From positions 1,723,300-1,787,299 of the forward strand of contig OX639990.1 of NCBI GenBank assembly GCA_951828535.1: 64,000 nucleotides of DNA, read 5' to 3'. The stretch comes from an uncultured Candidatus Entotheonella sp. GTDB lineage: Bacteria > Tectomicrobia > Entotheonellia > Entotheonellales > Entotheonellaceae. Shown here one piece after another: positions 1-64,000 of the stretch. The translations under genes were made by a program, and so were the position numbers. The notes below the pieces were generated by a model, which was not told where the DNA came from, did not search any database, and saw only the letters and a list, made by a program, of their open reading frames with translations. Position 1 is the first letter of the stretch, and every line of letters begins with the position of its first letter.

Positions 1-1
1 C

Positions 2-1303
<1,302 letters not shown>

Positions 1304-1316
1304 AACGCGGCGCGGG

Positions 1317-2465
1317 TCAGGCCGCCAGCGCGCGCCAGCGGCGCCCGCCCTTGACCGTCAGCATCGCATGCAGGCGTTGACCGGCGGGCACCTCATTGCC
1401 CGCCGCGTCCACGAAACTGAACTCGCCTTCCTGAAGCTCCAGAACCGCGGCGTCGCCGGGGCTGCCGACCCGCAGGCTGCCCAGTTCCGGCTTGCCGATG
1501 GCGTCGGCGGCCTTGCTGGTCACGCTGGCGATCACCGCTTCCAACGGCATCTCCAGGGCCAGAAACGTGGACATGACGCCGAGCAGGTCGTAGACCACCC
1601 GGTCGGGCGGCGGGGTGTGGATGTCGGTGCTCAGCGTGTCCGGCCAGAACTCCTGCGACACCGCGGCGCGCGCCACGTTGAGATCGAAATGCACCCCGGC
1701 GTGCCCCACGTCCAGCACGATCCCCCGCTCGCGAGCCTCCCGCACCCCGTCGCGAATCCGTCCGTTGCCGTCCAGAACGTTATGCGCGTGGCCGTTGAGG
1801 ATGTGCGTCGCCACGTCGCCGGCGCGCATGAAATCGAAGAGGCGCACCAAGGGCACCGGCGTGCCGCTGACGTGCACCATCATCTGCGATTGCGTCGCGT
1901 CCGCCACCTCGCGCGCCATTTGCAGGGCCGGCAGGGCGTTGGCCTCGCCGGTAGCGCGGTGATCGATGCGCACCTTGACGCCCAGCGTCTGATCCGGGTT
2001 GTCGCCGATGCAGCGAATGGCTCGGTCGGTCTGCGCGAAAGCCAGGTTCTGCAACTCGCCGACGCGCGCCGTAAGCGACGTCAGGCCGGTGGCACACAGG
2101 TGCACGAAGGCATACAAGCGCGTTTGCGAATCGCGCATGACGTAGTCACGCAAGGCCGCGTAGTTGCCCCACCCCGTGCTGCCGGCGTCCACCGCGGTGG
2201 TCACCCCCGACGGCAGGCAGGCAACGTCCGGGTCCACCGCGCCGGGCCAGCCGCGGTAGTAGAAATGGCCATGGATGTCCATAAGGCCCGGCGTCACCAG
2301 GTGCCCTCTCACGTCGATCACCTCGGCCGCCTCGGTCACCGCAATATCGGCCTCGATAGCGGCCACGCGGCCGTCGCGGAAGGCGACGTCGCCGCGCTGC
2401 CTCATGTCCTGCGACGGATCGAGGAGGTCACCATTCTTGAGGAGCAGATCGTACGACTCAGCCAT
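1317..2465 (-). CDS. Amidohydrolase / deacetylase family protein
   Basis: A 382-residue metal-dependent hydrolase of the amidohydrolase superfamily. The N-terminal beta-sandwich is followed by LVTPGLMDIHGHFYY, in which HGH is the HxH metal pair. A lysine in LGVKVRI is placed to be the carbamylated bridging residue, MVHVSG and GHAHN supply further histidines, and STDIHTPPP holds the last aspartate. This set is typical of dihydroorotase-like deacetylases/D-aminoacylases acting on N-acyl or cyclic amide substrates. The substrate cannot be named. The ATG start sits directly before the conserved N-terminal strand. It is convergent with the acyl-CoA synthetase gene, with a gap of only 13 bp. Confidence 0.82.
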   Translation of the reverse strand: MAESYDLLLKNGDLLDPSQDMRQRGDVAFRDGRVAAIEADIAVTEAAEVIDVRGHLVTPGLMDIHGHFYYRGWPGAVDPDVACLPSGVTTAVDAGSTGWGNYAALRDYVMRDSQTRLYAFVHLCATGLTSLTARVGELQNLAFAQTDRAIRCIGDNPDQTLGVKVRIDHRATGEANALPALQMAREVADATQSQMMVHVSGTPVPLVRLFDFMRAGDVATHILNGHAHNVLDGNGRIRDGVREARERGIVLDVGHAGVHFDLNVARAAVSQEFWPDTLSTDIHTPPPDRVVYDLLGVMSTFLALEMPLEAVIASVTSKAADAIGKPELGSLRVGSPGDAAVLELQEGEFSFVDAAGNEVPAGQRLHAMLTVKGGRRWRALAA

Positions 2466-2573
2466 GTGCGGTTCCTTATGGGGTTTATAAAAACCAACAG
2501 ACCTTCGATCCTTGGGGACACATCAGGCCGGCAAAATTTCTTATTCGTCGGACGGAGTAAGATTTTTGGAATC

Positions 2574-2798
2574 CTACCCTGACAGAAATTCTTCTGCGGT
2601 AATATCTGCCTGCTGCAGAATCGCCGCAAGTGTGCCCTCTGGTAAATTCCCTCGATGATTTGGAATAGTCGTTCGGTACCGGGTATTTGGATTCCACCAT
2701 ATCTCGTGGCTTCCGCGTGCCTGCCGGTCGAATACAAATCCTAGGCGCCGCAATTTACGAGTCACCTGTCGATAGGTGAACCCTGCCAATCGGCCCAT
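2574..2798 (-). CDS. hicA: HicA-like mRNA interferase toxin
   Basis: A 74-residue protein with the YcfA/HicA fold signature: a basic N-terminus (YRQVTRKLRRLGF), the catalytic histidine in RGSHEIW, and TTIPNHRGNLPEGTLAAIL. HicA toxins are dsRBD-like ribosome-independent ribonucleases. The start codon overlaps the stop of the upstream antitoxin gene by one base (2798), giving tight translational coupling. Gene order is antitoxin first. Confidence 0.85.
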   Translation of the reverse strand: MGRLAGFTYRQVTRKLRRLGFVFDRQARGSHEIWWNPNTRYRTTIPNHRGNLPEGTLAAILQQADITAEEFLSG

Positions 2799-3043
2799 CA
2801 GGCCCCCACGGGGACGGTCAGTTCCAGGGGTGACTTATTCAAGGGGCGCAGGCTCTCGGGCAGCGGGTCGCCATGCTCCCTATAGGATTCGATGAGCTTC
2901 CTTGCCACGTCTTGGGAGATTTCCACTGCTTCGGCCACAGTTCTGCCTTGGGCCACAAGTCCAGGCAAATCATCGGAAGTCGCAAGGTACTCGCCCGTTT
3001 CCAATTGCCTGATCTGAAGATGGAGCTGGTATTCACTCGACAT
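2798..3043 (-). CDS. hicB: HicB-like antitoxin
   Basis: An 81-residue protein of the HicB antitoxin family with the core YLATSDDLPGLVAQGRTVAEAVE followed by an amphipathic helix. It should bind and neutralise the adjacent HicA-like toxin. The ATG at 3043 is preceded by a strong ribosome site (GAGGAGGGGAAT). Longer upstream starts lack one and add no conserved sequence. No clear C-terminal DNA-binding domain is seen, so autoregulation by this protein is uncertain. Confidence 0.82.
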   Translation of the reverse strand: MSSEYQLHLQIRQLETGEYLATSDDLPGLVAQGRTVAEAVEISQDVARKLIESYREHGDPLPESLRPLNKSPLELTVPVGA

Positions 3044-3209
3044 ATTCCCCTCCTCAAACTCTGCAGTACCACAGTTTTTGCCTTTTCGGCAGCCAGCTTC
3101 GCCTCCGTGGCCCATATCCGGGTTCAGGCCGCATTTGGCTCATACAGCACTTCTCCTTCAGGCCCGGTATGACGAGCGGGGCAGGATTGCCTGCCTGCTC
3201 AAACCGTCC

Positions 3210-4133
3210 CTAATTCCCACCCCGAAACGCCGGAATGACTTCCTGCGCAATCATGGCGAGGTTGTCGTCGTTGTAATCGGCCGGGCCGGCGGCGGGCAGG
3301 ATGATGGTGCGCGCGCCGGCGTCGATGTATTCCTGCAGGCGCTTGTGGCATTCTTCCGGGGTACCGGCCAGGGCGTAACGCGGCACCAGCTTGGTGAAGT
3401 CCTGCGCGTACTGGGTGCTGAGCTTGTCGTTGCACATCTGGCGGGCCTTGGCGCCGTCGCGGTGCACCGTGGTGAAGATGAACACGCCGGGGTTGAAGTC
3501 CTCCATGTCGCGGCCGAATTCGCCGCGGTAGCGGGTGATCGTCTCGATGCTGTCGTGCAGTTGTTCCGGCGTGTACATATACGGCAGCCAGCCGTTGGCG
3601 TAGCGCGCGGCGCGTTTCATGGCGGCGTCTCGGCGGCCTGCCACCCAGATGGGCGGGTGCGGTCTCTGAACCGGTGCGGGGGAGATCGTCACCTCGTTGG
3701 TGGTGGTGAAGCGGCCATGAAAGGTGACGTTCTGTTCGGTCCACAGCCGGGTGATGACCTCGAGCGCCTCGTTGGTGCGGGCGCCACGCTGATTGACCGG
3801 CACGCCGCAGGCCTCGAACTCCTTGGGAAACTCGCCGCCGACGCCCACCCCGAAGTTGTATCTGCCGTTCGACGCCACGTCCAATGCGGCGCCCAGCTTG
3901 GCGGCCAGGGCGGCGGGGTACAACGGCAACAGGACAATCGAACTCAGCAGCCGGATGCGCTGCGTCGCGCCTGCCGCCACCGACAAGGAAATGAACGTAT
4001 TGCCCACCGGGCCGTGAAACATCACGTGCTCACCACACCCCAGAAGATCAAACCCGAGGTCCTCGGCGCGGCGGGCAAATCCTGCCACGTCCGTCACCGT
4101 CTGCAAGGCCGTTCCAAACGTTACGTCCGACAT
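3210..4133 (-). CDS. Luciferase-like (LLM class) flavin-dependent oxidoreductase
   Basis: A 307-residue bacterial-luciferase-fold TIM barrel. Visible family elements are the N-terminal RRAEDLGFDLLGCGEH, the strand SSIVLLPLYPAALAAKLGAALD, the GRYNFGVGVGGEFPKEFEACGV block and PAPVQRPHPPIWVAGRR. These proteins use reduced FMN or coenzyme F420, and the sequence resembles the group annotated as F420-dependent oxidoreductases. Whether this organism makes F420 is not shown here. The substrate is unknown. It is transcribed separately from its neighbours. Confidence 0.85.
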   Translation of the reverse strand: MSDVTFGTALQTVTDVAGFARRAEDLGFDLLGCGEHVMFHGPVGNTFISLSVAAGATQRIRLLSSIVLLPLYPAALAAKLGAALDVASNGRYNFGVGVGGEFPKEFEACGVPVNQRGARTNEALEVITRLWTEQNVTFHGRFTTTNEVTISPAPVQRPHPPIWVAGRRDAAMKRAARYANGWLPYMYTPEQLHDSIETITRYRGEFGRDMEDFNPGVFIFTTVHRDGAKARQMCNDKLSTQYAQDFTKLVPRYALAGTPEECHKRLQEYIDAGARTIILPAAGPADYNDDNLAMIAQEVIPAFRGGN

Positions 4134-4158
4134 GAATAACTCCCCGTTTTGCTACCTA

Positions 4159-4980
4159 TCAATCGACTTCAAGCGTGAGGTGATAACCGGTGTACTTGCG
4201 CACGTTGATGACGCCCGTATCGAAGATCAGATACTGGCCCTTGATGCCCTGCAGAACCCCCTCGGCCTGCGGGTTCTTGTCGAGGTTGAACGAGCGCACC
4301 TTGACGGGGTATTCGAGCACCGGGTAGGCGATGTCCACGGCTTGCCGCTCCAGTACCTCGACGACCGGCCCGCCGAACTGCTCCTTGACGGCCTGAATCG
4401 CGCCGCCCACCTGTTCCAGCAGCAAGTCCCGCTGCTGCGCGAGGTCAACGCCAGGCGCTTGGCCCTTGAGCATCGCCTGCCAATGGGTCTTGTCGGCGAC
4501 GTACTGTTTCAGCGCCGCCTCCATGAGGCCGGATTGGCGGCGCGTCCGCACCTTGAGAATAGCCAGCGCCTGCGTCGCCCCCTGATCGATCCAGCGGGTC
4601 GGCACCTGCGTGGTGCGGGTAATGCCCACCTTGAGCCCCGAGGCGTTGGCCAGATAGACGAAATGGGGAATCATGCAGTGCTGCTCGCCCCACTCCGGCT
4701 CGCGGCATGTGCCCAGGTGGTAGTGGCACGTCTCGGGCCTGACGATGCACAGGTCGCACCGCGCCAGGCGCATGCAACAGGGATAGCAATAGCCCTGCGA
4801 GAAACTGCGCTTGGTTTTATTGCCGCAGGCAATGCAGGTGATGACGCCCGCATAGTTCAGGATCAGCCGGCGGCCCAGGAAGGGATTGAGCGCCACCTGC
4901 TCGTCACCGATGGGCAGGTGGTATTCCACCGGCTCCGCCAGCCGCGACCCCATCTTTTCGATTTGCCCGCTCAGCACCAC
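4159..4980 (-). CDS. DUF2797 domain-containing protein
   Basis: A 273-residue protein. The N-terminal third is rich in cysteines (about residues 49, 52, 65, 68, 69, 75, 78, 85, 92 and 102, with a CxxC pattern), suggesting zinc ribbons. Residues about 107-135 read HFVYLANASGLKVGITR and then RWIDQGA, the GIY-YIG-nuclease-like core of the DUF2797 family. The C-terminus is mixed alpha/beta. The start is a GTG at 4980 after GGGAGGTGAG; a second GTG follows immediately. Function is not established; the nuclease-like fold with zinc sites suggests nucleic-acid binding. Confidence 0.8.
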   Translation of the reverse strand: MVLSGQIEKMGSRLAEPVEYHLPIGDEQVALNPFLGRRLILNYAGVITCIACGNKTKRSFSQGYCYPCCMRLARCDLCIVRPETCHYHLGTCREPEWGEQHCMIPHFVYLANASGLKVGITRTTQVPTRWIDQGATQALAILKVRTRRQSGLMEAALKQYVADKTHWQAMLKGQAPGVDLAQQRDLLLEQVGGAIQAVKEQFGGPVVEVLERQAVDIAYPVLEYPVKVRSFNLDKNPQAEGVLQGIKGQYLIFDTGVINVRKYTGYHLTLEVD

Positions 4981-4999
4981 TACTCACCTCCCGCTGATT

Positions 5000-5713
5000 T
5001 CAGCGCGCCAACTGGTCCGCGAGATCGTTGAAATCACGAGCATGAACGTCGAAATCCGGATCCGGCTCGACGTCCACCTCGACGCCGGGGCCGAATTCGA
5101 GCGGCCGCGGCACGAAGGCGGCGCGCAGGCCGACGGCCTGGGCTGCCTTCAGATCCGACTTGTGCGCCGCCACCATCATCACCTCCGAGGGTTGCAGCCC
5201 CAGCAACTCGGCGGCGCCGAGGTAGGTCTCGGGATCCGGCTTGTAGTGCCGCACGATCTCCGCCGACAGGATGCAATCCCACGGCAGGCTGCCGTGCTTG
5301 GCCATGTTGGTCAACAGCGCCACGTTGCCGTTCGACAGCGTGGCCAGCACGTAATGCTGCCGCAGGCGGGTCAGCCCCGGCACAGAGTCGGGCCACGGCG
5401 TCAGACGGTGCCAGACGCGGTTCCAGTGCTGCTTGCCGGCCTCGCTCAGGGTGCTGATGCCGTGTTTCTCAAGTAGCTCGTCCAGGATCATGCGGTGCAG
5501 GGCGTCGAGTTTCGTCCACGGCAACTCGCCGCTGCGCACCCGCGCCATGGACGGCCGATAGCCGCCGCGCCAGGCGTCGGCGAACGCCGCCCAGTCCACC
5601 TCGAGGCCGTGCGTTGCCCCCAACGCCTCACCCTCGCGAATAATGCTGCCGCGCCAATCAACCACCGTGCCGAACACGTCAAACGTCAGCGCCTGCACGC
5701 CTGCAAGACTCAT
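5000..5713 (-). CDS. Haloacid dehalogenase, type II-like (HAD superfamily)
   Basis: A 237-residue HAD hydrolase. The nucleophile motif is LTFDVFGTVVDWRGS with Asp at about residue 11, motif II is ATLSNGN, motif III is IVRHYKPDPETY with its lysine, and motif IV is MVAAHKSDLKAA. The DVFGT(V/L)VDWR sequence and the length match L-2-haloacid dehalogenases, which replace halogen by hydroxyl on 2-haloalkanoates. Close relatives can be phosphatases, so substrate is inferred. RBS AAGGTGAG precedes the ATG. Confidence 0.8.
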   Translation of the reverse strand: MSLAGVQALTFDVFGTVVDWRGSIIREGEALGATHGLEVDWAAFADAWRGGYRPSMARVRSGELPWTKLDALHRMILDELLEKHGISTLSEAGKQHWNRVWHRLTPWPDSVPGLTRLRQHYVLATLSNGNVALLTNMAKHGSLPWDCILSAEIVRHYKPDPETYLGAAELLGLQPSEVMMVAAHKSDLKAAQAVGLRAAFVPRPLEFGPGVEVDVEPDPDFDVHARDFNDLADQLAR

Positions 5714-5751
5714 GGCTCACCTTCCTTTTTGTGTACTGGGGAGAATCCGCT

Positions 5752-6306
5752 TTACAGCAGCGGTGAAATGACCTGCCGCAGCGCCGCGGCGTCGAGGGTA
5801 GCTTGCGCGCCGCGTTCGTGGGCGAAAGCCAGGACCCGGCGGCCCTGACGATCGAAAACGAACAGGCTGGGGATGCGCCGAATGGTGCCGAACTGCTGCG
5901 AGATGGCGTCGTTGCCTTTGACCACACTGAAAGGCGGCTGGGTCAGCTTGAGAAAGGCCACCAGCCGTTCGTCGTCGGAGAAGTTATCGAAGTCCTCGAA
6001 CAGGTTGATGGCGACGACCTCCAGCCCGGCCTCGCGGTGTTGCAGGTAGATGTCGCTCAGGTCCGCGAACTCCTGGCGACAGGGCGGGCACCAACTGGCG
6101 AAGAAGGTGACGATGAGCACCTTGTCGTCGAACGTGGCGTGCGTCACCGGCGGGCCGTTGAGATGCGGCAGTGTCTGCATGATGGTCCGCGCGTCGGCGG
6201 CCAGTGCGCCCTCCTCGGAGGTACCGGACAGGACACGTCCGCCCGACAGGACGGCCACCGCGACCAGACACGCAACGCTAAGCAACAGGATGAGATTTCG
6301 AGTCAT
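5752..6306 (-). CDS. TlpA/ResA-like thiol-disulfide oxidoreductase, membrane-anchored
   Basis: 184 residues from the ATG at 6306. The N-terminus (MTRNLILLLSVACLVAVAVL) is an uncleaved anchor or signal peptide, placing the domain in the periplasm. The thioredoxin fold has the active site SWCPPC (Cys73, Cys76) and the cis-proline region RRIPSLFVFD. CPPC is typical of TlpA/ResA proteins that reduce disulfides, for example in cytochrome c maturation. Longer upstream starts would bury the signal peptide. It lies just left of an IS3 element that may have separated it from its original upstream DNA. Confidence 0.83.
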   Translation of the reverse strand: MTRNLILLLSVACLVAVAVLSGGRVLSGTSEEGALAADARTIMQTLPHLNGPPVTHATFDDKVLIVTFFASWCPPCRQEFADLSDIYLQHREAGLEVVAINLFEDFDNFSDDERLVAFLKLTQPPFSVVKGNDAISQQFGTIRRIPSLFVFDRQGRRVLAFAHERGAQATLDAAALRQVISPLL

Positions 6307-6473
6307 GCCGACACTCCGTCGACGCGGGATTCCGCCCCGCATGAGGGCTTGGGTTTGAGCGTTGGAAACACGGCATTCATAGTAACATATTTGCTCCCTT
6401 TCCCCTCTCTGCCAACATGACTGAGACATCGGGACCCCTTTGAATTACTGTAGGGCGGTGGAGGTGTAACCCG

Positions 6474-6956
6474 ATGAACTCAGAGAGAGTCCCGATAACA
6501 TTGAATGAGATTCCCTATTCGTCCCTGGGGGTCGAGGAGCGTAGCGACGAGGCCCCCAGGGACGGCCGCGCCGGAGCGACGCCTGACCCGGAGGTCGTGG
6601 CCAAGCCGAAACGGCGCCAGTTCACCGCGGAGTATCGGCTGCGGACCCTTGAGGAGGCCGATCGCTGCACACAGCCCGGCGAAGTGGGTCGCCTGCTTCG
6701 CCGCGAGGGGCTCTACAGCTCTCATCTGGCGACTTGGCGAAAGGCGCGACGAAAGGGCTCCTTGCGGGAGTTGGCCTCGAAGAAGCGCGGCGCGAAACCG
6801 GCCGAACGCAACCCGCTGGATGCGAAAGTGCAAATGCTCGAAGCGAAAGTGGCACGCCTGGAACACGAGTTGCACACCGCGCACACGATCCTGGACGTGC
6901 AGGGAAAAGTTGCCGGGCTGCTGGGATTGAACCTCGAACACGAAACGCGCTCCTGA
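6474..6956 (+). CDS. IS3-family transposase OrfA (copy 1)
   Basis: A 160-residue OrfA with an N-terminal tail, an HTH region (KRRQFTAEYRLRTLEEAD through SSHLATWRKARR) that binds the terminal repeats, and a C-terminal leucine-heptad coiled coil (MLEAKVARLEHELHTAHTIL) for multimerisation. Its TGA stop overlaps the ATG of orfB by one base (TGATG), so orfB may be reached by translational coupling rather than the slippery-site frameshift of many IS3 elements. Confidence 0.9.
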   Translation: MNSERVPITLNEIPYSSLGVEERSDEAPRDGRAGATPDPEVVAKPKRRQFTAEYRLRTLEEADRCTQPGEVGRLLRREGLYSSHLATWRKARRKGSLRELASKKRGAKPAERNPLDAKVQMLEAKVARLEHELHTAHTILDVQGKVAGLLGLNLEHETRS

Positions 6957-7957
6957 TGGCGGCCCAATCGCTGGCAGAGCAGGTCGGCATCGTGCCGGCG
7001 TGCCGGGCGCTGGGCGTGTCGCGGGCGACTTTCTACCGTCGTCAGAGGTCAACTCCCGGGCACCAGCAGCCCCGTTCAACGCCCGCCCGGGCACTGTGTG
7101 ACGCCGAGCGCGAGCAGGTCCTCGATATGCTCGCCTGTCCACGCTTCGTTGATCGTGCGCCGGCGGAGGTGGTGGCAACACTGCTCGACGAAGGCTACTA
7201 CCTGTGCTCGGAGCGCACCATGTATCGGATCCTGGCCACCAACCAGCCGGTCCGCGAGAGACGCGATCAGCGTGTGCACCCCCAGTACGCCAAACCCGAA
7301 CTGGTGGCCACGGCCCCGAACCAGACCTGGTCCTGGGATATAACCAGACTGCTGGGGCCGACCAAGTGGACGTACTTCTACCTCTACGTGATGCTCGACA
7401 TCTTCAGCCGCTACGCGGTCGGCTGGATGGTCGCCGACCGGGAGAACTCGGCGCTGGCTGCCAGTCTCATCGAAGAGACCTGCCACAAACAAGGTGTCCG
7501 GCCCCAGGTCCTCACCTTGCACTCCGACCGCGGGGCGCCGATGACGAGCAAGTGCACCGCGCAACTGCTCGCCGACCTCGGGGTCACGCGCTCGCTGAGC
7601 CGCCCCCAGGTCTCCGATGACAACCCGTTTTCCGAGGCGCAGTTCAAGACCCTGAAGTACCACCCAGGCTTCCCCGGGCGGTTCCACAACATCACCGCCG
7701 CCATCGCCTTCTGTCGAACGTTCTTCCCTTGGTACAACACCGAGCATCGACATGGCGGCATTGCCATGCTCACCCCGGACGATGTCCATCACCATCGAAC
7801 CGAGAGCGTGCTGCGCAGGCGCGGGCGGACCCTTCAAACCGCCTGGGCCCGTCATCCCGAGCGCTTCGTTCGAGGCATCCCAAAGCCAGACCCCCTACCC
7901 GAATCGGTCTGGATCAATCCACCCGTGACATCCACAACAGGAGAAACTACTCAGTAA
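6956..7957 (+). CDS. IS3-family transposase OrfB, DDE integrase (copy 1)
   Basis: A 333-residue catalytic subunit with an HTH_21-like region (ALGVSRATFYRRQ) followed by an rve integrase core. The catalytic triad is visible as Asp in WSWDITRL, Asp in TLHSDRGAP and Glu in NPFSEAQFKTLKY. The C-terminal WYNTEHRHGGI is typical of this IS3 subgroup. The start is taken at the ATG overlapping the orfA stop; upstream in-frame sequence only antisenses orfA. Confidence 0.92.
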   Translation: MAAQSLAEQVGIVPACRALGVSRATFYRRQRSTPGHQQPRSTPARALCDAEREQVLDMLACPRFVDRAPAEVVATLLDEGYYLCSERTMYRILATNQPVRERRDQRVHPQYAKPELVATAPNQTWSWDITRLLGPTKWTYFYLYVMLDIFSRYAVGWMVADRENSALAASLIEETCHKQGVRPQVLTLHSDRGAPMTSKCTAQLLADLGVTRSLSRPQVSDDNPFSEAQFKTLKYHPGFPGRFHNITAAIAFCRTFFPWYNTEHRHGGIAMLTPDDVHHHRTESVLRRRGRTLQTAWARHPERFVRGIPKPDPLPESVWINPPVTSTTGETTQ

Positions 7958-8038
7958 ATCGCAGTCGTCAGTGTCTCAAAGTCGTTGACAGGTTCCGTTC
8001 CCCTCGGCACGCGCAACCCATATGAGTCGCTCAGCACC

Positions 8039-8073
8039 AGGTCCCCTCCCCTCTGCGCAGGGGGGAGGGGACC
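8039..8073. repeat. GC-rich palindrome in the spacer between IS elements
   Basis: GGTCCCCTCCCC and its exact reverse complement GGGGAGGGGACC flank a short GC-rich loop (about 8040-8072). The segment lies between IS3 copy 1 and the IS481 left end. It could act as a hairpin terminator or be a dispersed intergenic palindrome; related CCCTCxCC/GGGGAGGG motifs occur near 19.3, 20.7 and 33.9 kb. Confidence 0.6.
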
Positions 8074-8097
8074 GGTGGGTACAAACCGGTAACATCC

Positions 8098-9579
8098 GAG
8101 CCTCTTGCAGAATTACGAAACGACTGGATTTATTGCAGATTGGAGTAGGATGACTTTGGCTGGGACAGGCCGACCCTCCTGAGTATCATGGTGTCCTCCA
8201 CAGACCTCATGACGAGGAGAGCGGCCATGCCCCTGCGCGAGACTCTATCGAACTATTGGTATGCCTTTCAACAAGAACTGTTCCCCAGACTCGAAATGGA
8301 GTTTGGCCCCCTGAGCGGGCGCTATGGACTCTTTGTTGCGGTCCTCGAGTTCGTGCGCCTCGAAATCCTTTTGCCGTCCATGTCCAGCTTGCCAGGCCGG
8401 CCACCGCAGGATCGCGCCGCACTGGCGCGCGCCTTCATTGCCAAGGCGGTCTTCGACATCCCGACGACGCGGGCCCTCATCGAACGTCTGCGGGTTGACC
8501 AGACACTTCAGCGCCTGTGCGGCTTCAGCAGCGCCTGCCGACTTCCGAGCGAGGCCACGTTCTCACGCGGCTTTGCCGAATTCGCCGACAGCGCCCTGGT
8601 TAGCCGTCTGCACGAGGCGCTGGTTACGCGGACGATGAAGGGCCACTTGGTCGGGCATATCTCGCGCGATGCCACGGCAATCGCGGGCCGTGAAAAGCCG
8701 CTGCCGAAGGTGCCTGGCGCACGCCGAACGAAGCGCCAGCGAGGGCGCCCGCGAAAGGGTGAACAACGGCCCAAGGAACCCACCCGCCTGCAACGTCAGT
8801 TAGCCATGACGCTGCCGCAAATGTTGGACGAGTTGCCAAAGCCGTGCGACGTCGGAGTGCGGACAAACGCCAAGGGCGCGTTTGAAAAGTGGGTCGGCTA
8901 CAAGCTGCACGTCGACGCCGCCGATGGCGGCGTGCCGGTGAGTTGTATTTTGACCTCGGCGTCGCTGCATGACTCACAAGCAGCCATCCCATTGGCACGT
9001 CTGACGGCTGGGCGGGTTAACAACCTCTACGACCTGATGGACGCAGCTTACGACGCTGAGGAGATACGGGCCTACAGTCGAAACCTCGGCCACGTGCCGA
9101 TCATCGACTTCAACCCCCGGGGATCGGGCGGGCGAGGCGAAGCGATCAAGCGCGAAGCAACGGCACGCCGCGCTCTTGGCTATGTTTTTCCGGAACAGCG
9201 GCGCTACCACGAACGCACGACCGTCGAGCGGGTGTATGCGCGGCTCAAGGAGGAGTTCGGCGGTCGTCATGTTCGGGTACGGGGGCACGCGAAGGTGCTA
9301 TGCCACCTCATGTTGGGCATCCTTGCGCTGGCGGTCAGCCAGCTGATGCACCTGCTGCCACCGCTCTGATGGAGCTTGTTCGCCCGACATCACTGCAACA
9401 CCGCCCTCATGGAGGGCCGGGGACAACCTTGCCCACAGGTCGTAGAACCTGCTCCAACTGGACACCGAGGTAACTCTTGCAGCACGTTCCTTAAGCCTTC
9501 ATGCCTATTGCGGCTCAAGGCGACGCTTCGTGCTTCCGTAGCCGAGCCTGCAGTTGCTCATGAATTTTGCAAGAGGCTC
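8098..9579 (+). mobile_element. DDE insertion sequence (IS1182/IS5-like) nested in the IS481 element
   Basis: About 1482 bp bounded by 17-bp inverted repeats matching at 16 positions: GAGCCTCTTGCAGAATT at 8098-8114 and its near-complement at 9563-9579. A 4-bp direct repeat ATCC lies immediately outside both ends (8094-8097 and 9580-9583), the expected target duplication. It encodes one transposase. IS family naming is tentative because it rests on protein resemblance only. Confidence 0.88.
8227..9369 (+). CDS. DDE transposase (IS1182/IS5-like, DUF772 plus DDE_Tnp_1)
   Basis: 380 residues from the ATG at 8227, preceded by GACGAGGAGAGCGGCC. The N-terminal half is DUF772-like (RVDQTLQRLCGF, LPSEATFSRGFAEFADS). 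The catalytic core shows Asp in HISRDATAIAGREKP, Asp in LMDAAYDAEEI and Glu in RTTVERVYARLKEEFGG, followed by the LMLGILALAVSQL helix. A basic linker (RRTKRQRGRPRKGEQR) interrupts the core. Inverted repeats flank the gene on both sides, so it looks complete and potentially active. Confidence 0.88.
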   Translation: MPLRETLSNYWYAFQQELFPRLEMEFGPLSGRYGLFVAVLEFVRLEILLPSMSSLPGRPPQDRAALARAFIAKAVFDIPTTRALIERLRVDQTLQRLCGFSSACRLPSEATFSRGFAEFADSALVSRLHEALVTRTMKGHLVGHISRDATAIAGREKPLPKVPGARRTKRQRGRPRKGEQRPKEPTRLQRQLAMTLPQMLDELPKPCDVGVRTNAKGAFEKWVGYKLHVDAADGGVPVSCILTSASLHDSQAAIPLARLTAGRVNNLYDLMDAAYDAEEIRAYSRNLGHVPIIDFNPRGSGGRGEAIKREATARRALGYVFPEQRRYHERTTVERVYARLKEEFGGRHVRVRGHAKVLCHLMLGILALAVSQLMHLLPPL

Positions 9580-9649
9580 ATCCTTTACACAATAAACCGG
9601 GAACATGGTTTACACGCTGCTAAGGTGTCGGGCCAAGGAGGACGCCCCG

Positions 9650-10828
9650 ATGCCCTGGAAAGAGACGTGCCCCATGGACCAACGCCGTGACTTCATCGAC
9701 GACTACCTGAGCGGCCGCTACACCAAGAAAGACCTGTGCATGCACTACGGCATCAGCAGACCCACCGGCGACAAGTGGATCGCGCGCTTCTTGAGCCGCG
9801 GCCGCGAGGGACTCTGCGAGCACTCACGGAGACCCCACGGGCACCCCGGCACCACCGCACCCGAGGTTGCCCAGCGCATCGTGGAGATGAAGCTCACCCA
9901 CCAGAGCTTCGGGCCCAAGAAGGTCATGGACCGCCTGCGAGCCGTGGAGCCCGATTGGCCATGGCCGGCCGACAGCACCGCCGGTGACATCCTCAAGCGA
10001 AACGGTCTGGTCAGGCCGAGGCGCAAGCGTCACCGCGTGCCCCCCGACCCGCGCGCCCTGGTTGCCTGCGATACCCCGGCACAGAGCTGGAGCGCCGACT
10101 TCAAGGGCGACTCCCGGCTCGGCAACGGCCAGCGCTGCTACCCGCTCACCCTTACTGACAACCACAGCCGCTTCATCCTGCAGTGCCGGGCGCTTCCCCG
10201 CATGACCACGGCTCATGTCAAGCCCTGGTTCGAGTGGGTGTTCCGCGACTACGGCCTCCCCGAGACCTTGCGCACCGACAACGGCCCGCCCTTTGCCTCA
10301 CTGGCCGCCGGAGGCTTGAGCCAACTCTCGGCCTGGTGGGTGCGCCTGGGCGTTCGACCGGAGCGCATCCGACCGGCCAAGCCGAGTGAAAACGGCCGTC
10401 ATGAGCGTATGCACCGCTCGCTGAAAGAAGCGGTGATCAGCCCGGCGTCCAGTACCCTGGCGGCGCAGCAGCGTCGCTTCGACGCCTTTGTCGAAGAGTT
10501 TAACTGGCAGCGTTCCCACGAAGCCCTGGGGCGTCTGACGCCCGGCAGCGTACATCACGTGTCGCCGCGTCCCTATCCCGCCAGGCTGCCGGCCATTGAC
10601 TACGACGCGGGGGCCGTCGTGCGGCGAGTCCGTCGCAAGGGTGAGTTCAAGTGGCGCGGTCGTTTGATCTATCTCTCTGAGGTACTGGCTAAAGAACCGA
10701 TCTCTCTGGTTGGTTGTGACAACGACTGCTTTGAGATTCGATACAGCTTTCATCTTCTCGGTTATCTATGTGACCGTACCCTTACGATTCGCCATGCGAA
10801 AGTGTGGCACATACGTGAGTCAAACTGA
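9650..10828 (+). CDS. IS481-family transposase
   Basis: 392 residues starting at ATG 9650 after AAGGAGGACGCCCCG. It has an N-terminal HTH (FIDDYLSGRYTKKDLCMHYG and SRPTGDKWIARF) and an rve core with Asp in SWSADFKGD, Asp in LRTDNGPPF and Glu in SENGRHERMHRSLKEA. The C-terminal strand-rich domain (FKWRGRLIYLSEVL) is typical of larger IS481 transposases. Its upstream region now contains the nested IS, which may have altered its expression. Confidence 0.9.
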   Translation: MPWKETCPMDQRRDFIDDYLSGRYTKKDLCMHYGISRPTGDKWIARFLSRGREGLCEHSRRPHGHPGTTAPEVAQRIVEMKLTHQSFGPKKVMDRLRAVEPDWPWPADSTAGDILKRNGLVRPRRKRHRVPPDPRALVACDTPAQSWSADFKGDSRLGNGQRCYPLTLTDNHSRFILQCRALPRMTTAHVKPWFEWVFRDYGLPETLRTDNGPPFASLAAGGLSQLSAWWVRLGVRPERIRPAKPSENGRHERMHRSLKEAVISPASSTLAAQQRRFDAFVEEFNWQRSHEALGRLTPGSVHHVSPRPYPARLPAIDYDAGAVVRRVRRKGEFKWRGRLIYLSEVLAKEPISLVGCDNDCFEIRYSFHLLGYLCDRTLTIRHAKVWHIRESN

Positions 10829-10835
10829 GTCAACC

Positions 10836-10880
10836 GTGTAAACCATGCTCCCGGTCTAATTTGTAAACCATGTTCCGGTT
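10836..10880. repeat. Tandem terminal repeats at the IS481 right end
   Basis: Two copies of a roughly 19-bp unit (GTGTAAACCATGCTCCCGG at 10836-10854 and a variant at 10862-10880) lie about 26 bases apart in the same orientation. Their inverse matches the repeat at 9597-9615. They are probably transposase-binding sites. Confidence 0.7.
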
Positions 10881-11016
10881 GCACAGGCTAGGGAGAGAGG
10901 GAAATCCAGGATGAGGACGACCTCGGCTGACCAGCTTTTGCTCATACCGAGGGCTGTGCTAGGATGCCGTCTTTGAAACGGCGCAGGCCACGAAATTGGG
11001 GTTGGGAGAAACGTCC

Positions 11017-11811
11017 ATGCTCATGGTGCTGTCGGCCGTCCTCTTGGGCGTCGTTGAGGGGCTGACGGAGTTTCTTCCGGTCTCGTCCACCGGACACATG
11101 ATCGTGGTCGGGCACCTGATCGACTGGCGCGGACCGCAGGCGGCAACGTTTCAGATATTCATTCAGTCAGGCGCCATCCTGGCGGTGGTGGGACTCTACA
11201 GGGACCGCTTCCGCAGTCTGCTGACGGGACGCCGGGAAAGCGAATTCGGGGGTAGCCGCGGGCTTCTGCTACTCGGCCTCACCACCCTGCCCGCCCTGGT
11301 ATGCGGCGCCGCAGCGCATGGCTTCATCAAACAGCACCTGTTCAACCCCGTCACCGTCGCCCTGGGGCTCGGCGTCGGCGGGGTGGCCATCCTGTTGATC
11401 GAGCGGTTTTGGGTGCGGCCTGGCCGCCACGGCCTGGGCGCCTTGCAATGGCGTGATGCGCTGCTGATCGGGCTGTTCCAGTGCCTGTCGCTGTGGCCCG
11501 GCGTATCACGCGCCGCGGCCACCATCATCGGCGGGCGCATCACTGGCCTCGAACGCCGTACGGCAACCGAATACTCCTTCCTCGCCGCCGTGCCGGTAAT
11601 GTTCGCCGCCATCGGCTACGACCTGCTGAAAAGCTGGCGGCACTTAGAACTCGAAAGCCTGCCGATCTTCGCCGTGGGCTTTGCCGTCGCCTGGTTGTCG
11701 GCGCGGCTGGCGGTCAAATTTTTCCTTCGCCTGCTCGGCAGCTACACCCTGGCGCCGTTCGGCTGGTATCGCCTCGTCGTGGCGGGCGCGGTCCTGCTGC
11801 TGTGGCGCTGA
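11017..11811 (+). CDS. uppP: Undecaprenyl-diphosphate phosphatase
   Basis: A 264-residue integral membrane protein of the BacA/UppP family, which dephosphorylates undecaprenyl pyrophosphate to recycle the lipid carrier for peptidoglycan and other envelope polymers; overexpression of family members can give bacitracin resistance. Both signature regions are present: GVVEGLTEFLPVSSTGH near the N-terminus and LWPGVSRAAATIIGGR in the second half, plus six or more hydrophobic segments. The second motif reads SRAAAT where SRSGAT is more usual. Start ATG follows GGGAGAAA. It lies directly downstream of the IS481 element. Confidence 0.93.
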   Translation: MLMVLSAVLLGVVEGLTEFLPVSSTGHMIVVGHLIDWRGPQAATFQIFIQSGAILAVVGLYRDRFRSLLTGRRESEFGGSRGLLLLGLTTLPALVCGAAAHGFIKQHLFNPVTVALGLGVGGVAILLIERFWVRPGRHGLGALQWRDALLIGLFQCLSLWPGVSRAAATIIGGRITGLERRTATEYSFLAAVPVMFAAIGYDLLKSWRHLELESLPIFAVGFAVAWLSARLAVKFFLRLLGSYTLAPFGWYRLVVAGAVLLLWR

Positions 11812-11839
11812 GCCGCAACCCCGGGGAGGATGGCAACGC

Positions 11840-12295
11840 ATGCCTTCAGATGAATTAAGCGACTTGGTGGACAGCGTGGAAGCGCTCTTGCACCAGCTCG
11901 ACGCCCTGCACGAAACGTACGGGTCGCCATTGGCGGAACTGGCCGCTATGGACTGGCGGGAATTGGGACGCCAAGGGCACCTCGCCGGCACGCCTCGGCT
12001 GGCCATCGAGCGCACCATCGAAGACGCCCGCAACGTGCTGAGCAGTGGGCGGGAGGCCCTCACCCTGGTGCTGAAACAAGCCGCGGACCCGGAAATGGTC
12101 GCCAACCCCGACCTGGATATCCCCGGTCGCCTGCGCGCGGCGGTCCGGCTCTATGCCGATACCCCCAACGACATGCGCAACCGCTGCCAACGCCTGACCA
12201 CCTGGCTGACGGCCATTGCCCAAGCCCAGCAGCAGGCCGGGGCGCCGCCGCTGACGGACCGGATTACTTGGCCGCACACGACGACGGAATCGTAA
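11840..12295 (+). CDS. Hypothetical protein, mostly helical
   Basis: A 151-residue soluble, acidic, helix-rich protein with no recognised domain or signal peptide. The ATG at 11840 follows GGGGAGGATGG and lies 28 bp after the uppP stop, so it is probably cotranscribed with uppP. It precedes a second small unknown gene and the large KAP-domain gene, all on the same strand. Codon usage is like that of its neighbours. Confidence 0.6.
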   Translation: MPSDELSDLVDSVEALLHQLDALHETYGSPLAELAAMDWRELGRQGHLAGTPRLAIERTIEDARNVLSSGREALTLVLKQAADPEMVANPDLDIPGRLRAAVRLYADTPNDMRNRCQRLTTWLTAIAQAQQQAGAPPLTDRITWPHTTTES

Positions 12296-12333
12296 CGGAA
12301 CGGCGACCTGGAAATGGTGTCGAAACAGGTGGG

Positions 12334-12585
12334 ATGCAAATCATGGCGCCGCGAAAAGACCGACTGGTAACCGCCAAGTACCTGAGCGATTGGACCCTCG
12401 TGCGCTTGCCCGACGGCCAAGTCGGGGTTCTCACCAAACAAGGCGGCGGTTGCCGGGTGACCTTCGCCACCCGAAGCGGCGTCGCGGTATCGCCCGATAC
12501 GGAACTCGAAGTCATCAAGCACCCCGCCGAACTGGCTATGGAAGCCTTGAAGAGGTACAACACCACCGGAAAGTACAACCCGTGA
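12334..12585 (+). CDS. Small hypothetical protein
   Basis: About 83 residues from ATG 12334; an ATG three codons later (12343) is an equally plausible start. The sequence alternates predicted beta strands (TAKYLSDWTLVRLPDGQVGVL) and a short helix (PAELAMEALKRYN), suggesting a small beta-barrel or SH3-like domain; no family was recognised. It ends 50 bp before the original start codon of the interrupted KAP gene, so the two may have formed one transcript. Confidence 0.5.
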   Translation: MQIMAPRKDRLVTAKYLSDWTLVRLPDGQVGVLTKQGGGCRVTFATRSGVAVSPDTELEVIKHPAELAMEALKRYNTTGKYNP

Positions 12586-12742
12586 TTTAACCCTCCAGAT
12601 TCTGTTTTGCCCCTTCGACCCGCGAGGATGCCGGTATGGCCGAACTGAACAGGCTACGCGATCCCCGGTTTCCCTCTCTGCCAACATGACTGAGACATCG
12701 GGACCCCTTTGAATTACTGTAGGGCGGTGGAGGTGTAACCCG

Positions 12743-13225
12743 ATGAACTCAGAGAGAGTCCCGATAACATTGAATGAGATTCCCTATTCGTCCCTGGGGG
12801 TCGAGGAGCGTAGCGACGAGGCCCCCAGGGACGGCCGCGCCGGAGCGACGCCTGACCCGGAGGTCGTGGCCAAGCCGAAACGGCGCCAGTTCACCGCGGA
12901 GTATCGGCTGCGGACCCTTGAGGAGGCCGATCGCTGCACACAGCCCGGCGAAGTGGGTCGCCTGCTTCGCCGCGAGGGGCTCTACAGCTCTCATCTGGCG
13001 ACTTGGCGAAAGGCGCGACGAAAGGGCTCCTTGCGGGAGTTGGCCTCGAAGAAGCGCGGCGCGAAACCGGCCGAACGCAACCCGCTGGATGCGAAAGTGC
13101 AAATGCTCGAAGCGAAAGTGGCACGCCTGGAACACGAGTTGCACACCGCGCACACGATCCTGGACGTGCAGGGAAAAGTTGCCGGGCTGCTGGGATTGAA
13201 CCTCGAACACGAAACGCGCTCCTGA
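12743..13225 (+). CDS. IS3-family transposase OrfA (copy 2)
   Basis: Identical to the 160-residue OrfA of copy 1: HTH region then leucine-heptad coiled coil. The stop overlaps the orfB start by one base. Confidence 0.9.
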   Translation: MNSERVPITLNEIPYSSLGVEERSDEAPRDGRAGATPDPEVVAKPKRRQFTAEYRLRTLEEADRCTQPGEVGRLLRREGLYSSHLATWRKARRKGSLRELASKKRGAKPAERNPLDAKVQMLEAKVARLEHELHTAHTILDVQGKVAGLLGLNLEHETRS

Positions 13226-14226
13226 TGGCGGCCCAATCGCTGGCAGAGCAGGTCGGCATCGTGCCGGCGTGCCGGGCGCTGGGCGTGTCGCGGGCGACTT
13301 TCTACCGTCGTCAGAGGTCAACTCCCGGGCACCAGCAGCCCCGTTCAACGCCCGCCCGGGCACTGTGTGACGCCGAGCGCGAGCAGGTCCTCGATATGCT
13401 CGCCTGTCCACGCTTCGTTGATCGTGCGCCGGCGGAGGTGGTGGCAACACTGCTCGACGAAGGCTACTACCTGTGCTCGGAGCGCACCATGTATCGGATC
13501 CTGGCCACCAACCAGCCGGTCCGCGAGAGACGCGATCAGCGTGTGCACCCCCAGTACGCCAAACCCGAACTGGTGGCCACGGCCCCGAACCAGACCTGGT
13601 CCTGGGATATAACCAGACTGCTGGGGCCGACCAAGTGGACGTACTTCTACCTCTACGTGATGCTCGACATCTTCAGCCGCTACGCGGTCGGCTGGATGGT
13701 CGCCGACCGGGAGAACTCGGCGCTGGCTGCCAGTCTCATCGAAGAGACCTGCCACAAACAAGGTGTCCGGCCCCAGGTCCTCACCTTGCACTCCGACCGC
13801 GGGGCGCCGATGACGAGCAAGTGCACCGCGCAACTGCTCGCCGACCTCGGGGTCACGCGCTCGCTGAGCCGCCCCCAGGTCTCCGATGACAACCCGTTTT
13901 CCGAGGCGCAGTTCAAGACCCTGAAGTACCACCCAGGCTTCCCCGGGCGGTTCCACAACATCACCGCCGCCATCGCCTTCTGTCGAACGTTCTTCCCTTG
14001 GTACAACACCGAGCATCGACATGGCGGCATTGCCATGCTCACCCCGGACGATGTCCATCACCATCGAACCGAGAGCGTGCTGCGCAGGCGCGGGCGGACC
14101 CTTCAAACCGCCTGGGCCCGTCATCCCGAGCGCTTCGTTCGAGGCATCCCAAAGCCAGACCCCCTACCCGAATCGGTCTGGATCAATCCACCCGTGACAT
14201 CCACAACAGGAGAAACTACTCAGTAA
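13225..14226 (+). CDS. IS3-family transposase OrfB (copy 2)
   Basis: Identical to the 333-residue OrfB of copy 1 with the complete DDE triad (WSWDITRL, LHSDRG, NPFSEAQF). A reading frame antiparallel in function but on the same strand runs out of the 3' part of this gene, across the right end of the element, into the interrupted KAP gene. Confidence 0.92.
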   Translation: MAAQSLAEQVGIVPACRALGVSRATFYRRQRSTPGHQQPRSTPARALCDAEREQVLDMLACPRFVDRAPAEVVATLLDEGYYLCSERTMYRILATNQPVRERRDQRVHPQYAKPELVATAPNQTWSWDITRLLGPTKWTYFYLYVMLDIFSRYAVGWMVADRENSALAASLIEETCHKQGVRPQVLTLHSDRGAPMTSKCTAQLLADLGVTRSLSRPQVSDDNPFSEAQFKTLKYHPGFPGRFHNITAAIAFCRTFFPWYNTEHRHGGIAMLTPDDVHHHRTESVLRRRGRTLQTAWARHPERFVRGIPKPDPLPESVWINPPVTSTTGETTQ

Positions 14227-14441
14227 ATCGCAGTCGTCAGTGTCTCAAAGTCGTTGACAGGTTCCGGTTTCTGGTATGGAGATTGCCGTGGCTTGTGCTC
14301 TCGCTCCTGCTGGGCGCAGCCGCGTTCTTCGGCGCGATACTGCAGCCACCAGCGCCTGATCCGTCTGGACCGCCACCCGACACCTTTCTTGACTGGCTTC
14401 AACGCCCAATTGAGCGTAATCCGCATCTGCGGTTCCCCTTC

Positions 14442-16202
14442 ACTTCCAACACTGTCCACTCAGTGGCGTTCTCAGCCAATGGTCGCACAGGATTGGTGGT
14501 GGGGGAAAATGGCATGATCCTCAGGACGGCAGATGGTGGAGTGACCTGGACAGTCTGCAGAGGCCATACCATGCAAACTCTCAACTCAGTGGCAATCACT
14601 GCCGATGGTCGCACGGGATTGGTCGTGGGGGAAAACGGCATGATCCTCGGGACTGAGGATGGCGGAGACACCTGGACAGTCCGCAGAAGTGACACCTTGC
14701 AGACTCTCAACTCGGTGGCAATCGATACCACTGGACGATCGGGACTGGCTGTGGGAACGCGCGGCACGATCCTCAAGACGGCCGATGGGGGTGACACTTG
14801 GACGAGGCTCAGAAGCGACGCCTGGGAAGAACTCAATTCGGTGGCAATCAGCGTCGACGGGCAGATGGGTCTGATTGTAGGGAAAAGCGGTAGTATTTTC
14901 AGAACGTTGGACGGTGGTGAAACGTGGACTTCACCCACAAACGGCGTATCGGAAGATCTCCATTCGGTAGCGATTATTGCCGACGAGCACACAGGCTTGG
15001 CTGTGGGGACGCGTGGCACAATCCTCAAGACTCGAAACAACGGCAACACCTGGACAGCACTAACAAGCGATACCTGGAAAGACCTGACATCCGTGGCAAT
15101 GGCCGCCGATGGCAGAACGGGTCTGGCGGTGGGAGAAATGGGGTTGATCCTCAAGACTTCAAACGGCGGCGACACCTGGACAGAACAGACCGTCGCCACC
15201 TTGAGAGACCTCACCTCAGTGGCGATCAGCGCCGATGGCCGTACGGGCTTGGTCGTGGGGAAGCACGGTACGATTCTCGCGATGTCGGACGATGGCAGCA
15301 CCTGGAAAACACGCACGGGTGATGTCTGGGAACACCTCAATTCCGTTGCAATTAGTGCTGATGGGCGCACAGCGTTGGCAGCGGGAGCGCGTGGATTAAT
15401 CCTCAATACGGCAGACGGCGGCAACACGTGGACGGCGCGCCACACCGGCAGCTCGAAATATTTCTATTCGGCGGCGATCAGTGCTGATGGACGCACGGGT
15501 CTAGTTGTTGGGGCGGGCGGTACAATTCTCAACACGTCGGATGCAGGTGACACCTGGACGGCACTTCCAAGCCACGCCTCGGTTGGTATCACATCAGCAG
15601 CAATCAGTGCCGATGGCCTTACGGGCTTAGCCGCGAAACGCAACCTTGCCATTCTCAAGACGACGGACGGAGGCAGTTCTTGGACAAACCACTATTCCGG
15701 CACTTGGGAAGACCTCAGTTCGGTGGCAATCAGTGCTGATGGAAACACGGGGTTGGCGGTGGGGATAAACGGCACGATCGTCAAGACGGCGGACGGCGGC
15801 GACACCTGGACGGCACGCATTAGCGGCACGTCTGAATACCTCAATTCGGTGGCAATCAGTGCCGATGGGCACACTGGATTAGTCGTTGGGTGGAGCGGCA
15901 TCATCCTCAAAACAAAAGACGGGGGCGACACCTGGACCGCGCTCACAAGCGATACCTCGGGAAACCTCACCTCGGTGGCAATCAGTGCCGATGGGCACAC
16001 TGGATTAGCCGTTGGATGGAACGGCATCATCCTCAAAACAAAGAATGGGGGCGACGCTTGGACCACGCTCACAAGCAGTACCTCGGAAAACCTCGACTCA
16101 GTGGCAATCGGTGCCGATGCCCGCACCGGCCTAGCTGTTGGATCGGGTGTCATCCTCCTTACTACCGATGCGGGAGAAACATGGAGGCGGCTAAACGCCG
16201 GG
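14442..16202 (+). repeat. 14 tandem 126-bp repeats encoding YCF48/BNR-type blades
   Basis: 1761 bases, that is 14 units of 42 codons with the last one codon short. The consensus unit reads LNSVAISADGRTGLAVG, then xxGTILKTxDGGDTWT. Each carries an Asp-box (SxDxGxTW-like: T-A-D-G-G-D-T-W). Such blades build beta-propellers; 14 is exactly two seven-bladed propellers. Units are diverged at the DNA level, so this is an old array and not a recent slippage product. Confidence 0.92.
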
Positions 16203-18377
16203 GACGATTATCAGAAGTATCCGGCACCGTGGACTTGGATCGTCTTCACGCTCGCTGCCCTAGCGCTCCTTCCAGTATTTCGATCGCCACTACCACCGCC
16301 GCCGATCACAAGTATCTCAGATCATCTTGCTTCTGACCGACCGGTCGAAGATAGCGATCCAGATCCTCTTCAGCGTCGGTCCATTGCCAATGTGTTGTCG
16401 CGTTTCTTGCGCAATGAGAATACCGAACCCCCCATAACCATCGCGATCACCGGCAACTGGGGGGAAGGCAAGAGTTCATTGATGAACCTTCTACAGGCAT
16501 ATTTGAGGAAGCACGGAACCAGGACCGTGTGGTTTAACGCTTGGCATCACCAGAAGGAACAGCACCTGTTCGCGGCTCTGTTGCATGCCGTACGTGACCA
16601 GGCGATTCCTTCTGTCTGGACGTTTCATGGTCTGAGTTTCCGTTGTCGTCTTGTCTTGTCGCGGGCACGGCGTCATAAAGTGTGGTTGATGATTGTTATG
16701 GTTGCTATGGTACCTATTGTCTCGCAAGCCATTGAGCTGGTTACAGACACCGATTGGGCGATCGCCACCATCCAATCCGTACCATTCTTGAACGCCGTCT
16801 CCTCAGCTTTCAAACTGATCACTGACGGAACAATCACCGCTATCGAACAGTTCATGTCATCTTTCCTAGGTATCGCCGTCCGAATTCCAGACAGCGCGGC
16901 ACCACTTACTGCCCTCACTTTTGTTCTCTTTTCTGCATTTCAAGCCTGCGTTGCAAGTCTGAAACGATCAGGTGTCAACCCAGGCCGGCTAATGGCGGCG
17001 GCCTCTGGTGCCTTTCGTGTCAAGGCATTCAGCTCGCAACTCGGATTTCGTCACCGCTTCCGCGAAGCCTTTCAGGAGGTTGTCGAGGGAATGCGTCCCC
17101 AAACGTTGCTGATTCTAGTCGATGACCTCGACCGGTGTCGGCCCGAGCAGGTGGTGGAGACGCTTGAGGCGATAAACTTCCTGGCCAATGCTGGACCCTG
17201 CTATGTCGTGATGGGCATTGCGCCGGAACAGGTTATGTACTGCGTCGGGCTCGGCTTCAAGGAGATCGCCGCGGAGATGGCAGAATCACCCTGTGACCAC
17301 CAGGATCCAGAGGTTTGGGCGCGTGCGAAACGACGTGAATACGCCCGTAACTATCTAGAAAAACTGATAAACATCGAGGTGCCCATCCCGAAGTTGACCG
17401 ACGAAGACGCCAGCAAATTCGCCGAACCTGCGAAGTCCAACGAAGGTCCTTCGGAATTTGCCAGGACTCCTTGGCATTTCGTCAGAAGGCTTGGGAGCTT
17501 CGTAGGTGCGCTATTTTTCTTGGGTGCAGGCATTTATGTTGCCGCAAGCATGTACCACAATATGGCACCGTCAACGGATCAAGGAGAGAGACTTGCTATC
17601 GTTCCACCGCCTCCCGTTTCTCCACCACAACCCGGCCCCACCTCTGCCCCGGATGAGGAATCGGCTCCTCAGCCCCCAGAACCAAGCGAGGACGGCAACG
17701 GCCTTTTCCGCCCTGGCGCCGATGACCGAATTCTTTGGTGGATTCCGCTGTCAACCGGACTGTTGGCCCTTGCCGCACTGGTGGCCATCACGATGTATGC
17801 CTGGCGTCGGCAGGGGGATCGTATCCAAGATTCACCCACCTTCACCAAAGCCCTGCATATATGGCATCCGTTGGTACGAGCTAGGACGAATTCGCCGCGT
17901 CAGATGAAACGGTTTATCAATCGGGTCCGCTATCTTGCCATGGTGCCCAACACGACGCCTGACGGCCCCTCTCAACAGCCAAGCGAGTCTCTGATCGTCG
18001 CGCTCGCTGCTCTGCAAAGTCTCAGTAGAGACATGTCGGCGGGAGATGAGGAGCAAGCCCTGCCACTGGATCTGGCGCGTATTTTGGCAGCCCCATTATC
18101 TCTCTTGACTGATAACACCAGCGCAGTTATTCACCGTTGGCTGGGCAGAATACTCGAAGAACAAGAACAGAAACGGATTCAGGCGACGATTCTCACGGCA
18201 CTCGTCAAACACCGCGGCGAATTTCCAGACGAGACCGTGACAGAGGAAATTCTATCGCAGTTCCACAAGATGGCCTTGGGCATTGTGGCGCGCTGAACCA
18301 GTTTGGAGTTGCACGTTGTCATCGCCGGGAAATTTAAGGTAAGACGAGGATAAGAAGCACCAGATGGGAGAAAAGAC

Positions 18378-18771
18378 ATGAGGAAACGTATGCATCACAT
18401 TCACGGCGCTATCGGCGCAGGCCGACAGGCTGCCTTGCCCGGCCGGCACCGAACCCTTTACGGAATACCGGCTTTTCTTCGGACGTAGCCAGGGGAATAT
18501 CGAAGTGGTGAGCGATGCAGCCTGGCAGGCGTTTCTCGCTGACGAGATCACGCCGCGGTTTCCCGACGGATTAACCGTCCTGGACGCCGCGGGACAATGG
18601 CGGGAGGGGTCCGGCATGATCGTGCGGGAACGAACGAAGCTGCTGCTTATCCTGGCAAAACCGGAGGCCGACGGGATGCGGCGGACGGAGGAGATTGCGG
18701 AAGCGTACAAACGCGCGTTCGGCCAGGAGTACGTTCTGCGTGCCATCACGGCGGCATGCGTGTCGTTTTAG
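18378..18771 (+). pseudogene. DUF3574 family protein, damaged 5' end
   Basis: From about 18397 to 18771 one frame encodes a DUF3574-like protein: a signal-peptide-like end (TFTALSAQA), CPAGTEPFTEYRLFFGRS, then SDAAWQAFLADEITPRFPDG and GMRRTEEIAEAYKRAFGQE. The ATG after GGGAGAAAAGAC at 18378 is in another frame and meets TAG near 18486. In the DUF3574 frame a TGA lies at 18379-18381 and no ATG, GTG or TTG follows until GTG 18505, inside the conserved domain. The start and most of the signal peptide therefore seem lost through an indel. The family consists of small exported proteins of unknown function. Confidence 0.6.
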
Positions 18772-18785
18772 GACGCCAAGTGCCG

Positions 18786-19205
18786 TCACTGCGCCTTGAC
18801 GTTCTGCCAACTCGTTACCTTACCATTCTCCGTGTACACGTACAGCGCCTTGCACCCTGGGCAAGCGCGATACACCCACTGCTTACGGACGACCTCGTCG
18901 GCCACCGATTCGGACACCGTACCGAACAGCCCCGGATGCCCCCAGGCACAGACCAGCGCTACCTCTCTCATACCGTCGTATATTTTCTGCTGGTCGATGA
19001 AAGACCACTCCGTGGCTGTGAATGCGTTCCGTTCCTTCAATTCGAGTTCCAGCTTTGCGGTGGGCTTGAGAAAATAGGCTTTACAGAGGTCGAAGGTAGA
19101 AACGGCCTGCAGCTTATCGGACTTCATAAGCAATACCCGGCCCGGCGAGCCGGCGCATCCAAGCACTAACAAAGGCAGTAAGACGAAGGCGCATTTCCTG
19201 AGCAT
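18786..19205 (-). CDS. Putative lipoprotein
   Basis: 139 residues from ATG 19205, preceded by AAGGAGAAAAAC. The N-terminus MLRKCAFVLLPLLVLGCAG is a lipoprotein signal with a lipobox cysteine at residue 17. The mature part contains several cysteines, including a CPGC motif near the C-terminus (YRACPGCKALYVYTENG), which may bind metal or form a disulfide. No family was recognised. Its 3' end converges on the DUF3574 remnant. Confidence 0.65.
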   Translation of the reverse strand: MLRKCAFVLLPLLVLGCAGSPGRVLLMKSDKLQAVSTFDLCKAYFLKPTAKLELELKERNAFTATEWSFIDQQKIYDGMREVALVCAWGHPGLFGTVSESVADEVVRKQWVYRACPGCKALYVYTENGKVTSWQNVKAQ

Positions 19206-19294
19206 GTTTTTCTCCTTGGTTACAGTTTGCAGGCACGTACAGGCGGGAGTTTCGGCTAGAGCACTTCCGAACCTAGACAGCTTATAATCGGGGC

Positions 19295-19353
19295 CTTCCC
19301 CCTCACCCCAACCCTCTCCCGCCAGGGAAGAGGGCAACAATTCCCTCGCCCCG
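19295..19353. repeat. Dispersed intergenic palindrome
   Basis: A stretch of the CCCTCACCCCAACCCTCTCC / GGGAAGAGGG type followed by CAACAATTCCCTCGCCCC. A related block lies at 20689-20748, and shorter relatives near 8040 and 33892. Palindromes of this style are common intergenic repeats in proteobacterial genomes. Confidence 0.6.
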
Positions 19354-19366
19354 GTTGCGGTGCTTC

Positions 19367-20548
19367 TCAGGCGATCTCGAACAGGCCGGCTGCGCCCATG
19401 CCGCCACCGATGCACATGGTCACGACTACATATTTGGCGCCGCGTCGCTTGCCTTCAATGAGCGCATGGCCAACAAGGCGGGCGCCGGTCATGCCGTAGG
19501 GATGGCCGATGGAAATCGACCCGCCGTTGACGTTCAGGCGTTCCATGGGAATGCCCAGCCGGTCGCGGCAATACACGGTCTGCACTGCGAACGCCTCGTT
19601 GAGCTCCCACAGGTCGATGTCGTCCATCTTCAGCCCTTTGCGCTCCAGCAGGCGCGGCACCGCGAAAACCGGGCCGATGCCCATCTCATCCGGTTCGCAC
19701 CCAGACACCGCCACGCCGTGGTAGATGCCCAGGGGCTGCAGGCCGCGCTTCTCGGCCAGCTTGGCGTCCATCACCAGCACCGCCGAGGCGCCGTCTGATA
19801 GCTGACTGGCGTTGCCGGCCGTCACGGTACCGCCGTCGCGTACCGCGTTGAGGCTCGACAGTCCTTCCAGCGTGGTGCCGGGGCGGTTGCATTCATCCTG
19901 GGTAACGGTCACGTCCTTGTAGGAGATTTCCTTGGTTTCCCTGTCGACCAGCGCCATGCTGGTATGGATAGGGATGATCTCATCGTCGAATTTCCCCGTC
20001 ACCTGGGCCGCGGCGGTACGGTTCTGGCTTTCCAGGGCGTATTCGTCCTGCACCTCGCGGCTCACCCGATAGCGGTCGGCCACTACCTCGGCGGTTTCGA
20101 TCATGCTCATGTAGGTCTCGGGACGGAGTTGCATGACCAGCGGGTCTTTCCGACGATAGGCATTGGCATGCTCATTCTGCACCAAGCTGATGGACTCGGC
20201 GCCGCCGGCCACGGCGATGGGAACGTCATCGACCATAACGCTCTTCGCAGCGGTGGCGATCGCCATCATGCCGGAGGAGCACTGGCGGTCGACGCTCATG
20301 CCCGCGGTGGTCACCGGCAGGCCGGCGGCAATGACGCACTGCCGGGCATAATTGTACCCCTGCGTTCCCTGCTGAATGGCCGCCCCCATCACCACGTCCT
20401 CGACCTCGCCGGGCTCGACCCCGGCACGCTCGATGACCGCCTGGATGACCGGCGCGACCATGCTGGGCACCTCGAGGTTGTTGAACGATCCGCGATAGGA
20501 TTTGGCCAGCCCCGTGCGGGCGGTCGACACGATAACGGCTTCCTTCAT
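19367..20548 (-). CDS. Thiolase family acetyl-CoA acyltransferase
   Basis: 393 residues, the normal thiolase length. It has the acyl-accepting cysteine in [10 protein letters not shown] (Cys90), the NEAFAV motif, the catalytic histidine in [17 protein letters not shown] and the proton-shuttle cysteine in [11 protein letters not shown]. Thiolases cleave 3-oxoacyl-CoA with CoA or condense acetyl-CoA. Being divergent from a dienelactone hydrolase/intradiol dioxygenase operon, it could perform the terminal 3-oxoadipyl-CoA cleavage of aromatic breakdown, but general beta-oxidation is equally possible. Confidence 0.92.
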
Positions 20549-20863
20549 ACCGGCTCTCCTAGCTCACAAGTAATCGGCGTCTTTATTGAACGATGGATAC
20601 GCCGGCGGCTCGCTGGCGTGCGCGGCTGACTATACTGGATACGCCCCTGAAAGTCATGCTGTCAACCGGTCGTGTCTCACCCCAGATTTCCTCCCCTCGC
20701 CCCAACCTCCTCCCGCCGGGGGAGAGGGAGCAGCAATTCCCTCACCCGGCGGCCGCGGGAGCGGATCGGGGCGCCATTCCGGCTTTGCTTCCAGGGGTGA
20801 TTTGTGACAAGGTATCCGCCTCTTTACCCCATCCGAAAGCGCGCTCACGCAGGAGGTGCCTTT
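20549..20863. other. Intergenic region between divergent thiolase and hydrolase genes
   Basis: 315 bp without a convincing gene. It should hold the promoters of both divergent units. Its centre is occupied by the dispersed repeat at 20689-20748. AGGAGGT just before 20864 is the hydrolase ribosome site. No operator or riboswitch was recognised. Confidence 0.6.
20689..20748. repeat. Dispersed intergenic palindrome
   Basis: CCTCCCCTCGCCCCAACCTC, then CTCCCGCCGGGGGAGAGGGAG and AATTCCCTCACCC. It is the second long copy of the repeat at 19295-19353, in the same orientation. The two share most of their length with scattered changes. Confidence 0.6.
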
Positions 20864-21622
20864 ATGTATCAGACAGACATGTACGAGGGCATGGTGGCGG
20901 AAACCATCACCATGCACGGGGCCAACGGGGATGTCATCAACGCTTACTTCGCCCGACCGCTGGGAGCTGGGCCGTTCCCCGGCATCGTGCTGATCCATCA
21001 CTTACCCGGCTGGGACGAGTGGTACCGAGAGGCGACCCGCAAATTCGCCCACCATGGCTACCTGGCGTTGTCACCCAACCTCTACTCCCGCGAAGGACAC
21101 GGCACCCCGGAAGACGTGGCAGCCCAGGTGCGCGCCGCCGGGGGCGTAGCAGACGAGCAGGCCATGGGCGACGTTGGGGGCGCCATGCAGTACCTGCGCT
21201 CGCTGCCCACGTGCAACGGCAAGGTTGGCGTGTTCGGCACCTGTTCGGGCGGACGCCAGACGGCGCTGGTGGCCAGCCGGGTGCCGGGCTTCGACGCCGC
21301 CATCGACTGCTGGGGCGGCCGTGTGGTCATGGGTCAGGAAGAGTTGACGGCCAAGCAGCCGGTGGCGCCGATCGACTATACGAAAGACTTGATGTGTCCG
21401 CTTCTCGGCCTGTTCGGCGAGGAAGATCAGGCGCCCACACTGGCGCAGGTGGACCAGCACGAGGCAGCGCTGAAGGCACACGGCAAAGCATACGAGTTTC
21501 ACCGCTACGCCGGCGCCGGCCACGGCTTCTTTTACTACGACCGGCCCGCCTACCGCCAGGAGCAGGCGGTCGACGGCTGGCAGAAGGTCTTCACGTTTCT
21601 CGCAACCCACCTCAGCACATAG
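20864..21622 (+). CDS. Dienelactone hydrolase family protein
   Basis: 252-residue alpha/beta hydrolase. The nucleophile elbow is VFGTCSGGRQ with a cysteine (Cys127) rather than serine, as in true dienelactone hydrolases. The acid lies in LFGEEDQAP (about Asp188) and the histidine in GAGHGFFYYDRP (His220). The enzyme would open dienelactone to maleylacetate in the cytoplasm. ATG 20864 follows an AGGAGGT site. It heads an operon with a DUF6295 gene (26 bp on) and an intradiol dioxygenase. Confidence 0.88.
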   Translation: MYQTDMYEGMVAETITMHGANGDVINAYFARPLGAGPFPGIVLIHHLPGWDEWYREATRKFAHHGYLALSPNLYSREGHGTPEDVAAQVRAAGGVADEQAMGDVGGAMQYLRSLPTCNGKVGVFGTCSGGRQTALVASRVPGFDAAIDCWGGRVVMGQEELTAKQPVAPIDYTKDLMCPLLGLFGEEDQAPTLAQVDQHEAALKAHGKAYEFHRYAGAGHGFFYYDRPAYRQEQAVDGWQKVFTFLATHLST

Positions 21623-21648
21623 GCACAAGCCGGGCAAGGAGCGCGACG

Positions 21649-21936
21649 ATGTGTACGATGATTTCCCATCAGGCGAGGATTTTCGGCAGCGGCAAAGGCA
21701 CCAGGGGCTGGTTCGAGCTGAGCGCCGCCAATGTCACCTACGATCACCCGTTTCATATCCGCTTGGAGCACGCGCTCAATATCGATTTCGTCAATGAGGC
21801 GGCGGGGCCGAGCGCCCGCGTGGCGGTCGAGTTGACGCCGGAATCAGCGCGGCAACTGGCCCACAAAATCCTCGCCACGCTGGACCAGGCCGAGGGCGAC
21901 GGCTGGCTGCACGAGCACCACGAGGCCCAGGGATAG
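21649..21936 (+). CDS. DUF6295 family protein
   Basis: 95 residues starting MCTMISHQARIFGSGKG. The FGSGKGTRGWFELSAANVTYDHP and ALNIDFVNE blocks match what I recall of the small DUF6295 family, found beside aromatic catabolism genes; function is unknown. RBS AAGGAG precedes the ATG. It lies between the dienelactone hydrolase and dioxygenase genes with gaps of 26 and 13 bp, so all three should be cotranscribed. Confidence 0.65.
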   Translation: MCTMISHQARIFGSGKGTRGWFELSAANVTYDHPFHIRLEHALNIDFVNEAAGPSARVAVELTPESARQLAHKILATLDQAEGDGWLHEHHEAQG

Positions 21937-21949
21937 GAGGACCGCAGGC

Positions 21950-22819
21950 ATGCGCAACGTCACTGCAGATACGATCACCGAGGCGGTGTTGCAGACGATC
22001 GCCGACACCACCGAGCCGCGCCTCAGGCGGATCATGACGAGCCTGATCAGCCACCTGCACGCCTTCGCGCGTGAGGTGGACCTGACGCCGGAGGAGTGGA
22101 TGGCGGCCATAGAGTTTCTGGTACGGGTGGGGGAGGCCACCAAGACCGAACGCAACGAGTTCATCCTGGCTTCGGACACGCTGGGGATTTCGGCACTGGT
22201 CGATCTGTCGCACAACCGCGCCAGCGGCGGCGCCACGACCTCGAGCCTGCTGGGACCGTTCTACATCAATGGAGAACGCATGCAACCCCTTGAGGTCGGG
22301 GGTGACCTCATTGGGGACAACGACGGTGAGCCGGTGGTGGTAGCGGGGCGTGTGACCACGCCGCAGGGCGCGCCCATTGCCGGCGCTTGCCTGGAAATCT
22401 GGCAGAACGCCGCCAACGGGCTGTATGAGAGCGAGGACCCGGAGCACGGCCCCGGTAATCTGCGCTGCAAAATGCTCACCGACGACGAGGGGCGTTACCG
22501 CTTCACCACCATCAAGCCGATTGCCTACACGGTGCCGTACGACGGCCCCGTCGGCACGATGCTACAGGCTCTCGGGCGGCACGCCTGGCGGCCCGCACAC
22601 ATCCATTTCAGGATCAGCGCGGCGGGGTATCATCCACTGATCACCGAGTTGTTCGTCGCGGACGACGCCCACATCGACACCGACGCGGTGTTTGGCGTCA
22701 GGGAACCGCTGCTCGTTGATTTCCGGCGCATCGAATCCGCCGAAGAGGCGGCGGCCTACGGGGTGACGGAGGGATATGCGCTGGTGACCTACGATTTTGG
22801 CTTGCAGCCGGTGGCTTGA
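21950..22819 (+). CDS. Intradiol ring-cleavage dioxygenase (catechol/hydroxyquinol 1,2-dioxygenase type)
   Basis: 289 residues. An N-terminal helical dimerisation region (1-100) is followed by LLGPFYINGER and the catalytic beta-sandwich. The four Fe(III) ligands are placed as Tyr159 (ANGLYESED), Tyr193 (IAYTVPYDGPVG), His217 and His219 (RPAHIHFRIS), with spacings matching catechol 1,2-dioxygenases. The length and the overall style favour hydroxyquinol or chlorocatechol dioxygenases. It cleaves a catechol between the hydroxyls, and the neighbouring hydrolase could process the product. Confidence 0.9.
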   Translation: MRNVTADTITEAVLQTIADTTEPRLRRIMTSLISHLHAFAREVDLTPEEWMAAIEFLVRVGEATKTERNEFILASDTLGISALVDLSHNRASGGATTSSLLGPFYINGERMQPLEVGGDLIGDNDGEPVVVAGRVTTPQGAPIAGACLEIWQNAANGLYESEDPEHGPGNLRCKMLTDDEGRYRFTTIKPIAYTVPYDGPVGTMLQALGRHAWRPAHIHFRISAAGYHPLITELFVADDAHIDTDAVFGVREPLLVDFRRIESAEEAAAYGVTEGYALVTYDFGLQPVA

Positions 22820-22875
22820 AGGCACGTCGGACCGTGTGAACTGGGGAGAACGTCAGCGGCGGACATCTACAGTGG

Positions 22876-23292
22876 CTATTGGAAAAACAGGTACTTCACC
22901 GCCGCTCCCAAAATCGCAAGGACAACAGGGGTGTGTAGCCCCAAAAGCAACGTTCGCAGGCCGCGGATGTCAGCGCGCAGGTCATCAATACGTTGGTTAA
23001 CGCTGTCAAAGCGCTGATCCATGCCCTCCTTCAGACCGTCGAAGCGCTGATCAATGCTCTCCTTCAGACCGTCGAAGCGCTGGTTGAAGCTCTCCTTCAG
23101 ATCGTCGAAGCGTTGATTGAAGTTCTCTTTCAGATCGTCGAAACGCTGATTGAGGTGAACAACATTCTGCTCTCGCGCTTTCTCAGCGTGGGCAAAACCC
23201 TGTTCCATACGTTTCTCGACACTCAGGAAGCGCTCATCCATGCGAACTGTGTATTCCTCGAACTGCTCCCTACGGACAAATTCTTCCGCCAT
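22876..23292 (-). CDS. Coiled-coil protein with C-terminal membrane anchor
   Basis: 138 residues from ATG 23292 (MAEEFVRREQFEEYTVR). The middle is a chain of 11-residue units of the form NQRFDDLKESF, a hendecad coiled coil, ending in a hydrophobic segment (LLGLHTPVVLAILGAAVKYL) near the C-terminus. Such proteins usually form tail-anchored rods; the role here is unknown. Resemblance to DUF1640/CCDC90-like proteins is weak. Confidence 0.7.
   Translation of the reverse strand: MAEEFVRREQFEEYTVRMDERFLSVEKRMEQGFAHAEKAREQNVVHLNQRFDDLKENFNQRFDDLKESFNQRFDGLKESIDQRFDGLKEGMDQRFDSVNQRIDDLRADIRGLRTLLLGLHTPVVLAILGAAVKYLFFQ
23005..23169 (-). repeat. Five tandem 33-bp repeats coding for hendecad coiled coil
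   Basis: Units begin at 23005, 23038, 23071, 23104 and 23137, exactly 33 bases apart, each starting GTC(A/G)AA(A/G)CG on the plus strand. Each encodes one 11-residue unit of the coiled-coil protein. High similarity at DNA level suggests recent expansion by slippage or unequal exchange. Confidence 0.85.
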
Positions 23293-23293
23293 G

Positions 23294-24094
23294 TCACTCC
23301 CCCTTGGTTGAGCGCAGCAGGCCGGCGAGGTCAACCCGCGTGCGCAGCACGTGCAGTTCCTCCGGCGTGGGCTGTGGGGTGGTGGGAACGGGTTGCGAGG
23401 TCGTGAGATCAAAGCCGGTCTGTGCCTGTACGTCAGCCTGCGACACACCGGGATGCAAGGCGTGCAGGCGCATGTGCTTGTCGCCCTCGGCGAAGTCCAT
23501 CACGCACAACGGCGTCACGCAGTACTTCGGCCCGCCGCCCGGCAAACCGAGCTGCCGGCGCGCGTCCGCGCCGCCCGTCCCCCATCCGAAGGCGCTGACG
23601 TAATCGCAACGCTCCACCAGCGTGCGCGGCGTGTGGGAATTGAGCACGATGTAGTAACGCCCAACGTGTGTCGTCAGCGTTGCCGTGCCTACCGGTCCCG
23701 GGCCACGAAACCGCAGCCGTCGATAGTCCGGGCCGACGCCGATCAAATTGCTGTTGCCAAACCGATCCACCTGCACCCCGCCAATGAAGAACACGTGCTG
23801 GTGCCAGTCCTTCACCCTGTCGAAGCGGTGCCCCGTATCGCTGTAAGATTCCGCCCAGCGCACCACGCGGCGGTCCCAGCCGAAAGCCGGCATCGGCAGG
23901 CTGTGCAAATGCGCCACGTTCATGCGCGTGCCGAGAAAGATCAACTCCATGTTCGGACCATGCATCACGTGCGCTAGGCGCACCGCGGCCTCCACCACCG
24001 GCATCGCCACCCCGACACGCAGCACCTCGCCGTCGCGCAAATCGCGCGCGATAAACACAGCCATCAGCTCTTGCAGCGTATAGTCTTGTGACAT
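23294..24094 (-). CDS. CoA-transferase family protein, beta-like subunit
   Basis: 266 residues from ATG 24094 after GAGGAAG. Family I CoA-transferase fold: YTLQELMAVFIARDLRDGEVLRVG at the N-terminus and FFIGGVQVDRFGNSNLIG. The canonical (S)ENG active-site motif of catalytic beta subunits is not obvious, which suggests an IpdB-like hydrolase subunit or a transferase variant rather than a standard PcaJ/AtoA. It lies 14 bp after its alpha-like partner and is probably translated together with it. Confidence 0.78.
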   Translation of the reverse strand: MSQDYTLQELMAVFIARDLRDGEVLRVGVAMPVVEAAVRLAHVMHGPNMELIFLGTRMNVAHLHSLPMPAFGWDRRVVRWAESYSDTGHRFDRVKDWHQHVFFIGGVQVDRFGNSNLIGVGPDYRRLRFRGPGPVGTATLTTHVGRYYIVLNSHTPRTLVERCDYVSAFGWGTGGADARRQLGLPGGGPKYCVTPLCVMDFAEGDKHMRLHALHPGVSQADVQAQTGFDLTTSQPVPTTPQPTPEELHVLRTRVDLAGLLRSTKGE

Positions 24095-24108
24095 GGCTTC
24101 CTCACGTT

Positions 24109-24993
24109 TCAATACTCATACAGGGAAAGCAGGCGCTTGATGCCGACGCGCTCCAGGTAGTCGGCGTGAGTCGCCGGCTGACGGCAATAAGTGGCCAGAT
24201 AGTGCACCAGGTCATCGGGGCGATTCTCGCGCGCTGACGCATTGGCGGCCGACACGTAGGCTTGCAGATGGGCTTGGTCCTGCACGTAGAAGCCGCGGCT
24301 GTAATAGGGATGCGCGCCGTAGGGAGCGCGAACGACGGCGTCAACGCTCGGGATGGTGGTGGCCCACGGGTTGGCACGGGTGTCCTCGTTGGCGATGATG
24401 CGTTCCACCTGCACGATCGTGCGGTCGGCGGCGCGGTGCAGAAACAGGTCGAGCCAGCCCGGTCCGCCGATGTGCTGCACGTTGCCGTACGGGTCGGCGG
24501 TGGCGGCGTGCAGCAGGGTGACGTCGGGCTTGACCGGCGGCACAGCGATCAGGGTTTCGCCGCCGATGGGGTCGGTCATGAGCTTCAGGTCGGGATTGAC
24601 CTGCGGCAGCGATGTGCCCACGCCGCCGCGCCAGGGCAGGAACGGCAGCGCCTGCGCAGCGGCCTGCAGACCGGTGGCGAGGATGCCTTCTTCGCATTCC
24701 CACACCTCGATCTCGCCCTGCTCCACGGCGCGCCGAAACGACGGCGCCACCGCCACGCCGAAACCGCCGCCAGCATAGTAGCTCACCACCTTGCGGACAC
24801 AGCCGCCGGCGATGAGCAAGTCGAGCGACAGGCCGCTGTCGATGACCGTGAGGTCGCTGACGCCGCGCCGGATGAGTTGCCGCACCAGCGCCATGGGAGG
24901 TGGCGAGCCGACAGCAATCGTCATGCCGCTCTCCACCCAAGCCGCGGCGTCGGTCTCACCGAGAATGCGCTGCTGTCGTTCTGTTGACTCCAT
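24109..24993 (-). CDS. CoA-transferase family protein, alpha-like subunit
   Basis: 294 residues from ATG 24993, preceded by GGGAG. It has the GMTIAVGSPPPMALVRQLIRRG nucleotide-loop region, YYAGGGFGVAVAPSFRRAVEQG, and TLLHAATADPYGNVQHIGGPGW. Lengths of the two subunits (294 and 266) resemble the IpdA/IpdB pair that hydrolyses a ring of CoA-linked steroid intermediates, but this cannot be separated from a 3-oxoacid CoA-transferase by eye. Head of a two-gene operon. Confidence 0.8.
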   Translation of the reverse strand: MESTERQQRILGETDAAAWVESGMTIAVGSPPPMALVRQLIRRGVSDLTVIDSGLSLDLLIAGGCVRKVVSYYAGGGFGVAVAPSFRRAVEQGEIEVWECEEGILATGLQAAAQALPFLPWRGGVGTSLPQVNPDLKLMTDPIGGETLIAVPPVKPDVTLLHAATADPYGNVQHIGGPGWLDLFLHRAADRTIVQVERIIANEDTRANPWATTIPSVDAVVRAPYGAHPYYSRGFYVQDQAHLQAYVSAANASARENRPDDLVHYLATYCRQPATHADYLERVGIKRLLSLYEY

Positions 24994-25049
24994 ACGTGCT
25001 CCCGTCTTTGACAAAGAAAACGGCGGTCAGGCGCTCGCGCTACCAGCGC

Positions 25050-25805
25050 CTAGCACTGCGGGTTGCAAGGCGCCGGACGACTTTGCACCACCCTGCCCGT
25101 TCGCGTGTTGATGACCTCGTCCCGGCAACTACCATCCGTGAGTCTGACCCGGCGCAAGATGCGTTTGTTGCTAAGCCATTTCTGACATAGAACCTGGGTA
25201 ATGCGGGCCACCCGCCAACCTGCGGGCGAGCGCTGGGCGGCGGCAAGGGCCTGCCGGACCAGTGGCAGCCAGGGGCTTGCCCCGCTCGGCGAAAGGGCCA
25301 GCGGCACCCAGACGCTGCGCGGTGAGGCGGCTTCTTGAGGGGACTCCGTGGTGACGAGCACGTCGCCCGAAGGACAGGCCCATACCACGACGTGCACGTT
25401 GTCACCCGCGATGGCCGCGTAATCCTTGGAATTCTGGTCGAGTTGAGTGGCGCAGGTGAAATTCTTTTCCCATAACCGTTCTTGCTCAAGCGCCGTGTGC
25501 AACGTCGTCGAGGGAACCCCCGCGGTAAAGGCTTTGAACCAGGTGGCATACTGCGGGATCGCGCCGCCCAGCGCGAGAACAAAGACCAGGGCCATGGCAA
25601 CCCTCAACCGCCTCGCTGACATCCAGGTCAACGCCATGCTGCGCCAATGGAGATGTGCGGGACGAGGTGACGTCAAAGGCTCTGCCTTGGCCATCACCTG
25701 TGCCCTGAAATCGGGCGGCACCCGGACGTCATCCGACGCGCGGCCGATGGCGTGTATGATGTCGCCGGCCGCGCGTTCGTGCTGTTCGAACTCATCATGC
25801 CGCAT
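25050..25805 (-). CDS. Putative membrane anti-sigma factor
   Basis: 251 residues: a short acidic cytoplasmic N-terminal domain (1-65), one membrane segment (about 68-86, VAMALVFVLALGGAI), and an extracytoplasmic domain with several cysteines (FTCATQLDQ, VVVWACPSG, LCQKW, SCRDEV). The gene overlaps the end of the ECF sigma gene by 11 bp, the classic position of a cognate anti-sigma factor. No HxxxCxxC zinc finger is present, so the assignment rests on topology and gene order. Confidence 0.65.
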   Translation of the reverse strand: MRHDEFEQHERAAGDIIHAIGRASDDVRVPPDFRAQVMAKAEPLTSPRPAHLHWRSMALTWMSARRLRVAMALVFVLALGGAIPQYATWFKAFTAGVPSTTLHTALEQERLWEKNFTCATQLDQNSKDYAAIAGDNVHVVVWACPSGDVLVTTESPQEAASPRSVWVPLALSPSGASPWLPLVRQALAAAQRSPAGWRVARITQVLCQKWLSNKRILRRVRLTDGSCRDEVINTRTGRVVQSRPAPCNPQC

Positions 25806-26364
25806 CGTTCATGACCTCCCGCAAATGTCGTAACGCCCGCGCCAGGCGACGCCGTACGCTCGCCTCGGATATCCCGAGAATATGGGCCACGTCGGTAAGC
25901 AGGAGTCCGGTATCATAACGCATCAGGAGGAGAGCCCGCTCGTGTTTGCCGAGGTGCGTGAGCCCCTGCTTGACAAGCTGGAGCTGCCGTTCCGGATCAT
26001 CCTCGGGCGTTTCTGGAATGTTGCGATGCGCCGTCGCAGCGATCGTTTTTTGTCGTTCGTGCTCCAGGCGGTGCCGGCGACGACGGTCTCGCATGGCTTT
26101 GAGACACTGGCGACGCGCAATGGCAAATAGCCAGGTACGAACAGAAGCCTGCTGACGGAAGCGAGGCATGGCTTTGTACACAGCCAAGAACACGTCCTGC
26201 GCGATATCCTCGCCGTGGTGGCTGTCACCAACCATGTTGACACAGAAACCAACAACCGCTTGCTGATACCCTTGCACGAGTGTTTCCAGGGCTTGATGAA
26301 ATGCTCCGGATGCCATGGTGCGCCGCACGTCGTCGTCACATCCCTGCTGCGCATTCCAATCCAT
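25795..26364 (-). CDS. RNA polymerase sigma factor, ECF subfamily
   Basis: 189 residues. Region 2 reads DIAQDVFLAVYKAMPRFRQQ and VRTWLFAIARRQCLKAMRD; region 4 reads LLLMRYDTGLLLTDVAHILGISEASVRRRLARALRHL, an HTH that would read the -35 element. There is no region 3, as in ECF factors. Its ATG at 26364 faces a divergent gene for a histidine-rich secreted protein across 185 bp, which is a plausible target. Confidence 0.9.
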   Translation of the reverse strand: MDWNAQQGCDDDVRRTMASGAFHQALETLVQGYQQAVVGFCVNMVGDSHHGEDIAQDVFLAVYKAMPRFRQQASVRTWLFAIARRQCLKAMRDRRRRHRLEHERQKTIAATAHRNIPETPEDDPERQLQLVKQGLTHLGKHERALLLMRYDTGLLLTDVAHILGISEASVRRRLARALRHLREVMNDAA

Positions 26365-26549
26365 ACGACATAGTCCCCTGAGATGCCCGAAAACGTCACG
26401 CGGAAAAAATATATTGCACTAACCAGCTATTTTCATTGAAGAAGCAATTTTCGCCAGGATTTTTCCGGCGCCTCTCATGACGTGGGGAACTCCCTTTTCA
26501 GACACGGCAGCCAAGCCGCTCGGCCTCATCATCCAAGAAGGAGAGAGAC

Positions 26550-26945
26550 ATGTCACGGAAACGACTCTACGGACTGGTCATTGCCTGCCTGGCGTTCCTC
26601 CTCACGATACCCATGACGGCACCGGCGAGCCCGCGAAAACAAGCCGTGCATTACAGACACGCGCATCATGGGCACGGACCGCACTGGCGCGGGCATCACC
26701 GGCACGGACACCATAGACGCGGCCCTCGTTGGCGTAGACATCACGGGCATCGACGTCATTGGACTGGGCCTGATAGACGCAGACATCACCGGCAAGCCCC
26801 TCGCCGGAATGAGCACCATGCGCGTGGTCACAGGTCCCGCCGCCATCATCGGCCCTGGCATCACCACTCGCCCTATGTGTACCCTCCATATGTTTACTTG
26901 CCTGGCCTCAACATGCACCTCGTGCTTCCTTTGCACAGATGGTAG
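26550..26945 (+). CDS. Secreted histidine/arginine-rich protein
   Basis: 131 residues with a clear Sec signal (MSRKRLYGLVIACLAFLLTI, cleavage near PASPRK). The mature part is extremely rich in His, Arg, Gly and Pro (HHGHGPHWRGHHRHGHH-like runs) before a YPPYVYLPGLNMHLVLPLHRW tail. ATG follows AAGGAGAGAGAC. Composition suggests a periplasmic or secreted chelator of nickel, zinc or copper. It is divergent from an ECF sigma/anti-sigma pair, which may control it. Its 3' end lies 48 bp before phzF-like gene. Confidence 0.68.
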   Translation: MSRKRLYGLVIACLAFLLTIPMTAPASPRKQAVHYRHAHHGHGPHWRGHHRHGHHRRGPRWRRHHGHRRHWTGPDRRRHHRQAPRRNEHHARGHRSRRHHRPWHHHSPYVYPPYVYLPGLNMHLVLPLHRW

Positions 26946-26992
26946 AACCAACACCGAACCTTTCGGCTGCTGGTTCTCCGGGAGTTCCACAC

Positions 26993-27880
26993 ATGCCAAC
27001 CATCCCGTTTTTCATTGTGGATGTATTCGCGGAGGAGAAATACGCCGGCAACCAGCTTGCCGTGTTCGCCGAGGCCGCTGCGCTTTCCAGCGCCGATATG
27101 CAGCGGCTCGCCAAGGAAATGCACTTCTCGGAGAGCACCTTTCTGCTGTCCCGCGAGCCGCGGGACGGCGGTTACGACGTGCGTATTTTCACCCCGGAGG
27201 CGGAGATCCCCTTTGCCGGCCACCCAACGCTGGGCACGGCGTTCGTGATCCAACAAGAGATTGTCAAGGCGCCCGTCGACGCCATCATCCTCAATCTGCC
27301 GGTCGGCCCGATTCCGGTCACCTTTACGTACCTGCTCGATGACCCTGACATCCTGTGGATGCGGCAGCCGGCGCCGGTGTTTGGCGCCACGTTCGCCCCC
27401 GAGTCCCTGGCGCCGGTACTCGGTCTCGATATGACGGCGTTGGATACGCGTTTCCCGGCACAGGAAGTGTCCACCGGCCTGCCGTTCGTCATCGTGCCGC
27501 TGCAGAATCTGGCGGCCCTGAAACAGGTCAAGGTGGATCAAGACCGCTGTCTGACCCTGCTGGCGGATGCGCAGGCCAAGGCGCTGCTGGTCTTCAGCCC
27601 CGAAACAGTTCAACGCCGCAACGACCTCAGCGTGCGGGTGTTCGCGGACTATTATGGGGTGCCGGAGGACCCGGCCACCGGTAGCGCCAACGGCTGTCTG
27701 GCGGCGTATCTGACCCGGCACCGTTATTTCAGTACGGATCGCATCGACATTCGTGTCGAGCAGGGCCACGCCGTTGGCCGCCCTTCCCTGCTTTACCTCA
27801 AGGCGAGCGATGACGCCGACGGCATCACCGTGTCGGTCGGCGGCGGGGTGAAGATGATCGCCCACGGGTCTTTTCTCTGA
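26993..27880 (+). CDS. PhzF family isomerase-like protein
   Basis: 295 residues from ATG 26993. It has the diaminopimelate-epimerase-like fold of PhzF: PFFIVDVFAEEKYAGNQLAVF at the N-terminus, the acid/base glutamate in MHFSESTF (Glu47), EIPFAGHPTLGTAFV, and DPATGSANGCLAAYL. PhzF isomerises a phenazine precursor, but most relatives outside phenazine clusters have unknown substrates, and no other phenazine gene is nearby. Confidence 0.85.
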   Translation: MPTIPFFIVDVFAEEKYAGNQLAVFAEAAALSSADMQRLAKEMHFSESTFLLSREPRDGGYDVRIFTPEAEIPFAGHPTLGTAFVIQQEIVKAPVDAIILNLPVGPIPVTFTYLLDDPDILWMRQPAPVFGATFAPESLAPVLGLDMTALDTRFPAQEVSTGLPFVIVPLQNLAALKQVKVDQDRCLTLLADAQAKALLVFSPETVQRRNDLSVRVFADYYGVPEDPATGSANGCLAAYLTRHRYFSTDRIDIRVEQGHAVGRPSLLYLKASDDADGITVSVGGGVKMIAHGSFL

Positions 27881-28852
27881 TCAGGCGTGCAGCAACCGCA
27901 TCAGGTCGTCGGGGTAAGGATTCAGGTAGGTCTGCGCTTCCGCGTAGGGACACGGGTGGCGGCGGAAGTGATCGCGCAACAAGTCCAGCGGTGCGGTCAG
28001 CGGCACGAACCCCTGCCGGTAATCGTCGATGCACGCCGTCAAGGCAGCTTTTTCGGGCTTGCCGAGGTGCTGCTTGAGATACCCCTGGACGTGGGACAGA
28101 ACGTTGGCGTGCTTCCTGCGGGTCGCCCTGACCTTCAAACCAGCCATGAACAAATCGCCGTAAGCGTCCAGAAATTCCTCGCCCAGCCCCTCGCCGCAGC
28201 GCGCCACCATGCGTCCGAGCGTTTGATAATGCGACCTGCTGTGCGCCATCAGCGACAGCTTGCTGCGCGTGTGGAACTGCACCATGTCCCGCGGCGCCGG
28301 ATTCGACGCCAAAAACCGACGCCAGCGATGGCAGGCATACACTCGCTCGATGAAATGCTCCCGCAGTCCCGGGTCCTGCAGGCGGCCCTCCTCCTCCACA
28401 GGCAGTAACGGCCAACGCGCCATCAGAGCCTGGGCGAACAGGCCGCGCCCGCTGCGTCGTGGCCTTCCCGACGAGCCGTACACCCTTATCCCCCTCATGC
28501 CACACGACGGCGAATTCTTTTTCAGAACGTAGCCGTGCAGTCCCAACTCGGCGAGTTGGGACAAACGTTGCGTTGCGAAACGTTGCATGGGCGCCGTGAG
28601 ATCATGTCCCGACACCGTGGCGACCAGACTCGGCGCCGTCACGTCACCCACCAAACGCAGCGTTTCCCGCGGCGTGCCGAGGCCGATCTCCATCTCCGGG
28701 CAGACGGGCACCCAGCAGAAATACCGCCCCAGCGTGTCGATAATGAAAGAGTCGGCCTTGTGGCCGCCGTCGTAGCGCACCCGCTGCCCCAGCAGGCAGG
28801 CGGAAACGCCGACGCGAATTGGAGAAACAGGGGCCTCCGGTTGGTCCATCAT
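27881..28852 (-). CDS. DUF523 and DUF1722 domain protein (YbgA-like)
   Basis: 323 residues from ATG 28852 (a second ATG follows directly). The N-terminal DUF523 domain (about 10-145) has VGVSACLLGQRVRYDGGHK, WVPVCPEMEIGLGTPRET and LKKNSPSCGM with conserved cysteines. The C-terminal DUF1722/YbgA domain starts near HFIERVYACHRWRRF and contains MVQFHTRSKLSLMAHS. Both domains are widespread, and this fusion is common; the cysteines suggest an Fe-S or metal site. Its stop abuts the phzF-like gene end. Confidence 0.85.
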   Translation of the reverse strand: MMDQPEAPVSPIRVGVSACLLGQRVRYDGGHKADSFIIDTLGRYFCWVPVCPEMEIGLGTPRETLRLVGDVTAPSLVATVSGHDLTAPMQRFATQRLSQLAELGLHGYVLKKNSPSCGMRGIRVYGSSGRPRRSGRGLFAQALMARWPLLPVEEEGRLQDPGLREHFIERVYACHRWRRFLASNPAPRDMVQFHTRSKLSLMAHSRSHYQTLGRMVARCGEGLGEEFLDAYGDLFMAGLKVRATRRKHANVLSHVQGYLKQHLGKPEKAALTACIDDYRQGFVPLTAPLDLLRDHFRRHPCPYAEAQTYLNPYPDDLMRLLHA

Positions 28853-28983
28853 GACTGCCTTTCGCTGGCGCCGGGCAAGGCCGCCGTCTGGCAAGCGCCG
28901 GACCCTTCGGCTATGATGTCCGTTCTTCTCAAACCCTCAGTTTTAATTACGGATGCGAACCGTGCGTCGCAAGGAGGCGAGGC

Positions 28984-30084
28984 GTGAAAATTACCGATGT
29001 AAGCGTCACCATGTTTAACTGGAACAGTCCCCAGTGGCGGACGGGAAGCGGCTCTTTCGGGGGCACCAGGCTTTTGGGCGTGTTGACGGTGCACACCGAC
29101 GAGGGCGTGGAGGGGCATGCCTTTCTCGGCTCCTCGCGGCAGGGTGCCGACGCGCATGCGGGGCCGCTGATGGAATTCATCAAGCCGGCCATCGTGGGCG
29201 CCAACCCCCTGGACAGCGGCGCCATCTGGCAGCGCATGTGGAAGATGAACCGCTCCGTGTCCACCAATTCCATCGGCGCGGTGGACGTTGCCCTGTGGGA
29301 CATCGCCGGCAAGGTGGCCGGTCTGCCCATCCACCGCCTGTTGGGAACCTGCCGCGACCGCGTGCCGGCCTATGCCAGCTCGGGCTGGCTGCCGACCCCC
29401 GAAGCTTACGGCGAGGAGGCCTGCCACTTTCAGTCCCTGGGATGGCCCGCCTACAAGATTCACCCCCACGGCGTGCCCCAAAACGACATCAAAATCTGCC
29501 AGGCAGTCCGCCGCGCCGTCGGCGACGACATGGTGTTGATGTTGGATTCCATGTGGGCTTACGGCTATGAAGACGCCATGCGGGTGGGCCGCGCCATCGA
29601 AGCGCTGAATTATTTCTGGTACGAAGATCCGCTCGTCGAGGAGGACATCTACAACTACGTCAAGCTGCGCAACAAACTGGACATTCCCATCATGTCCACC
29701 GAATACGCCCCCGGTCGCCTGTACGGCATGGCGCAGTGGGTGCAGCAAATGGCCACCGACATTCTGCGCGGCGACGTGGCGGTGACGGGCGGCATCACGC
29801 CGCTGGTCAAAATCGCCCACATGGCCGAGGCGTTCCGCATGAAGTTCGAGATTCACCACGGCGGCAATTCGCTCAACAACGTCGCCAACCTGCACGTCAC
29901 CATGGCCATCCCCAACTGCGATTACTACGAGGTGTTCCCGGCCAGCGGCGCCAACAAGTACGCGCTGGTGGAGGACATCGAGGTAGATGATCAGGGATAC
30001 GTTTATGCGCCCGAGAAGCCGGGCCTGGGGTATGAGATCGACTGGGCTTTGGTGGAACGGGAAAAGGTGCAAGTCGTCAGATAG
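28984..30084 (+). CDS. Mandelate racemase/muconate lactonizing enzyme family protein
   Basis: 366 residues, enolase superfamily. The N-terminal capping domain is followed by NSIGAVDVALWDIAGKVAGLPIHRLLG. Barrel residues visible: Lys in WPAYKIHPHG, the Mg ligands Asp in LMLDSMWAYG, Glu in FWYEDPL and Glu in IMSTEYAPG, and His in FEIHHGGNSLNN. This arrangement fits acid-sugar dehydratases or racemases better than muconate cycloisomerase. The start is a GTG at 28984 after AAGGAGGCGAGGC; no ATG fits better. Confidence 0.87.
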   Translation: MKITDVSVTMFNWNSPQWRTGSGSFGGTRLLGVLTVHTDEGVEGHAFLGSSRQGADAHAGPLMEFIKPAIVGANPLDSGAIWQRMWKMNRSVSTNSIGAVDVALWDIAGKVAGLPIHRLLGTCRDRVPAYASSGWLPTPEAYGEEACHFQSLGWPAYKIHPHGVPQNDIKICQAVRRAVGDDMVLMLDSMWAYGYEDAMRVGRAIEALNYFWYEDPLVEEDIYNYVKLRNKLDIPIMSTEYAPGRLYGMAQWVQQMATDILRGDVAVTGGITPLVKIAHMAEAFRMKFEIHHGGNSLNNVANLHVTMAIPNCDYYEVFPASGANKYALVEDIEVDDQGYVYAPEKPGLGYEIDWALVEREKVQVVR

Positions 30085-30093
30085 GCCGCGCGC

Positions 30094-30984
30094 CTATTCT
30101 CCCTCCGGCTCGCCGCGCTGCTCGCGCAGGTAGCGCTGCAGCTCGGCGGCCAGGTCGTCGCCGCTGACAACGTCCTCCGGCAGCAGCAAAGGCCCCGAAT
30201 CGGCGCGCGCCTGCTGGCGCTCGAGCTTCTTCACGTGGGCGGCGATCTTGGGGTCCTGGGCAATCGCCTCGGCAACCCGCTCTTCAAACTCCCGCGTTTC
30301 CTCTTCCAGCTCCGGAAAGTCGGCCGGCAACCCGACGATTTCCAGGCCGCGCCGCACCAGGGCGAGCATGCCCTTGGGATTCGGCGTCACGGAAATGTAG
30401 TACGGCATGTTGGCCCAAAGGCTCGCCGAGGTGAATTGGTTGCGGCGCAGCTTGTCGTGCAAGACGCCGATCATCCCCGTGGGCCCTTCGTAGCGCGAGC
30501 CGCTGCCCAGGCCCAACGTACGCGACAGTTCGGGATCGGTTGCCGAACCGGAAAACCGCACCGGCGCCGAATACAGCACGTCAGCCCACAGCGCTCCCAG
30601 GGTGACGGTCTGGAACACGTTGCAACGCTGCGTCAGGTCCATCATCAGGTCGGTAAACGTGCGCCACTTGAGGTGCGGCTCAACGCCGACCCCGATAATC
30701 ACGTCGTGCTCAAGCTGTGGCTGGCGGCTAAGAAAGAATTCGTTCGCCGGCCAGATAATCTCTCGCTGATCGTTATCATTGTACTGCGCCTGCGGCCGCT
30801 GATCGGCAAAGCTGTAGAAATCCTCCGGGTCAATCTGGGCAATGCACTCCGCTTCCAAGTGCTCTACCAGAAAACGGCCCGCCGCGATGGCAACCCCGGC
30901 GGCATCGCTCCAGCCCGAGAAGGTCAACAGCAGATGCGGCTGGCGCAAGCCTGACAGGTCTTCCTCAATTCTCAGCGCGTCCAT
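30094..30984 (-). CDS. PAC2 family protein
   Basis: 296 residues from ATG 30984 after GGAGGG. The PAC2 (proteasome assembly chaperone-like, DUF75) core includes PHLLLTFSGWSDAAGVAIAAGRFLVEHL, FADQRPQAQYNDNDQREIIWP, and GPTGMIGVLHDKLRRN. The C-terminal 80 residues are charged and helical. Function in bacteria is not established. It is the last gene of a minus-strand run with an alpha/beta hydrolase and tmk. Confidence 0.82.
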   Translation of the reverse strand: MDALRIEEDLSGLRQPHLLLTFSGWSDAAGVAIAAGRFLVEHLEAECIAQIDPEDFYSFADQRPQAQYNDNDQREIIWPANEFFLSRQPQLEHDVIIGVGVEPHLKWRTFTDLMMDLTQRCNVFQTVTLGALWADVLYSAPVRFSGSATDPELSRTLGLGSGSRYEGPTGMIGVLHDKLRRNQFTSASLWANMPYYISVTPNPKGMLALVRRGLEIVGLPADFPELEEETREFEERVAEAIAQDPKIAAHVKKLERQQARADSGPLLLPEDVVSGDDLAAELQRYLREQRGEPEGE

Positions 30985-31025
30985 GATGACAACCCTCCTT
31001 TGTGCGTGCGGCTCTCCAACGGCGC

Positions 31026-31904
31026 TCAGGCATTTTCCCGTAGGAAGTCCCCCACCACCTCCAGAAATTTGTCCAACTGATCGTGATGCACCCAGTGACC
31101 GGCCTGCGCGACGTTCACGCAGCAGGCGTTGGGGAATGCCTGGGCGCGTCCGTCCAGCATCGGGTCGCTGGCCCAACTCTCCAGACCCCGCAGCAACAGC
31201 GTCGGGCAGGTGACCCGGCCCCAGATACCCTTGGCTTCTTCCAGGTTGAAGGAATAGGGCGATTGCGACCGCACGTAATTGTCGAACTTCCAGGTGTAGG
31301 TGCCGTCTTCGTTGCGGTAGGTGCCGTGCAGCGTCAGGTGATACGCCTGCTCGGCGCTCAGGTGCTTGTTCGCCTCCTGCATACGCTGCACCGCTTCGTC
31401 GAGGCTGGGGTAGCGGCGCACGTGGCGACCGGCAAACGCCTGCATCTGGGCAATCCAGTCGTGCATGCGCTGGTGCGCCGGACCCTGGCGAATGTGCTTG
31501 GGCGGCGGACCGAGCCCCTCGATGGAGACAAGCTGCTTGACGCGGTCGGGATAAATGCCGCTGTACTGGCAGGCAATGCCGCCGCCCAGGGAGTGGCCGA
31601 CGAGCGTGATGGGGAACAATCGCAAGTGCTCAAGCAACTGCGCCACGTCGAGAACGTAGTCGATGAGGGCATACTGCCCACCGCGCGACCATTCCGAGTC
31701 GCCGTGACCGCGCAGGTCGGGGGCGATGATGTGATATTGCTCGCGCAGTTCCTGCGCTACCCAGTCCCAGTTGCGGCAGTGGTCCCGGCCACCGTGGATG
31801 AGGACCATCGGCGGCGCGCTGGCATTGCCCCAGTCCACATAGTGCAGCTTCAACCGCTGTGAATAAAAAACGTGCGAGGTCGGCCCGATGACGCGCTCGA
31901 TCAT
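31026..31904 (-). CDS. Alpha/beta hydrolase
   Basis: 292 residues from ATG 31904. Oxyanion-hole HGG (PPMVLIHGGRDH), APDLRGHGDSEW, nucleophile elbow VGHSLGGGIACQ with Ser, and the catalytic His in AQAGHWVHHDQ near the C-terminus. This is the esterase/C-C hydrolase/haloalkane dehalogenase-like branch; the substrate is unknown. The start lies one base beyond the tmk stop, so the two are almost certainly cotranscribed. Confidence 0.86.
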   Translation of the reverse strand: MIERVIGPTSHVFYSQRLKLHYVDWGNASAPPMVLIHGGRDHCRNWDWVAQELREQYHIIAPDLRGHGDSEWSRGGQYALIDYVLDVAQLLEHLRLFPITLVGHSLGGGIACQYSGIYPDRVKQLVSIEGLGPPPKHIRQGPAHQRMHDWIAQMQAFAGRHVRRYPSLDEAVQRMQEANKHLSAEQAYHLTLHGTYRNEDGTYTWKFDNYVRSQSPYSFNLEEAKGIWGRVTCPTLLLRGLESWASDPMLDGRAQAFPNACCVNVAQAGHWVHHDQLDKFLEVVGDFLRENA

Positions 31905-31905
31905 G

Positions 31906-32541
31906 TCAGCCCCCGGTCTGTACGCGGCGCTGCAGCAATTGCTGTGTTTCCCGGCGCACCTGCAACTGCACCACCTGCGGCTCCTGATTCGCCGGAATGC
32001 GCCTGAGATACGGAAAGTCCATGGCGTCAAAAATGCCGGCCACCTGCTCCAGATAATCCAGCCGTTCGAAATGCGACGGCGTGCCGCGTTGCGTCAGGCG
32101 ACGCCAGCCCGTCTCGGGCGGCAAATCCAACAGCAACAACAGATCGGGCGGCGGCGCAAACGCCTCATTGCGCGCCTGAATGTCTTGCGGGTCACAGCCC
32201 AGGGCGCCCTGATACGCCATCGTCGAAAAATAGTAACGATCCAACAGGACGATTTGTTTCCGATCCAACGCCGGCCGGATACGTTGATCGACGTGTTCCC
32301 GCCGGTCGTTCAGGAACCATTCCAGTTCCGTGGCCGGCGTTACACCGCCACGCCCGTGCACCATGAGTTGCCGTAGCCTTTGCCCCCACGGCCCCTCGGT
32401 GGGCTCCCGGAGGCGCACAACGTCCTGGCCTTGCTGGAGCATGTGATCGTACAGGAGCCCCAATTGCGTCGTTTTGCCCGCACCATCCAGGCCCTCGAAA
32501 ACGATCAGCAGTCCGCGGCACGGATTTGCTGGTTGATTCAT
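31906..32541 (-). CDS. tmk: Thymidylate kinase
   Basis: 211 residues. P-loop FEGLDGAGKTTQ (about 15-26), the DR(Y/H) motif LLDRYYFSTMAYQG, REPTEGPWGQRLR and LDLPPETGWRRL are all as in bacterial dTMP kinases, which make dTDP for DNA synthesis. The LID region has RGTPSHFERLDYLEQV. Some divergence in the substrate loop leaves open a paralogue, but length and motifs support the main function. Confidence 0.9.
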   Translation of the reverse strand: MNQPANPCRGLLIVFEGLDGAGKTTQLGLLYDHMLQQGQDVVRLREPTEGPWGQRLRQLMVHGRGGVTPATELEWFLNDRREHVDQRIRPALDRKQIVLLDRYYFSTMAYQGALGCDPQDIQARNEAFAPPPDLLLLLDLPPETGWRRLTQRGTPSHFERLDYLEQVAGIFDAMDFPYLRRIPANQEPQVVQLQVRRETQQLLQRRVQTGG

Positions 32542-32692
32542 GGCAATGGCGTTCCGGAATAGGACTGGAAAGTGAGCACGGCACGCCTTGCGTCCCGGCG
32601 GGACGGTATGGGATACTGCGCCGCCTGTCCTCCGGCCTTCGCCAGCGCAGGCCGCGGGGTGAAGATCAATTTTACCGGGAGACTTAAGATTC

Positions 32693-33001
32693 GTGCTGCA
32701 TAACCATTTATATCGTCTGGTCTACAGCTTAGGAATGCTGATGCTGCTTGCCGGCATGCAGCCCGGCGATTGGAGCATGACGGACGAGACGACCGTCGAC
32801 CTGGAACGTGCGCCGTCTGTGGCGGCTACCCAATACCGTCACCCGCGCGGGGCACAGCAGTATCGCTACGATGAAACCGAAGTCGACTTGGCGACCCCAA
32901 TGCCGGCGCCTACCCCCGAAACACCGCTAACCGCCCCGAACCCGGCGCCTGACGACACCCCCGAGAACGTTCCCGCCCCAGAAGAAGAACTGCCTCAATA
33001 G
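32693..33001 (+). CDS. Hypothetical exported proline-rich protein
   Basis: 102 residues from a GTG at 32693 preceded by GGGAG ten bases upstream. A hydrophobic N-terminus (LYRLVYSLGMLMLLAGM) could be a signal or anchor. The remainder is polar, with a C-terminal Pro/Glu/Ala tail (PMPAPTPETPLTAPNPAPDD). No family was recognised. It sits alone between two minus-strand operons, and coding is supported mainly by the signal-like start and ribosome site. Confidence 0.5.
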   Translation: MLHNHLYRLVYSLGMLMLLAGMQPGDWSMTDETTVDLERAPSVAATQYRHPRGAQQYRYDETEVDLATPMPAPTPETPLTAPNPAPDDTPENVPAPEEELPQ

Positions 33002-33052
33002 GTTCTGGATGCAGCTCGGATTAGCGCCGCGTAATCCTGCAATCAAACGCCC

Positions 33053-33886
33053 TCAGTCGTTCTGCGCTTGGCGCAGGGTCTCATTCATGCTGCCCGAGCG
33101 GAAACCCGCAAGGTCCACCGTGACGTAGGTGTATCCGATGGCCTTGAAATGTGCCACAAGCTCGCCGCGCAGGGGTTCCGAACAGAGGCGAAGCATGTCC
33201 TCCGGCAACACCTCGATGCGCGCCACGTTCTCATGGTGCCGCACCCGAAAAACCCGGAAATCGTGCCGCCGCAGAAACGCCTCTCCCTGCTCGACCGTGC
33301 TCAGTTTCTCGATCGTGATCAGTTGGCCGTAAGGCACCCGCGAGGCCAGGCAGGCAAAAGACGGCTTGCTCCAGGTCGGCAGATCCCAACGCTTGGAGAG
33401 GGTGCGGATTTCGTCCTTGCTGAGGTCCGCTTCATCGAGCGGCGCCCGCACGGCGTAATCCCGCGCCGCCTGCGCGCCGGGCCGGTGGTCGCCGCGGTCG
33501 TCCATCATGGCGCCGTACACCACGTGCTTAAAGCCCATGGATTCGGCCAGGGGATTGAGTTTGACGAACAATTCCGACTTGCAGAAGTAGCATCGGTTTT
33601 CAGGGTTCGCGGCATACTGCGGGTTGTCCATTTCGTCCGTGTTCACCAGCCGGTGCTCGATGCCGATACGTTTCGCCACATCTTGCGCCTCTTCCAGCTC
33701 CGCCTCCGGCAACGACGGCGATACCGCAGTGACGGCGATGGCCTTGTCGCCCAACGCCTCATAGGCGGCCTTGGCGAGCAGCGAACTGTCCACCCCGCCT
33801 GAAAACGCCACGATGACGCTTTCCATGTCGCGCAGCGCCTCCAACAACTTGTCGAGTTTCGCCTCGATGGTCGTGGTCGTGCTCAT
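33053..33886 (-). CDS. larE: ATP-dependent sacrificial sulfur transferase LarE
   Basis: 277 residues from ATG 33886. PP-loop ATPase motif VAFSGGVDSSLLAKAA (29-34 core), then CYFCKSELF (Cys99, Cys102) and WSKPSFACLASRVPYG (Cys179). LarE adds sulfur to the pyridinium dicarboxylate precursor of the nickel-pincer cofactor of lactate racemase. Three cysteines placed like this are reported for LarE forms carrying a [4Fe-4S] cluster rather than the single sacrificial cysteine type. No larA, larB or larC is seen in the window, so partners must be elsewhere or absent. Confidence 0.87.
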   Translation of the reverse strand: MSTTTTIEAKLDKLLEALRDMESVIVAFSGGVDSSLLAKAAYEALGDKAIAVTAVSPSLPEAELEEAQDVAKRIGIEHRLVNTDEMDNPQYAANPENRCYFCKSELFVKLNPLAESMGFKHVVYGAMMDDRGDHRPGAQAARDYAVRAPLDEADLSKDEIRTLSKRWDLPTWSKPSFACLASRVPYGQLITIEKLSTVEQGEAFLRRHDFRVFRVRHHENVARIEVLPEDMLRLCSEPLRGELVAHFKAIGYTYVTVDLAGFRSGSMNETLRQAQND

Positions 33887-33891
33887 AAGAC

Positions 33892-33932
33892 CTCCCCTCC
33901 CCAACTCCTCCCCTTGAGGGAGGGGCTGTGGG
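33892..33932. repeat. Short dispersed palindrome
   Basis: CTCCCCTCCCCAACTCCTCC followed by CCTTGAGGGAGGGG lies between larE and lipA. It resembles the CCCTC/GAGGG repeats near 8.0, 19.3 and 20.7 kb. Confidence 0.5.
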
Positions 33933-33973
33933 AAGACATGTGCGCCGCTCGGCAGGGTCGCAGCCAGCGCCAG

Positions 33974-34876
33974 TTATCCCATCACATGCAGCGTCTGAGC
34001 CGCCGCTTCCTGATTCGATGCATGGTAAGAACTGCGCACCAGTGGGCCGGACTCAACGTGCGCGAAGCCCAGCGCTTCGCCCTGGCGTTTGAGCTCGGCA
34101 AACTCGTCGGGGTGGTAGAACCGCTGTACCGGCAGATGCCGTAGCGACGGACGCAGATACTGGCCGATGGTCAGCAGATCGCAGCAGGCGTCCCGTAAAT
34201 CTCGCATCGTGTCGACGATCTCCTCGGGTTCCTCCCCGAGGCCGACCATGAGGCCGGATTTGGTGCGCATGGCGGCATCGATGTCCTTGACCCGCCGCAG
34301 CAGCTCCAGAGACCGCTCGTATTTGGCCTGCGGCCTTACCGTGTCGTAGAGCCGGGCGATGCTCTCCATATTGTGATTCAAGACCTCGGGGCCGGCCTCC
34401 ACCACCTCGGCCAGCGCCTCCCAGTTGCCCTTGAAGTCGGGAATCAGCACCTCGATGCGGCATTCCGGCACCCGCTGCCGCACGCCTCGAATGACCGCCG
34501 CGAAAATATGGCTGCCGCCGTCATCCAGATCGTCCCGGTTCACCGAGGTCACCACCGCATAGCGCAACCCCAGCGTGGCAATCGTCTCGACCACGCGTTC
34601 GGGTTCCTCCTCGTCCACGCTTCCGGGCCGCCCCGTGCGCACGGCGCAAAAGCCGCAACTGCGCGTGCAGGTATCGCCGAGCAGCATAAGGGTCGCGCTT
34701 CTCTGCTCCCAGCACTCGCCGATGTTGGGGCACATGGCCTCCTCGCACACGGTGTGCAGGCGGTGTTGGCGAACCAGGCTTTTGACGTCCGAATACGTCT
34801 TGCCGGTGGGTAGCTTGACGCGCAACCAAGCGGGCTTCGGCGGTTGCGGGCGGGTTTCGAGCTGGACCAATTGCAC
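33974..34876 (-). CDS. lipA: Lipoyl synthase
   Basis: 300 residues. The auxiliary cluster cysteines are Cys44, Cys49 and Cys55 ([15 protein letters not shown]) and the radical-SAM cluster cysteines Cys70, Cys74 and Cys77 ([13 protein letters not shown]). The C-terminal RSSYHAS supplies the serine ligand. LipA inserts two sulfurs into octanoyl chains on 2-oxoacid dehydrogenase E2 and glycine-cleavage H proteins. Start is a GTG after GGGAGACATCC. No lipB is adjacent. Confidence 0.95.
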
Positions 34877-34893
34877 GGATGTCTCCCGATGGT

Positions 34894-36024
34894 CTACGAC
34901 GCCGTAGCCTCCGCAACGGCCTCGCGGCGCCCGTCATGGCTGCGTTTGTGGCGGGTAGCCTGCACCTTGCCGATGCGCCGCTCGCGGATGATCTCGGCCA
35001 TGACGCTGATGCAGATTTCCTCCGGCGAATCGGCGCCGATGTTCAGACCGACCGGCGCGTGCACGCGGTCGAGGTAATGGCGGTCGATGCCCTTAGATTC
35101 CAGACGCTGCCACATTTTGGCGATCTTGCTCTTGCTGCCGATCATGCCGAGGTAGCGGGCGCCGCAGTCGTAAATCTGCTCCAAAATATGCTGGTCGTGC
35201 TGGTGGCCGCGCGTCACGAGGACCACGTAATCGTCGTGGCCAAAATCGAACGCCTCGCGGACCTGGTCGAACTCCATGACGACCGTGGCGTCGGCTTCCG
35301 GGAAGCGCTCCGTGTTGGCAAAGGCCGGGCGGTCGTCGATGACCTTGGCCCTGAAACCGGCCAGCTTGGCGGCGCGTACCAGGAAGAATGACACGTGCCC
35401 GCCCCCAAAGACCCACACGGTCGGTGTGGGGAGGACCGGTTCAAGAAAAATTTGCAGGGTGTCACCGGAAGCGGCGGCGTAGGACTCGATGGCAAAGTTT
35501 TCGCCCCGCAACACGTCCTGGCCGCGTTGTACCACAAAGCTTTCGAGATCGGCGTTGCCCAAGGAGCCGACCGTGCTGCCACCGTCGGTGAGCAGGAGCT
35601 TGCGGCGTCCCTCCGGGAAATCGGGGTGGTCGGTGAGAATCGTCGCCAACGTGCCGCGGTGCCCGGACTCCTTGAGGTCGAGAATGGTGCGGAACACGTC
35701 CTGGCCGCGCTCCGGCAACGGCTCCGTCAGGATTTCCACCACGCCGCCGCAATTGAGGCCGCTCTCGCCGGCGTATTTCTCCGTCAGGATGAATTTCTGG
35801 ATACGGCTCTTGCCCGCCTCCATCACCTCGCGGGCTTCCGTCCACACGTCCGCTTCCAGACAGCCGCCGCCGACCGTGCCGATGATTTTCCCTTCCGGCG
35901 TCACCAGCATTTTGCTCTTTTCGCTCATCGGCAACGACCCCTTCGACGAGATAATCGTCGACAGCGCCGCCTGCTCGCCTCGTTCAAGTATGTCAATCGC
36001 CGCCTGAAAAACGTTATCCGCCAC
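34894..36024 (-). CDS. XdhC/CoxI family protein
   Basis: 376 residues from GTG 36024 after GAGGAGGG. The XdhC_CoxI N-terminal domain shows [20 protein letters not shown] and [15 protein letters not shown]; the C-terminal Rossmann part starts [24 protein letters not shown] and includes [16 protein letters not shown] and [24 protein letters not shown]. Family members sulfurate or insert molybdenum cofactor into xanthine dehydrogenase-type enzymes. The enzyme served is not in the window. It lies 17 bp before lipA and may share its transcript. Confidence 0.85.
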
Positions 36025-36150
36025 CCCTGAGCCCTCCTCGCATGGGTTGTCAATTCGGCGCTACATAGTACCTTACTGGCTCAAAACAAAGCAACCGCGC
36101 GGCGCTGGGCCAGCAGTCGGGGGTTCGCCGGCCGGAAAGCAGCGAAGGCG

Positions 36151-36933
36151 TTAGGGCACTCCCAGAGCCGCCAATTGCTCGACGGCCTTCTGGTGGAGAA
36201 TGCGCTCGAATGCGTCCTTCGACGGTACTCCGATCGCTTGCACGAGCAACTCACGTGCCCGCTTGTGGTGCCGGCTGCGATACAAGCGCAACAGGCCCTC
36301 GGCGTATTCAACGAGCACCACCTTCTCATCGGGTGCGCCGGCCGCAATCTCGAGAGCCCGTTCGTAATTTGCAATGGCCCTCCTTTTCGTCGCCCCGTAA
36401 GTCATTCTAGCCACGAATCCGCTGGCCACCATGTCCTTATGCCACATCGCCAATAGCAAGTGCGCGGCCGCCCTGTGCGGGTCGAGCCGGAGGGCGTTCT
36501 GGATCGCCTCTCGCACCCTTCCCGCATAGCCTTGACTGAAGGCTTTCAACAATCCGATGGTCTGCGCGTATCGGCCCATGGCGTGTGCTGATTGGAGATG
36601 GGCCTCGGGATTGTTGGTGTCGAGGCGGACCGCTTCCTGTGCCAACCGCATGGCCCGCTCAAGCAAAGCCGGCTTGGCGTCGTCTTCGGCGATGTAGTAA
36701 CCATGGATCGCCAGCGCCCCGGCTGCCAGCGCAAATCCTTCGGAAGTGCCGACCGCCGCGGCGAGTTCGGCGGCTTCGATAAATCGGCCCTCGGCGTGTG
36801 CGCTACGCGCCCCCCGGAGCGATTCGGTGCCGGCAGCGCTTGGCGCCGAGAGCACGTGCGCGATTGTCAAACAGGTGAGGAATGCGATCGTAGCCGCGAG
36901 CGACTTGGGTGGCTTCAGCACGCTGTGATTCAT
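36151..36933 (-). CDS. Exported TPR-like protein
   Basis: 260 residues from ATG 36933, preceded by GGAGGGCTAAGG. It begins with a signal sequence (ATIAFLTCLTIAHVLSAPSAAG) and continues as helical tetratricopeptide-type pairs (HAEGRFIEAAELAAAVG; AQEAVRLDTNNPEAHLQSAHAMGRYA; ALRLDPHRAAAHLLLAMWH; AIANYERALEIAAG). It is probably a periplasmic scaffold; no specific partner is apparent. Confidence 0.68.
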   Translation of the reverse strand: MNHSVLKPPKSLAATIAFLTCLTIAHVLSAPSAAGTESLRGARSAHAEGRFIEAAELAAAVGTSEGFALAAGALAIHGYYIAEDDAKPALLERAMRLAQEAVRLDTNNPEAHLQSAHAMGRYAQTIGLLKAFSQGYAGRVREAIQNALRLDPHRAAAHLLLAMWHKDMVASGFVARMTYGATKRRAIANYERALEIAAGAPDEKVVLVEYAEGLLRLYRSRHHKRARELLVQAIGVPSKDAFERILHQKAVEQLAALGVP

Positions 36934-37018
36934 CCTTAGCCCTCCGAAGCCGGTCCGACGACAGCTTGCTGCCTTATTGCACCCACGTAAGGGAGCTTGT
37001 GCTACAGCCTCCCTCCTG

Positions 37019-38686
37019 CTACGGCACGGCCATAGCACGGTCGTGTTCACGGTGCAGGCGCTGGCGTTGGCGGTCGGTTTCCAGAAAATCCCAGGGCAGG
37101 ATGGCGTCACGAGACAACGGCTGGCAGACCCAGTCGATGGCCTCGAAGCCGAGGGTCTTGGCGGCGCGGATCCAGTTGCCGCGTTGACGGTGCGCTTCGA
37201 GGAGGAAGGCGCCGAGCTGGCGGCCGCCGCGGGCGAGGACGGCTTCGAGGTAGTCATCCTTGAGGCTGCCGTGATGCAGGCGGATGGACGATTCACGGCG
37301 CAGGGCTTGGCGCAGGGTGTGAAGTTTCGCCTTGACGTCGCGCTGCGGGGCCATGGCGCACCATTGCAGGGGCGTGGCGGGTTTGGGGATGAACGGATTG
37401 ACGCTCAGGGTCAGGGTTCCCAGGGCGCCGCGGGGGCGGCCGTAGCGTTTCATGAGCGCCCAGATCTTGAAGACCAGGGACAGCAATTCCTGCACGTCGT
37501 CATCGGTTTCGGTGGGTAGGCCGATCATGGAGTAGAGCTTGAGGTCGCGCATGCCGTGGGCCAGCAGGCGTTCCGCACCTTCCAGAATGACCGCCTCGCT
37601 CATTTCCTTGCGGATGAGTTGCCGCAGACGTTCGGAGCCCGCCTCAGGGGCGACGGTGCAGGAGCGGACGCCGCTGCGCACCATGCAATCGATCAGCACG
37701 TCGGGCATGCGGTCCATGCGCAGTGACGAGATGCCGATACCTACGCCCATGTCCACCAGCCCCTGCGCCACCATGGGCAGGGCGCGGTAATCACCGGTTG
37801 CGGAGCTGATCAAACCCACCTTTCCGACTGGTGTCAGGCCGTTATCGCGGTCGCGCCGCTGCTGGGCGGTCACGATGTCGAGAACCGTTTCACCCGGCAA
37901 TTGGCGAAACTTGGGATAGACGTAGCCAACCGTGCAGAACCGGCACTTGAAGGGACAACCGCGCGTGATCTCGATAAGCAGCGAGCCGCTGAATTCGGTC
38001 TCGTCGGTGAGAACGGTAGAATACGCCGGCCATTGGGCCAGATCGGCGATTTTGCGCGGCGGCATGGGACTGACGTCCCCGGACCGGTCGTGCAGGGCCG
38101 GAACGTAGACGCCGGGAATTTCCGCCGCCTGGCGCAGGTGGGCGCGGCGCGGCTGGCCAAGGGTATCGTGCGCCAAGTCCAGGTACTCGTTGAGAGCGTC
38201 CTCGCCATCTCCGATGATCATCAGATCGGCGAAATCCGCCAAGGGCTCCGGGTTGAGGTAGGTGACGGCGCCGCCGAGGAGGATCAGCGGGTGGCGCTCA
38301 TCGCGCTCGGCGGCCAGCAGCGGGATGCGGAGCATGGCCAGCATGTGCAGCAGATGCAGGTAATCGTTCTCGTACGACACCGAAAAACCAACTAGGTGAA
38401 AATCACGGACGGGCCGCTGCGATTCGACGGAAACCAACGGTACGTTGGCATAGCCGTGGCGGCTGATGTCGGCGGGATCAGGCAGAAAGACGCGCTCGCA
38501 TAGGGTGTCCGGGCGCTGGTTGACGAGCCGGTAGATCGTCTGCAGGCCCAGATTCGACATGCCGATATGGTAGGTTTGCGGATACGCCAACGCGAACCGC
38601 AGGCGCACGGCGCCCGCTTCCTTCACGACCGCGCCGCGTTCAGCCAGCAGGCGTTGGCGCATCGTTTGTCGCATGTCGGCGGGCAT
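37019..38686 (-). CDS. B12-binding-like radical SAM protein (TIGR03960 type)
   Basis: 555 residues. The N-terminal cobalamin-binding-like domain (about 30-200, with FALAYPQTYHIGMSNLGLQTIY) lacks an obvious DxHxxG. The radical-SAM core has Cys244, Cys248 and Cys251 (ITRGCPFKCRFCTVGYVYPKFR), SSATGDYRALP, and SCTVAPEAGSERLRQLI. The overall layout is that of the TIGR03960 family, often paired with a TIGR03936 protein involved in tRNA or unknown modification; no such partner is adjacent. Confidence 0.85.
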   Translation of the reverse strand: MPADMRQTMRQRLLAERGAVVKEAGAVRLRFALAYPQTYHIGMSNLGLQTIYRLVNQRPDTLCERVFLPDPADISRHGYANVPLVSVESQRPVRDFHLVGFSVSYENDYLHLLHMLAMLRIPLLAAERDERHPLILLGGAVTYLNPEPLADFADLMIIGDGEDALNEYLDLAHDTLGQPRRAHLRQAAEIPGVYVPALHDRSGDVSPMPPRKIADLAQWPAYSTVLTDETEFSGSLLIEITRGCPFKCRFCTVGYVYPKFRQLPGETVLDIVTAQQRRDRDNGLTPVGKVGLISSATGDYRALPMVAQGLVDMGVGIGISSLRMDRMPDVLIDCMVRSGVRSCTVAPEAGSERLRQLIRKEMSEAVILEGAERLLAHGMRDLKLYSMIGLPTETDDDVQELLSLVFKIWALMKRYGRPRGALGTLTLSVNPFIPKPATPLQWCAMAPQRDVKAKLHTLRQALRRESSIRLHHGSLKDDYLEAVLARGGRQLGAFLLEAHRQRGNWIRAAKTLGFEAIDWVCQPLSRDAILPWDFLETDRQRQRLHREHDRAMAVP

Positions 38687-38724
38687 GGCAGATGGATTTC
38701 CTCAGCGGGCTAGGGTGGCGCGGT

Positions 38725-39828
38725 TCATGCCAGCACCAGGCTGCGCGCCACCTCGCCGCGTTCGAGCGCCGCATAGGCGTCGTTGATTTCCGCCAGTGGC
38801 CAGGTGCGGGTAAGCAGCTCATCCAGCAGCAGTTGGCCCGAGCGGTACATCTCCATCAGGTGCAGCAGATCGATCTTGGGCCGCGCCGAGCCGTACAGCG
38901 AGCCCATCAGCGTCTTCTCGGCATACACCATCTCGTTGGCGTTGATGTTGACCCGCACGTCGGCGCGGGTGACGCCGATGACCACACAGGTGCCCATTTT
39001 CTTCGTCGCCGCGTACGCTTGCTCGATCGTTTTGGTGATGCCGATGGCCTCGAACGCATAATCCACGCCGCGCCCGTCGGTGAGATCCTTGATGGCAGCG
39101 ACGGCGTCCACGTCAGCAGCGTTAACGGTGTGCGTCGCGCCCATGGTGCGGGCGTATTCCAGCTTCTGCTCGGCCACGTCGACCGCGATGATACGCCGGG
39201 CCCCGACGATGCGGGCGCCCTGCACGGCGTTCAACCCAATACCGCCGCAGCCGAATACCGCCACTGTGCTGCCCATCTTGACCCGCGCGCCGTTCGCCAC
39301 GGCCCCGACCCCGGTTATCACGCCGCAACCCAGCAGCGCCGCCTTATCCAGCGGAAAATCCTTGGGAATCTTGAGCACCGCGGCTTCCGGCATGGTGGAC
39401 ACTTCGGAAAAACTCGACACCCCCGCGAAGTGCCGCACCGGCTCGCCCGCTACGGAGAAGCGCGTCGTACCGTCTTCCATGAGCCCGGTGACGCGCATTT
39501 CGGTGCCCACGTCGCACAGCGCTGGTCGCCCGCCGTTACAGTACTCGCAGGTGCCGCAGGAAACGCGCCAGATGGGAATGACGTGATCGCCGGGCTGCAC
39601 CGATTTGACACCCGCTCCGACGTCCTCGACCACGCCCGATCCCTCGTGCCCGAGGATGATCGGCATGGGCATCGACAGATCGCCCTTCATGACGTGCAGG
39701 TCGCTGTGGCACACGCCACCGGCGTATAACCGTACCAGCACCTCACCGGCTTGCGGCGGGGCAACTTCGACTTCTTCAAACCGTAAGGGCGTGCCAGCTT
39801 CGTAGAGAATGGCGGCCTTTGCGCGCAT
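38725..39828 (-). CDS. Zinc-dependent alcohol dehydrogenase
   Basis: 367 residues from ATG 39828, preceded by AAGGAG. Catalytic zinc site Cys40 (GGVCHSDLH) with His61-Glu62 (GHEGSG), structural zinc cysteines Cys91, Cys94, Cys97 and Cys105 (SCGTCEYCNGGRPALC), GCGVITGVGA, and the NAD(P) loop VFGCGGIGLNAVQGA. It is a class III-like medium-chain dehydrogenase; alcohol or S-hydroxymethyl-thiol substrates are possible. The gene follows the radical SAM gene on the same strand but has its own ribosome site. Confidence 0.9.
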   Translation of the reverse strand: MRAKAAILYEAGTPLRFEEVEVAPPQAGEVLVRLYAGGVCHSDLHVMKGDLSMPMPIILGHEGSGVVEDVGAGVKSVQPGDHVIPIWRVSCGTCEYCNGGRPALCDVGTEMRVTGLMEDGTTRFSVAGEPVRHFAGVSSFSEVSTMPEAAVLKIPKDFPLDKAALLGCGVITGVGAVANGARVKMGSTVAVFGCGGIGLNAVQGARIVGARRIIAVDVAEQKLEYARTMGATHTVNAADVDAVAAIKDLTDGRGVDYAFEAIGITKTIEQAYAATKKMGTCVVIGVTRADVRVNINANEMVYAEKTLMGSLYGSARPKIDLLHLMEMYRSGQLLLDELLTRTWPLAEINDAYAALERGEVARSLVLA

Positions 39829-40091
39829 GGGTGCGAACTCCTTAAGCAAATCGGTACGGGTTGGTAGCAAATCGCCCAGCCGTGCGAACCGGCGGCGCAT
39901 CTAGCCAGAAGCCCTGTGGTCTGTCAAGGCCCAACCACGCCGCGATCATCGGTCAACGGGGAATAATCTCTTTGGCGTAATCGTTGCGGATGTCTGACAG
40001 CGCGCAGTTGTTGATAACCCGTTTGTCGGCCACCCCCGGGTGCCCCGGCAGCACGGGCAACACGAACCCTCGTCGCTTAGCAGGTGTGAAG

Positions 40092-40442
40092 ATGAAGACG
40101 AAACTGTACACCGTTTTGGTGCAGGCTATTCTGGCCTTTGCCATTGCTGGCGCTTTAGTGATTGGCGGCCATGCCGAGGAGGCGCCGAAAGATGAACCCG
40201 CGGCCGTTCCGGCGGCGACTCAGGAGCAGGAGCAACAACCCGATACAAGCGACATTTTCCAGGAGTGGCTGGACAACAACCACGAACTCGGCAAGGGCGA
40301 CACCGAGTGCCTCATGTGCGTTGGCTTCGGTGGCGGCTTCCGCTGCGGCATCGGCTGCGATGCAACCGGGCTGACGATTCACAAACCGGACGGATCGACG
40401 AATGCGGTATGCGGGCGCTGCGTGAAAGGAACGTGGCAATAG
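40092..40442 (+). CDS. Small exported cysteine-rich protein
   Basis: 116 residues from ATG 40092 (a GTG two codons earlier is possible). An N-terminal signal or anchor (LYTVLVQAILAFAIAGALVIGG) is followed by an acidic linker and a compact cysteine-rich end: CLMC, RCGIGC and CGRC. The pattern suggests a disulfide-bonded or metal-binding domain in the periplasm; no family was recognised. It ends at a strong bidirectional terminator shared with the convergent MoeB-like gene. Confidence 0.62.
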   Translation: MKTKLYTVLVQAILAFAIAGALVIGGHAEEAPKDEPAAVPAATQEQEQQPDTSDIFQEWLDNNHELGKGDTECLMCVGFGGGFRCGIGCDATGLTIHKPDGSTNAVCGRCVKGTWQ

Positions 40443-40466
40443 CCGAAGACGGGACATTCTCGGCGC

Positions 40467-40515
40467 AAAAAGAAAGGGCCGGCGTGGGAAGCCACACGCG
40501 CGGCCCTTTCTTTTT
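40467..40515. terminator. Bidirectional intrinsic terminator
   Basis: AAAAAGAAAGGGCCG (40467-40481) is repeated in inverse at 40501-40515 with a GC-rich loop. The A run on one side and T run on the other allow termination of both convergent genes. Confidence 0.88.
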
Positions 40516-40530
40516 GTTCAACGCGACGTC

Positions 40531-41721
40531 TCAGCCACCCACCCCCACCGGCTCCGGAGCGGTGAGACCGCAGAGTTCCTCGTAATTGACCAATTCCGTA
40601 ATCGTGGGATTGTCGCCGCACAGCGGGCAATTCGGATCGCGCCGCAGGCGGATTTCGCGGAACGTCATGGCCAGCGAGTCGTACATCAGCAGGCGGCCGA
40701 CCAGGGGTTCTCCCTGTCCGACGATGAGCTTCACGGTTTCCGTCGCCTGCACCACACCAATGACCCCGGGCAAAACTCCCAGGACGCCGGCCTCGCTTCA
40801 CGAGGGCACCAGCCCCGGCGGCGGCGGCGTGGGAAACAGACAGCGATAGCACGGCCCTTCATGCGGCTTGAACACGCTCGCCTGTCCCTCAAACTGGAAA
40901 ATACTGCCGTGCACCACGGGCTTGCGCGCCAACACCGCGGCGTCGTTGACCAGATACCGCGTCGGGAAGTTGTCGCAGCCATCGACGATGATGTCGTACT
41001 CGGCGAACAGGTCCAGAACGTTATCGGTCGTCAGTCGCATGTTGTGGGCCTGCACGTTGACGTCCGGGTTGATCGCGTTGATGGCAATCTTGCCCGACTC
41101 GGTTTTGGGCATGCCGATGCGGTCATTGCTGTGCAGCACCTGGCGCTGCAGGTTGGACAGATCCACCACGTCGGCATCCACCAGGCCGAGCGTGCCGACA
41201 CCCGCGGCAGCGAGATACAGCGCGGCGGGCGAGCCGAGGCCGCCGGCGCCAACCAGCAGGACCTTGGCGTCCAGGAGTTTCCCCTGTCCCTTTTCGCCGA
41301 TCTGGGACAATAGGAAATGCCGGCTGTAGCGCTCGAGCTGCTCCGCACTGAGCTGCCGGTCCCGCTGAACGGGAAATCCGGCATCCTTCCAGCGGGTAAC
41401 GCCGCCGGCCATCGACGACACGTTTTCGTACCCCATTGAGCGCAGCACCTGAGCCGCCAGCAGCGAGCGAGCGCCGCCCGCACAGTAAACGATTATTTCC
41501 TTGTCGGTCTGCGGCACCTTGCTGGCCACTTGAAATTCGAGAAACCCGCGCGGAATGGCGACCGCCCCGTCGAGGTAGCCGGCGCGAACCTCGTCGTTCT
41601 CGCGTACGTCCAGGAGCACAAAGTCGTCACCGGGCTGGCCGCGCTCCTGCACCTCCTGCACGCTCACTTCCGGGATTTCCTGCCGCGCCGCGACAAGAAA
41701 ATCTTGCTGCGTCTTAGCCAT
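40531..41721 (-). CDS. moeB: Rhodanese-MoeB fusion with in-frame TGA, candidate selenoprotein
   Basis: Read through a TGA at 40798-40800, the gene encodes 396 residues. Residues 20-118 are a rhodanese domain with Cys80 (VYCAGGARS). Residues 125-396 are a ThiF/MoeB adenylating domain: ATP loop VGAGGLGSP (about 157-165), zinc cysteines 291/294 (CYRC) and 365/368 (CPLC). The TGA is codon 308 within PPPPGLVPS-x-SEAGVLGVLPG, precisely where homologues read PSCAEAGVLG, the crossover-loop cysteine (Cys187 of E. coli MoeB). Conserved sequence and frame continue after the TGA to a TAA/TGA at 40531. A SECIS-like hairpin follows. The protein would adenylate the C-terminal glycine of a MoaD/ThiS-like carrier and pass sulfur from the rhodanese. 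ATG follows AGGAGTTACGT. A nonsense mutation or sequencing error is the alternative. Confidence 0.82.
40763..40797 (-). promoter_or_regulatory. Candidate bacterial SECIS element
   Basis: Immediately after the TGA the transcript can form a hairpin. CCUGGG pairs with CCCGGG (one U-G pair), extended by two wobble pairs (U-G, G-U), around the 7-nt loop AGUUUUG. The loop starts 21 nt after the UGA and has G as its second base followed by U. Bacterial SECIS loops usually lie 16-37 nt after UGA with a guanosine among the first two loop positions, so this fits. It lies inside the coding sequence, as expected in bacteria. Confidence 0.6.
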
Positions 41722-41962
41722 ACGTAACTCCTAACAGTGCTGTCCGTCGAGCCAAACAGCCCATTGCCGATGCGTTCAAATGCGGATGCGGAAAGTGCGG
41801 TAACAATACCAAACAGGCGCTGGATGGCGCAATGTGCCGGAATCACCATGGCCCCCCGTTCAAGCGGCGGCGGCTGGATTCCGGGTCAAGGCCCGGGATG
41901 ACGCTTTGGGGCATTGGGCGGCGCAACTGGCCGCAAGTTCGGTGGACAGCGGATAACGCATG
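41722..41962. other. Intergenic region with REP-like palindrome
   Basis: 241 bp. At 41875-41904 the sequence GGATTCCGGGTCAAGGCCCG followed by GGATGACGC is a palindromic intergenic repeat of a style common in proteobacteria. No gene was found; the moeB promoter should lie at its left side. Confidence 0.5.
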
Positions 41963-42691
41963 CTACCCGTCGTGCTTCGCCAGCCAATCGAGGACGCCAT
42001 TGAGGTCGTGAATCACCTCATCATCTCCGGGCACACCATCGCAGTGCGCATCGTCGTCCCGTCGCAGCCACAGCGGCTGCATGCCGGCTTGCCGCGCGCC
42101 GTGCACGTCGGCGTGAAGGCTATCCCCAACATGCACGGCGCGCACGGGAGCCACGCCAACGGCGTCGAGGGCGTGCGCGAAAATGTTGCCGTGCGGCTTC
42201 TCCCAACCGACCACGGCGGAGATGCTGACGTGCTGCACGCAGGCCATCAGCCCCAGGCCATGCAACAGGTCTAGCAGCCGGATGTCCCAGTTGGAAATAA
42301 CGCCGACGGTGTACCGCCGCTGGCGCAGGGTTTGAAGCACCGCGAGGCATTCCGGGTAAAGCCGCCAGACGGTCGGTTGCGAAAAGAGCCAGTACAGCTC
42401 ATCGAAGAACGCCTCGAAATCCTTGGGCAGCTCGATCTTCGCAAAGGTAGCGTGCACCAAGGCGTGCCAGAAACGGCGCCCGTCGGGTTCGCCGACGCCG
42501 TAGCGCACCGGGTCGCTATCGGCGGCCGCGTTGGCCTCGGCCCACGCCCGGCGGAAGGCCGCCTGCACGGCATCAGCCGTCGTCGTTACGCCATACCGCG
42601 CGGCCACCTTGGCGTAGACGGCGCCCACGGATGGATAGGGATACAGGAGGGTATTCGCGGCATCGAAAAATACCGCATCGTAGTTCCGCAT
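41963..42691 (-). CDS. HAD-IA family hydrolase
   Basis: 242 residues. Motif I is AVFFDAANTLLYP, with FDAANT replacing the usual DxDGT (the second acid is Ala-Asn rather than Asp). Motif II is VGVISNWD, motif III lies in VVGWEKPHGNIF with its lysine, and motif IV in AVHVGDSLHADVHGARQAGM. The FDA-N-T form is seen in HDHD3-like and haloacid dehalogenase-like members. Substrate unknown; the motif I change suggests caution in calling it a phosphatase. Confidence 0.82.
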   Translation of the reverse strand: MRNYDAVFFDAANTLLYPYPSVGAVYAKVAARYGVTTTADAVQAAFRRAWAEANAAADSDPVRYGVGEPDGRRFWHALVHATFAKIELPKDFEAFFDELYWLFSQPTVWRLYPECLAVLQTLRQRRYTVGVISNWDIRLLDLLHGLGLMACVQHVSISAVVGWEKPHGNIFAHALDAVGVAPVRAVHVGDSLHADVHGARQAGMQPLWLRRDDDAHCDGVPGDDEVIHDLNGVLDWLAKHDG

Positions 42692-42871
42692 ACTCGCTCC
42701 ACAGACTCACGGGGTATCATTTCGCCTGAACCGACCGTGGCACGATTGCCGCGCAAATGCAACAAGGGCCGACACGCGAAAACCGCCCGCGGCGCTTGAC
42801 CTCCACCCTAACAACGTGTATGCCATTGGGCGTACAGATTGAAGAACCTTCTGCCGGGGGAGGTTAACAGA

Positions 42872-44404
42872 ATGGCAAAATCGGCTGGCTCTGAACCGCT
42901 CAACGGGCCCATGCAACGACTCGAACAGATCGCGCATCTGGTGCGCAGCAGCCGCAACGCATTCACCACCCTCGACCGCGCCCTGCACACGCTGACCGAG
43001 GTGCTGGGCGCCCGCGGCGGCGCCATCGTCTTGGCCGACGCCTCGCCCAAACGGCAGCAAGAGTGGGCTTGCGGAGATGATCAGAGACAAATCATTCAAA
43101 TGGGGCGGGAACTCGTTGATGGCGTTGAGGCCCACGGCGAAGCCACTGCCCGCCACACGGTGCTTCCCGGCTCCCGGCCAGGCCGAACGTCCGAGGGGAT
43201 GGTCCTGTCCACGCCTCTGACGGGCGTGCAGCAGGCCATCGGCGTCATGGTTATTTTCTGCCTCAAACAGCCGCCCGTGCCGCTGGGAACCGCCCTGGCG
43301 TGTCTGAACGTCGTCGGCACCGTTCTTGGCTGTCACCTGCAAACGGCCAGCCTGCAAGAACGCCTCAAGGCGCAGCCTGACGCCACCAGCGACGCCGCTG
43401 CCGGGCTCGCCGCCAGCTACAACCCTGATCAGATCGTCGGCCACAGCGCCCGTATGAAGGCCATCATGCACGAGATTCAGCAGGCGGCCAACAGTCGTTC
43501 AACCATCCTGCTGCGCGGCGAGAGCGGCACCGGCAAGGAACTGGTCGCCCGCGCGCTGCACAAGCTGAGTGCGCGGCGCCAGCAGCCGTTCGTCAAGCTC
43601 AACTGCGCCGCGTTGCCGGAAACGTTGCTGGAGAGCGAACTGTTCGGGCACGAAAAAGGCGCCTTCACCGGGGCGGTCAAAACGCGGCGCGGCCGTTTCG
43701 AGCTTGCGGATAACGGCACTTTGTTCCTCGACGAAATCGGCGACATGAGCTTGGCGATGCAGGTGAAACTGCTGCGCGTCCTGCAAGAGCGCAACTTCGA
43801 GCGCGTCGGCGGCCATCGCCCGATCTCGGTCGACGTACGCATCATCGCCGCCACGAACGTCGATCTGGAAGAGGCCGTGCGCCACCGGCACTTCCGCGAA
43901 GACCTTTACTACCGCCTGCACGTCGTGCCCATCGTGCTGCCCTCATTGCGCGAGCGGCGTGAAGACATTCCCTCTCTGGTGGGCTATTTCCTGGCGCGCT
44001 TCAATGCGGAGAATCGCAAGCACCTGAAAATTTCGTCCGCCGCCATGGACCTGATCGTCGAGTACGACTGGCCCGGCAACGTTCGAGAGTTGGAAAATTG
44101 CGTTGAGCGCATGGTCGTGATGACCCGCCGGGATATCGTGGCGCCCGAGGACGTGCCGCTTTCAATGAGCCTGAGCCCGCCGCCGCTGGCTGCGGTAGCC
44201 GAAACCCCGGCGCCCTCTCCCGAAACCCGTTCATCGACGCTTCCCAAGGCGGTGGCCGAGATCGAGCGCGAACGGCTCGTCGAGGCCCTGCAGACGAGCG
44301 GCGGCGTGCAGACGCGGGCCGCCATGCTGCTTGGCATCACCCCCAGGCAACTCGGCTACAAGTTGAAGAAGTACCGCATCGCACCCAAGACCCTGATTGG
44401 CTAA
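42872..44404 (+). CDS. Sigma-54-dependent transcriptional activator (NifA-like layout)
   Basis: 510 residues from ATG 42872 after GGGGGAGG. Residues about 20-160 form a GAF-like sensor. Then follows the AAA+ domain with Walker A RGESGTGKELVARAL, the sigma-54 contact loop GAFTGA (KGAFTGAVKTRRGRFE), Walker B GTLFLDEIGDM, and WPGNVRELENCVERM. A C-terminal Fis-type HTH is at about 460-505 (TRAAMLLGITPRQLGYKLKKY). It should activate RNA polymerase-sigma-54 promoters in response to a signal sensed by GAF. The target is not evident; no consensus -24/-12 element was recognised nearby. Confidence 0.92.
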   Translation: MAKSAGSEPLNGPMQRLEQIAHLVRSSRNAFTTLDRALHTLTEVLGARGGAIVLADASPKRQQEWACGDDQRQIIQMGRELVDGVEAHGEATARHTVLPGSRPGRTSEGMVLSTPLTGVQQAIGVMVIFCLKQPPVPLGTALACLNVVGTVLGCHLQTASLQERLKAQPDATSDAAAGLAASYNPDQIVGHSARMKAIMHEIQQAANSRSTILLRGESGTGKELVARALHKLSARRQQPFVKLNCAALPETLLESELFGHEKGAFTGAVKTRRGRFELADNGTLFLDEIGDMSLAMQVKLLRVLQERNFERVGGHRPISVDVRIIAATNVDLEEAVRHRHFREDLYYRLHVVPIVLPSLRERREDIPSLVGYFLARFNAENRKHLKISSAAMDLIVEYDWPGNVRELENCVERMVVMTRRDIVAPEDVPLSMSLSPPPLAAVAETPAPSPETRSSTLPKAVAEIERERLVEALQTSGGVQTRAAMLLGITPRQLGYKLKKYRIAPKTLIG

Positions 44405-44452
44405 CCGCGCTTCCGGCAACGCCAGGAACGGCTCGTGGGGAGCACGCCGCGA

Positions 44453-45187
44453 ATGAGTCCCGCCCTCAATAAAGCCCACGTCAGCATCATTCTTGTGCGT
44501 CCACAAAGTCCGGGTAATATCGGGTCGGTGGCGCGCGTGATGCGCAATATGGGCTTCGGGCGCCTCGTGCTCGTGGCCCCCGAGCGATTCCCCCACCCGG
44601 AAGCGCGCATGATGGCCAGCGGCGCGCGAGACCTGCTGGAGGAGGCGGCGGTTCACGACACCCTGGCTGCCGCTACCGCGACTTGTCATTGGCTGGCCGG
44701 TACGTCGGCGCGCCAGCGCCAGCACCGCAACATGCCGCTGACGCCTGGGCAACTCGGCGACAAACTGCCGGCGCTGTGCCAGCCGTATCGGGTCGGCCTG
44801 GTATTCGGCCCGGAAGACGCCGGGCTGACCACCGCGGAACTCGACGCTTGCCACGACTTGGTAGCAATCCCCACTTCCCCCGAGGCGCCGTCGCTCAACT
44901 TGGCTCAGGCGGTGGCGGTCGTGTGTTACGAAATCTCGCAGCCCCGCCATGCCCCCGCCGCGCCGCCCGCGCCGCCGCTCGCTTCCGTGGCGGAAAGCGA
45001 AGCCATGTACCAGCATCTTCGGCAGGCTTTCTCGCTACGCGGTTTCCCCGGAGAACCGGCGGTGGAGCGCGCCCTCAGCGGCCTGCGGCGTATTTTCGAG
45101 CGCACCGGCCTCGAACGACGCGACGTGCGGCTGCTGCGTGGTATTGCCCGGCAACTCGGCTGGGCGCTTCGCTATCCTCGACGCTGA
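44453..45187 (+). CDS. TrmH/TrmJ-type RNA 2'-O-methyltransferase
   Basis: 244 residues from ATG 44453. SPOUT methyltransferase signatures: motif 1 SPGNIGSVARVMRNMGFGRLVLV, motif 2 VGLVFGPEDAGLTTAEL, motif 3 SLNLAQAVAVVCYEI. The layout and C-terminal helical extension match TrmJ, which 2'-O-methylates position 32 of tRNAs using S-adenosylmethionine. Lies 48 bp after the sigma-54 activator gene. The last 16 bases overlap the convergent TldD/PmbA gene. Confidence 0.87.
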   Translation: MSPALNKAHVSIILVRPQSPGNIGSVARVMRNMGFGRLVLVAPERFPHPEARMMASGARDLLEEAAVHDTLAAATATCHWLAGTSARQRQHRNMPLTPGQLGDKLPALCQPYRVGLVFGPEDAGLTTAELDACHDLVAIPTSPEAPSLNLAQAVAVVCYEISQPRHAPAAPPAPPLASVAESEAMYQHLRQAFSLRGFPGEPAVERALSGLRRIFERTGLERRDVRLLRGIARQLGWALRYPRR

Positions 45188-46629
45188 ACAAACGAAACCC
45201 GGCTGCACCGCAACTCGGGCGCCAGCACCACGGATTGGCCGCTGGTCAGCACGACCGGACGCCGTAGCGTGGAAAGGCCGGTAAGGCGTTGCAACACGTC
45301 AAGCACATTGTCCTGAATATGCAGCACGCGAGGTTGCAGAGGTTGGGCGAACTTGCCTTCGTGAATGTGGAAGGAAGGACCGACGATCGTGCTGATGAAG
45401 TCGCCGGGCGCCGCGCCGCGCCGGAATGCCGTGGCCCACAGGCCACCGACGTAAATGCCGTTCGTTATCGGCGCCACAAGCGCATCGCGCGGCACGGCTG
45501 TGTCGCTGGCGAAGATGACGTTGGTGGGGAAAATACCGGGGCGCATGGCAAAGCTTTCACCGTACATGGCGTGCCGCATGCCGTTGTATGGCGGCAGCGG
45601 ACCGAACTTCGGCGCCATGGCCTGAGTATGATAGACATCGGCCAGAAAACCCGTCAAACGACCGCCGGCGATCAGGGTGGTGCTGCCGGTGGGCAAACCG
45701 TCGCCGGTTATCGAGCGACTGCCGACCAAGCCGGGAAAGCGGCCTTCATCGGCGACGGTCAGAAAGTCGCTGGCAATCTGCTGACCGAATCGACCTTCAA
45801 AGGGGCTGATACCGTTTCCCAGGGTATCGAGGCTGAGAGCCGGCAGCAGGATATCCTGACACAGGTCGGCAACGGCCCGAGGACCGAAGATGACGGCATA
45901 CTCGCCAGCCGGCAAAGCCGTGCCGTCGCGTGCCCGCAACGCCTCTGTGGCCGCTTCGACGCCGGCATCGTGCGGTGAGAAGTCCCTGAGATGCGGGGCG
46001 CTGTGGCTGCCGACACCGTGGCTCTGTTGCGGGCCGAGATACCCATGCAGAGTGGCGAACAGGGCAGTTGAGGTGTCTTCGGCCAACAAACCGTGCGAAT
46101 TACCGACCACCAGCAATTCCGTGCGGCTGTGCACCTCACCGCTGATCTGGAACGGCGCCTCAACAGCCGCTTCCCTGAAGGTCGAAAGGGCGCCGTCCAG
46201 CGCTTCGCTGGCCAACCCCGCGACGGCGTCGTCGGACAGGCTCAGAACCGCCGGATCGTGCAGCATGGGGGCAGTTGGGATCACTTCCGGCGGTTTCGGC
46301 AGGCTTTTAAATCGCGGATCGACAACGGCATTCTGTTTGGCAATTTCCAACGCCAGGGCAATGCTGTCGCGAGTGAGGTCGTCGCGGTCGACACCGAAGC
46401 CGACTTTGCGACCGGCGCTATCGGCCATGACCAGGAGGATGCTGAAACCGCAAGCCGTTTCGTCACGCAGGGATGGCCCGGCGTTTTCGGGCTGGGCGGT
46501 ATCGTGGCTCAACTCGGCAATCTGCTGTTCGCACCAGGAGGCGCAGACCTCGGCCTCCAGAAACGATGAGTCCCCGGCAATTACGTCCAGCGCCAGATTC
46601 ACCACGTGCCGCAGTTCGTAGAGTTCCAT
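45172..46629 (-). CDS. TldD/PmbA family protein
   Basis: 485 residues. The central and C-terminal PmbA/TldD domain is seen in PAGEYAVIFGPRAVADLCQD, RFGQQIASDFLTVADEGR, and ITNGIYVGGLWATAFRRGAAPGDF. No HExxxH zinc motif is present, so this is closer to the PmbA (TldE) partner than to catalytic TldD. TldD/E process modified peptides and other substrates in the cytoplasm. No second subunit gene is in the window. Confidence 0.8.
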   Translation of the reverse strand: MELYELRHVVNLALDVIAGDSSFLEAEVCASWCEQQIAELSHDTAQPENAGPSLRDETACGFSILLVMADSAGRKVGFGVDRDDLTRDSIALALEIAKQNAVVDPRFKSLPKPPEVIPTAPMLHDPAVLSLSDDAVAGLASEALDGALSTFREAAVEAPFQISGEVHSRTELLVVGNSHGLLAEDTSTALFATLHGYLGPQQSHGVGSHSAPHLRDFSPHDAGVEAATEALRARDGTALPAGEYAVIFGPRAVADLCQDILLPALSLDTLGNGISPFEGRFGQQIASDFLTVADEGRFPGLVGSRSITGDGLPTGSTTLIAGGRLTGFLADVYHTQAMAPKFGPLPPYNGMRHAMYGESFAMRPGIFPTNVIFASDTAVPRDALVAPITNGIYVGGLWATAFRRGAAPGDFISTIVGPSFHIHEGKFAQPLQPRVLHIQDNVLDVLQRLTGLSTLRRPVVLTSGQSVVLAPELRCSRVSFVQRRG

Positions 46630-46718
46630 TTCGTTCTCCGCACGGGAAGTTTTTCGGGCTTGGGGACATACCGTAACCTACCGCCGCTATTGGCGCAAAC
46701 GAACCCCCACAGGTCGTT

Positions 46719-47030
46719 ATGATGCATTTCTACGAACAGGTGTATGAACTGGTTCGGCAGGTGCCGCCGGGCAAGGTAGTGACGTACGGGCAGGTGGCGG
46801 CGCTGCTCGGCAGTCCGCGGTCGGCGCGCGCGGTGGGTTATGCGCTGCGCTATCTGCCGCGCGGCACCGACGTGCCGTGGCAGCGCGTCATCAACCATCG
46901 GGGCGAGATCAGCCCGCGCTTCCCCGCCGAGAGTCCGCTCATCCAACGCCTGCTGCTGGAGTCGGAGGGCGTTGTCTTCGACGGGAACGACCGGGTTGAT
47001 TTGCAGGTCTATCGTTGGCAGGGAGAATGA
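46719..47030 (+). CDS. Alkyltransferase-like protein (MGMT family, no catalytic cysteine)
   Basis: 103 residues. It has the Ada/MGMT DNA-binding domain (YELVRQVPPGKVVTYGQVAALLGSPRSARAVGYAL) and the active-site loop VPWQRVINHRG. In O6-alkylguanine transferases this is PCHRVI; here Trp54 replaces the alkyl-accepting cysteine. Alkyltransferase-like proteins of this type bind alkylated guanine and channel it to nucleotide excision repair instead of repairing it directly. A terminator follows. Confidence 0.9.
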   Translation: MMHFYEQVYELVRQVPPGKVVTYGQVAALLGSPRSARAVGYALRYLPRGTDVPWQRVINHRGEISPRFPAESPLIQRLLLESEGVVFDGNDRVDLQVYRWQGE

Positions 47031-47045
47031 ATCGTGCCGCGAAAC

Positions 47046-47078
47046 AAGGCCGGGACGGCACCACAGCCCCGGCCTTTT
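47046..47078. terminator. Bidirectional intrinsic terminator
   Basis: AAGGCCGGG (47046-47054) pairs with CCCGGCCTT within 47067-47078, followed by T residues. It lies between two convergent genes. Confidence 0.8.
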
Positions 47079-47088
47079 GGCGCCATGG

Positions 47089-47607
47089 TTACTTCAGCAT
47101 ATCCTTGGCGGCATCGAGTCCCGCCTGGGCGCACTCTTCGTCCTGATCGCCGGTAGCGCCGCTGACGCCAACCCCGCCAATGACCGTGCCGTCCGCAATG
47201 ATCGGCAACCCGCCGGCGAAAATGATCAGGCGATCCATAAACTGGATGCCGTGCACCTTGCCGGGCTCGCGGTTGACGATGCCGCCGATGGCCCGCGTCG
47301 GGAAGCCGAAACGCGTCGCCGTCCACGCCTTGTTAATGGCGATCTCGATGCTGCCCTTGAACGACGTGGGGTCACGGCGGAAATAGAACAGCTCGCCGCC
47401 GTCGTCCACAATGGCGATGTTCAGGGCGCGCCAGCCTTCCTGCTTCTTGGCGTACTCGTCACAGGTGATGGCGATGGTTTCGGCGAGTTCGGTCGTCATA
47501 ACCGGCACCCGCGGCAGGCCGCCACCGTGTGACATGGCGCTGACGGAGGTCACGCCAAGGCAAAACACGAGGCATCCGGCCAAGATAAACGCGTTGCGTC
47601 GTTTCAT
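47089..47607 (-). CDS. GlcG/HbpS family heme-binding-like protein, exported
   Basis: 172 residues. Residues 1-24 are a signal peptide (AFILAGCLVFCLGVTSVSA). The GlcG/DUF336 domain has EGWRALNIAIVDDGGELFYFRRD, AWTATRFGFPTRAI and FAGGLPIIADGTVIGGVGVSGATGDQDEECAQAGLDA. HbpS members are extracytoplasmic and can bind heme; GlcG proteins in general have unclear roles. No two-component partner is adjacent. Confidence 0.83.
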   Translation of the reverse strand: MKRRNAFILAGCLVFCLGVTSVSAMSHGGGLPRVPVMTTELAETIAITCDEYAKKQEGWRALNIAIVDDGGELFYFRRDPTSFKGSIEIAINKAWTATRFGFPTRAIGGIVNREPGKVHGIQFMDRLIIFAGGLPIIADGTVIGGVGVSGATGDQDEECAQAGLDAAKDMLK

Positions 47608-47784
47608 GGGAGTTCTCCTTGATTACTGGGGAAGTTGCAGTGGGACTCAACCGGTGGGACAACCGCACAAGCCGCTGGAAAGGCGGCTGGGTTTCCTGTC
47701 CGGCTCAATGCGGACTATAGATGATTTACGTTAGGGAATCATTACGGGAGGCTTTGGAACGGGTCAATCAACACGGCGAGGCGT

Positions 47785-48861
47785 TTAATCGTCGAACAGC
47801 ATCAACTGCCCATCCACAGGACGGCGGAAGGCGGTTATCGAAAGCCTCGGGTGCTTGTTGGCCAAACCCGCCTTGCGGCAGGCCAGAGCGAACATGGCGG
47901 CGATGTGCTCAGCGTATCGCCCCTCGCCGCGCATGCGTATGCCGAAGCGACTGTCGTTCAGCCTGCCGCCGCGCAGGCTGCGCAACCGGTTGAGAATTTT
48001 GGCCTTCTTGTTCGGGGCGTACTGGTCCAGCCAGCGCTCGAACAGCGGCGCTACCCCATGCGGCAGCCGCAGCGGGGTGTAGCCGGCGAATTGCCCTCCG
48101 GCCTGCTTGCCGGCCGCGATAATGGCAGGCAGCTCGTGCTCATTCAGCCCCGGAATGACCGGCGCCACCATCATGCCGACCGGCACGCCCGCCTGCGACA
48201 ACGCCTCAATGGCCGCCAGACGCTGCTGGGGGTGCGAGGCCCTGGGTTCGAGCACACGGCTGAGCCTGCTGTCCAGGCTGGTGACGGACAGCGCCACCGA
48301 CACCGCTTGATACCGCGCCAATTCGCCCAACACGTCAATATCCCGGGTCACGAGGTGGTTCTTGGTGATGATGGCCACCGGGTTGCGGAATTCAGCCAGT
48401 ACCTCCAGGCAGGCCCGCGTCAGCCGCAGGCGGCGTTCGGTGGGCTGATAAGGGTCGGTAACGCCGCTCAGGACCACCACCTGCGGTTTCCAACGGCGCA
48501 ACGACAGTTCCTGGCGCAGGAGCGTCGCGGCTTCGGGCTTGACCAATATTTTGGTCTCGAAGTCGAGACCGGCGGAGAACCCGAGATATTCGTGGGTCGG
48601 CCTTGCATAGCAGTAGATGCAACCGTGTTCACACCCACGATACACATTGATGCTGGCGTCAAAGCCGATGTCCGGGCTGTTGTTGTACGCCAGGATTGAT
48701 TGTGACGTGTCGCGGAGGAGTTCCGTTGTATAGACGGTGTCTTGCGGTGCCTCGTTGTCGGGATCCGGGGCATAGAACAGCGGCTCGAAACGGTTACGGG
48801 GGTTCGAGGCGGCGCCGCGTCCACGAACGGCCGGCTGTGGCTCTCTTGCGTCAGGTTCCAT
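47785..48861 (-). CDS. PA0069 family radical SAM protein
   Basis: 358 residues from ATG 48861 after GGGAGGGTGAGC. The radical-SAM cluster is Cys77, Cys81 and Cys84 (RGCEHGCIYCYARPTHEYLGFSAGLDFE). Other family blocks: VVLSGVTDPYQPTERRLRLTR, IITKNHLVTRD, MVAPVIPGLNEHELPAI. Related to the spore photoproduct lyase/SplB-like group, but the substrate of PA0069-type proteins is not known to me. Confidence 0.88.
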   Translation of the reverse strand: MEPDAREPQPAVRGRGAASNPRNRFEPLFYAPDPDNEAPQDTVYTTELLRDTSQSILAYNNSPDIGFDASINVYRGCEHGCIYCYARPTHEYLGFSAGLDFETKILVKPEAATLLRQELSLRRWKPQVVVLSGVTDPYQPTERRLRLTRACLEVLAEFRNPVAIITKNHLVTRDIDVLGELARYQAVSVALSVTSLDSRLSRVLEPRASHPQQRLAAIEALSQAGVPVGMMVAPVIPGLNEHELPAIIAAGKQAGGQFAGYTPLRLPHGVAPLFERWLDQYAPNKKAKILNRLRSLRGGRLNDSRFGIRMRGEGRYAEHIAAMFALACRKAGLANKHPRLSITAFRRPVDGQLMLFDD

Positions 48862-49395
48862 GCTCACCCTCCCGCGTGAATGGGTTGACTGGGGTCTGAC
48901 AACACGGATTCATGCGGTCAATATAATGCACAAATGAGCAGTTATCAACGATCCATTTCGGTGGTTGGTGCGGCCCCCGGAAGTTGTTAAGTTGCGCTGT
49001 TTCGTGGGGCGACGGTGCAATTTTCCGGCAAAGCGGCCGATTTCATGAGTCGCGACGTGGCCCGGATCGGCGTCAGCGGAACGGTACGACGTTGGCCGGG
49101 TGTTGATTCCATCCCACCGGGGTGGAAAAATCGGCCCGAATTGTCGGTGTCTTCCCCACCGAAACGGGACGATTGCGGCTCATTCACGCCATCCGGTGGG
49201 GCGTGCTGGAGGCCTCCGGCGCCAAACCTCGCAACTTCAGCAACTGTGCGGATTTCAGGCAATACGAAAGTTTACTTTTATGGTTCTTATCAGGGCAGGG
49301 CCGTATTGCGCCCGGTCGGCGACGTGTGGCAAGGTATCTGAGCGCGTGAATCGCCGCGCGCCGATCCGATAACTTGCTTACAGGGAGGATGCAGG
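48862..49395. other. 534-bp intergenic region upstream of the hemoglobin gene
   Basis: No convincing gene: the open frame at 49015-49341 has no domain or ribosome site and is not conserved in style. A short palindrome CCACCGGGGTGG occurs near 49118. The left copy of a direct repeat is at 49302-49342. The hemoglobin promoter should lie in the last 100 bp. Confidence 0.55.
49302..49342. repeat. Direct repeat flanking the hemoglobin gene, left copy
   Basis: About 41 bases, including the exact string CCCGGTCGGCGACGTGTGGC (49311-49330), are repeated at 49864-49904 in the same orientation with a few differences. Confidence 0.75.
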
Positions 49396-49839
49396 ATGCA
49401 GAAACGTCGCTTCGTGGGTATTGGTATCGCTGTTCTGGGTGGTTTTTTGTTGCTGTCTGTGCCCAATGAGAGCGTGGCGGGCGCCCACCTCGTCTACGAA
49501 AGAATCGGTTACCAGTCTGGTGTGGAGACCGTGGTCGATTATTTCCTCGCCAATGTCGGCGGCGATGACCGGGTCAACGGTCGTTTCTCCGACACGGACA
49601 TGGCCCAACTCAGAGGCCACCTGATCGACCAGGTGTGTGAAGCCACCGATGGCCCGTGCACCTATAAGGGGAAAAACATGCGGGAGGCCCATGCCGGCAT
49701 GGGAATTACCGAGGCGGAGTTTGCCATCATCGCCGGGCATTTCGCCGCGGCGATGGAGAAGGCCGGTGTCAGCGCGTCGGATCACGCCACGATTATGAGT
49801 GTGCTCTCGGCCATGCAAGACGACATCGTTGGGCAGTGA
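49396..49839 (+). CDS. Group 1 truncated hemoglobin with signal peptide
   Basis: 147 residues. Residues 1-29 form a signal peptide or anchor (GIAVLGGFLLLSVPNESVAG). The rest is a complete group 1 truncated globin: LVYERIGYQSGVETVVDYFLANV with the B10-region Tyr49, HLIDQVCEATDGPCTYKGKNM, and the proximal histidine His99 in REAHAGMGITEAEF. These bind O2 or NO, and an exported form would act in the periplasm. ATG after AGGGAGGATGCAGG. Direct repeats flank the gene at 49302 and 49864. Confidence 0.9.
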   Translation: MQKRRFVGIGIAVLGGFLLLSVPNESVAGAHLVYERIGYQSGVETVVDYFLANVGGDDRVNGRFSDTDMAQLRGHLIDQVCEATDGPCTYKGKNMREAHAGMGITEAEFAIIAGHFAAAMEKAGVSASDHATIMSVLSAMQDDIVGQ

Positions 49840-49863
49840 CCCTGAGCGCTTGTCAGAACCTGC

Positions 49864-49904
49864 CCGCATTGCCCCCGGTCGGCGACGTGTGGCAGGGAAT
49901 CCAG
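49864..49904. repeat. Direct repeat flanking the hemoglobin gene, right copy
   Basis: Second copy of the 41-base repeat; starts 25 bases after the hemoglobin stop. The copies are about 562 bases apart. Confidence 0.75.
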
Positions 49905-50114
49905 GCGCCCTTGTAGCGCGCCAATGGCTTGAAGGTATGCCGCCCCGGTCACCGGAAGGTCGCAGTCGGTGCCGGGGCGGTCACACCGGATCCCGCTTCT
50001 CATCGGCCATCAAGCCGACCCCACTAGGCCGGAATGTTGACATATCATTCCTTATCGGAAGCAGGGGGCGGGGCGCCGTTGGGCGGAAAGGCGACGATCA
50101 GCGTTACGCCGATT

Positions 50115-50432
50115 TTAACCGCTATCTGCCTCCTGCTGAAGCCAGTCGTCCGTCATCTCAAGTTCGTAGACCACCTCTATCGACTCACAGCATGCCCGCA
50201 TAGCCTGCCGATGCGCTTGCAGTTCAGCATCCGACCTACCTCGCTGTTGTTCCCACACCTGGCGATCAGGCCATTGAGCATACCCAATATACTCGTCGGT
50301 GTTCGCTCGATGTAAGCGCGAGCCGAGACCTCCGGCGTTGTGATAGTACCACTTCGTGACGGCGAGCCAGTGTCGGCGGAATTGGGCTTCGTGATCGGGT
50401 TTCACGGTGAATCGGTAGATGACGCAGAACAT
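50115..50432 (-). CDS. ABM-domain protein (antibiotic biosynthesis monooxygenase-like)
   Basis: 105 residues of the dimeric alpha-beta barrel type: MFCVIYRFTVKPDHEAQFRRHWLAVTKWY at the N-terminus and YIGYAQWPDRQVWEQQR. Such small proteins include heme- and quinone-acting monooxygenases and many of unknown role. ATG at 50432 is close to a GGAGAAGGAGAACC site. It is isolated among mobile-element relics. Confidence 0.72.
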   Translation of the reverse strand: MFCVIYRFTVKPDHEAQFRRHWLAVTKWYYHNAGGLGSRLHRANTDEYIGYAQWPDRQVWEQQRGRSDAELQAHRQAMRACCESIEVVYELEMTDDWLQQEADSG

Positions 50433-50501
50433 GGGTTCTCCTTCTCTCTGGGGTCTGAGTATGAGATGAACACGGCCTGTACGAAGGCGACATAAAACGC
50501 G

Positions 50502-50834
50502 TTATCTATACACAATCGGGCGCCTCGAAAAATGACTCACTGGTGGACATAACTGGTGTGAGTGACACTGCCGCGTCATGGCGACAGAGAATGAACGGCG
50601 GTTTGCGCGGTGATGTCGCTCTCCGACAGGCGCCATGGCGCTTTCAATGAGGGCGTCCCACGGCTTGCACCCCGCATTGGACTTGCGCTTGTCGGGCGGC
50701 TTGCGCCAGACGTTCTCCAGGCGGCTGCGTAATGCTTCCCACGGAACGACGGCATTGATCTTCACCAGGGGATCGTGCTTGGCATCCAGAGCGGCGTAGC
50801 GATTCTCGACGTCAAAAAAGCTCATCTGACCCAT
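50502..50834 (-). pseudogene. IS5-family transposase remnant
   Basis: The first ~65 residues match IS5 transposases (MGQMSFFDVENRYAALDAKH, DPLVKINAVVPWEALRSRLE, RKSNAGCKPWDALI) with a GGAGGAG ribosome site. After DALI the sequence becomes unrelated (ESAMAPVGERHHRANRRSF), and the remaining 250 or more residues of the catalytic core are missing. It is a truncated relic. Confidence 0.8.
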
Positions 50835-51058
50835 ATCTAACTCCTCCGGCTTGTTGCTTAACGTGGCTCAGTGATTCTAAACCACTTGGGAGATGAGTAT
50901 TATTAGAGAGGCCTTTAACTTATTTCGGGCCAGACTCTAAGGCGTTCAAGGATGCAACGGCTGCTTACACCCCGCCAACAGACTTGCCGTCTGGAACCCT
51001 CAAAAATGGAGTGGCGTTACATGGCGATCTCACGCCACAAACGCACAGGAATGTAACG

Positions 51059-51424
51059 ATGTCCCCAGCTCACCAACTCCAGACACTACTCAGTGAGATT
51101 CCAGCCTACGAAGCCGCGGACATCGTGAGCCTTCTGGCTCTTGCCGCCGCCCTGCAAAGCGCCCTCTACGCCCGCATCCTCGCACTCCAGCACCAAGCTG
51201 CCCTGCCCGACACCGATTACCTTTTGAATATCGACCAAATCGCTAACCACCTCGGGAAGTCCACCAAATGGCTGCGCGACAACATGGCGTCGCTGCCCTT
51301 CGCCTTGCAGGGGGGGAAGGAACGCCACTTCTCTGCCCGCGGTCTGGAACAATGGATTAGCAAACATCGGGCGGCTAAAATGGCTGCGGCACCGCCCCTG
51401 GAAAGGAGGCAGCATGCGAGGTAA
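51059..51424 (+). CDS. Helix-turn-helix protein, excisionase/AlpA-like
   Basis: 121 residues from ATG 51059. The C-terminal half is an HTH_17-type winged domain: YLLNIDQIANHLGKSTKWLRDNM and FALQGGKERHFSARGLEQWI. The N-terminal half is a helical stretch (ADIVSLLALAAALQSALYARIL). Such proteins are often encoded directly before tyrosine integrases, and an integrase fragment overlaps its 3' end by 11 bases. It is probably a recombination directionality factor left over from an integrated element. Confidence 0.7.
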   Translation: MSPAHQLQTLLSEIPAYEAADIVSLLALAAALQSALYARILALQHQAALPDTDYLLNIDQIANHLGKSTKWLRDNMASLPFALQGGKERHFSARGLEQWISKHRAAKMAAAPPLERRQHAR

Positions 51425-51569
51425 TGGCGGAGAGTTTTTCGGGGGTTCAATCTGGTGGGTTGCGTACTATCATGATGGCCACGAATATCGCGAGTCATCG
51501 AAATCGCGGGAACGCACAGCTGCTGTAAGGTTGCTGCGCCTACACCTCGGGGGCTCACGGCCGGTGTAG
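51414..51569 (+). pseudogene. Tyrosine integrase N-terminal stub
   Basis: A 51-residue frame from ATG 51414 with a perfect AAAGGAGG site. It reads MRGNGGEFFGGSIWWVAYYH, then DGHEYRESSKSRERTAAVRL and LRLHLG. This matches the arm-binding N-terminus of phage/ICE tyrosine recombinases (WWIAYYHxGKEYRESSKS-type). A stop at 51567-51569 cuts it off and no further integrase sequence follows. It overlaps the excisionase-like gene by 11 bases, a normal layout for the intact pair. Confidence 0.72.
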
Positions 51570-51687
51570 TCCATTCCCTTGAGCCGAGCCGGAAAATGCC
51601 GCGGACAATCTCTTAAATGCAGATTCCAGGGGATTGATAAAAAAGGGCTTATGGGTTTACAGAATTTCATAACAAAGGAAACAGCAC

Positions 51688-53037
51688 ATGGCTGAAGAGA
51701 ACGCTCCCTTGGACACCCCCTCGCCTCGCGCTGGCGGGCCGGCGCCAATGCCGCCCCTCACCCAGCGCGGCTCGCGTTGGCGCATTTATGCGCCGCTGCT
51801 GGTGCTGGGGCTGGCGGTCGGCGGCTATTTCGGCGTGCAGTGGTGGCTCTACACACTGAGCCACGTGTCAACCGACGACGCGCGCGTGAAGGGCATGCTG
51901 ATTACGGTGAGTGCGGAAGTCCCGGGGCGTCTGCTGAGCGTGCCGATCGAGGCGGGACAGCCGATCAACCAGGGCGACCTGTTGGCCCGCATCGACCCGG
52001 AATTCTACGAGTTGGAAGTGGCACACCGGCAGGCTGCTCTGGAAGCGGTGCAGAGCCAACTGGCCCGCGCCGAGATCGAGCACGAATTGGCGCAGGCCCA
52101 GACCGAGGGCAACATCGAAGTTTCCGAAGCCGTCTTGAGCGCCTCGCAGAGCCATCTGAGCGAAGTGCAGGGCGCTGCGCAACTTGAAAACAAACGCGTC
52201 CAGGCTGAATTGCGGGGACAGGAGGCCGCCGTGGAGGAGGCCAGGGCCCAGTTAGCGGGGACCAAGGCACAACTCGACGTGGCAGCAGCCGAGAGCGAAC
52301 GCGCCGAGCAACTGTTCCAGGACGGCATCATCGCTGCCGAGCAACGGGACCAAGTGACGGCAGCCTACAATCTCGCTCTGGCCCAGCACCAATCGGTACA
52401 AGAACGTTTGAATAAGGACCTTGTGCTACTGCAAAGGGCGCGAGACGAAAGCCAGCGCGTGCAACTGCGTCTCGAGAGCGTGCGCACCCAAGAGCAGAAA
52501 GTCGAAGAGTCGCAAGCGCTGAAGACCCAAGCGGTGGACGTGGGACGCCTGGGCAATATGGCACAGGCTGAGGGGCTGAAGGACCTCCGCGCCAAGGTCA
52601 AGGAGGCCGAGACCGAACTCGCCCTGGCGCGCCTGCGGCTGGAAAAGACGGTCATCCACAGCCCGGTGACCGGCGGTGTCAGCCAGGCGATTGCCGACCC
52701 CGGTGAGCGCGTTCGGGCCGGACAGCCCATCGCCATTGTGAACGACCCGCAGGACATATGGGTCAGCGCCAACATCGAGGAAACGCGGATTCGTCAAGTG
52801 CAGTTGGGACAACCGGTGGACATTGCGGTGGACGCCTATCCCGACCGGTCGTTTCAGGGTCAGGTGCACCAGATCGGCGCCGCTACCCGATCCGAATTCG
52901 CCATTATCCCGGCGGGCAGCGCGTCGGCCCACTTCATCAAGGTGACGCAGCGCATTCCGGTACGCATCGCGGTCGAGAATCCGGACAATCTGCTGAAGCC
53001 GGGCATGATGGTAGAGGTAGGAATCCAGGTACGGTGA
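51688..53037 (+). CDS. HlyD/EmrA family membrane fusion protein
   Basis: 449 residues. One N-terminal membrane segment (YAPLLVLGLAVGGYFGVQWWL), then HVSTDDARVKGMLITVSAEVPGR (the EmrA-type biotinyl-lipoyl start), an unusually long coiled coil (about 120-310), and the barrel part IHSPVTGGVSQAIADPGERVRAGQPI. It would link an inner-membrane transporter to an outer-membrane channel. No transporter or TolC-like gene is adjacent in the window. It follows the mobile-element relics after 118 bp. Confidence 0.87.
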   Translation: MAEENAPLDTPSPRAGGPAPMPPLTQRGSRWRIYAPLLVLGLAVGGYFGVQWWLYTLSHVSTDDARVKGMLITVSAEVPGRLLSVPIEAGQPINQGDLLARIDPEFYELEVAHRQAALEAVQSQLARAEIEHELAQAQTEGNIEVSEAVLSASQSHLSEVQGAAQLENKRVQAELRGQEAAVEEARAQLAGTKAQLDVAAAESERAEQLFQDGIIAAEQRDQVTAAYNLALAQHQSVQERLNKDLVLLQRARDESQRVQLRLESVRTQEQKVEESQALKTQAVDVGRLGNMAQAEGLKDLRAKVKEAETELALARLRLEKTVIHSPVTGGVSQAIADPGERVRAGQPIAIVNDPQDIWVSANIEETRIRQVQLGQPVDIAVDAYPDRSFQGQVHQIGAATRSEFAIIPAGSASAHFIKVTQRIPVRIAVENPDNLLKPGMMVEVGIQVR

Positions 53038-53043
53038 GGCAGG

Positions 53044-53430
53044 TTATCCCCCGACCATGGGCAGGATTTTGATGAACTCCACGCGGGTGTCCGGATTGAG
53101 GGACAGGACTTCGTCGGGGTCGCAGACTCGCTGGTTATCGATCACCACCATGAACTCGCGGGCCGCAAACGCCCGCTGAGCGCGTTCGACTTCCTCACGG
53201 GCGTCGCTGCAAAGGGCAAGCGGCGCAGCGCCCAGAAGCTCCTCGGATGAGAACGCCTCGCCACTAAGGCCGGGCCTTTGCCGCTCGGCACACTCCGACC
53301 ATTCCTGCTCAATCTTCCGCGCAATGAGTTCCCGAACGCTGAGGACCGCAGACGGCACAGCAACGGACACCGGCACCGTGCGTTGGCCGGTCGGCAAGCC
53401 AAAAATATGCGTCGTAACGGTCAGCTGCAT
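53044..53430 (-). CDS. MoaD/ThiS-like ubiquitin-fold protein
   Basis: 128 residues ending ILPMVGG, with a C-terminal Gly-Gly suited to adenylation and thiocarboxylation. The end region (FMVVIDNQRVCDPDEVLSLNPDTRVEFIKILP) is a beta-grasp tail like MoaD/ThiS. The middle (about 35-85) carries an extra helical insertion, making it longer than standard MoaD (about 80). It starts 8 bp after the AOR gene, so the pair is an operon; such small proteins accompany tungsten oxidoreductases. The MoeB-like protein at 40.5-41.7 kb could activate it. Confidence 0.65.
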   Translation of the reverse strand: MQLTVTTHIFGLPTGQRTVPVSVAVPSAVLSVRELIARKIEQEWSECAERQRPGLSGEAFSSEELLGAAPLALCSDAREEVERAQRAFAAREFMVVIDNQRVCDPDEVLSLNPDTRVEFIKILPMVGG

Positions 53431-53438
53431 GCCCGCGT

Positions 53439-55283
53439 TTACTTACCGTTTTTGACAAGCTCGGCCAGTTCCAGGGCCTGCAGCCGCTCCGGCGTCGGCA
53501 CGCCGTCAGGCGTCCAGCCGCGCAGCGCGTAGTAGCTGTCCAGCATGCCGTTCAATTCGTCCGGCGGACAATGCATGCCTTTGTGCATGCCCTCGGGCAC
53601 CGGCTCGTGCATAACCCGATACGGCAGTACGTCCTGCTCGCGCCCGATGCCCTCGCGCACGTTGAAAGCCCGTTCCAGGTTCCAGATGCGTTCGCCGATG
53701 CACTCGACGTCTTCCAGCGACAGGTCCCAGCCGGTGACGGCGTTGATCATGCGCGGGTAGTGGTCGTTCAGCATGCTGCCGAAACCGCGCTCGCTGACGA
53801 AGCGGCACTGGGTCAGCGAATCGCCCACCGCGGTGAAATGCTGATTATGGACGGCGAATTCCGGCTTGCCGTCGGGCGTCGTGTTGTCGTGCTCGGTGCC
53901 ATATTGCAGCGTCGGGCGGGTGTCGTGGTGGCTGCCGCCGCGCGTCGAGGTCGCGTAACCGAGGCTCATGCCCTTGAGCACGCGGGCGGAGTGGGCCGGC
54001 ATTTCCAGCGCCTTGACGGCGTACAGAAAGCGGCTGGCCTCGCCTCCCAATTGCGCCGCCAGACGCGCCGAACCCTCGGCCAACACGTCCCCTAAACCAC
54101 GCCGGTAGGCCGTATCCTCGATGAGGTCAAGAATTGCGTGATAGTCGCCGAAATTGAGGTCGCGCCCGGCGTGCTCGCGGCTCAACAGCCCCTTTTCGAA
54201 GCACTCGAAGGCAAACGCCAGGGTGACGCCGAGGCTGATCGTGTCCATGCCCAGTTGGTCGCACAATTCGTTGGCCTTGACGATCGACCCCTTGTGGGCG
54301 TTGTCCAGCATGGAACCCAAGGCGAAGATCGTTTCGTATTCCGGCATCTTCCAGCGGGTGCCGGCGTATTCGCCGTCGTCCACGTGAAAATCCTTGCCGC
54401 AGGCCACCGGGCACTTGAAGCAGGTCGTGTCCTTGTCGAAATAAGCCGCCTTGTACGTCTCGCCGGAGATGGCATCGGCCTTGTCGTACCACTCGGTCTG
54501 CAGGTTGCGCACGCCGAGAGCGCCGATTTTGTTCACCATGTTGACCAAGATGGTCGTGCCGTAGTTCTTCAGCGCCGCGGTGCCGACCTTCATGGGCTCG
54601 CGGGTCTCGCTCAGCAGCGTCTTGATGGCGTCAGGGTCGGCGACGCTGGTCTTGCGGCCGCCCGACACGGCAACCGCCTTGAGATGCTTGGAACCCATCA
54701 CCGCGCCGAGGCCGCCGCGTCCGGCGACCCCGTCGCGGCTCTTGTCCCAGGTATGCACGGCGCAGGCGAAGCGCACTTGATTTTCGCCCGCCGGCCCGAT
54801 GGCGCACACTTCCACGTTGCCTCCCTCACGATCGCGGATGGCGTGGTTGGTTTCCTGCGTGTACTGCCCCCACAAGTCGCCGGCGGGCTTGATCTCGGCG
54901 CCGTCCTCGTGCACCAACAGGTAAACGGGCTCGGCGGCGCGGCCGGTAACGGCGATGGCCTCGAAGCCGCTGCGCTTCTGGACCGCGGCGAACATGCCGC
55001 CAAAGGTGGTGTCGAAAAACAGCCCGGTAAGCGGGGATTTCGTGCCGGCACAGCAGCGCGTGGCGCCGGGAACCGTGGTGTCGGTGGTGGGACCAACGGC
55101 AAAAACGATGACGTTTTCGGGCGCCAGGGGATCAATGCCCGCGGCCAGGCGCTCGTACAGCAGACGGATGGCAAAACCGTTGCCGCCGAGATACTGCTTG
55201 GCAAACGTCTCATCGAACGTTTCGATGACAACTTGACCGCTGCTCAGATTGACATTCAGTATGCGCCCATGATATCCGTGCAT
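53439..55283 (-). CDS. aor: Tungsten-containing aldehyde:ferredoxin oxidoreductase
   Basis: 614 residues from ATG 55283 after GGAGGACGCC. The [4Fe-4S] ligands are Cys288, Cys291, Cys295 (TTCFKCPVACGK) and Cys493 (SLTQCRFV). Family blocks GRILNVNLSSG, YLGGNGFAIRLLY, GRGGLGAVMGSKHLKAVAV and KGMSLGYATSTRGGSHHDTRP are present for bis-pterin tungsten binding. It oxidises aldehydes to acids, or reduces acids under low potential, with ferredoxin. The substrate is unknown. The MoaD-like gene follows directly. Confidence 0.92.
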   Translation of the reverse strand: MHGYHGRILNVNLSSGQVVIETFDETFAKQYLGGNGFAIRLLYERLAAGIDPLAPENVIVFAVGPTTDTTVPGATRCCAGTKSPLTGLFFDTTFGGMFAAVQKRSGFEAIAVTGRAAEPVYLLVHEDGAEIKPAGDLWGQYTQETNHAIRDREGGNVEVCAIGPAGENQVRFACAVHTWDKSRDGVAGRGGLGAVMGSKHLKAVAVSGGRKTSVADPDAIKTLLSETREPMKVGTAALKNYGTTILVNMVNKIGALGVRNLQTEWYDKADAISGETYKAAYFDKDTTCFKCPVACGKDFHVDDGEYAGTRWKMPEYETIFALGSMLDNAHKGSIVKANELCDQLGMDTISLGVTLAFAFECFEKGLLSREHAGRDLNFGDYHAILDLIEDTAYRRGLGDVLAEGSARLAAQLGGEASRFLYAVKALEMPAHSARVLKGMSLGYATSTRGGSHHDTRPTLQYGTEHDNTTPDGKPEFAVHNQHFTAVGDSLTQCRFVSERGFGSMLNDHYPRMINAVTGWDLSLEDVECIGERIWNLERAFNVREGIGREQDVLPYRVMHEPVPEGMHKGMHCPPDELNGMLDSYYALRGWTPDGVPTPERLQALELAELVKNGK

Positions 55284-55424
55284 GGCGTCCTCCGCTGTTC
55301 TTGCGCGTTTACGATTCCCTTCCACGACACCGGGGGCGGCCATTCTCGCAAAGCCTCCGGGGGGAAGCAAGCGCCCTCCCTGCCAGGTTGAAGCGCATCC
55401 AATTTTTCAGATTGACGAGGTGAC

Positions 55425-56510
55425 ATGAGCAGGCTCAAGGCCGCCATCGTTGGCGCTACAGGTATCGTCGGACAGCAGTTCATTCTGGCTCTGCAACGGC
55501 ATCCTTGGTTTACCATCGCCGCCCTAGCCGCATCGCAGCGCTCGGCGGGCCGTTCGTATGGCGAGGCGCTGCGGGACGCCCCCGACGGCTCCCTGCAGTG
55601 GTACGCCGAAGCCCCACCGGACGACAACATCTTCGACCTGCCCGTGGAAAACGCCGCCGACCTCGACGCAGCGCGCTTCGACGTGATTTTCAGCGCCGTC
55701 GAATCGGACGCCGCCCGGACGCTCGAGCCCCAATACGCACGCAGCACGCCGGTCATCAGCACGGCCTCGGCCTTTCGCTACGACGACGACGTGCCGGTGC
55801 TGTTGCCAAGCGTCAACGATGATCACATCGGGCTGATCGACAACCAACGCAAAACGCGCGGCTGGCGGGGATTCATCGCGCCAAACCCGAATTGCACCAC
55901 GGTCGGGTTGGCCATCACCCTGGCTCCCCTGGCGCAGCGCTTCGGCCTGGAAGCCGTCGTCATGACCTCGCTGCAGGCCGTCTCCGGCGCCGGACGCCAT
56001 GGCGGCGTTCTGGGCCTGGACATCATCGACAACGTCATTCCCTACATCGCCAAAGAAGAAGAGAAAGTGCGGCGGGAGACGTGCAAAATTCTCGGCCACT
56101 ATACGGCGGACGGTCTGCAGCCGGCCGCGATTCGCATGAGTGCGACGTGCACCCGCGTGCCGGTGCTGGAGGGGCACACCGAGAGCGTGCTGGCCCTCAC
56201 CGCGCGGCCGGCCACGGTGTCCGAGGCGCGGGATGCCTTCAATTGTTTCGGCGCGGAATTCGCTCGGCTGAAATTGCCCTCCGCGCCGCAGCGCCTCATC
56301 ATCGTGCACGACGACCCGTTCCGGCCACAGCCGCGCCTGGACCGCGCGCTGGACGACGGCATGACCACCAGCGTGGGCCGTTTGCGGGCTGACAGTGCCT
56401 TCGAGAACGGCCTGCAATACGTGCTCTTGTCACACAATACCAAGATGGGCGCCGCCAAGGGCACGGTACTCACGGCGGAGTTGTTGGTGCACCGGGGCTA
56501 TATCGGCTGA
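55425..56510 (+). CDS. asd: Aspartate-semialdehyde dehydrogenase
   Basis: 361 residues. NADP loop VGATGIVGQQF (9-19), active-site cysteine Cys157 in APNPNCTTVGLA, and the catalytic histidine region CTRVPVLEGHTESV. Length and sequence style resemble the archaeal/fungal-type branch rather than the E. coli type. It reduces aspartyl phosphate to the semialdehyde feeding lysine, methionine and threonine; thrC lies 6 kb to the right. ATG after GAGGTGAC. Confidence 0.92.
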   Translation: MSRLKAAIVGATGIVGQQFILALQRHPWFTIAALAASQRSAGRSYGEALRDAPDGSLQWYAEAPPDDNIFDLPVENAADLDAARFDVIFSAVESDAARTLEPQYARSTPVISTASAFRYDDDVPVLLPSVNDDHIGLIDNQRKTRGWRGFIAPNPNCTTVGLAITLAPLAQRFGLEAVVMTSLQAVSGAGRHGGVLGLDIIDNVIPYIAKEEEKVRRETCKILGHYTADGLQPAAIRMSATCTRVPVLEGHTESVLALTARPATVSEARDAFNCFGAEFARLKLPSAPQRLIIVHDDPFRPQPRLDRALDDGMTTSVGRLRADSAFENGLQYVLLSHNTKMGAAKGTVLTAELLVHRGYIG

Positions 56511-56536
56511 GCCGGCGCCAAGCGGCGGGAGATACC

Positions 56537-56932
56537 ATGCTGACCAAAATCCACCACATCGGCATCGTGGTACGCAGCCTCGACGAGGCCTATGCCTTTT
56601 ACCGCGACGCCCTATCCCTTCCGGTTCACAAGGAAGCGGTCATTCAGGATCAAGGCGTCAGGGCTGCCCTGCTGACCATTGGTGAGAGCGAGATCGAGTT
56701 GCTGGAACCGATCACGCCGGGAACCGGAGTGGCTCGTTTTCTGGCCCAGCGGGGAGAGGGTTTGCATCATCTGTGCTTCGAAACGGACGACGTCAGTCAG
56801 GAGTTGGAAACCGCCAAACAGCGCGGCGTGAGGCTGATCGATCAGCAGCCGCGAGCCGGACTGGCGGGCATGATCTGCTTTTTGCACCCCAAGTCCAACC
56901 ACGGCGTCCTGATCGAGTATGCCCAGCCTTAA
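56537..56932 (+). CDS. mce: Methylmalonyl-CoA epimerase (VOC family)
   Basis: 131 residues. It has two vicinal-oxygen-chelate modules with HHIGIVVRSLDEAYAFYRDAL, the HHLCFETDD metal histidine and GVLIEYAQP. Length and motif spacing match methylmalonyl-CoA epimerase, which interconverts the S and R forms in propionate metabolism. It is 26 bp after asd, so cotranscription is likely though no pathway link is evident. Confidence 0.87.
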   Translation: MLTKIHHIGIVVRSLDEAYAFYRDALSLPVHKEAVIQDQGVRAALLTIGESEIELLEPITPGTGVARFLAQRGEGLHHLCFETDDVSQELETAKQRGVRLIDQQPRAGLAGMICFLHPKSNHGVLIEYAQP

Positions 56933-57108
56933 CACCATGGCGCCAAATTTTGCAATGCGCAGATATCATGTTACACTTGCACGCGCCTCACATTTATGCT
57001 ATGCGGTTGTGAATCGCCCCCACAATTCGTTTTGGCAGCGACCATCCCAACACCCGGATACACACACGACTACCCCCCCATGCAGATCCTGCATCAGAGA
57101 AGGTTTAG

Positions 57109-59070
57109 ATGAAGAAACGGATGCTCATTAACGTCGCGGACGAGGAAGAAAGCCGCGTCGCCATCGTCGAAGATGGCATTCTGGAAGAGTTCACCATTGA
57201 GACGGCCAGCAAGGAGCAGAACAAAGGCAACATCTACAACGGCGTTGTCGTCAAAGTCGAACCGAGCTTGCAAGCGGCGTTCGTGGATTACGGCGGCAAC
57301 CGGCACGGCTTCCTGCCCATTGGCGAGATTCACGCCCGGTGGTTCAACGACGACGGCAAATCAGCGGAAGACCGCGAGCGCCGTCCCCGCATACAGGACG
57401 TGCTGCAGCGCAGCCAGAGAGTCATCGTACAGGTCGTCAAAGAGGAACTGGGCACCAAGGGCGCCAGCCTCAGCACCTATATCTCGCTGCCGGGGCGCTA
57501 TCTGGTGCTCATGCCCGAATCGGAGACCTCCGGCGGCATCTCGCGCAAAATCGAGGATGAGGAAGAGCGCAGGAAGCTCAAGGAGATCGTCACCCAACTC
57601 GAACCGCCCCCGAACATGGGCATCATCGTACGAACCGCCGGGCTGAACCGCAACAAAGCCGAGTTGCAACGCGACATGGCGTACCTGCAACGTTTGTGGA
57701 CCAGCATCGAAGACAAGAGCCAACAGTCCCCCTCCCCTGACCTGATCTATCGGGAACAGGACCTCGTGATCCGCTCCATCCGCGATTATTTCACACCCGA
57801 CATTCAGGAAGTTCTAATCGATGACCGCGAGGTCTATTACCGCGCCCGGGACTTCTTTCAAGCGGTGATGCCGCGATACCATGGCCGCGTGAAGCTGTAC
57901 CGCGAGAAAAAGCCACTGTTTGCCAGGTACCAGCTTGAGGAGCAGTTGGAAACCGTATACAGCCATAAGGTCAATCTAAAGCAGGGCGGTTCCATCGTCA
58001 TCGACCAGACCGAGGCACTCGTTGCCATCGACGTGAATTCGGGGCGCGCGACACGGGAAAAGACGATCGAAGAGACAGCTTTCAAAACCAACATGGAGGC
58101 GGCCCAGGAAGTCGCCCGGCAGTTGCGCCTGCGCGACCTCGGCGGGCTCATCGTCATTGACTTCATCGACATGCGCAACGCCAAGCACAACCAGGAAATC
58201 GAGAAGACGCTGCGGCAGGCGGTCAAGCGGGACAAGGCACGCACACAGTTGGGGCGCATTTCCCAGTTCGGCTTGCTGGAATTGTCGCGCCAGCGGCTCA
58301 AACCGACCATCCTCGAGGGCAATTATCAGAGTTGTCCGCATTGTGAGGGCAGCGGCTTGATCCGCTCGGCGGTGGCGTTTGCGCTCTCGGTTCTGCGCCG
58401 GATTCGCGCGGAAGCTGCCAAGGACACCTTGGCAGCCGTCAACGCGCAACTACCGATGGACGTGGTGTTTTACCTGCTGAATCAGAAACGCAAGGAAATC
58501 GCCCAATTGGAAGAGGAATACAACCTGACGCTCAATCTGGTCGGCAACCCGTTAGCACGGCAGAACGAGCACACCATGGAATTCGTCAGACGCGCGGCTC
58601 CCACACCCGAGGCAGGGGCTGTGGCGACTGAAAGAGCCACGGCCAAGGAAAGCAAGGAATCCCCGGCTCGTTCGACGGCCAGCGTTACGTATCGACGCCG
58701 CGGTCGCGGCGCTCGTGTGGAAGAGCCGGAAGCACAGGCATCAAAACCGGCAGATGAGGTGGCTCCAACCCCGCTGCCGCCCGTTGTCGTCAACGCCGAG
58801 GTGGCGGCACCCCAGGCTGGAGCTGGAGCGCGTGGTCGGATTTTCTGGCGCTTCAATTCGGGGTCGAGGCGTCTAGAAGGTCATGGCAACGGAGAACCGC
58901 CGGTTGCTAAGGCTGGCGCGCGTTCTGGCCGCCAGACGGCCGGCCGTCTGGCGCGCCGCGCGCGTGGCTGGTGGCGACGGCGCGCCTCAAGTCAGGCAGG
59001 CCAGAGTGACGGGGCCGCCAAGCAGGAACCTGCCCAGGTCAGCGAACCTGTTGAAGCGGCACAGAAGTAA
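57109..59070 (+). CDS. Ribonuclease E/G
   Basis: 653 residues. N-terminal S1 domain (GNIYNGVVVKVEPSLQAAFVDYGGNRHGFLP), 5' sensor and RNase H-like region, then the DNase I-like catalytic core with acidic residues in VAIDVNSGRATREKTIEETAFKTN and GGLIVIDFIDM, and the zinc-link CPHC (YQSCPHCEGSG). A shorter Ala/Pro/Arg-rich tail (about 510-653) replaces the long E. coli RNase E scaffold, so length is between RNase G (489) and RNase E (1061). Main role is mRNA turnover and rRNA/tRNA maturation. Start ATG after AGAGAAGGTTTAG. Confidence 0.95.
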   Translation: MKKRMLINVADEEESRVAIVEDGILEEFTIETASKEQNKGNIYNGVVVKVEPSLQAAFVDYGGNRHGFLPIGEIHARWFNDDGKSAEDRERRPRIQDVLQRSQRVIVQVVKEELGTKGASLSTYISLPGRYLVLMPESETSGGISRKIEDEEERRKLKEIVTQLEPPPNMGIIVRTAGLNRNKAELQRDMAYLQRLWTSIEDKSQQSPSPDLIYREQDLVIRSIRDYFTPDIQEVLIDDREVYYRARDFFQAVMPRYHGRVKLYREKKPLFARYQLEEQLETVYSHKVNLKQGGSIVIDQTEALVAIDVNSGRATREKTIEETAFKTNMEAAQEVARQLRLRDLGGLIVIDFIDMRNAKHNQEIEKTLRQAVKRDKARTQLGRISQFGLLELSRQRLKPTILEGNYQSCPHCEGSGLIRSAVAFALSVLRRIRAEAAKDTLAAVNAQLPMDVVFYLLNQKRKEIAQLEEEYNLTLNLVGNPLARQNEHTMEFVRRAAPTPEAGAVATERATAKESKESPARSTASVTYRRRGRGARVEEPEAQASKPADEVAPTPLPPVVVNAEVAAPQAGAGARGRIFWRFNSGSRRLEGHGNGEPPVAKAGARSGRQTAGRLARRARGWWRRRASSQAGQSDGAAKQEPAQVSEPVEAAQK

Positions 59071-59082
59071 GATTGGATAGAG

Positions 59083-60237
59083 TCAGATAGCATACAACTC
59101 CAGCAGACGTCGGGCGATAACCTGCCGCTGAACCTCGCTGGTGCCCTCACCGACGGTGAGTAATTTGGCGTCCCGGTAGTACCGCTCCACCGCGAACTCC
59201 TCCGTGTAGCCGTACCCCCCGTGAATCTGAATACCTTCCGAGGCGGCTTTCTCGCACATCTCACTGGCGAAGAGTTTTGCCATTCCAGCTTCCAGGTCGC
59301 AGCGCTCACCGCGGTCTTTTTTGGCGGCAGCTTGGAAAGTCAGTAACCGGGCCGCCTCGATTGTCGTCGCCATGTCGGCCAACTTGAACTGAATGGCCTG
59401 GAAATTGGCGATGGGTTGTCCGAATTGCTCCCGCTGCTGGGCGTATCGAATCGAGTCCTCGAACGCAGCGCGCGCCATGCCGACGCCGCGGGCGGCGATG
59501 TTGATACGTCCGACCTCAAGCGCCGACAACACGTATCGGAAGCCGCGGCCTTCTTCCCCGATCAAGCAATCTCTCGGAATCTGGCAATCCTCCAGAATGA
59601 CCTCACAGGTTCGCAGGCCCTTGTAGCCCAGCTTTTTGATGCGCCGCCCGACCCGAAAACCGGGACGGCTCTTATCCAGCAGGAAGGCGCTGATGCCCCG
59701 GTGTTGCGGCTGCCGGGTCGGATCGGTCTTCGCCAGCAGCATGAAGGTGTTGCCGCGTTCGGCGTTGGTTATGAACATTTTGCTGCCATTGACGATGTAC
59801 ACGTCACCTTGCCGGATGGCGGTCGTCTGCATGGCGGCGGCGTCGGAGCCGGCATTCGCTTCGGTTAGCATCAGCCCACCGCGCCGCTCGCCGGTTGCGA
59901 AAGCCGGCACATAGGTCTGCTTTTGGACCTCCGTGCCATACCAACAGGTCATCAAAGCCATCATGAGATGAGAATTGAGGACGCCCGCCAAGCTCATCCA
60001 ACCCCGCGACAGTTCCTCGCAGATAATGGCGTAGCTCACGTAATCGAGCCCGCCGCCGCCGTATTCGGTCGGCAGGATACAGCCGAACAGACCCATCTCC
60101 GCCATTTGCTTGACCATTGGGTCGGGGTAGGCATCGGCATGCTCGTATTCGCTGGCAACCGGGATTACCTCGTTGTCCACGAAGCGCCGCATCGTCGTTT
60201 GCAGCTGTCGTTGGGTATCGTCCAGCGTGAAATCCAT
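59083..60237 (-). CDS. Acyl-CoA dehydrogenase
   Basis: 384 residues from ATG 60237 after GAGGGGGAACC. FAD-binding ACAD: GLFGCILPTEYGGGGLDYVSYAIICEELSRGWMSL, MLTEANAGSDAAAM, KMFITNAERGN and the C-terminal IQIHGGYGYTEEFAVERYYRDAKLLTVGEGTSEVQ. The Gly in YTEEF is followed by a catalytic-Glu-like position typical of short-chain members. It introduces a 2,3 double bond into acyl-CoA. Substrate chain length is not evident. Confidence 0.92.
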   Translation of the reverse strand: MDFTLDDTQRQLQTTMRRFVDNEVIPVASEYEHADAYPDPMVKQMAEMGLFGCILPTEYGGGGLDYVSYAIICEELSRGWMSLAGVLNSHLMMALMTCWYGTEVQKQTYVPAFATGERRGGLMLTEANAGSDAAAMQTTAIRQGDVYIVNGSKMFITNAERGNTFMLLAKTDPTRQPQHRGISAFLLDKSRPGFRVGRRIKKLGYKGLRTCEVILEDCQIPRDCLIGEEGRGFRYVLSALEVGRINIAARGVGMARAAFEDSIRYAQQREQFGQPIANFQAIQFKLADMATTIEAARLLTFQAAAKKDRGERCDLEAGMAKLFASEMCEKAASEGIQIHGGYGYTEEFAVERYYRDAKLLTVGEGTSEVQRQVIARRLLELYAI

Positions 60238-60467
60238 GGTTCCCCCTCGATAATTCTTCGTAAGCTGACGGGCTCGTCGAGTAACCGGCTGCATCCTGGG
60301 ACGGCGCCGGGCATGGTTTGCAAACGCGCGGTAATTCGCCTACTATCAGCGCTTCCGCCTAACAAATAGCGTCTGATAGCGCTCCTGCATCTCAGGTGTA
60401 TCGCAAGGCACATCCCCGAATTTACAACCCGACTTCCAAGACGGCAGACAAAAGGAGACAATCTATT

Positions 60468-61787
<1,320 letters not shown>

Positions 61788-61801
61788 CGGAGTTGTGCGG
61801 T

Positions 61802-63163
61802 TTAGCGGTCGAACGCCCGCATAATCGCCTCCCGTACCGCGTCGTACGTAGCCGGGAGGTCCACAGGCAGGTTGGTGTGGTGCGGGGTCACGTCGACAAG
61901 GCGGGATTCGTGGTAGCGAATCTTGAATTCGGGAAATTTCAGGCCGTTGGCCGTGGAAATGACCACGACCCGGTCGTCCTTGTTGATGTCGCCTCTTTGC
62001 GCAAGTTTGAACAGGGCGGCCAATGCCACGCCAGTGTGGGGGCAATTAAATAACCCCGTGCGGTCCGACCACGCCGACGCATTGGCCAACTCGTCTTCGG
62101 TCGCTTGTTCCACCACGCCGTTGAATGCCTGCAACGTGGCGATAGCCTTCTGCACGCTCACCGGATGACCGATCTGAATGGCACTCGCCAGCGTCGGTCT
62201 CGCCTGCATCGGCTGAAAGTCTTCGAATCCCTTCAAATAGCTCAGATACAGCGGGTTGGCACGCTGCGCCTGGGCGCAGGCGATGCGCGGCAGTTTCGAA
62301 ATCAATCCCAACTCGCGCATCATCATGAAGCCTTTCCCCAAGGCGCTCACGTTACCGAGATTGCCGCCCGGGATGATCACCCAATCCGGCACCTCCCAGT
62401 CAAACTGCTGCACAAGCTCGATGCTAATGGTCTTTTGCCCCTCAATACGCAAGGAATTCATCGAATTGGCGAGGTAGATGTTATGGCGCGAACAGACTTC
62501 CTGAACGAGAGCCATGCAGCCGTCGAAATCCGTATCCAGCGACAGCGTCAAGGCGCCGTGAGCGATGGGTTGAATCAGCTGGGCGTTGGATACCTTGCCC
62601 TTGGGAAGGAAAACGATGGCCTGCAGACCGGCGACGGCGCAGTAGGCAGCCAGCGACGCGGAGGTATCGCCGGTTGAGGCGCACGCCACCGCCGGTATGT
62701 CTTTGCCCTCCGCAACCATCTGCTGCACCATCGACACCAACACCGTCATGCCCAAGTCCTTGAACGACCCGGTATGGCTGTTGCCGCACTGCTTGATCCA
62801 CAGGCCGGGCACCCCTATCTTCTCTCCCAGCCGCTCGGCCCAGAACAGGTTGGTGCCGCCCTCGAAGGTGGAGACAACATTGTCATCCGCGACGTCCGGA
62901 CACACCCATTCGCGCTTGCCCCAGACACCGCTGCCGTAGGGCCACTGGGTCCGCAAATACCGCTTATCGAAGACCTCTTTCCAGTCGTCCGGGGCGCGCT
63001 GCCGCAGGCGGCCCAGGTCGTGGCGCACCTCCAGGAGGTTGCCACAGCGTGGGCACCGGTAGATGATGTCCTTCAGGCTGTATTGCTCGGAACAGCCCGC
63101 AATGCACTGAAACCAAGCGCGATAAGGCGTGCCGTCCGAGACTGGATTCGGTTCTGCTCGCAT
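61802..63163 (-). CDS. thrC: Threonine synthase
   Basis: 453 residues from ATG 63163 (GAGAGGAATAAGCG upstream). A cysteine-rich N-terminus ([23 protein letters not shown]) resembles a zinc ribbon. The PLP lysine is in [15 protein letters not shown]; the phosphate-binding loop is in [17 protein letters not shown]. Converts O-phosphohomoserine to threonine. Ends 15 bp from the end of the convergent inositol-phosphate synthase gene. Confidence 0.92.
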
Positions 63164-63166
63164 CGC

Positions 63167-64000
63167 TTATTCCTCTCCAGCGCTCAGTTCGGCCATCGTC
63201 TGCGTGAACACCTGCCACACCTGCTCGGGCTGGGCACAGGCGTGGGACGCCATGTAGGCAGTTGCCAGATAGCTCCACATGGCAATATCACGCATGCCGC
63301 ACGCTGCCATCAGGCGCATCTCTTGTCCCAGCAAAGGCGCCGCGTCCTGCGGCAGGCGAAAACCTTGCACCCACATCTGGGTCGCTTTGCCGTAACGTTT
63401 GCCGAGGCGCTGCAGCGCCTCGCAAAATACCCGTGTCGTGGCGATGTCACGGCCATAGAAAAGCGGATACGGGTCGGCCGCTAACACGTCGATGTGAGCC
63501 ATGACCGCGTACGGTTCCCATTTTTTTTCCAGATCATCCAGGGTATCGGGGTCGGTAAGCAGGCAAACGATGTTACGCAAGCCCTTCTCACCGGCCTCCG
63601 TCGTCATGTCGCCGAGAAGGTCGGCGATGGCTGCCTGCTTGGCGTGCCGAACGTCAGGTGTTTCCGTGCAGGGGAATGGCTTGCCAAAAGCAGACGTGAA
63701 GCGCTCTTTGCAGCGTGTGCAGCAGCAGCCCCACAGACCTTGCGCACGCGCCTCGCCGAACGGCAGATAAAAATGCGGCTCATCCCAGAAAATGGCATCG
63801 GCCTGCAAAACGGTCGCCACCGTGTCGATCCACCGCCTCAGGTATGTTCTGGCTTCGTCCGAATTGGGGCACAGAAGCGGCAAGGGTCGGCCATCGCTGC
63901 GGCGCTGCTGGCCCTCGAGGTCCCATGCGCCGCGCTCCGTGAACGCCTCGCCACCGAACATGCCGCCCACGCCCCACGGATCAACATAAGCTTGCAGACC
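63167..64000 (-). CDS. Hypothetical protein, possible glycosidase-like barrel (5' end outside window)
   Basis: The frame is open to the right edge, so only the last ~277 residues are seen. Fragments such as GLQAYVDPWGVGGMFGGEAF, IDTVATVLQADAIFWDEPHFYLPF and VMAHIDVLAADPYPLFYG alternate barrel-like strands and acidic pocket residues. A cysteine pair lies in WGCCCTRCKERF. It resembles a TIM-barrel glycoside hydrolase-like family, but no named family can be claimed. It ends 3 bp before the thrC start, so the two are cotranscribed. Confidence 0.6.
   Translation of the reverse strand, partial: GLQAYVDPWGVGGMFGGEAFTERGAWDLEGQQRRSDGRPLPLLCPNSDEARTYLRRWIDTVATVLQADAIFWDEPHFYLPFGEARAQGLWGCCCTRCKERFTSAFGKPFPCTETPDVRHAKQAAIADLLGDMTTEAGEKGLRNIVCLLTDPDTLDDLEKKWEPYAVMAHIDVLAADPYPLFYGRDIATTRVFCEALQRLGKRYGKATQMWVQGFRLPQDAAPLLGQEMRLMAACGMRDIAMWSYLATAYMASHACAQPEQVWQVFTQTMAELSAGEE

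Follow-up and report, generated by a model that had tools for sequence, protein, structure and literature searches.

MoeB (COG0476) has been listed among predicted selenoproteins since 2005, when it appeared in a survey of the Sargasso Sea (Zhang and Gladyshev 2005); it followed in the GOS survey of 2008, and reviews of 2022 and 2026 list it in the same way. In the available portions of these sources, the listings consist of a COG or Pfam name with counts (11 and 19 sequences) and are sequence-based predictions only. The original prediction for the locus described here, which placed MoeB-like proteins in marine selenoprotein surveys, was correct on this point. Among the Cys-containing relatives, Uba4 takes its carrier as a thioester at Cys202, and the thioester is resolved by a rhodanese persulfide; under oxidising conditions, this Cys202 also keeps Urm1-COSH from becoming covalently attached to the enzyme. 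According to a recent review, the Uba4 thioester is helpful and not essential, as sulfur transfer to adenylated Urm1 goes on without it, and the bacterial MoeB and ThiF enzymes form no thioester with the carrier. The mycobacterial MoeZ serves both MoaD and CysO.

The present gene lies in the window, the whole 64,000-nucleotide stretch of DNA that was analysed, from an uncultured Candidatus Entotheonella sp. whose genome comprises a single contig of 3,617,904 bases (3.62 Mb). Upon translation, the gene forms a single reverse-strand frame with one internal TGA. Its features and those of its immediate surroundings are as follows.

40531..41721 (-): predicted rhodanese-MoeB/ThiF fusion selenoprotein gene of 396 residues, with ATG at 41719-41721 and stop TGA at 40531-40533 (translation, Pfam, NCBIfam).
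40798..40800 (-): in-frame TGA (codon 308), where selenocysteine is predicted to take the place of the crossover-loop cysteine (translation, homologue alignment).
41383..41646 (-): rhodanese domain, residues 26-113, with active-site Cys80 within YCAGGARS (Pfam).
40624..41328 (-): ThiF/MoeB adenylation domain over residues 132-366; zinc cysteines 291, 294 and 365 lie inside it and Cys368 just outside (Pfam).
40751..40796 (-): predicted bSECIS hairpin (fold, comparison with relatives).
41728..41732 (-): AGGAG ribosome-binding-like site, 6 nt 5' of the ATG (sequence).
40467..40515 (no strand assigned): two-way terminator-like hairpin (AAAAAGAAAGGGCCG...CGGCCCTTTCTTTTT) between the MoeB gene and the convergent ORF at 39984-40442 (sequence).

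The Pfam ThiF match (PF00899, 288 bits) contains the TGA within it, and the NCBIfam model NF006444 (MoeB) covers residues 5-385 at 574 bits, above its cut-off of 449. One zinc CxxC pair (291/294) precedes the TGA and the other (365/368) follows it. The original prediction had described a frame open on both sides of this one TGA, an N-terminal rhodanese with Cys80, and a MoeB-family sequence that resumes after the TGA and includes the second zinc pair; its coordinates and residues agree with the translation, and the domain models and homologues bear out the remainder. No carrier gene adjoins the MoeB gene within the window, and no conserved partner gene was found in the window or in the surroundings of L060, L061, L062, L066 and L096. 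The small convergent ORF (39984-40442, +), which has the two-way hairpin in common with the MoeB gene, is Cys-rich with a C-terminal CLMCVGFGGGFRCGIGCDATG...CGRC, and gave no NCBIfam match.

The position of the TGA had been taken for the conserved cysteine of MoeB/Uba4-type activators, and the alignment upholds this: column 308 corresponds to Cys187 of E. coli MoeB and to the catalytic Cys202 of Chaetomium Uba4. Across the fetched loci, in a query-anchored alignment, this one column holds TGA in 66 cases, Cys in 128 and Gly in one. Every TGA falls at column 308, and a second in-frame stop occurs in the aligned frame of none of the 66 Sec-form loci. The N-terminal rhodanese is present in 65 of these, the remaining one being a truncated match, and among the 65 the rhodanese Cys80 is kept in 63, the adenylation-site residues in all, the individual zinc cysteines in 63-65 and the second zinc pair in 63. 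The single Gly belongs to a rhodanese-MoeB protein of Polyangiaceae (L123), which has it in place of the crossover Cys; the family may thus not depend strictly on this Cys.

The TGA form is widely distributed. A search of 60 genomes recovered the fusion with exactly one TGA in nine, and with Cys and no stops in others, and within the collection searched, all five genomes of the window's phylum carry the TGA form. In a scan of named genomes, 80 loci were recovered, seven of them with TGA, from Poribacteria (3), Rokubacteria (1), Planctomycetota (2; L071 and L096) and Latescibacterota (1). Among Poribacteria, the fusion with one TGA occurs in 66 of 84 genomes, and no full-length Cys version of the fusion was found among the matches listed for these 84. 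Most of the Poribacteria with the TGA fusion also have a separate MoeB-type match, which is devoid of TGA and leaves the N-terminal rhodanese uncovered.

All four components of the selenocysteine pathway named in the original prediction are present in the genome. The selA gene (C1:3374799-3376175) is found directly upstream of selB (C1:3376202-3378091), selD is located at C1:3250621, and a tRNA-Sec with anticodon TCA (UCA) lies at C1:193160-193252 with a score of 73.9 bits. Among the Sec-form genomes searched, selA was found in 13 of 15, and the two without it are fragmented assemblies. It is also found in most genomes with a Cys-form fusion (handles G000-G108), and the presence of selA was accordingly dropped as a discriminator of the two forms. 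The rhodanese-MoeB fusion and the use of Sec thus seem associated, although common taxonomy or the presence of molybdenum-dependent formate dehydrogenase could account for this.

Downstream of the UGA, the window gene can form an apical stem of CCUGGG and CCCGGG (40778-40783 and 40765-40770) closed by the loop AGUUUUG, which starts 20 nt past the UGA; in both loop distance and the 6-bp apical stem, this hairpin is compatible with the published bSECIS model. Other Sec forms adopt either the register of the window gene, with its 7-nt loop, or a second one whose loop has 6 nt (CUGGG CGUGCU CCCAGG). The 6-bp stem is found at 15/15 Sec sites versus 16/72 Cys sites, a comparison that is partly circular because both registers were defined after viewing the same sequences. 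All 15 Sec genes likewise have an apical stem of 6 bp or more that is compatible with the bSECIS model, as compared with 15% of the other codons within these genes, and the Leu codon at +6 is CTG in 15/15 Sec versus 14/72 Cys forms. In a Poribacteria hold-out, the stem occurs at 36/36 distinct Sec sites and at 1/40 Cys paralogue sites, where codon +6 is often Phe or Ile and the stem is weakened by that alone.

A stronger control than this hold-out is the synonymous entropy of 144 conserved four- or six-fold codons. Among 54 Poribacteria Sec genes, codons +5 to +11 make up seven of the eight lowest values, with a mean of 0.24 bits versus 1.63 elsewhere, while 40 Cys paralogues show no dip over the same codons (1.69 versus 1.71 bits). 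In the window's phylum, the uncommon codons GGA (+7) and GTT (+8) are retained in four of four distinct lineages. This synonymous freeze in the Poribacteria relatives, absent in the Cys paralogues, points to selection on the SECIS beyond that on the protein sequence. The energy of the hairpin relative to synonymous shuffles was not significant (mean z -0.80 for Sec and -0.40 for Cys; p 0.09, p-values in these tests being indicative only, as the sequences are related), because the LGVLPG peptide already encodes four of the six stem pairs. RNAalifold over all Sec sites recovered two pairs only, since the 7-nt and 6-nt loop registers coexist, and a search of Rfam gave no match to a SECIS family.

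Elsewhere TGA serves as an ordinary stop, as it does at the end of this very gene, and it could be supposed that the product is truncated to residues 1-307, or that the gene has decayed or been misread. The homologues, however, all continue in the conserved frame past the TGA, the second zinc pair being retained by 63 of 65 Sec forms, and do not pass into the unrelated sequence that the original prediction had named as a sign against it; the synonymous sites past the TGA are constrained, and the TGA itself is kept across several phyla. A read error is excluded because the same TGA occurs in many independent assemblies, and a true stop is, on the whole, very improbable. A genome-wide reassignment of TGA to another amino acid, or readthrough without selenium, would explain why the frame is open if the TGA is read, and nothing else favours it. 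It is hard to reconcile with a TGA that terminates the same gene, with the one TGA per homologue found invariably at the Cys column, with the complete Sec pathway of the genome, or with the conserved hairpin, and it is given scarcely any weight here. The comparative evidence makes it almost certain that codon 308 is read as selenocysteine.

The top structural matches of the protein are E. coli MoeB and ThiF. In an AlphaFold model, pLDDT is below 50 at residues 300-315 and so no geometric claim is made at Sec308. A search of the genome for ThiF domains returned the MoeB fusion as the sole match above cut-off; a second E1 may nonetheless exist, because the estimated completeness is 92%. Six MoaD/ThiS-like carriers (PF02597 matches) with C-termini at or near GG are encoded in the genome. 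One of them adjoins thiG (ThiS, ending in GGG), one adjoins moaE (MoaD), and two further carriers lie beside molybdopterin hydroxylase-type genes. The carriers of L142 (G000:C1:338132-338362, -), L141, L143 and L144 have residues past the GG, the MoaD ending in SGGYGCSASRQNP and the others in AGGRR or GGV; a trimming protease may be needed before carriers of this kind are activated. The protein is very probably a sulfur-carrier E1, and there is similarly high confidence that the gene product is a selenocysteine-containing one. Because no other ThiF-family E1 was recovered, its most likely substrates are MoaD (for molybdopterin), ThiS (for thiamine) and further carriers; such a generalist role is the simplest reading and recalls mycobacterial MoeZ.

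By the comparative evidence, UGA 308 is decoded as Sec under the direction of the downstream bSECIS and the genome's SelA, SelB, SelD and tRNA-Sec. In the mechanism proposed, the adenylation domain would adenylate the C-terminal glycine of MoaD/ThiS-type carriers, and the acyl group would pass to the crossover-loop selenolate of Sec308, with which it would form a selenoester. The persulfide of rhodanese Cys80, supplied in cis, would displace the acyl group from Sec308, and reduction would free the thiocarboxylated carrier. Overall, this would follow the scheme known from Uba4, except that Sec replaces Cys and the rhodanese is N-terminal. The selenoester step itself might equally well be right or wrong. 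It is not required, because MoeB and ThiF are reported to form no thioester and Uba4 can do without one, and for the same reason the “more reactive nucleophile” of the original prediction is conjectural. Alternatively, Sec308 could be a redox or self-protection residue and not an acyl acceptor, resolving oxidised (acyl-disulfide or conjugated) thiocarboxylate carriers and guarding the E1 against its own product; the protein would still be a selenoprotein. This role would fit the ability of Uba4 Cys202 to prevent covalent Urm1-COSH attachment under oxidation, sulfur transfer to adenylated Urm1 without a thioester, and the observation that Sec in bacteria usually stands in for redox-active Cys (PMC1794560, in the portion available). 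Uba4 Cys202 nevertheless forms the thioester as well, so that the two roles are compatible, and a purely protective Sec308 appears possible but somewhat doubtful.

The peptide that follows Sec308 bears on how such a residue might come and go. The codons of LGVLPG (CUN GGN GUN YUN CCN GGN) determine four of the six pairs in the apical stem, a G-U opens the loop, and the spacing from the UGA is right. The motif may therefore be a ready-made SECIS lying after the cysteine, which would explain repeated Sec/Cys swaps in this E1 family, a proposal made tentatively and just short of even likelihood. If it is true, the conversion of a Cys enzyme to a selenoprotein would take no more than a TGY-to-TGA substitution together with a few silent ones. 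Among Cys homologues, 59% of genes already have a bSECIS-compatible stem of 6 bp or more at the site, versus 18.5% of other codons; a competing reading of these stems is that they are fossil SECIS elements inherited from Sec ancestors.

In a tree of 102 fusion proteins, built after column 308 had been taken out, no fewer than four changes of the Sec/Cys label are required, and well-supported branches force all of them. A single Sec clade was rejected (AU p 2e-7). The rokubacterial L066 (Sec) and L088 (Cys) form a fully supported sister pair in which the genome of the Cys member retains selA, which suggests a loss of Sec, while the placement of L096 and L098 among Cys forms suggests gains of Sec. 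In each case, it is the direction of change that we infer.

Two other rhodanese-like ORFs in the genome bear an in-frame TGA. The first, a stand-alone ORF (L021 1471-1900; G000:C1:2974747-2975103, +), has it at the active-site position (PIVTHUGGENRAV), with one-TGA matches also in G001 and G002, and probably encodes another selenoprotein. The second (L027 1471-1900; G000:C1:1508277-1508594, +) has it in the active-site loop (VVLYUTCPHH), with a similar one-TGA match in G001.

The majority of selenoproteins are regarded as redox enzymes. An E1 with Sec at the position that holds the ubiquitin-like protein in Uba4 would bring selenium into acyl-transfer or sulfur-relay chemistry. Moreover, because the fusion appears to be the sole such E1 in the genome, the synthesis of both molybdenum cofactor and thiamine would depend on selenium supply. 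Automatic annotation that takes the TGA for a stop ends such genes at residue 307, so that both here and in most Poribacteria the E1 seems to be absent or cut short.

Among the systems already described, the Cys form of the rhodanese-MoeB fusion (PRK08762/NF006444) shares the architecture at about 50-63% identity but has Cys, not Sec, and keeps the 6-bp stem codons far less often. Uba4/MOCS3 and mycobacterial MoeZ likewise combine E1 and rhodanese in one chain, and the catalytic crossover Cys of Uba4/MOCS3 aligns with Sec308; in these proteins, however, the rhodanese is C-terminal and the residue is Cys, whereas the window protein has an N-terminal rhodanese and Sec. E. coli MoeB and ThiF possess the same adenylation fold and zinc CxxC pairs, with Cys187 of MoeB aligned to Sec308, but lack the rhodanese and are reported to form no thioester. 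The MoeB selenoprotein family (COG0476), in the portions of its listings available, is likewise a MoeB/ThiF-type E1 with Sec predicted at a Cys column and a SECIS-like stem-loop; the rhodanese domain goes unmentioned there, while the fusion, its phylum-wide presence, the Cys paralogues and the sole-E1 status are documented here. A search among openly available papers found no paper testing a Sec-MoeB or describing a rhodanese-fused Sec form. As a kind, then, Sec-MoeB is already known, a family predicted in 2005 and apparently never tested. What seems new is the rhodanese-fused architecture, its retention across a phylum, its situation as the sole E1, and an LGVLPG motif that encodes most of the SECIS hairpin.
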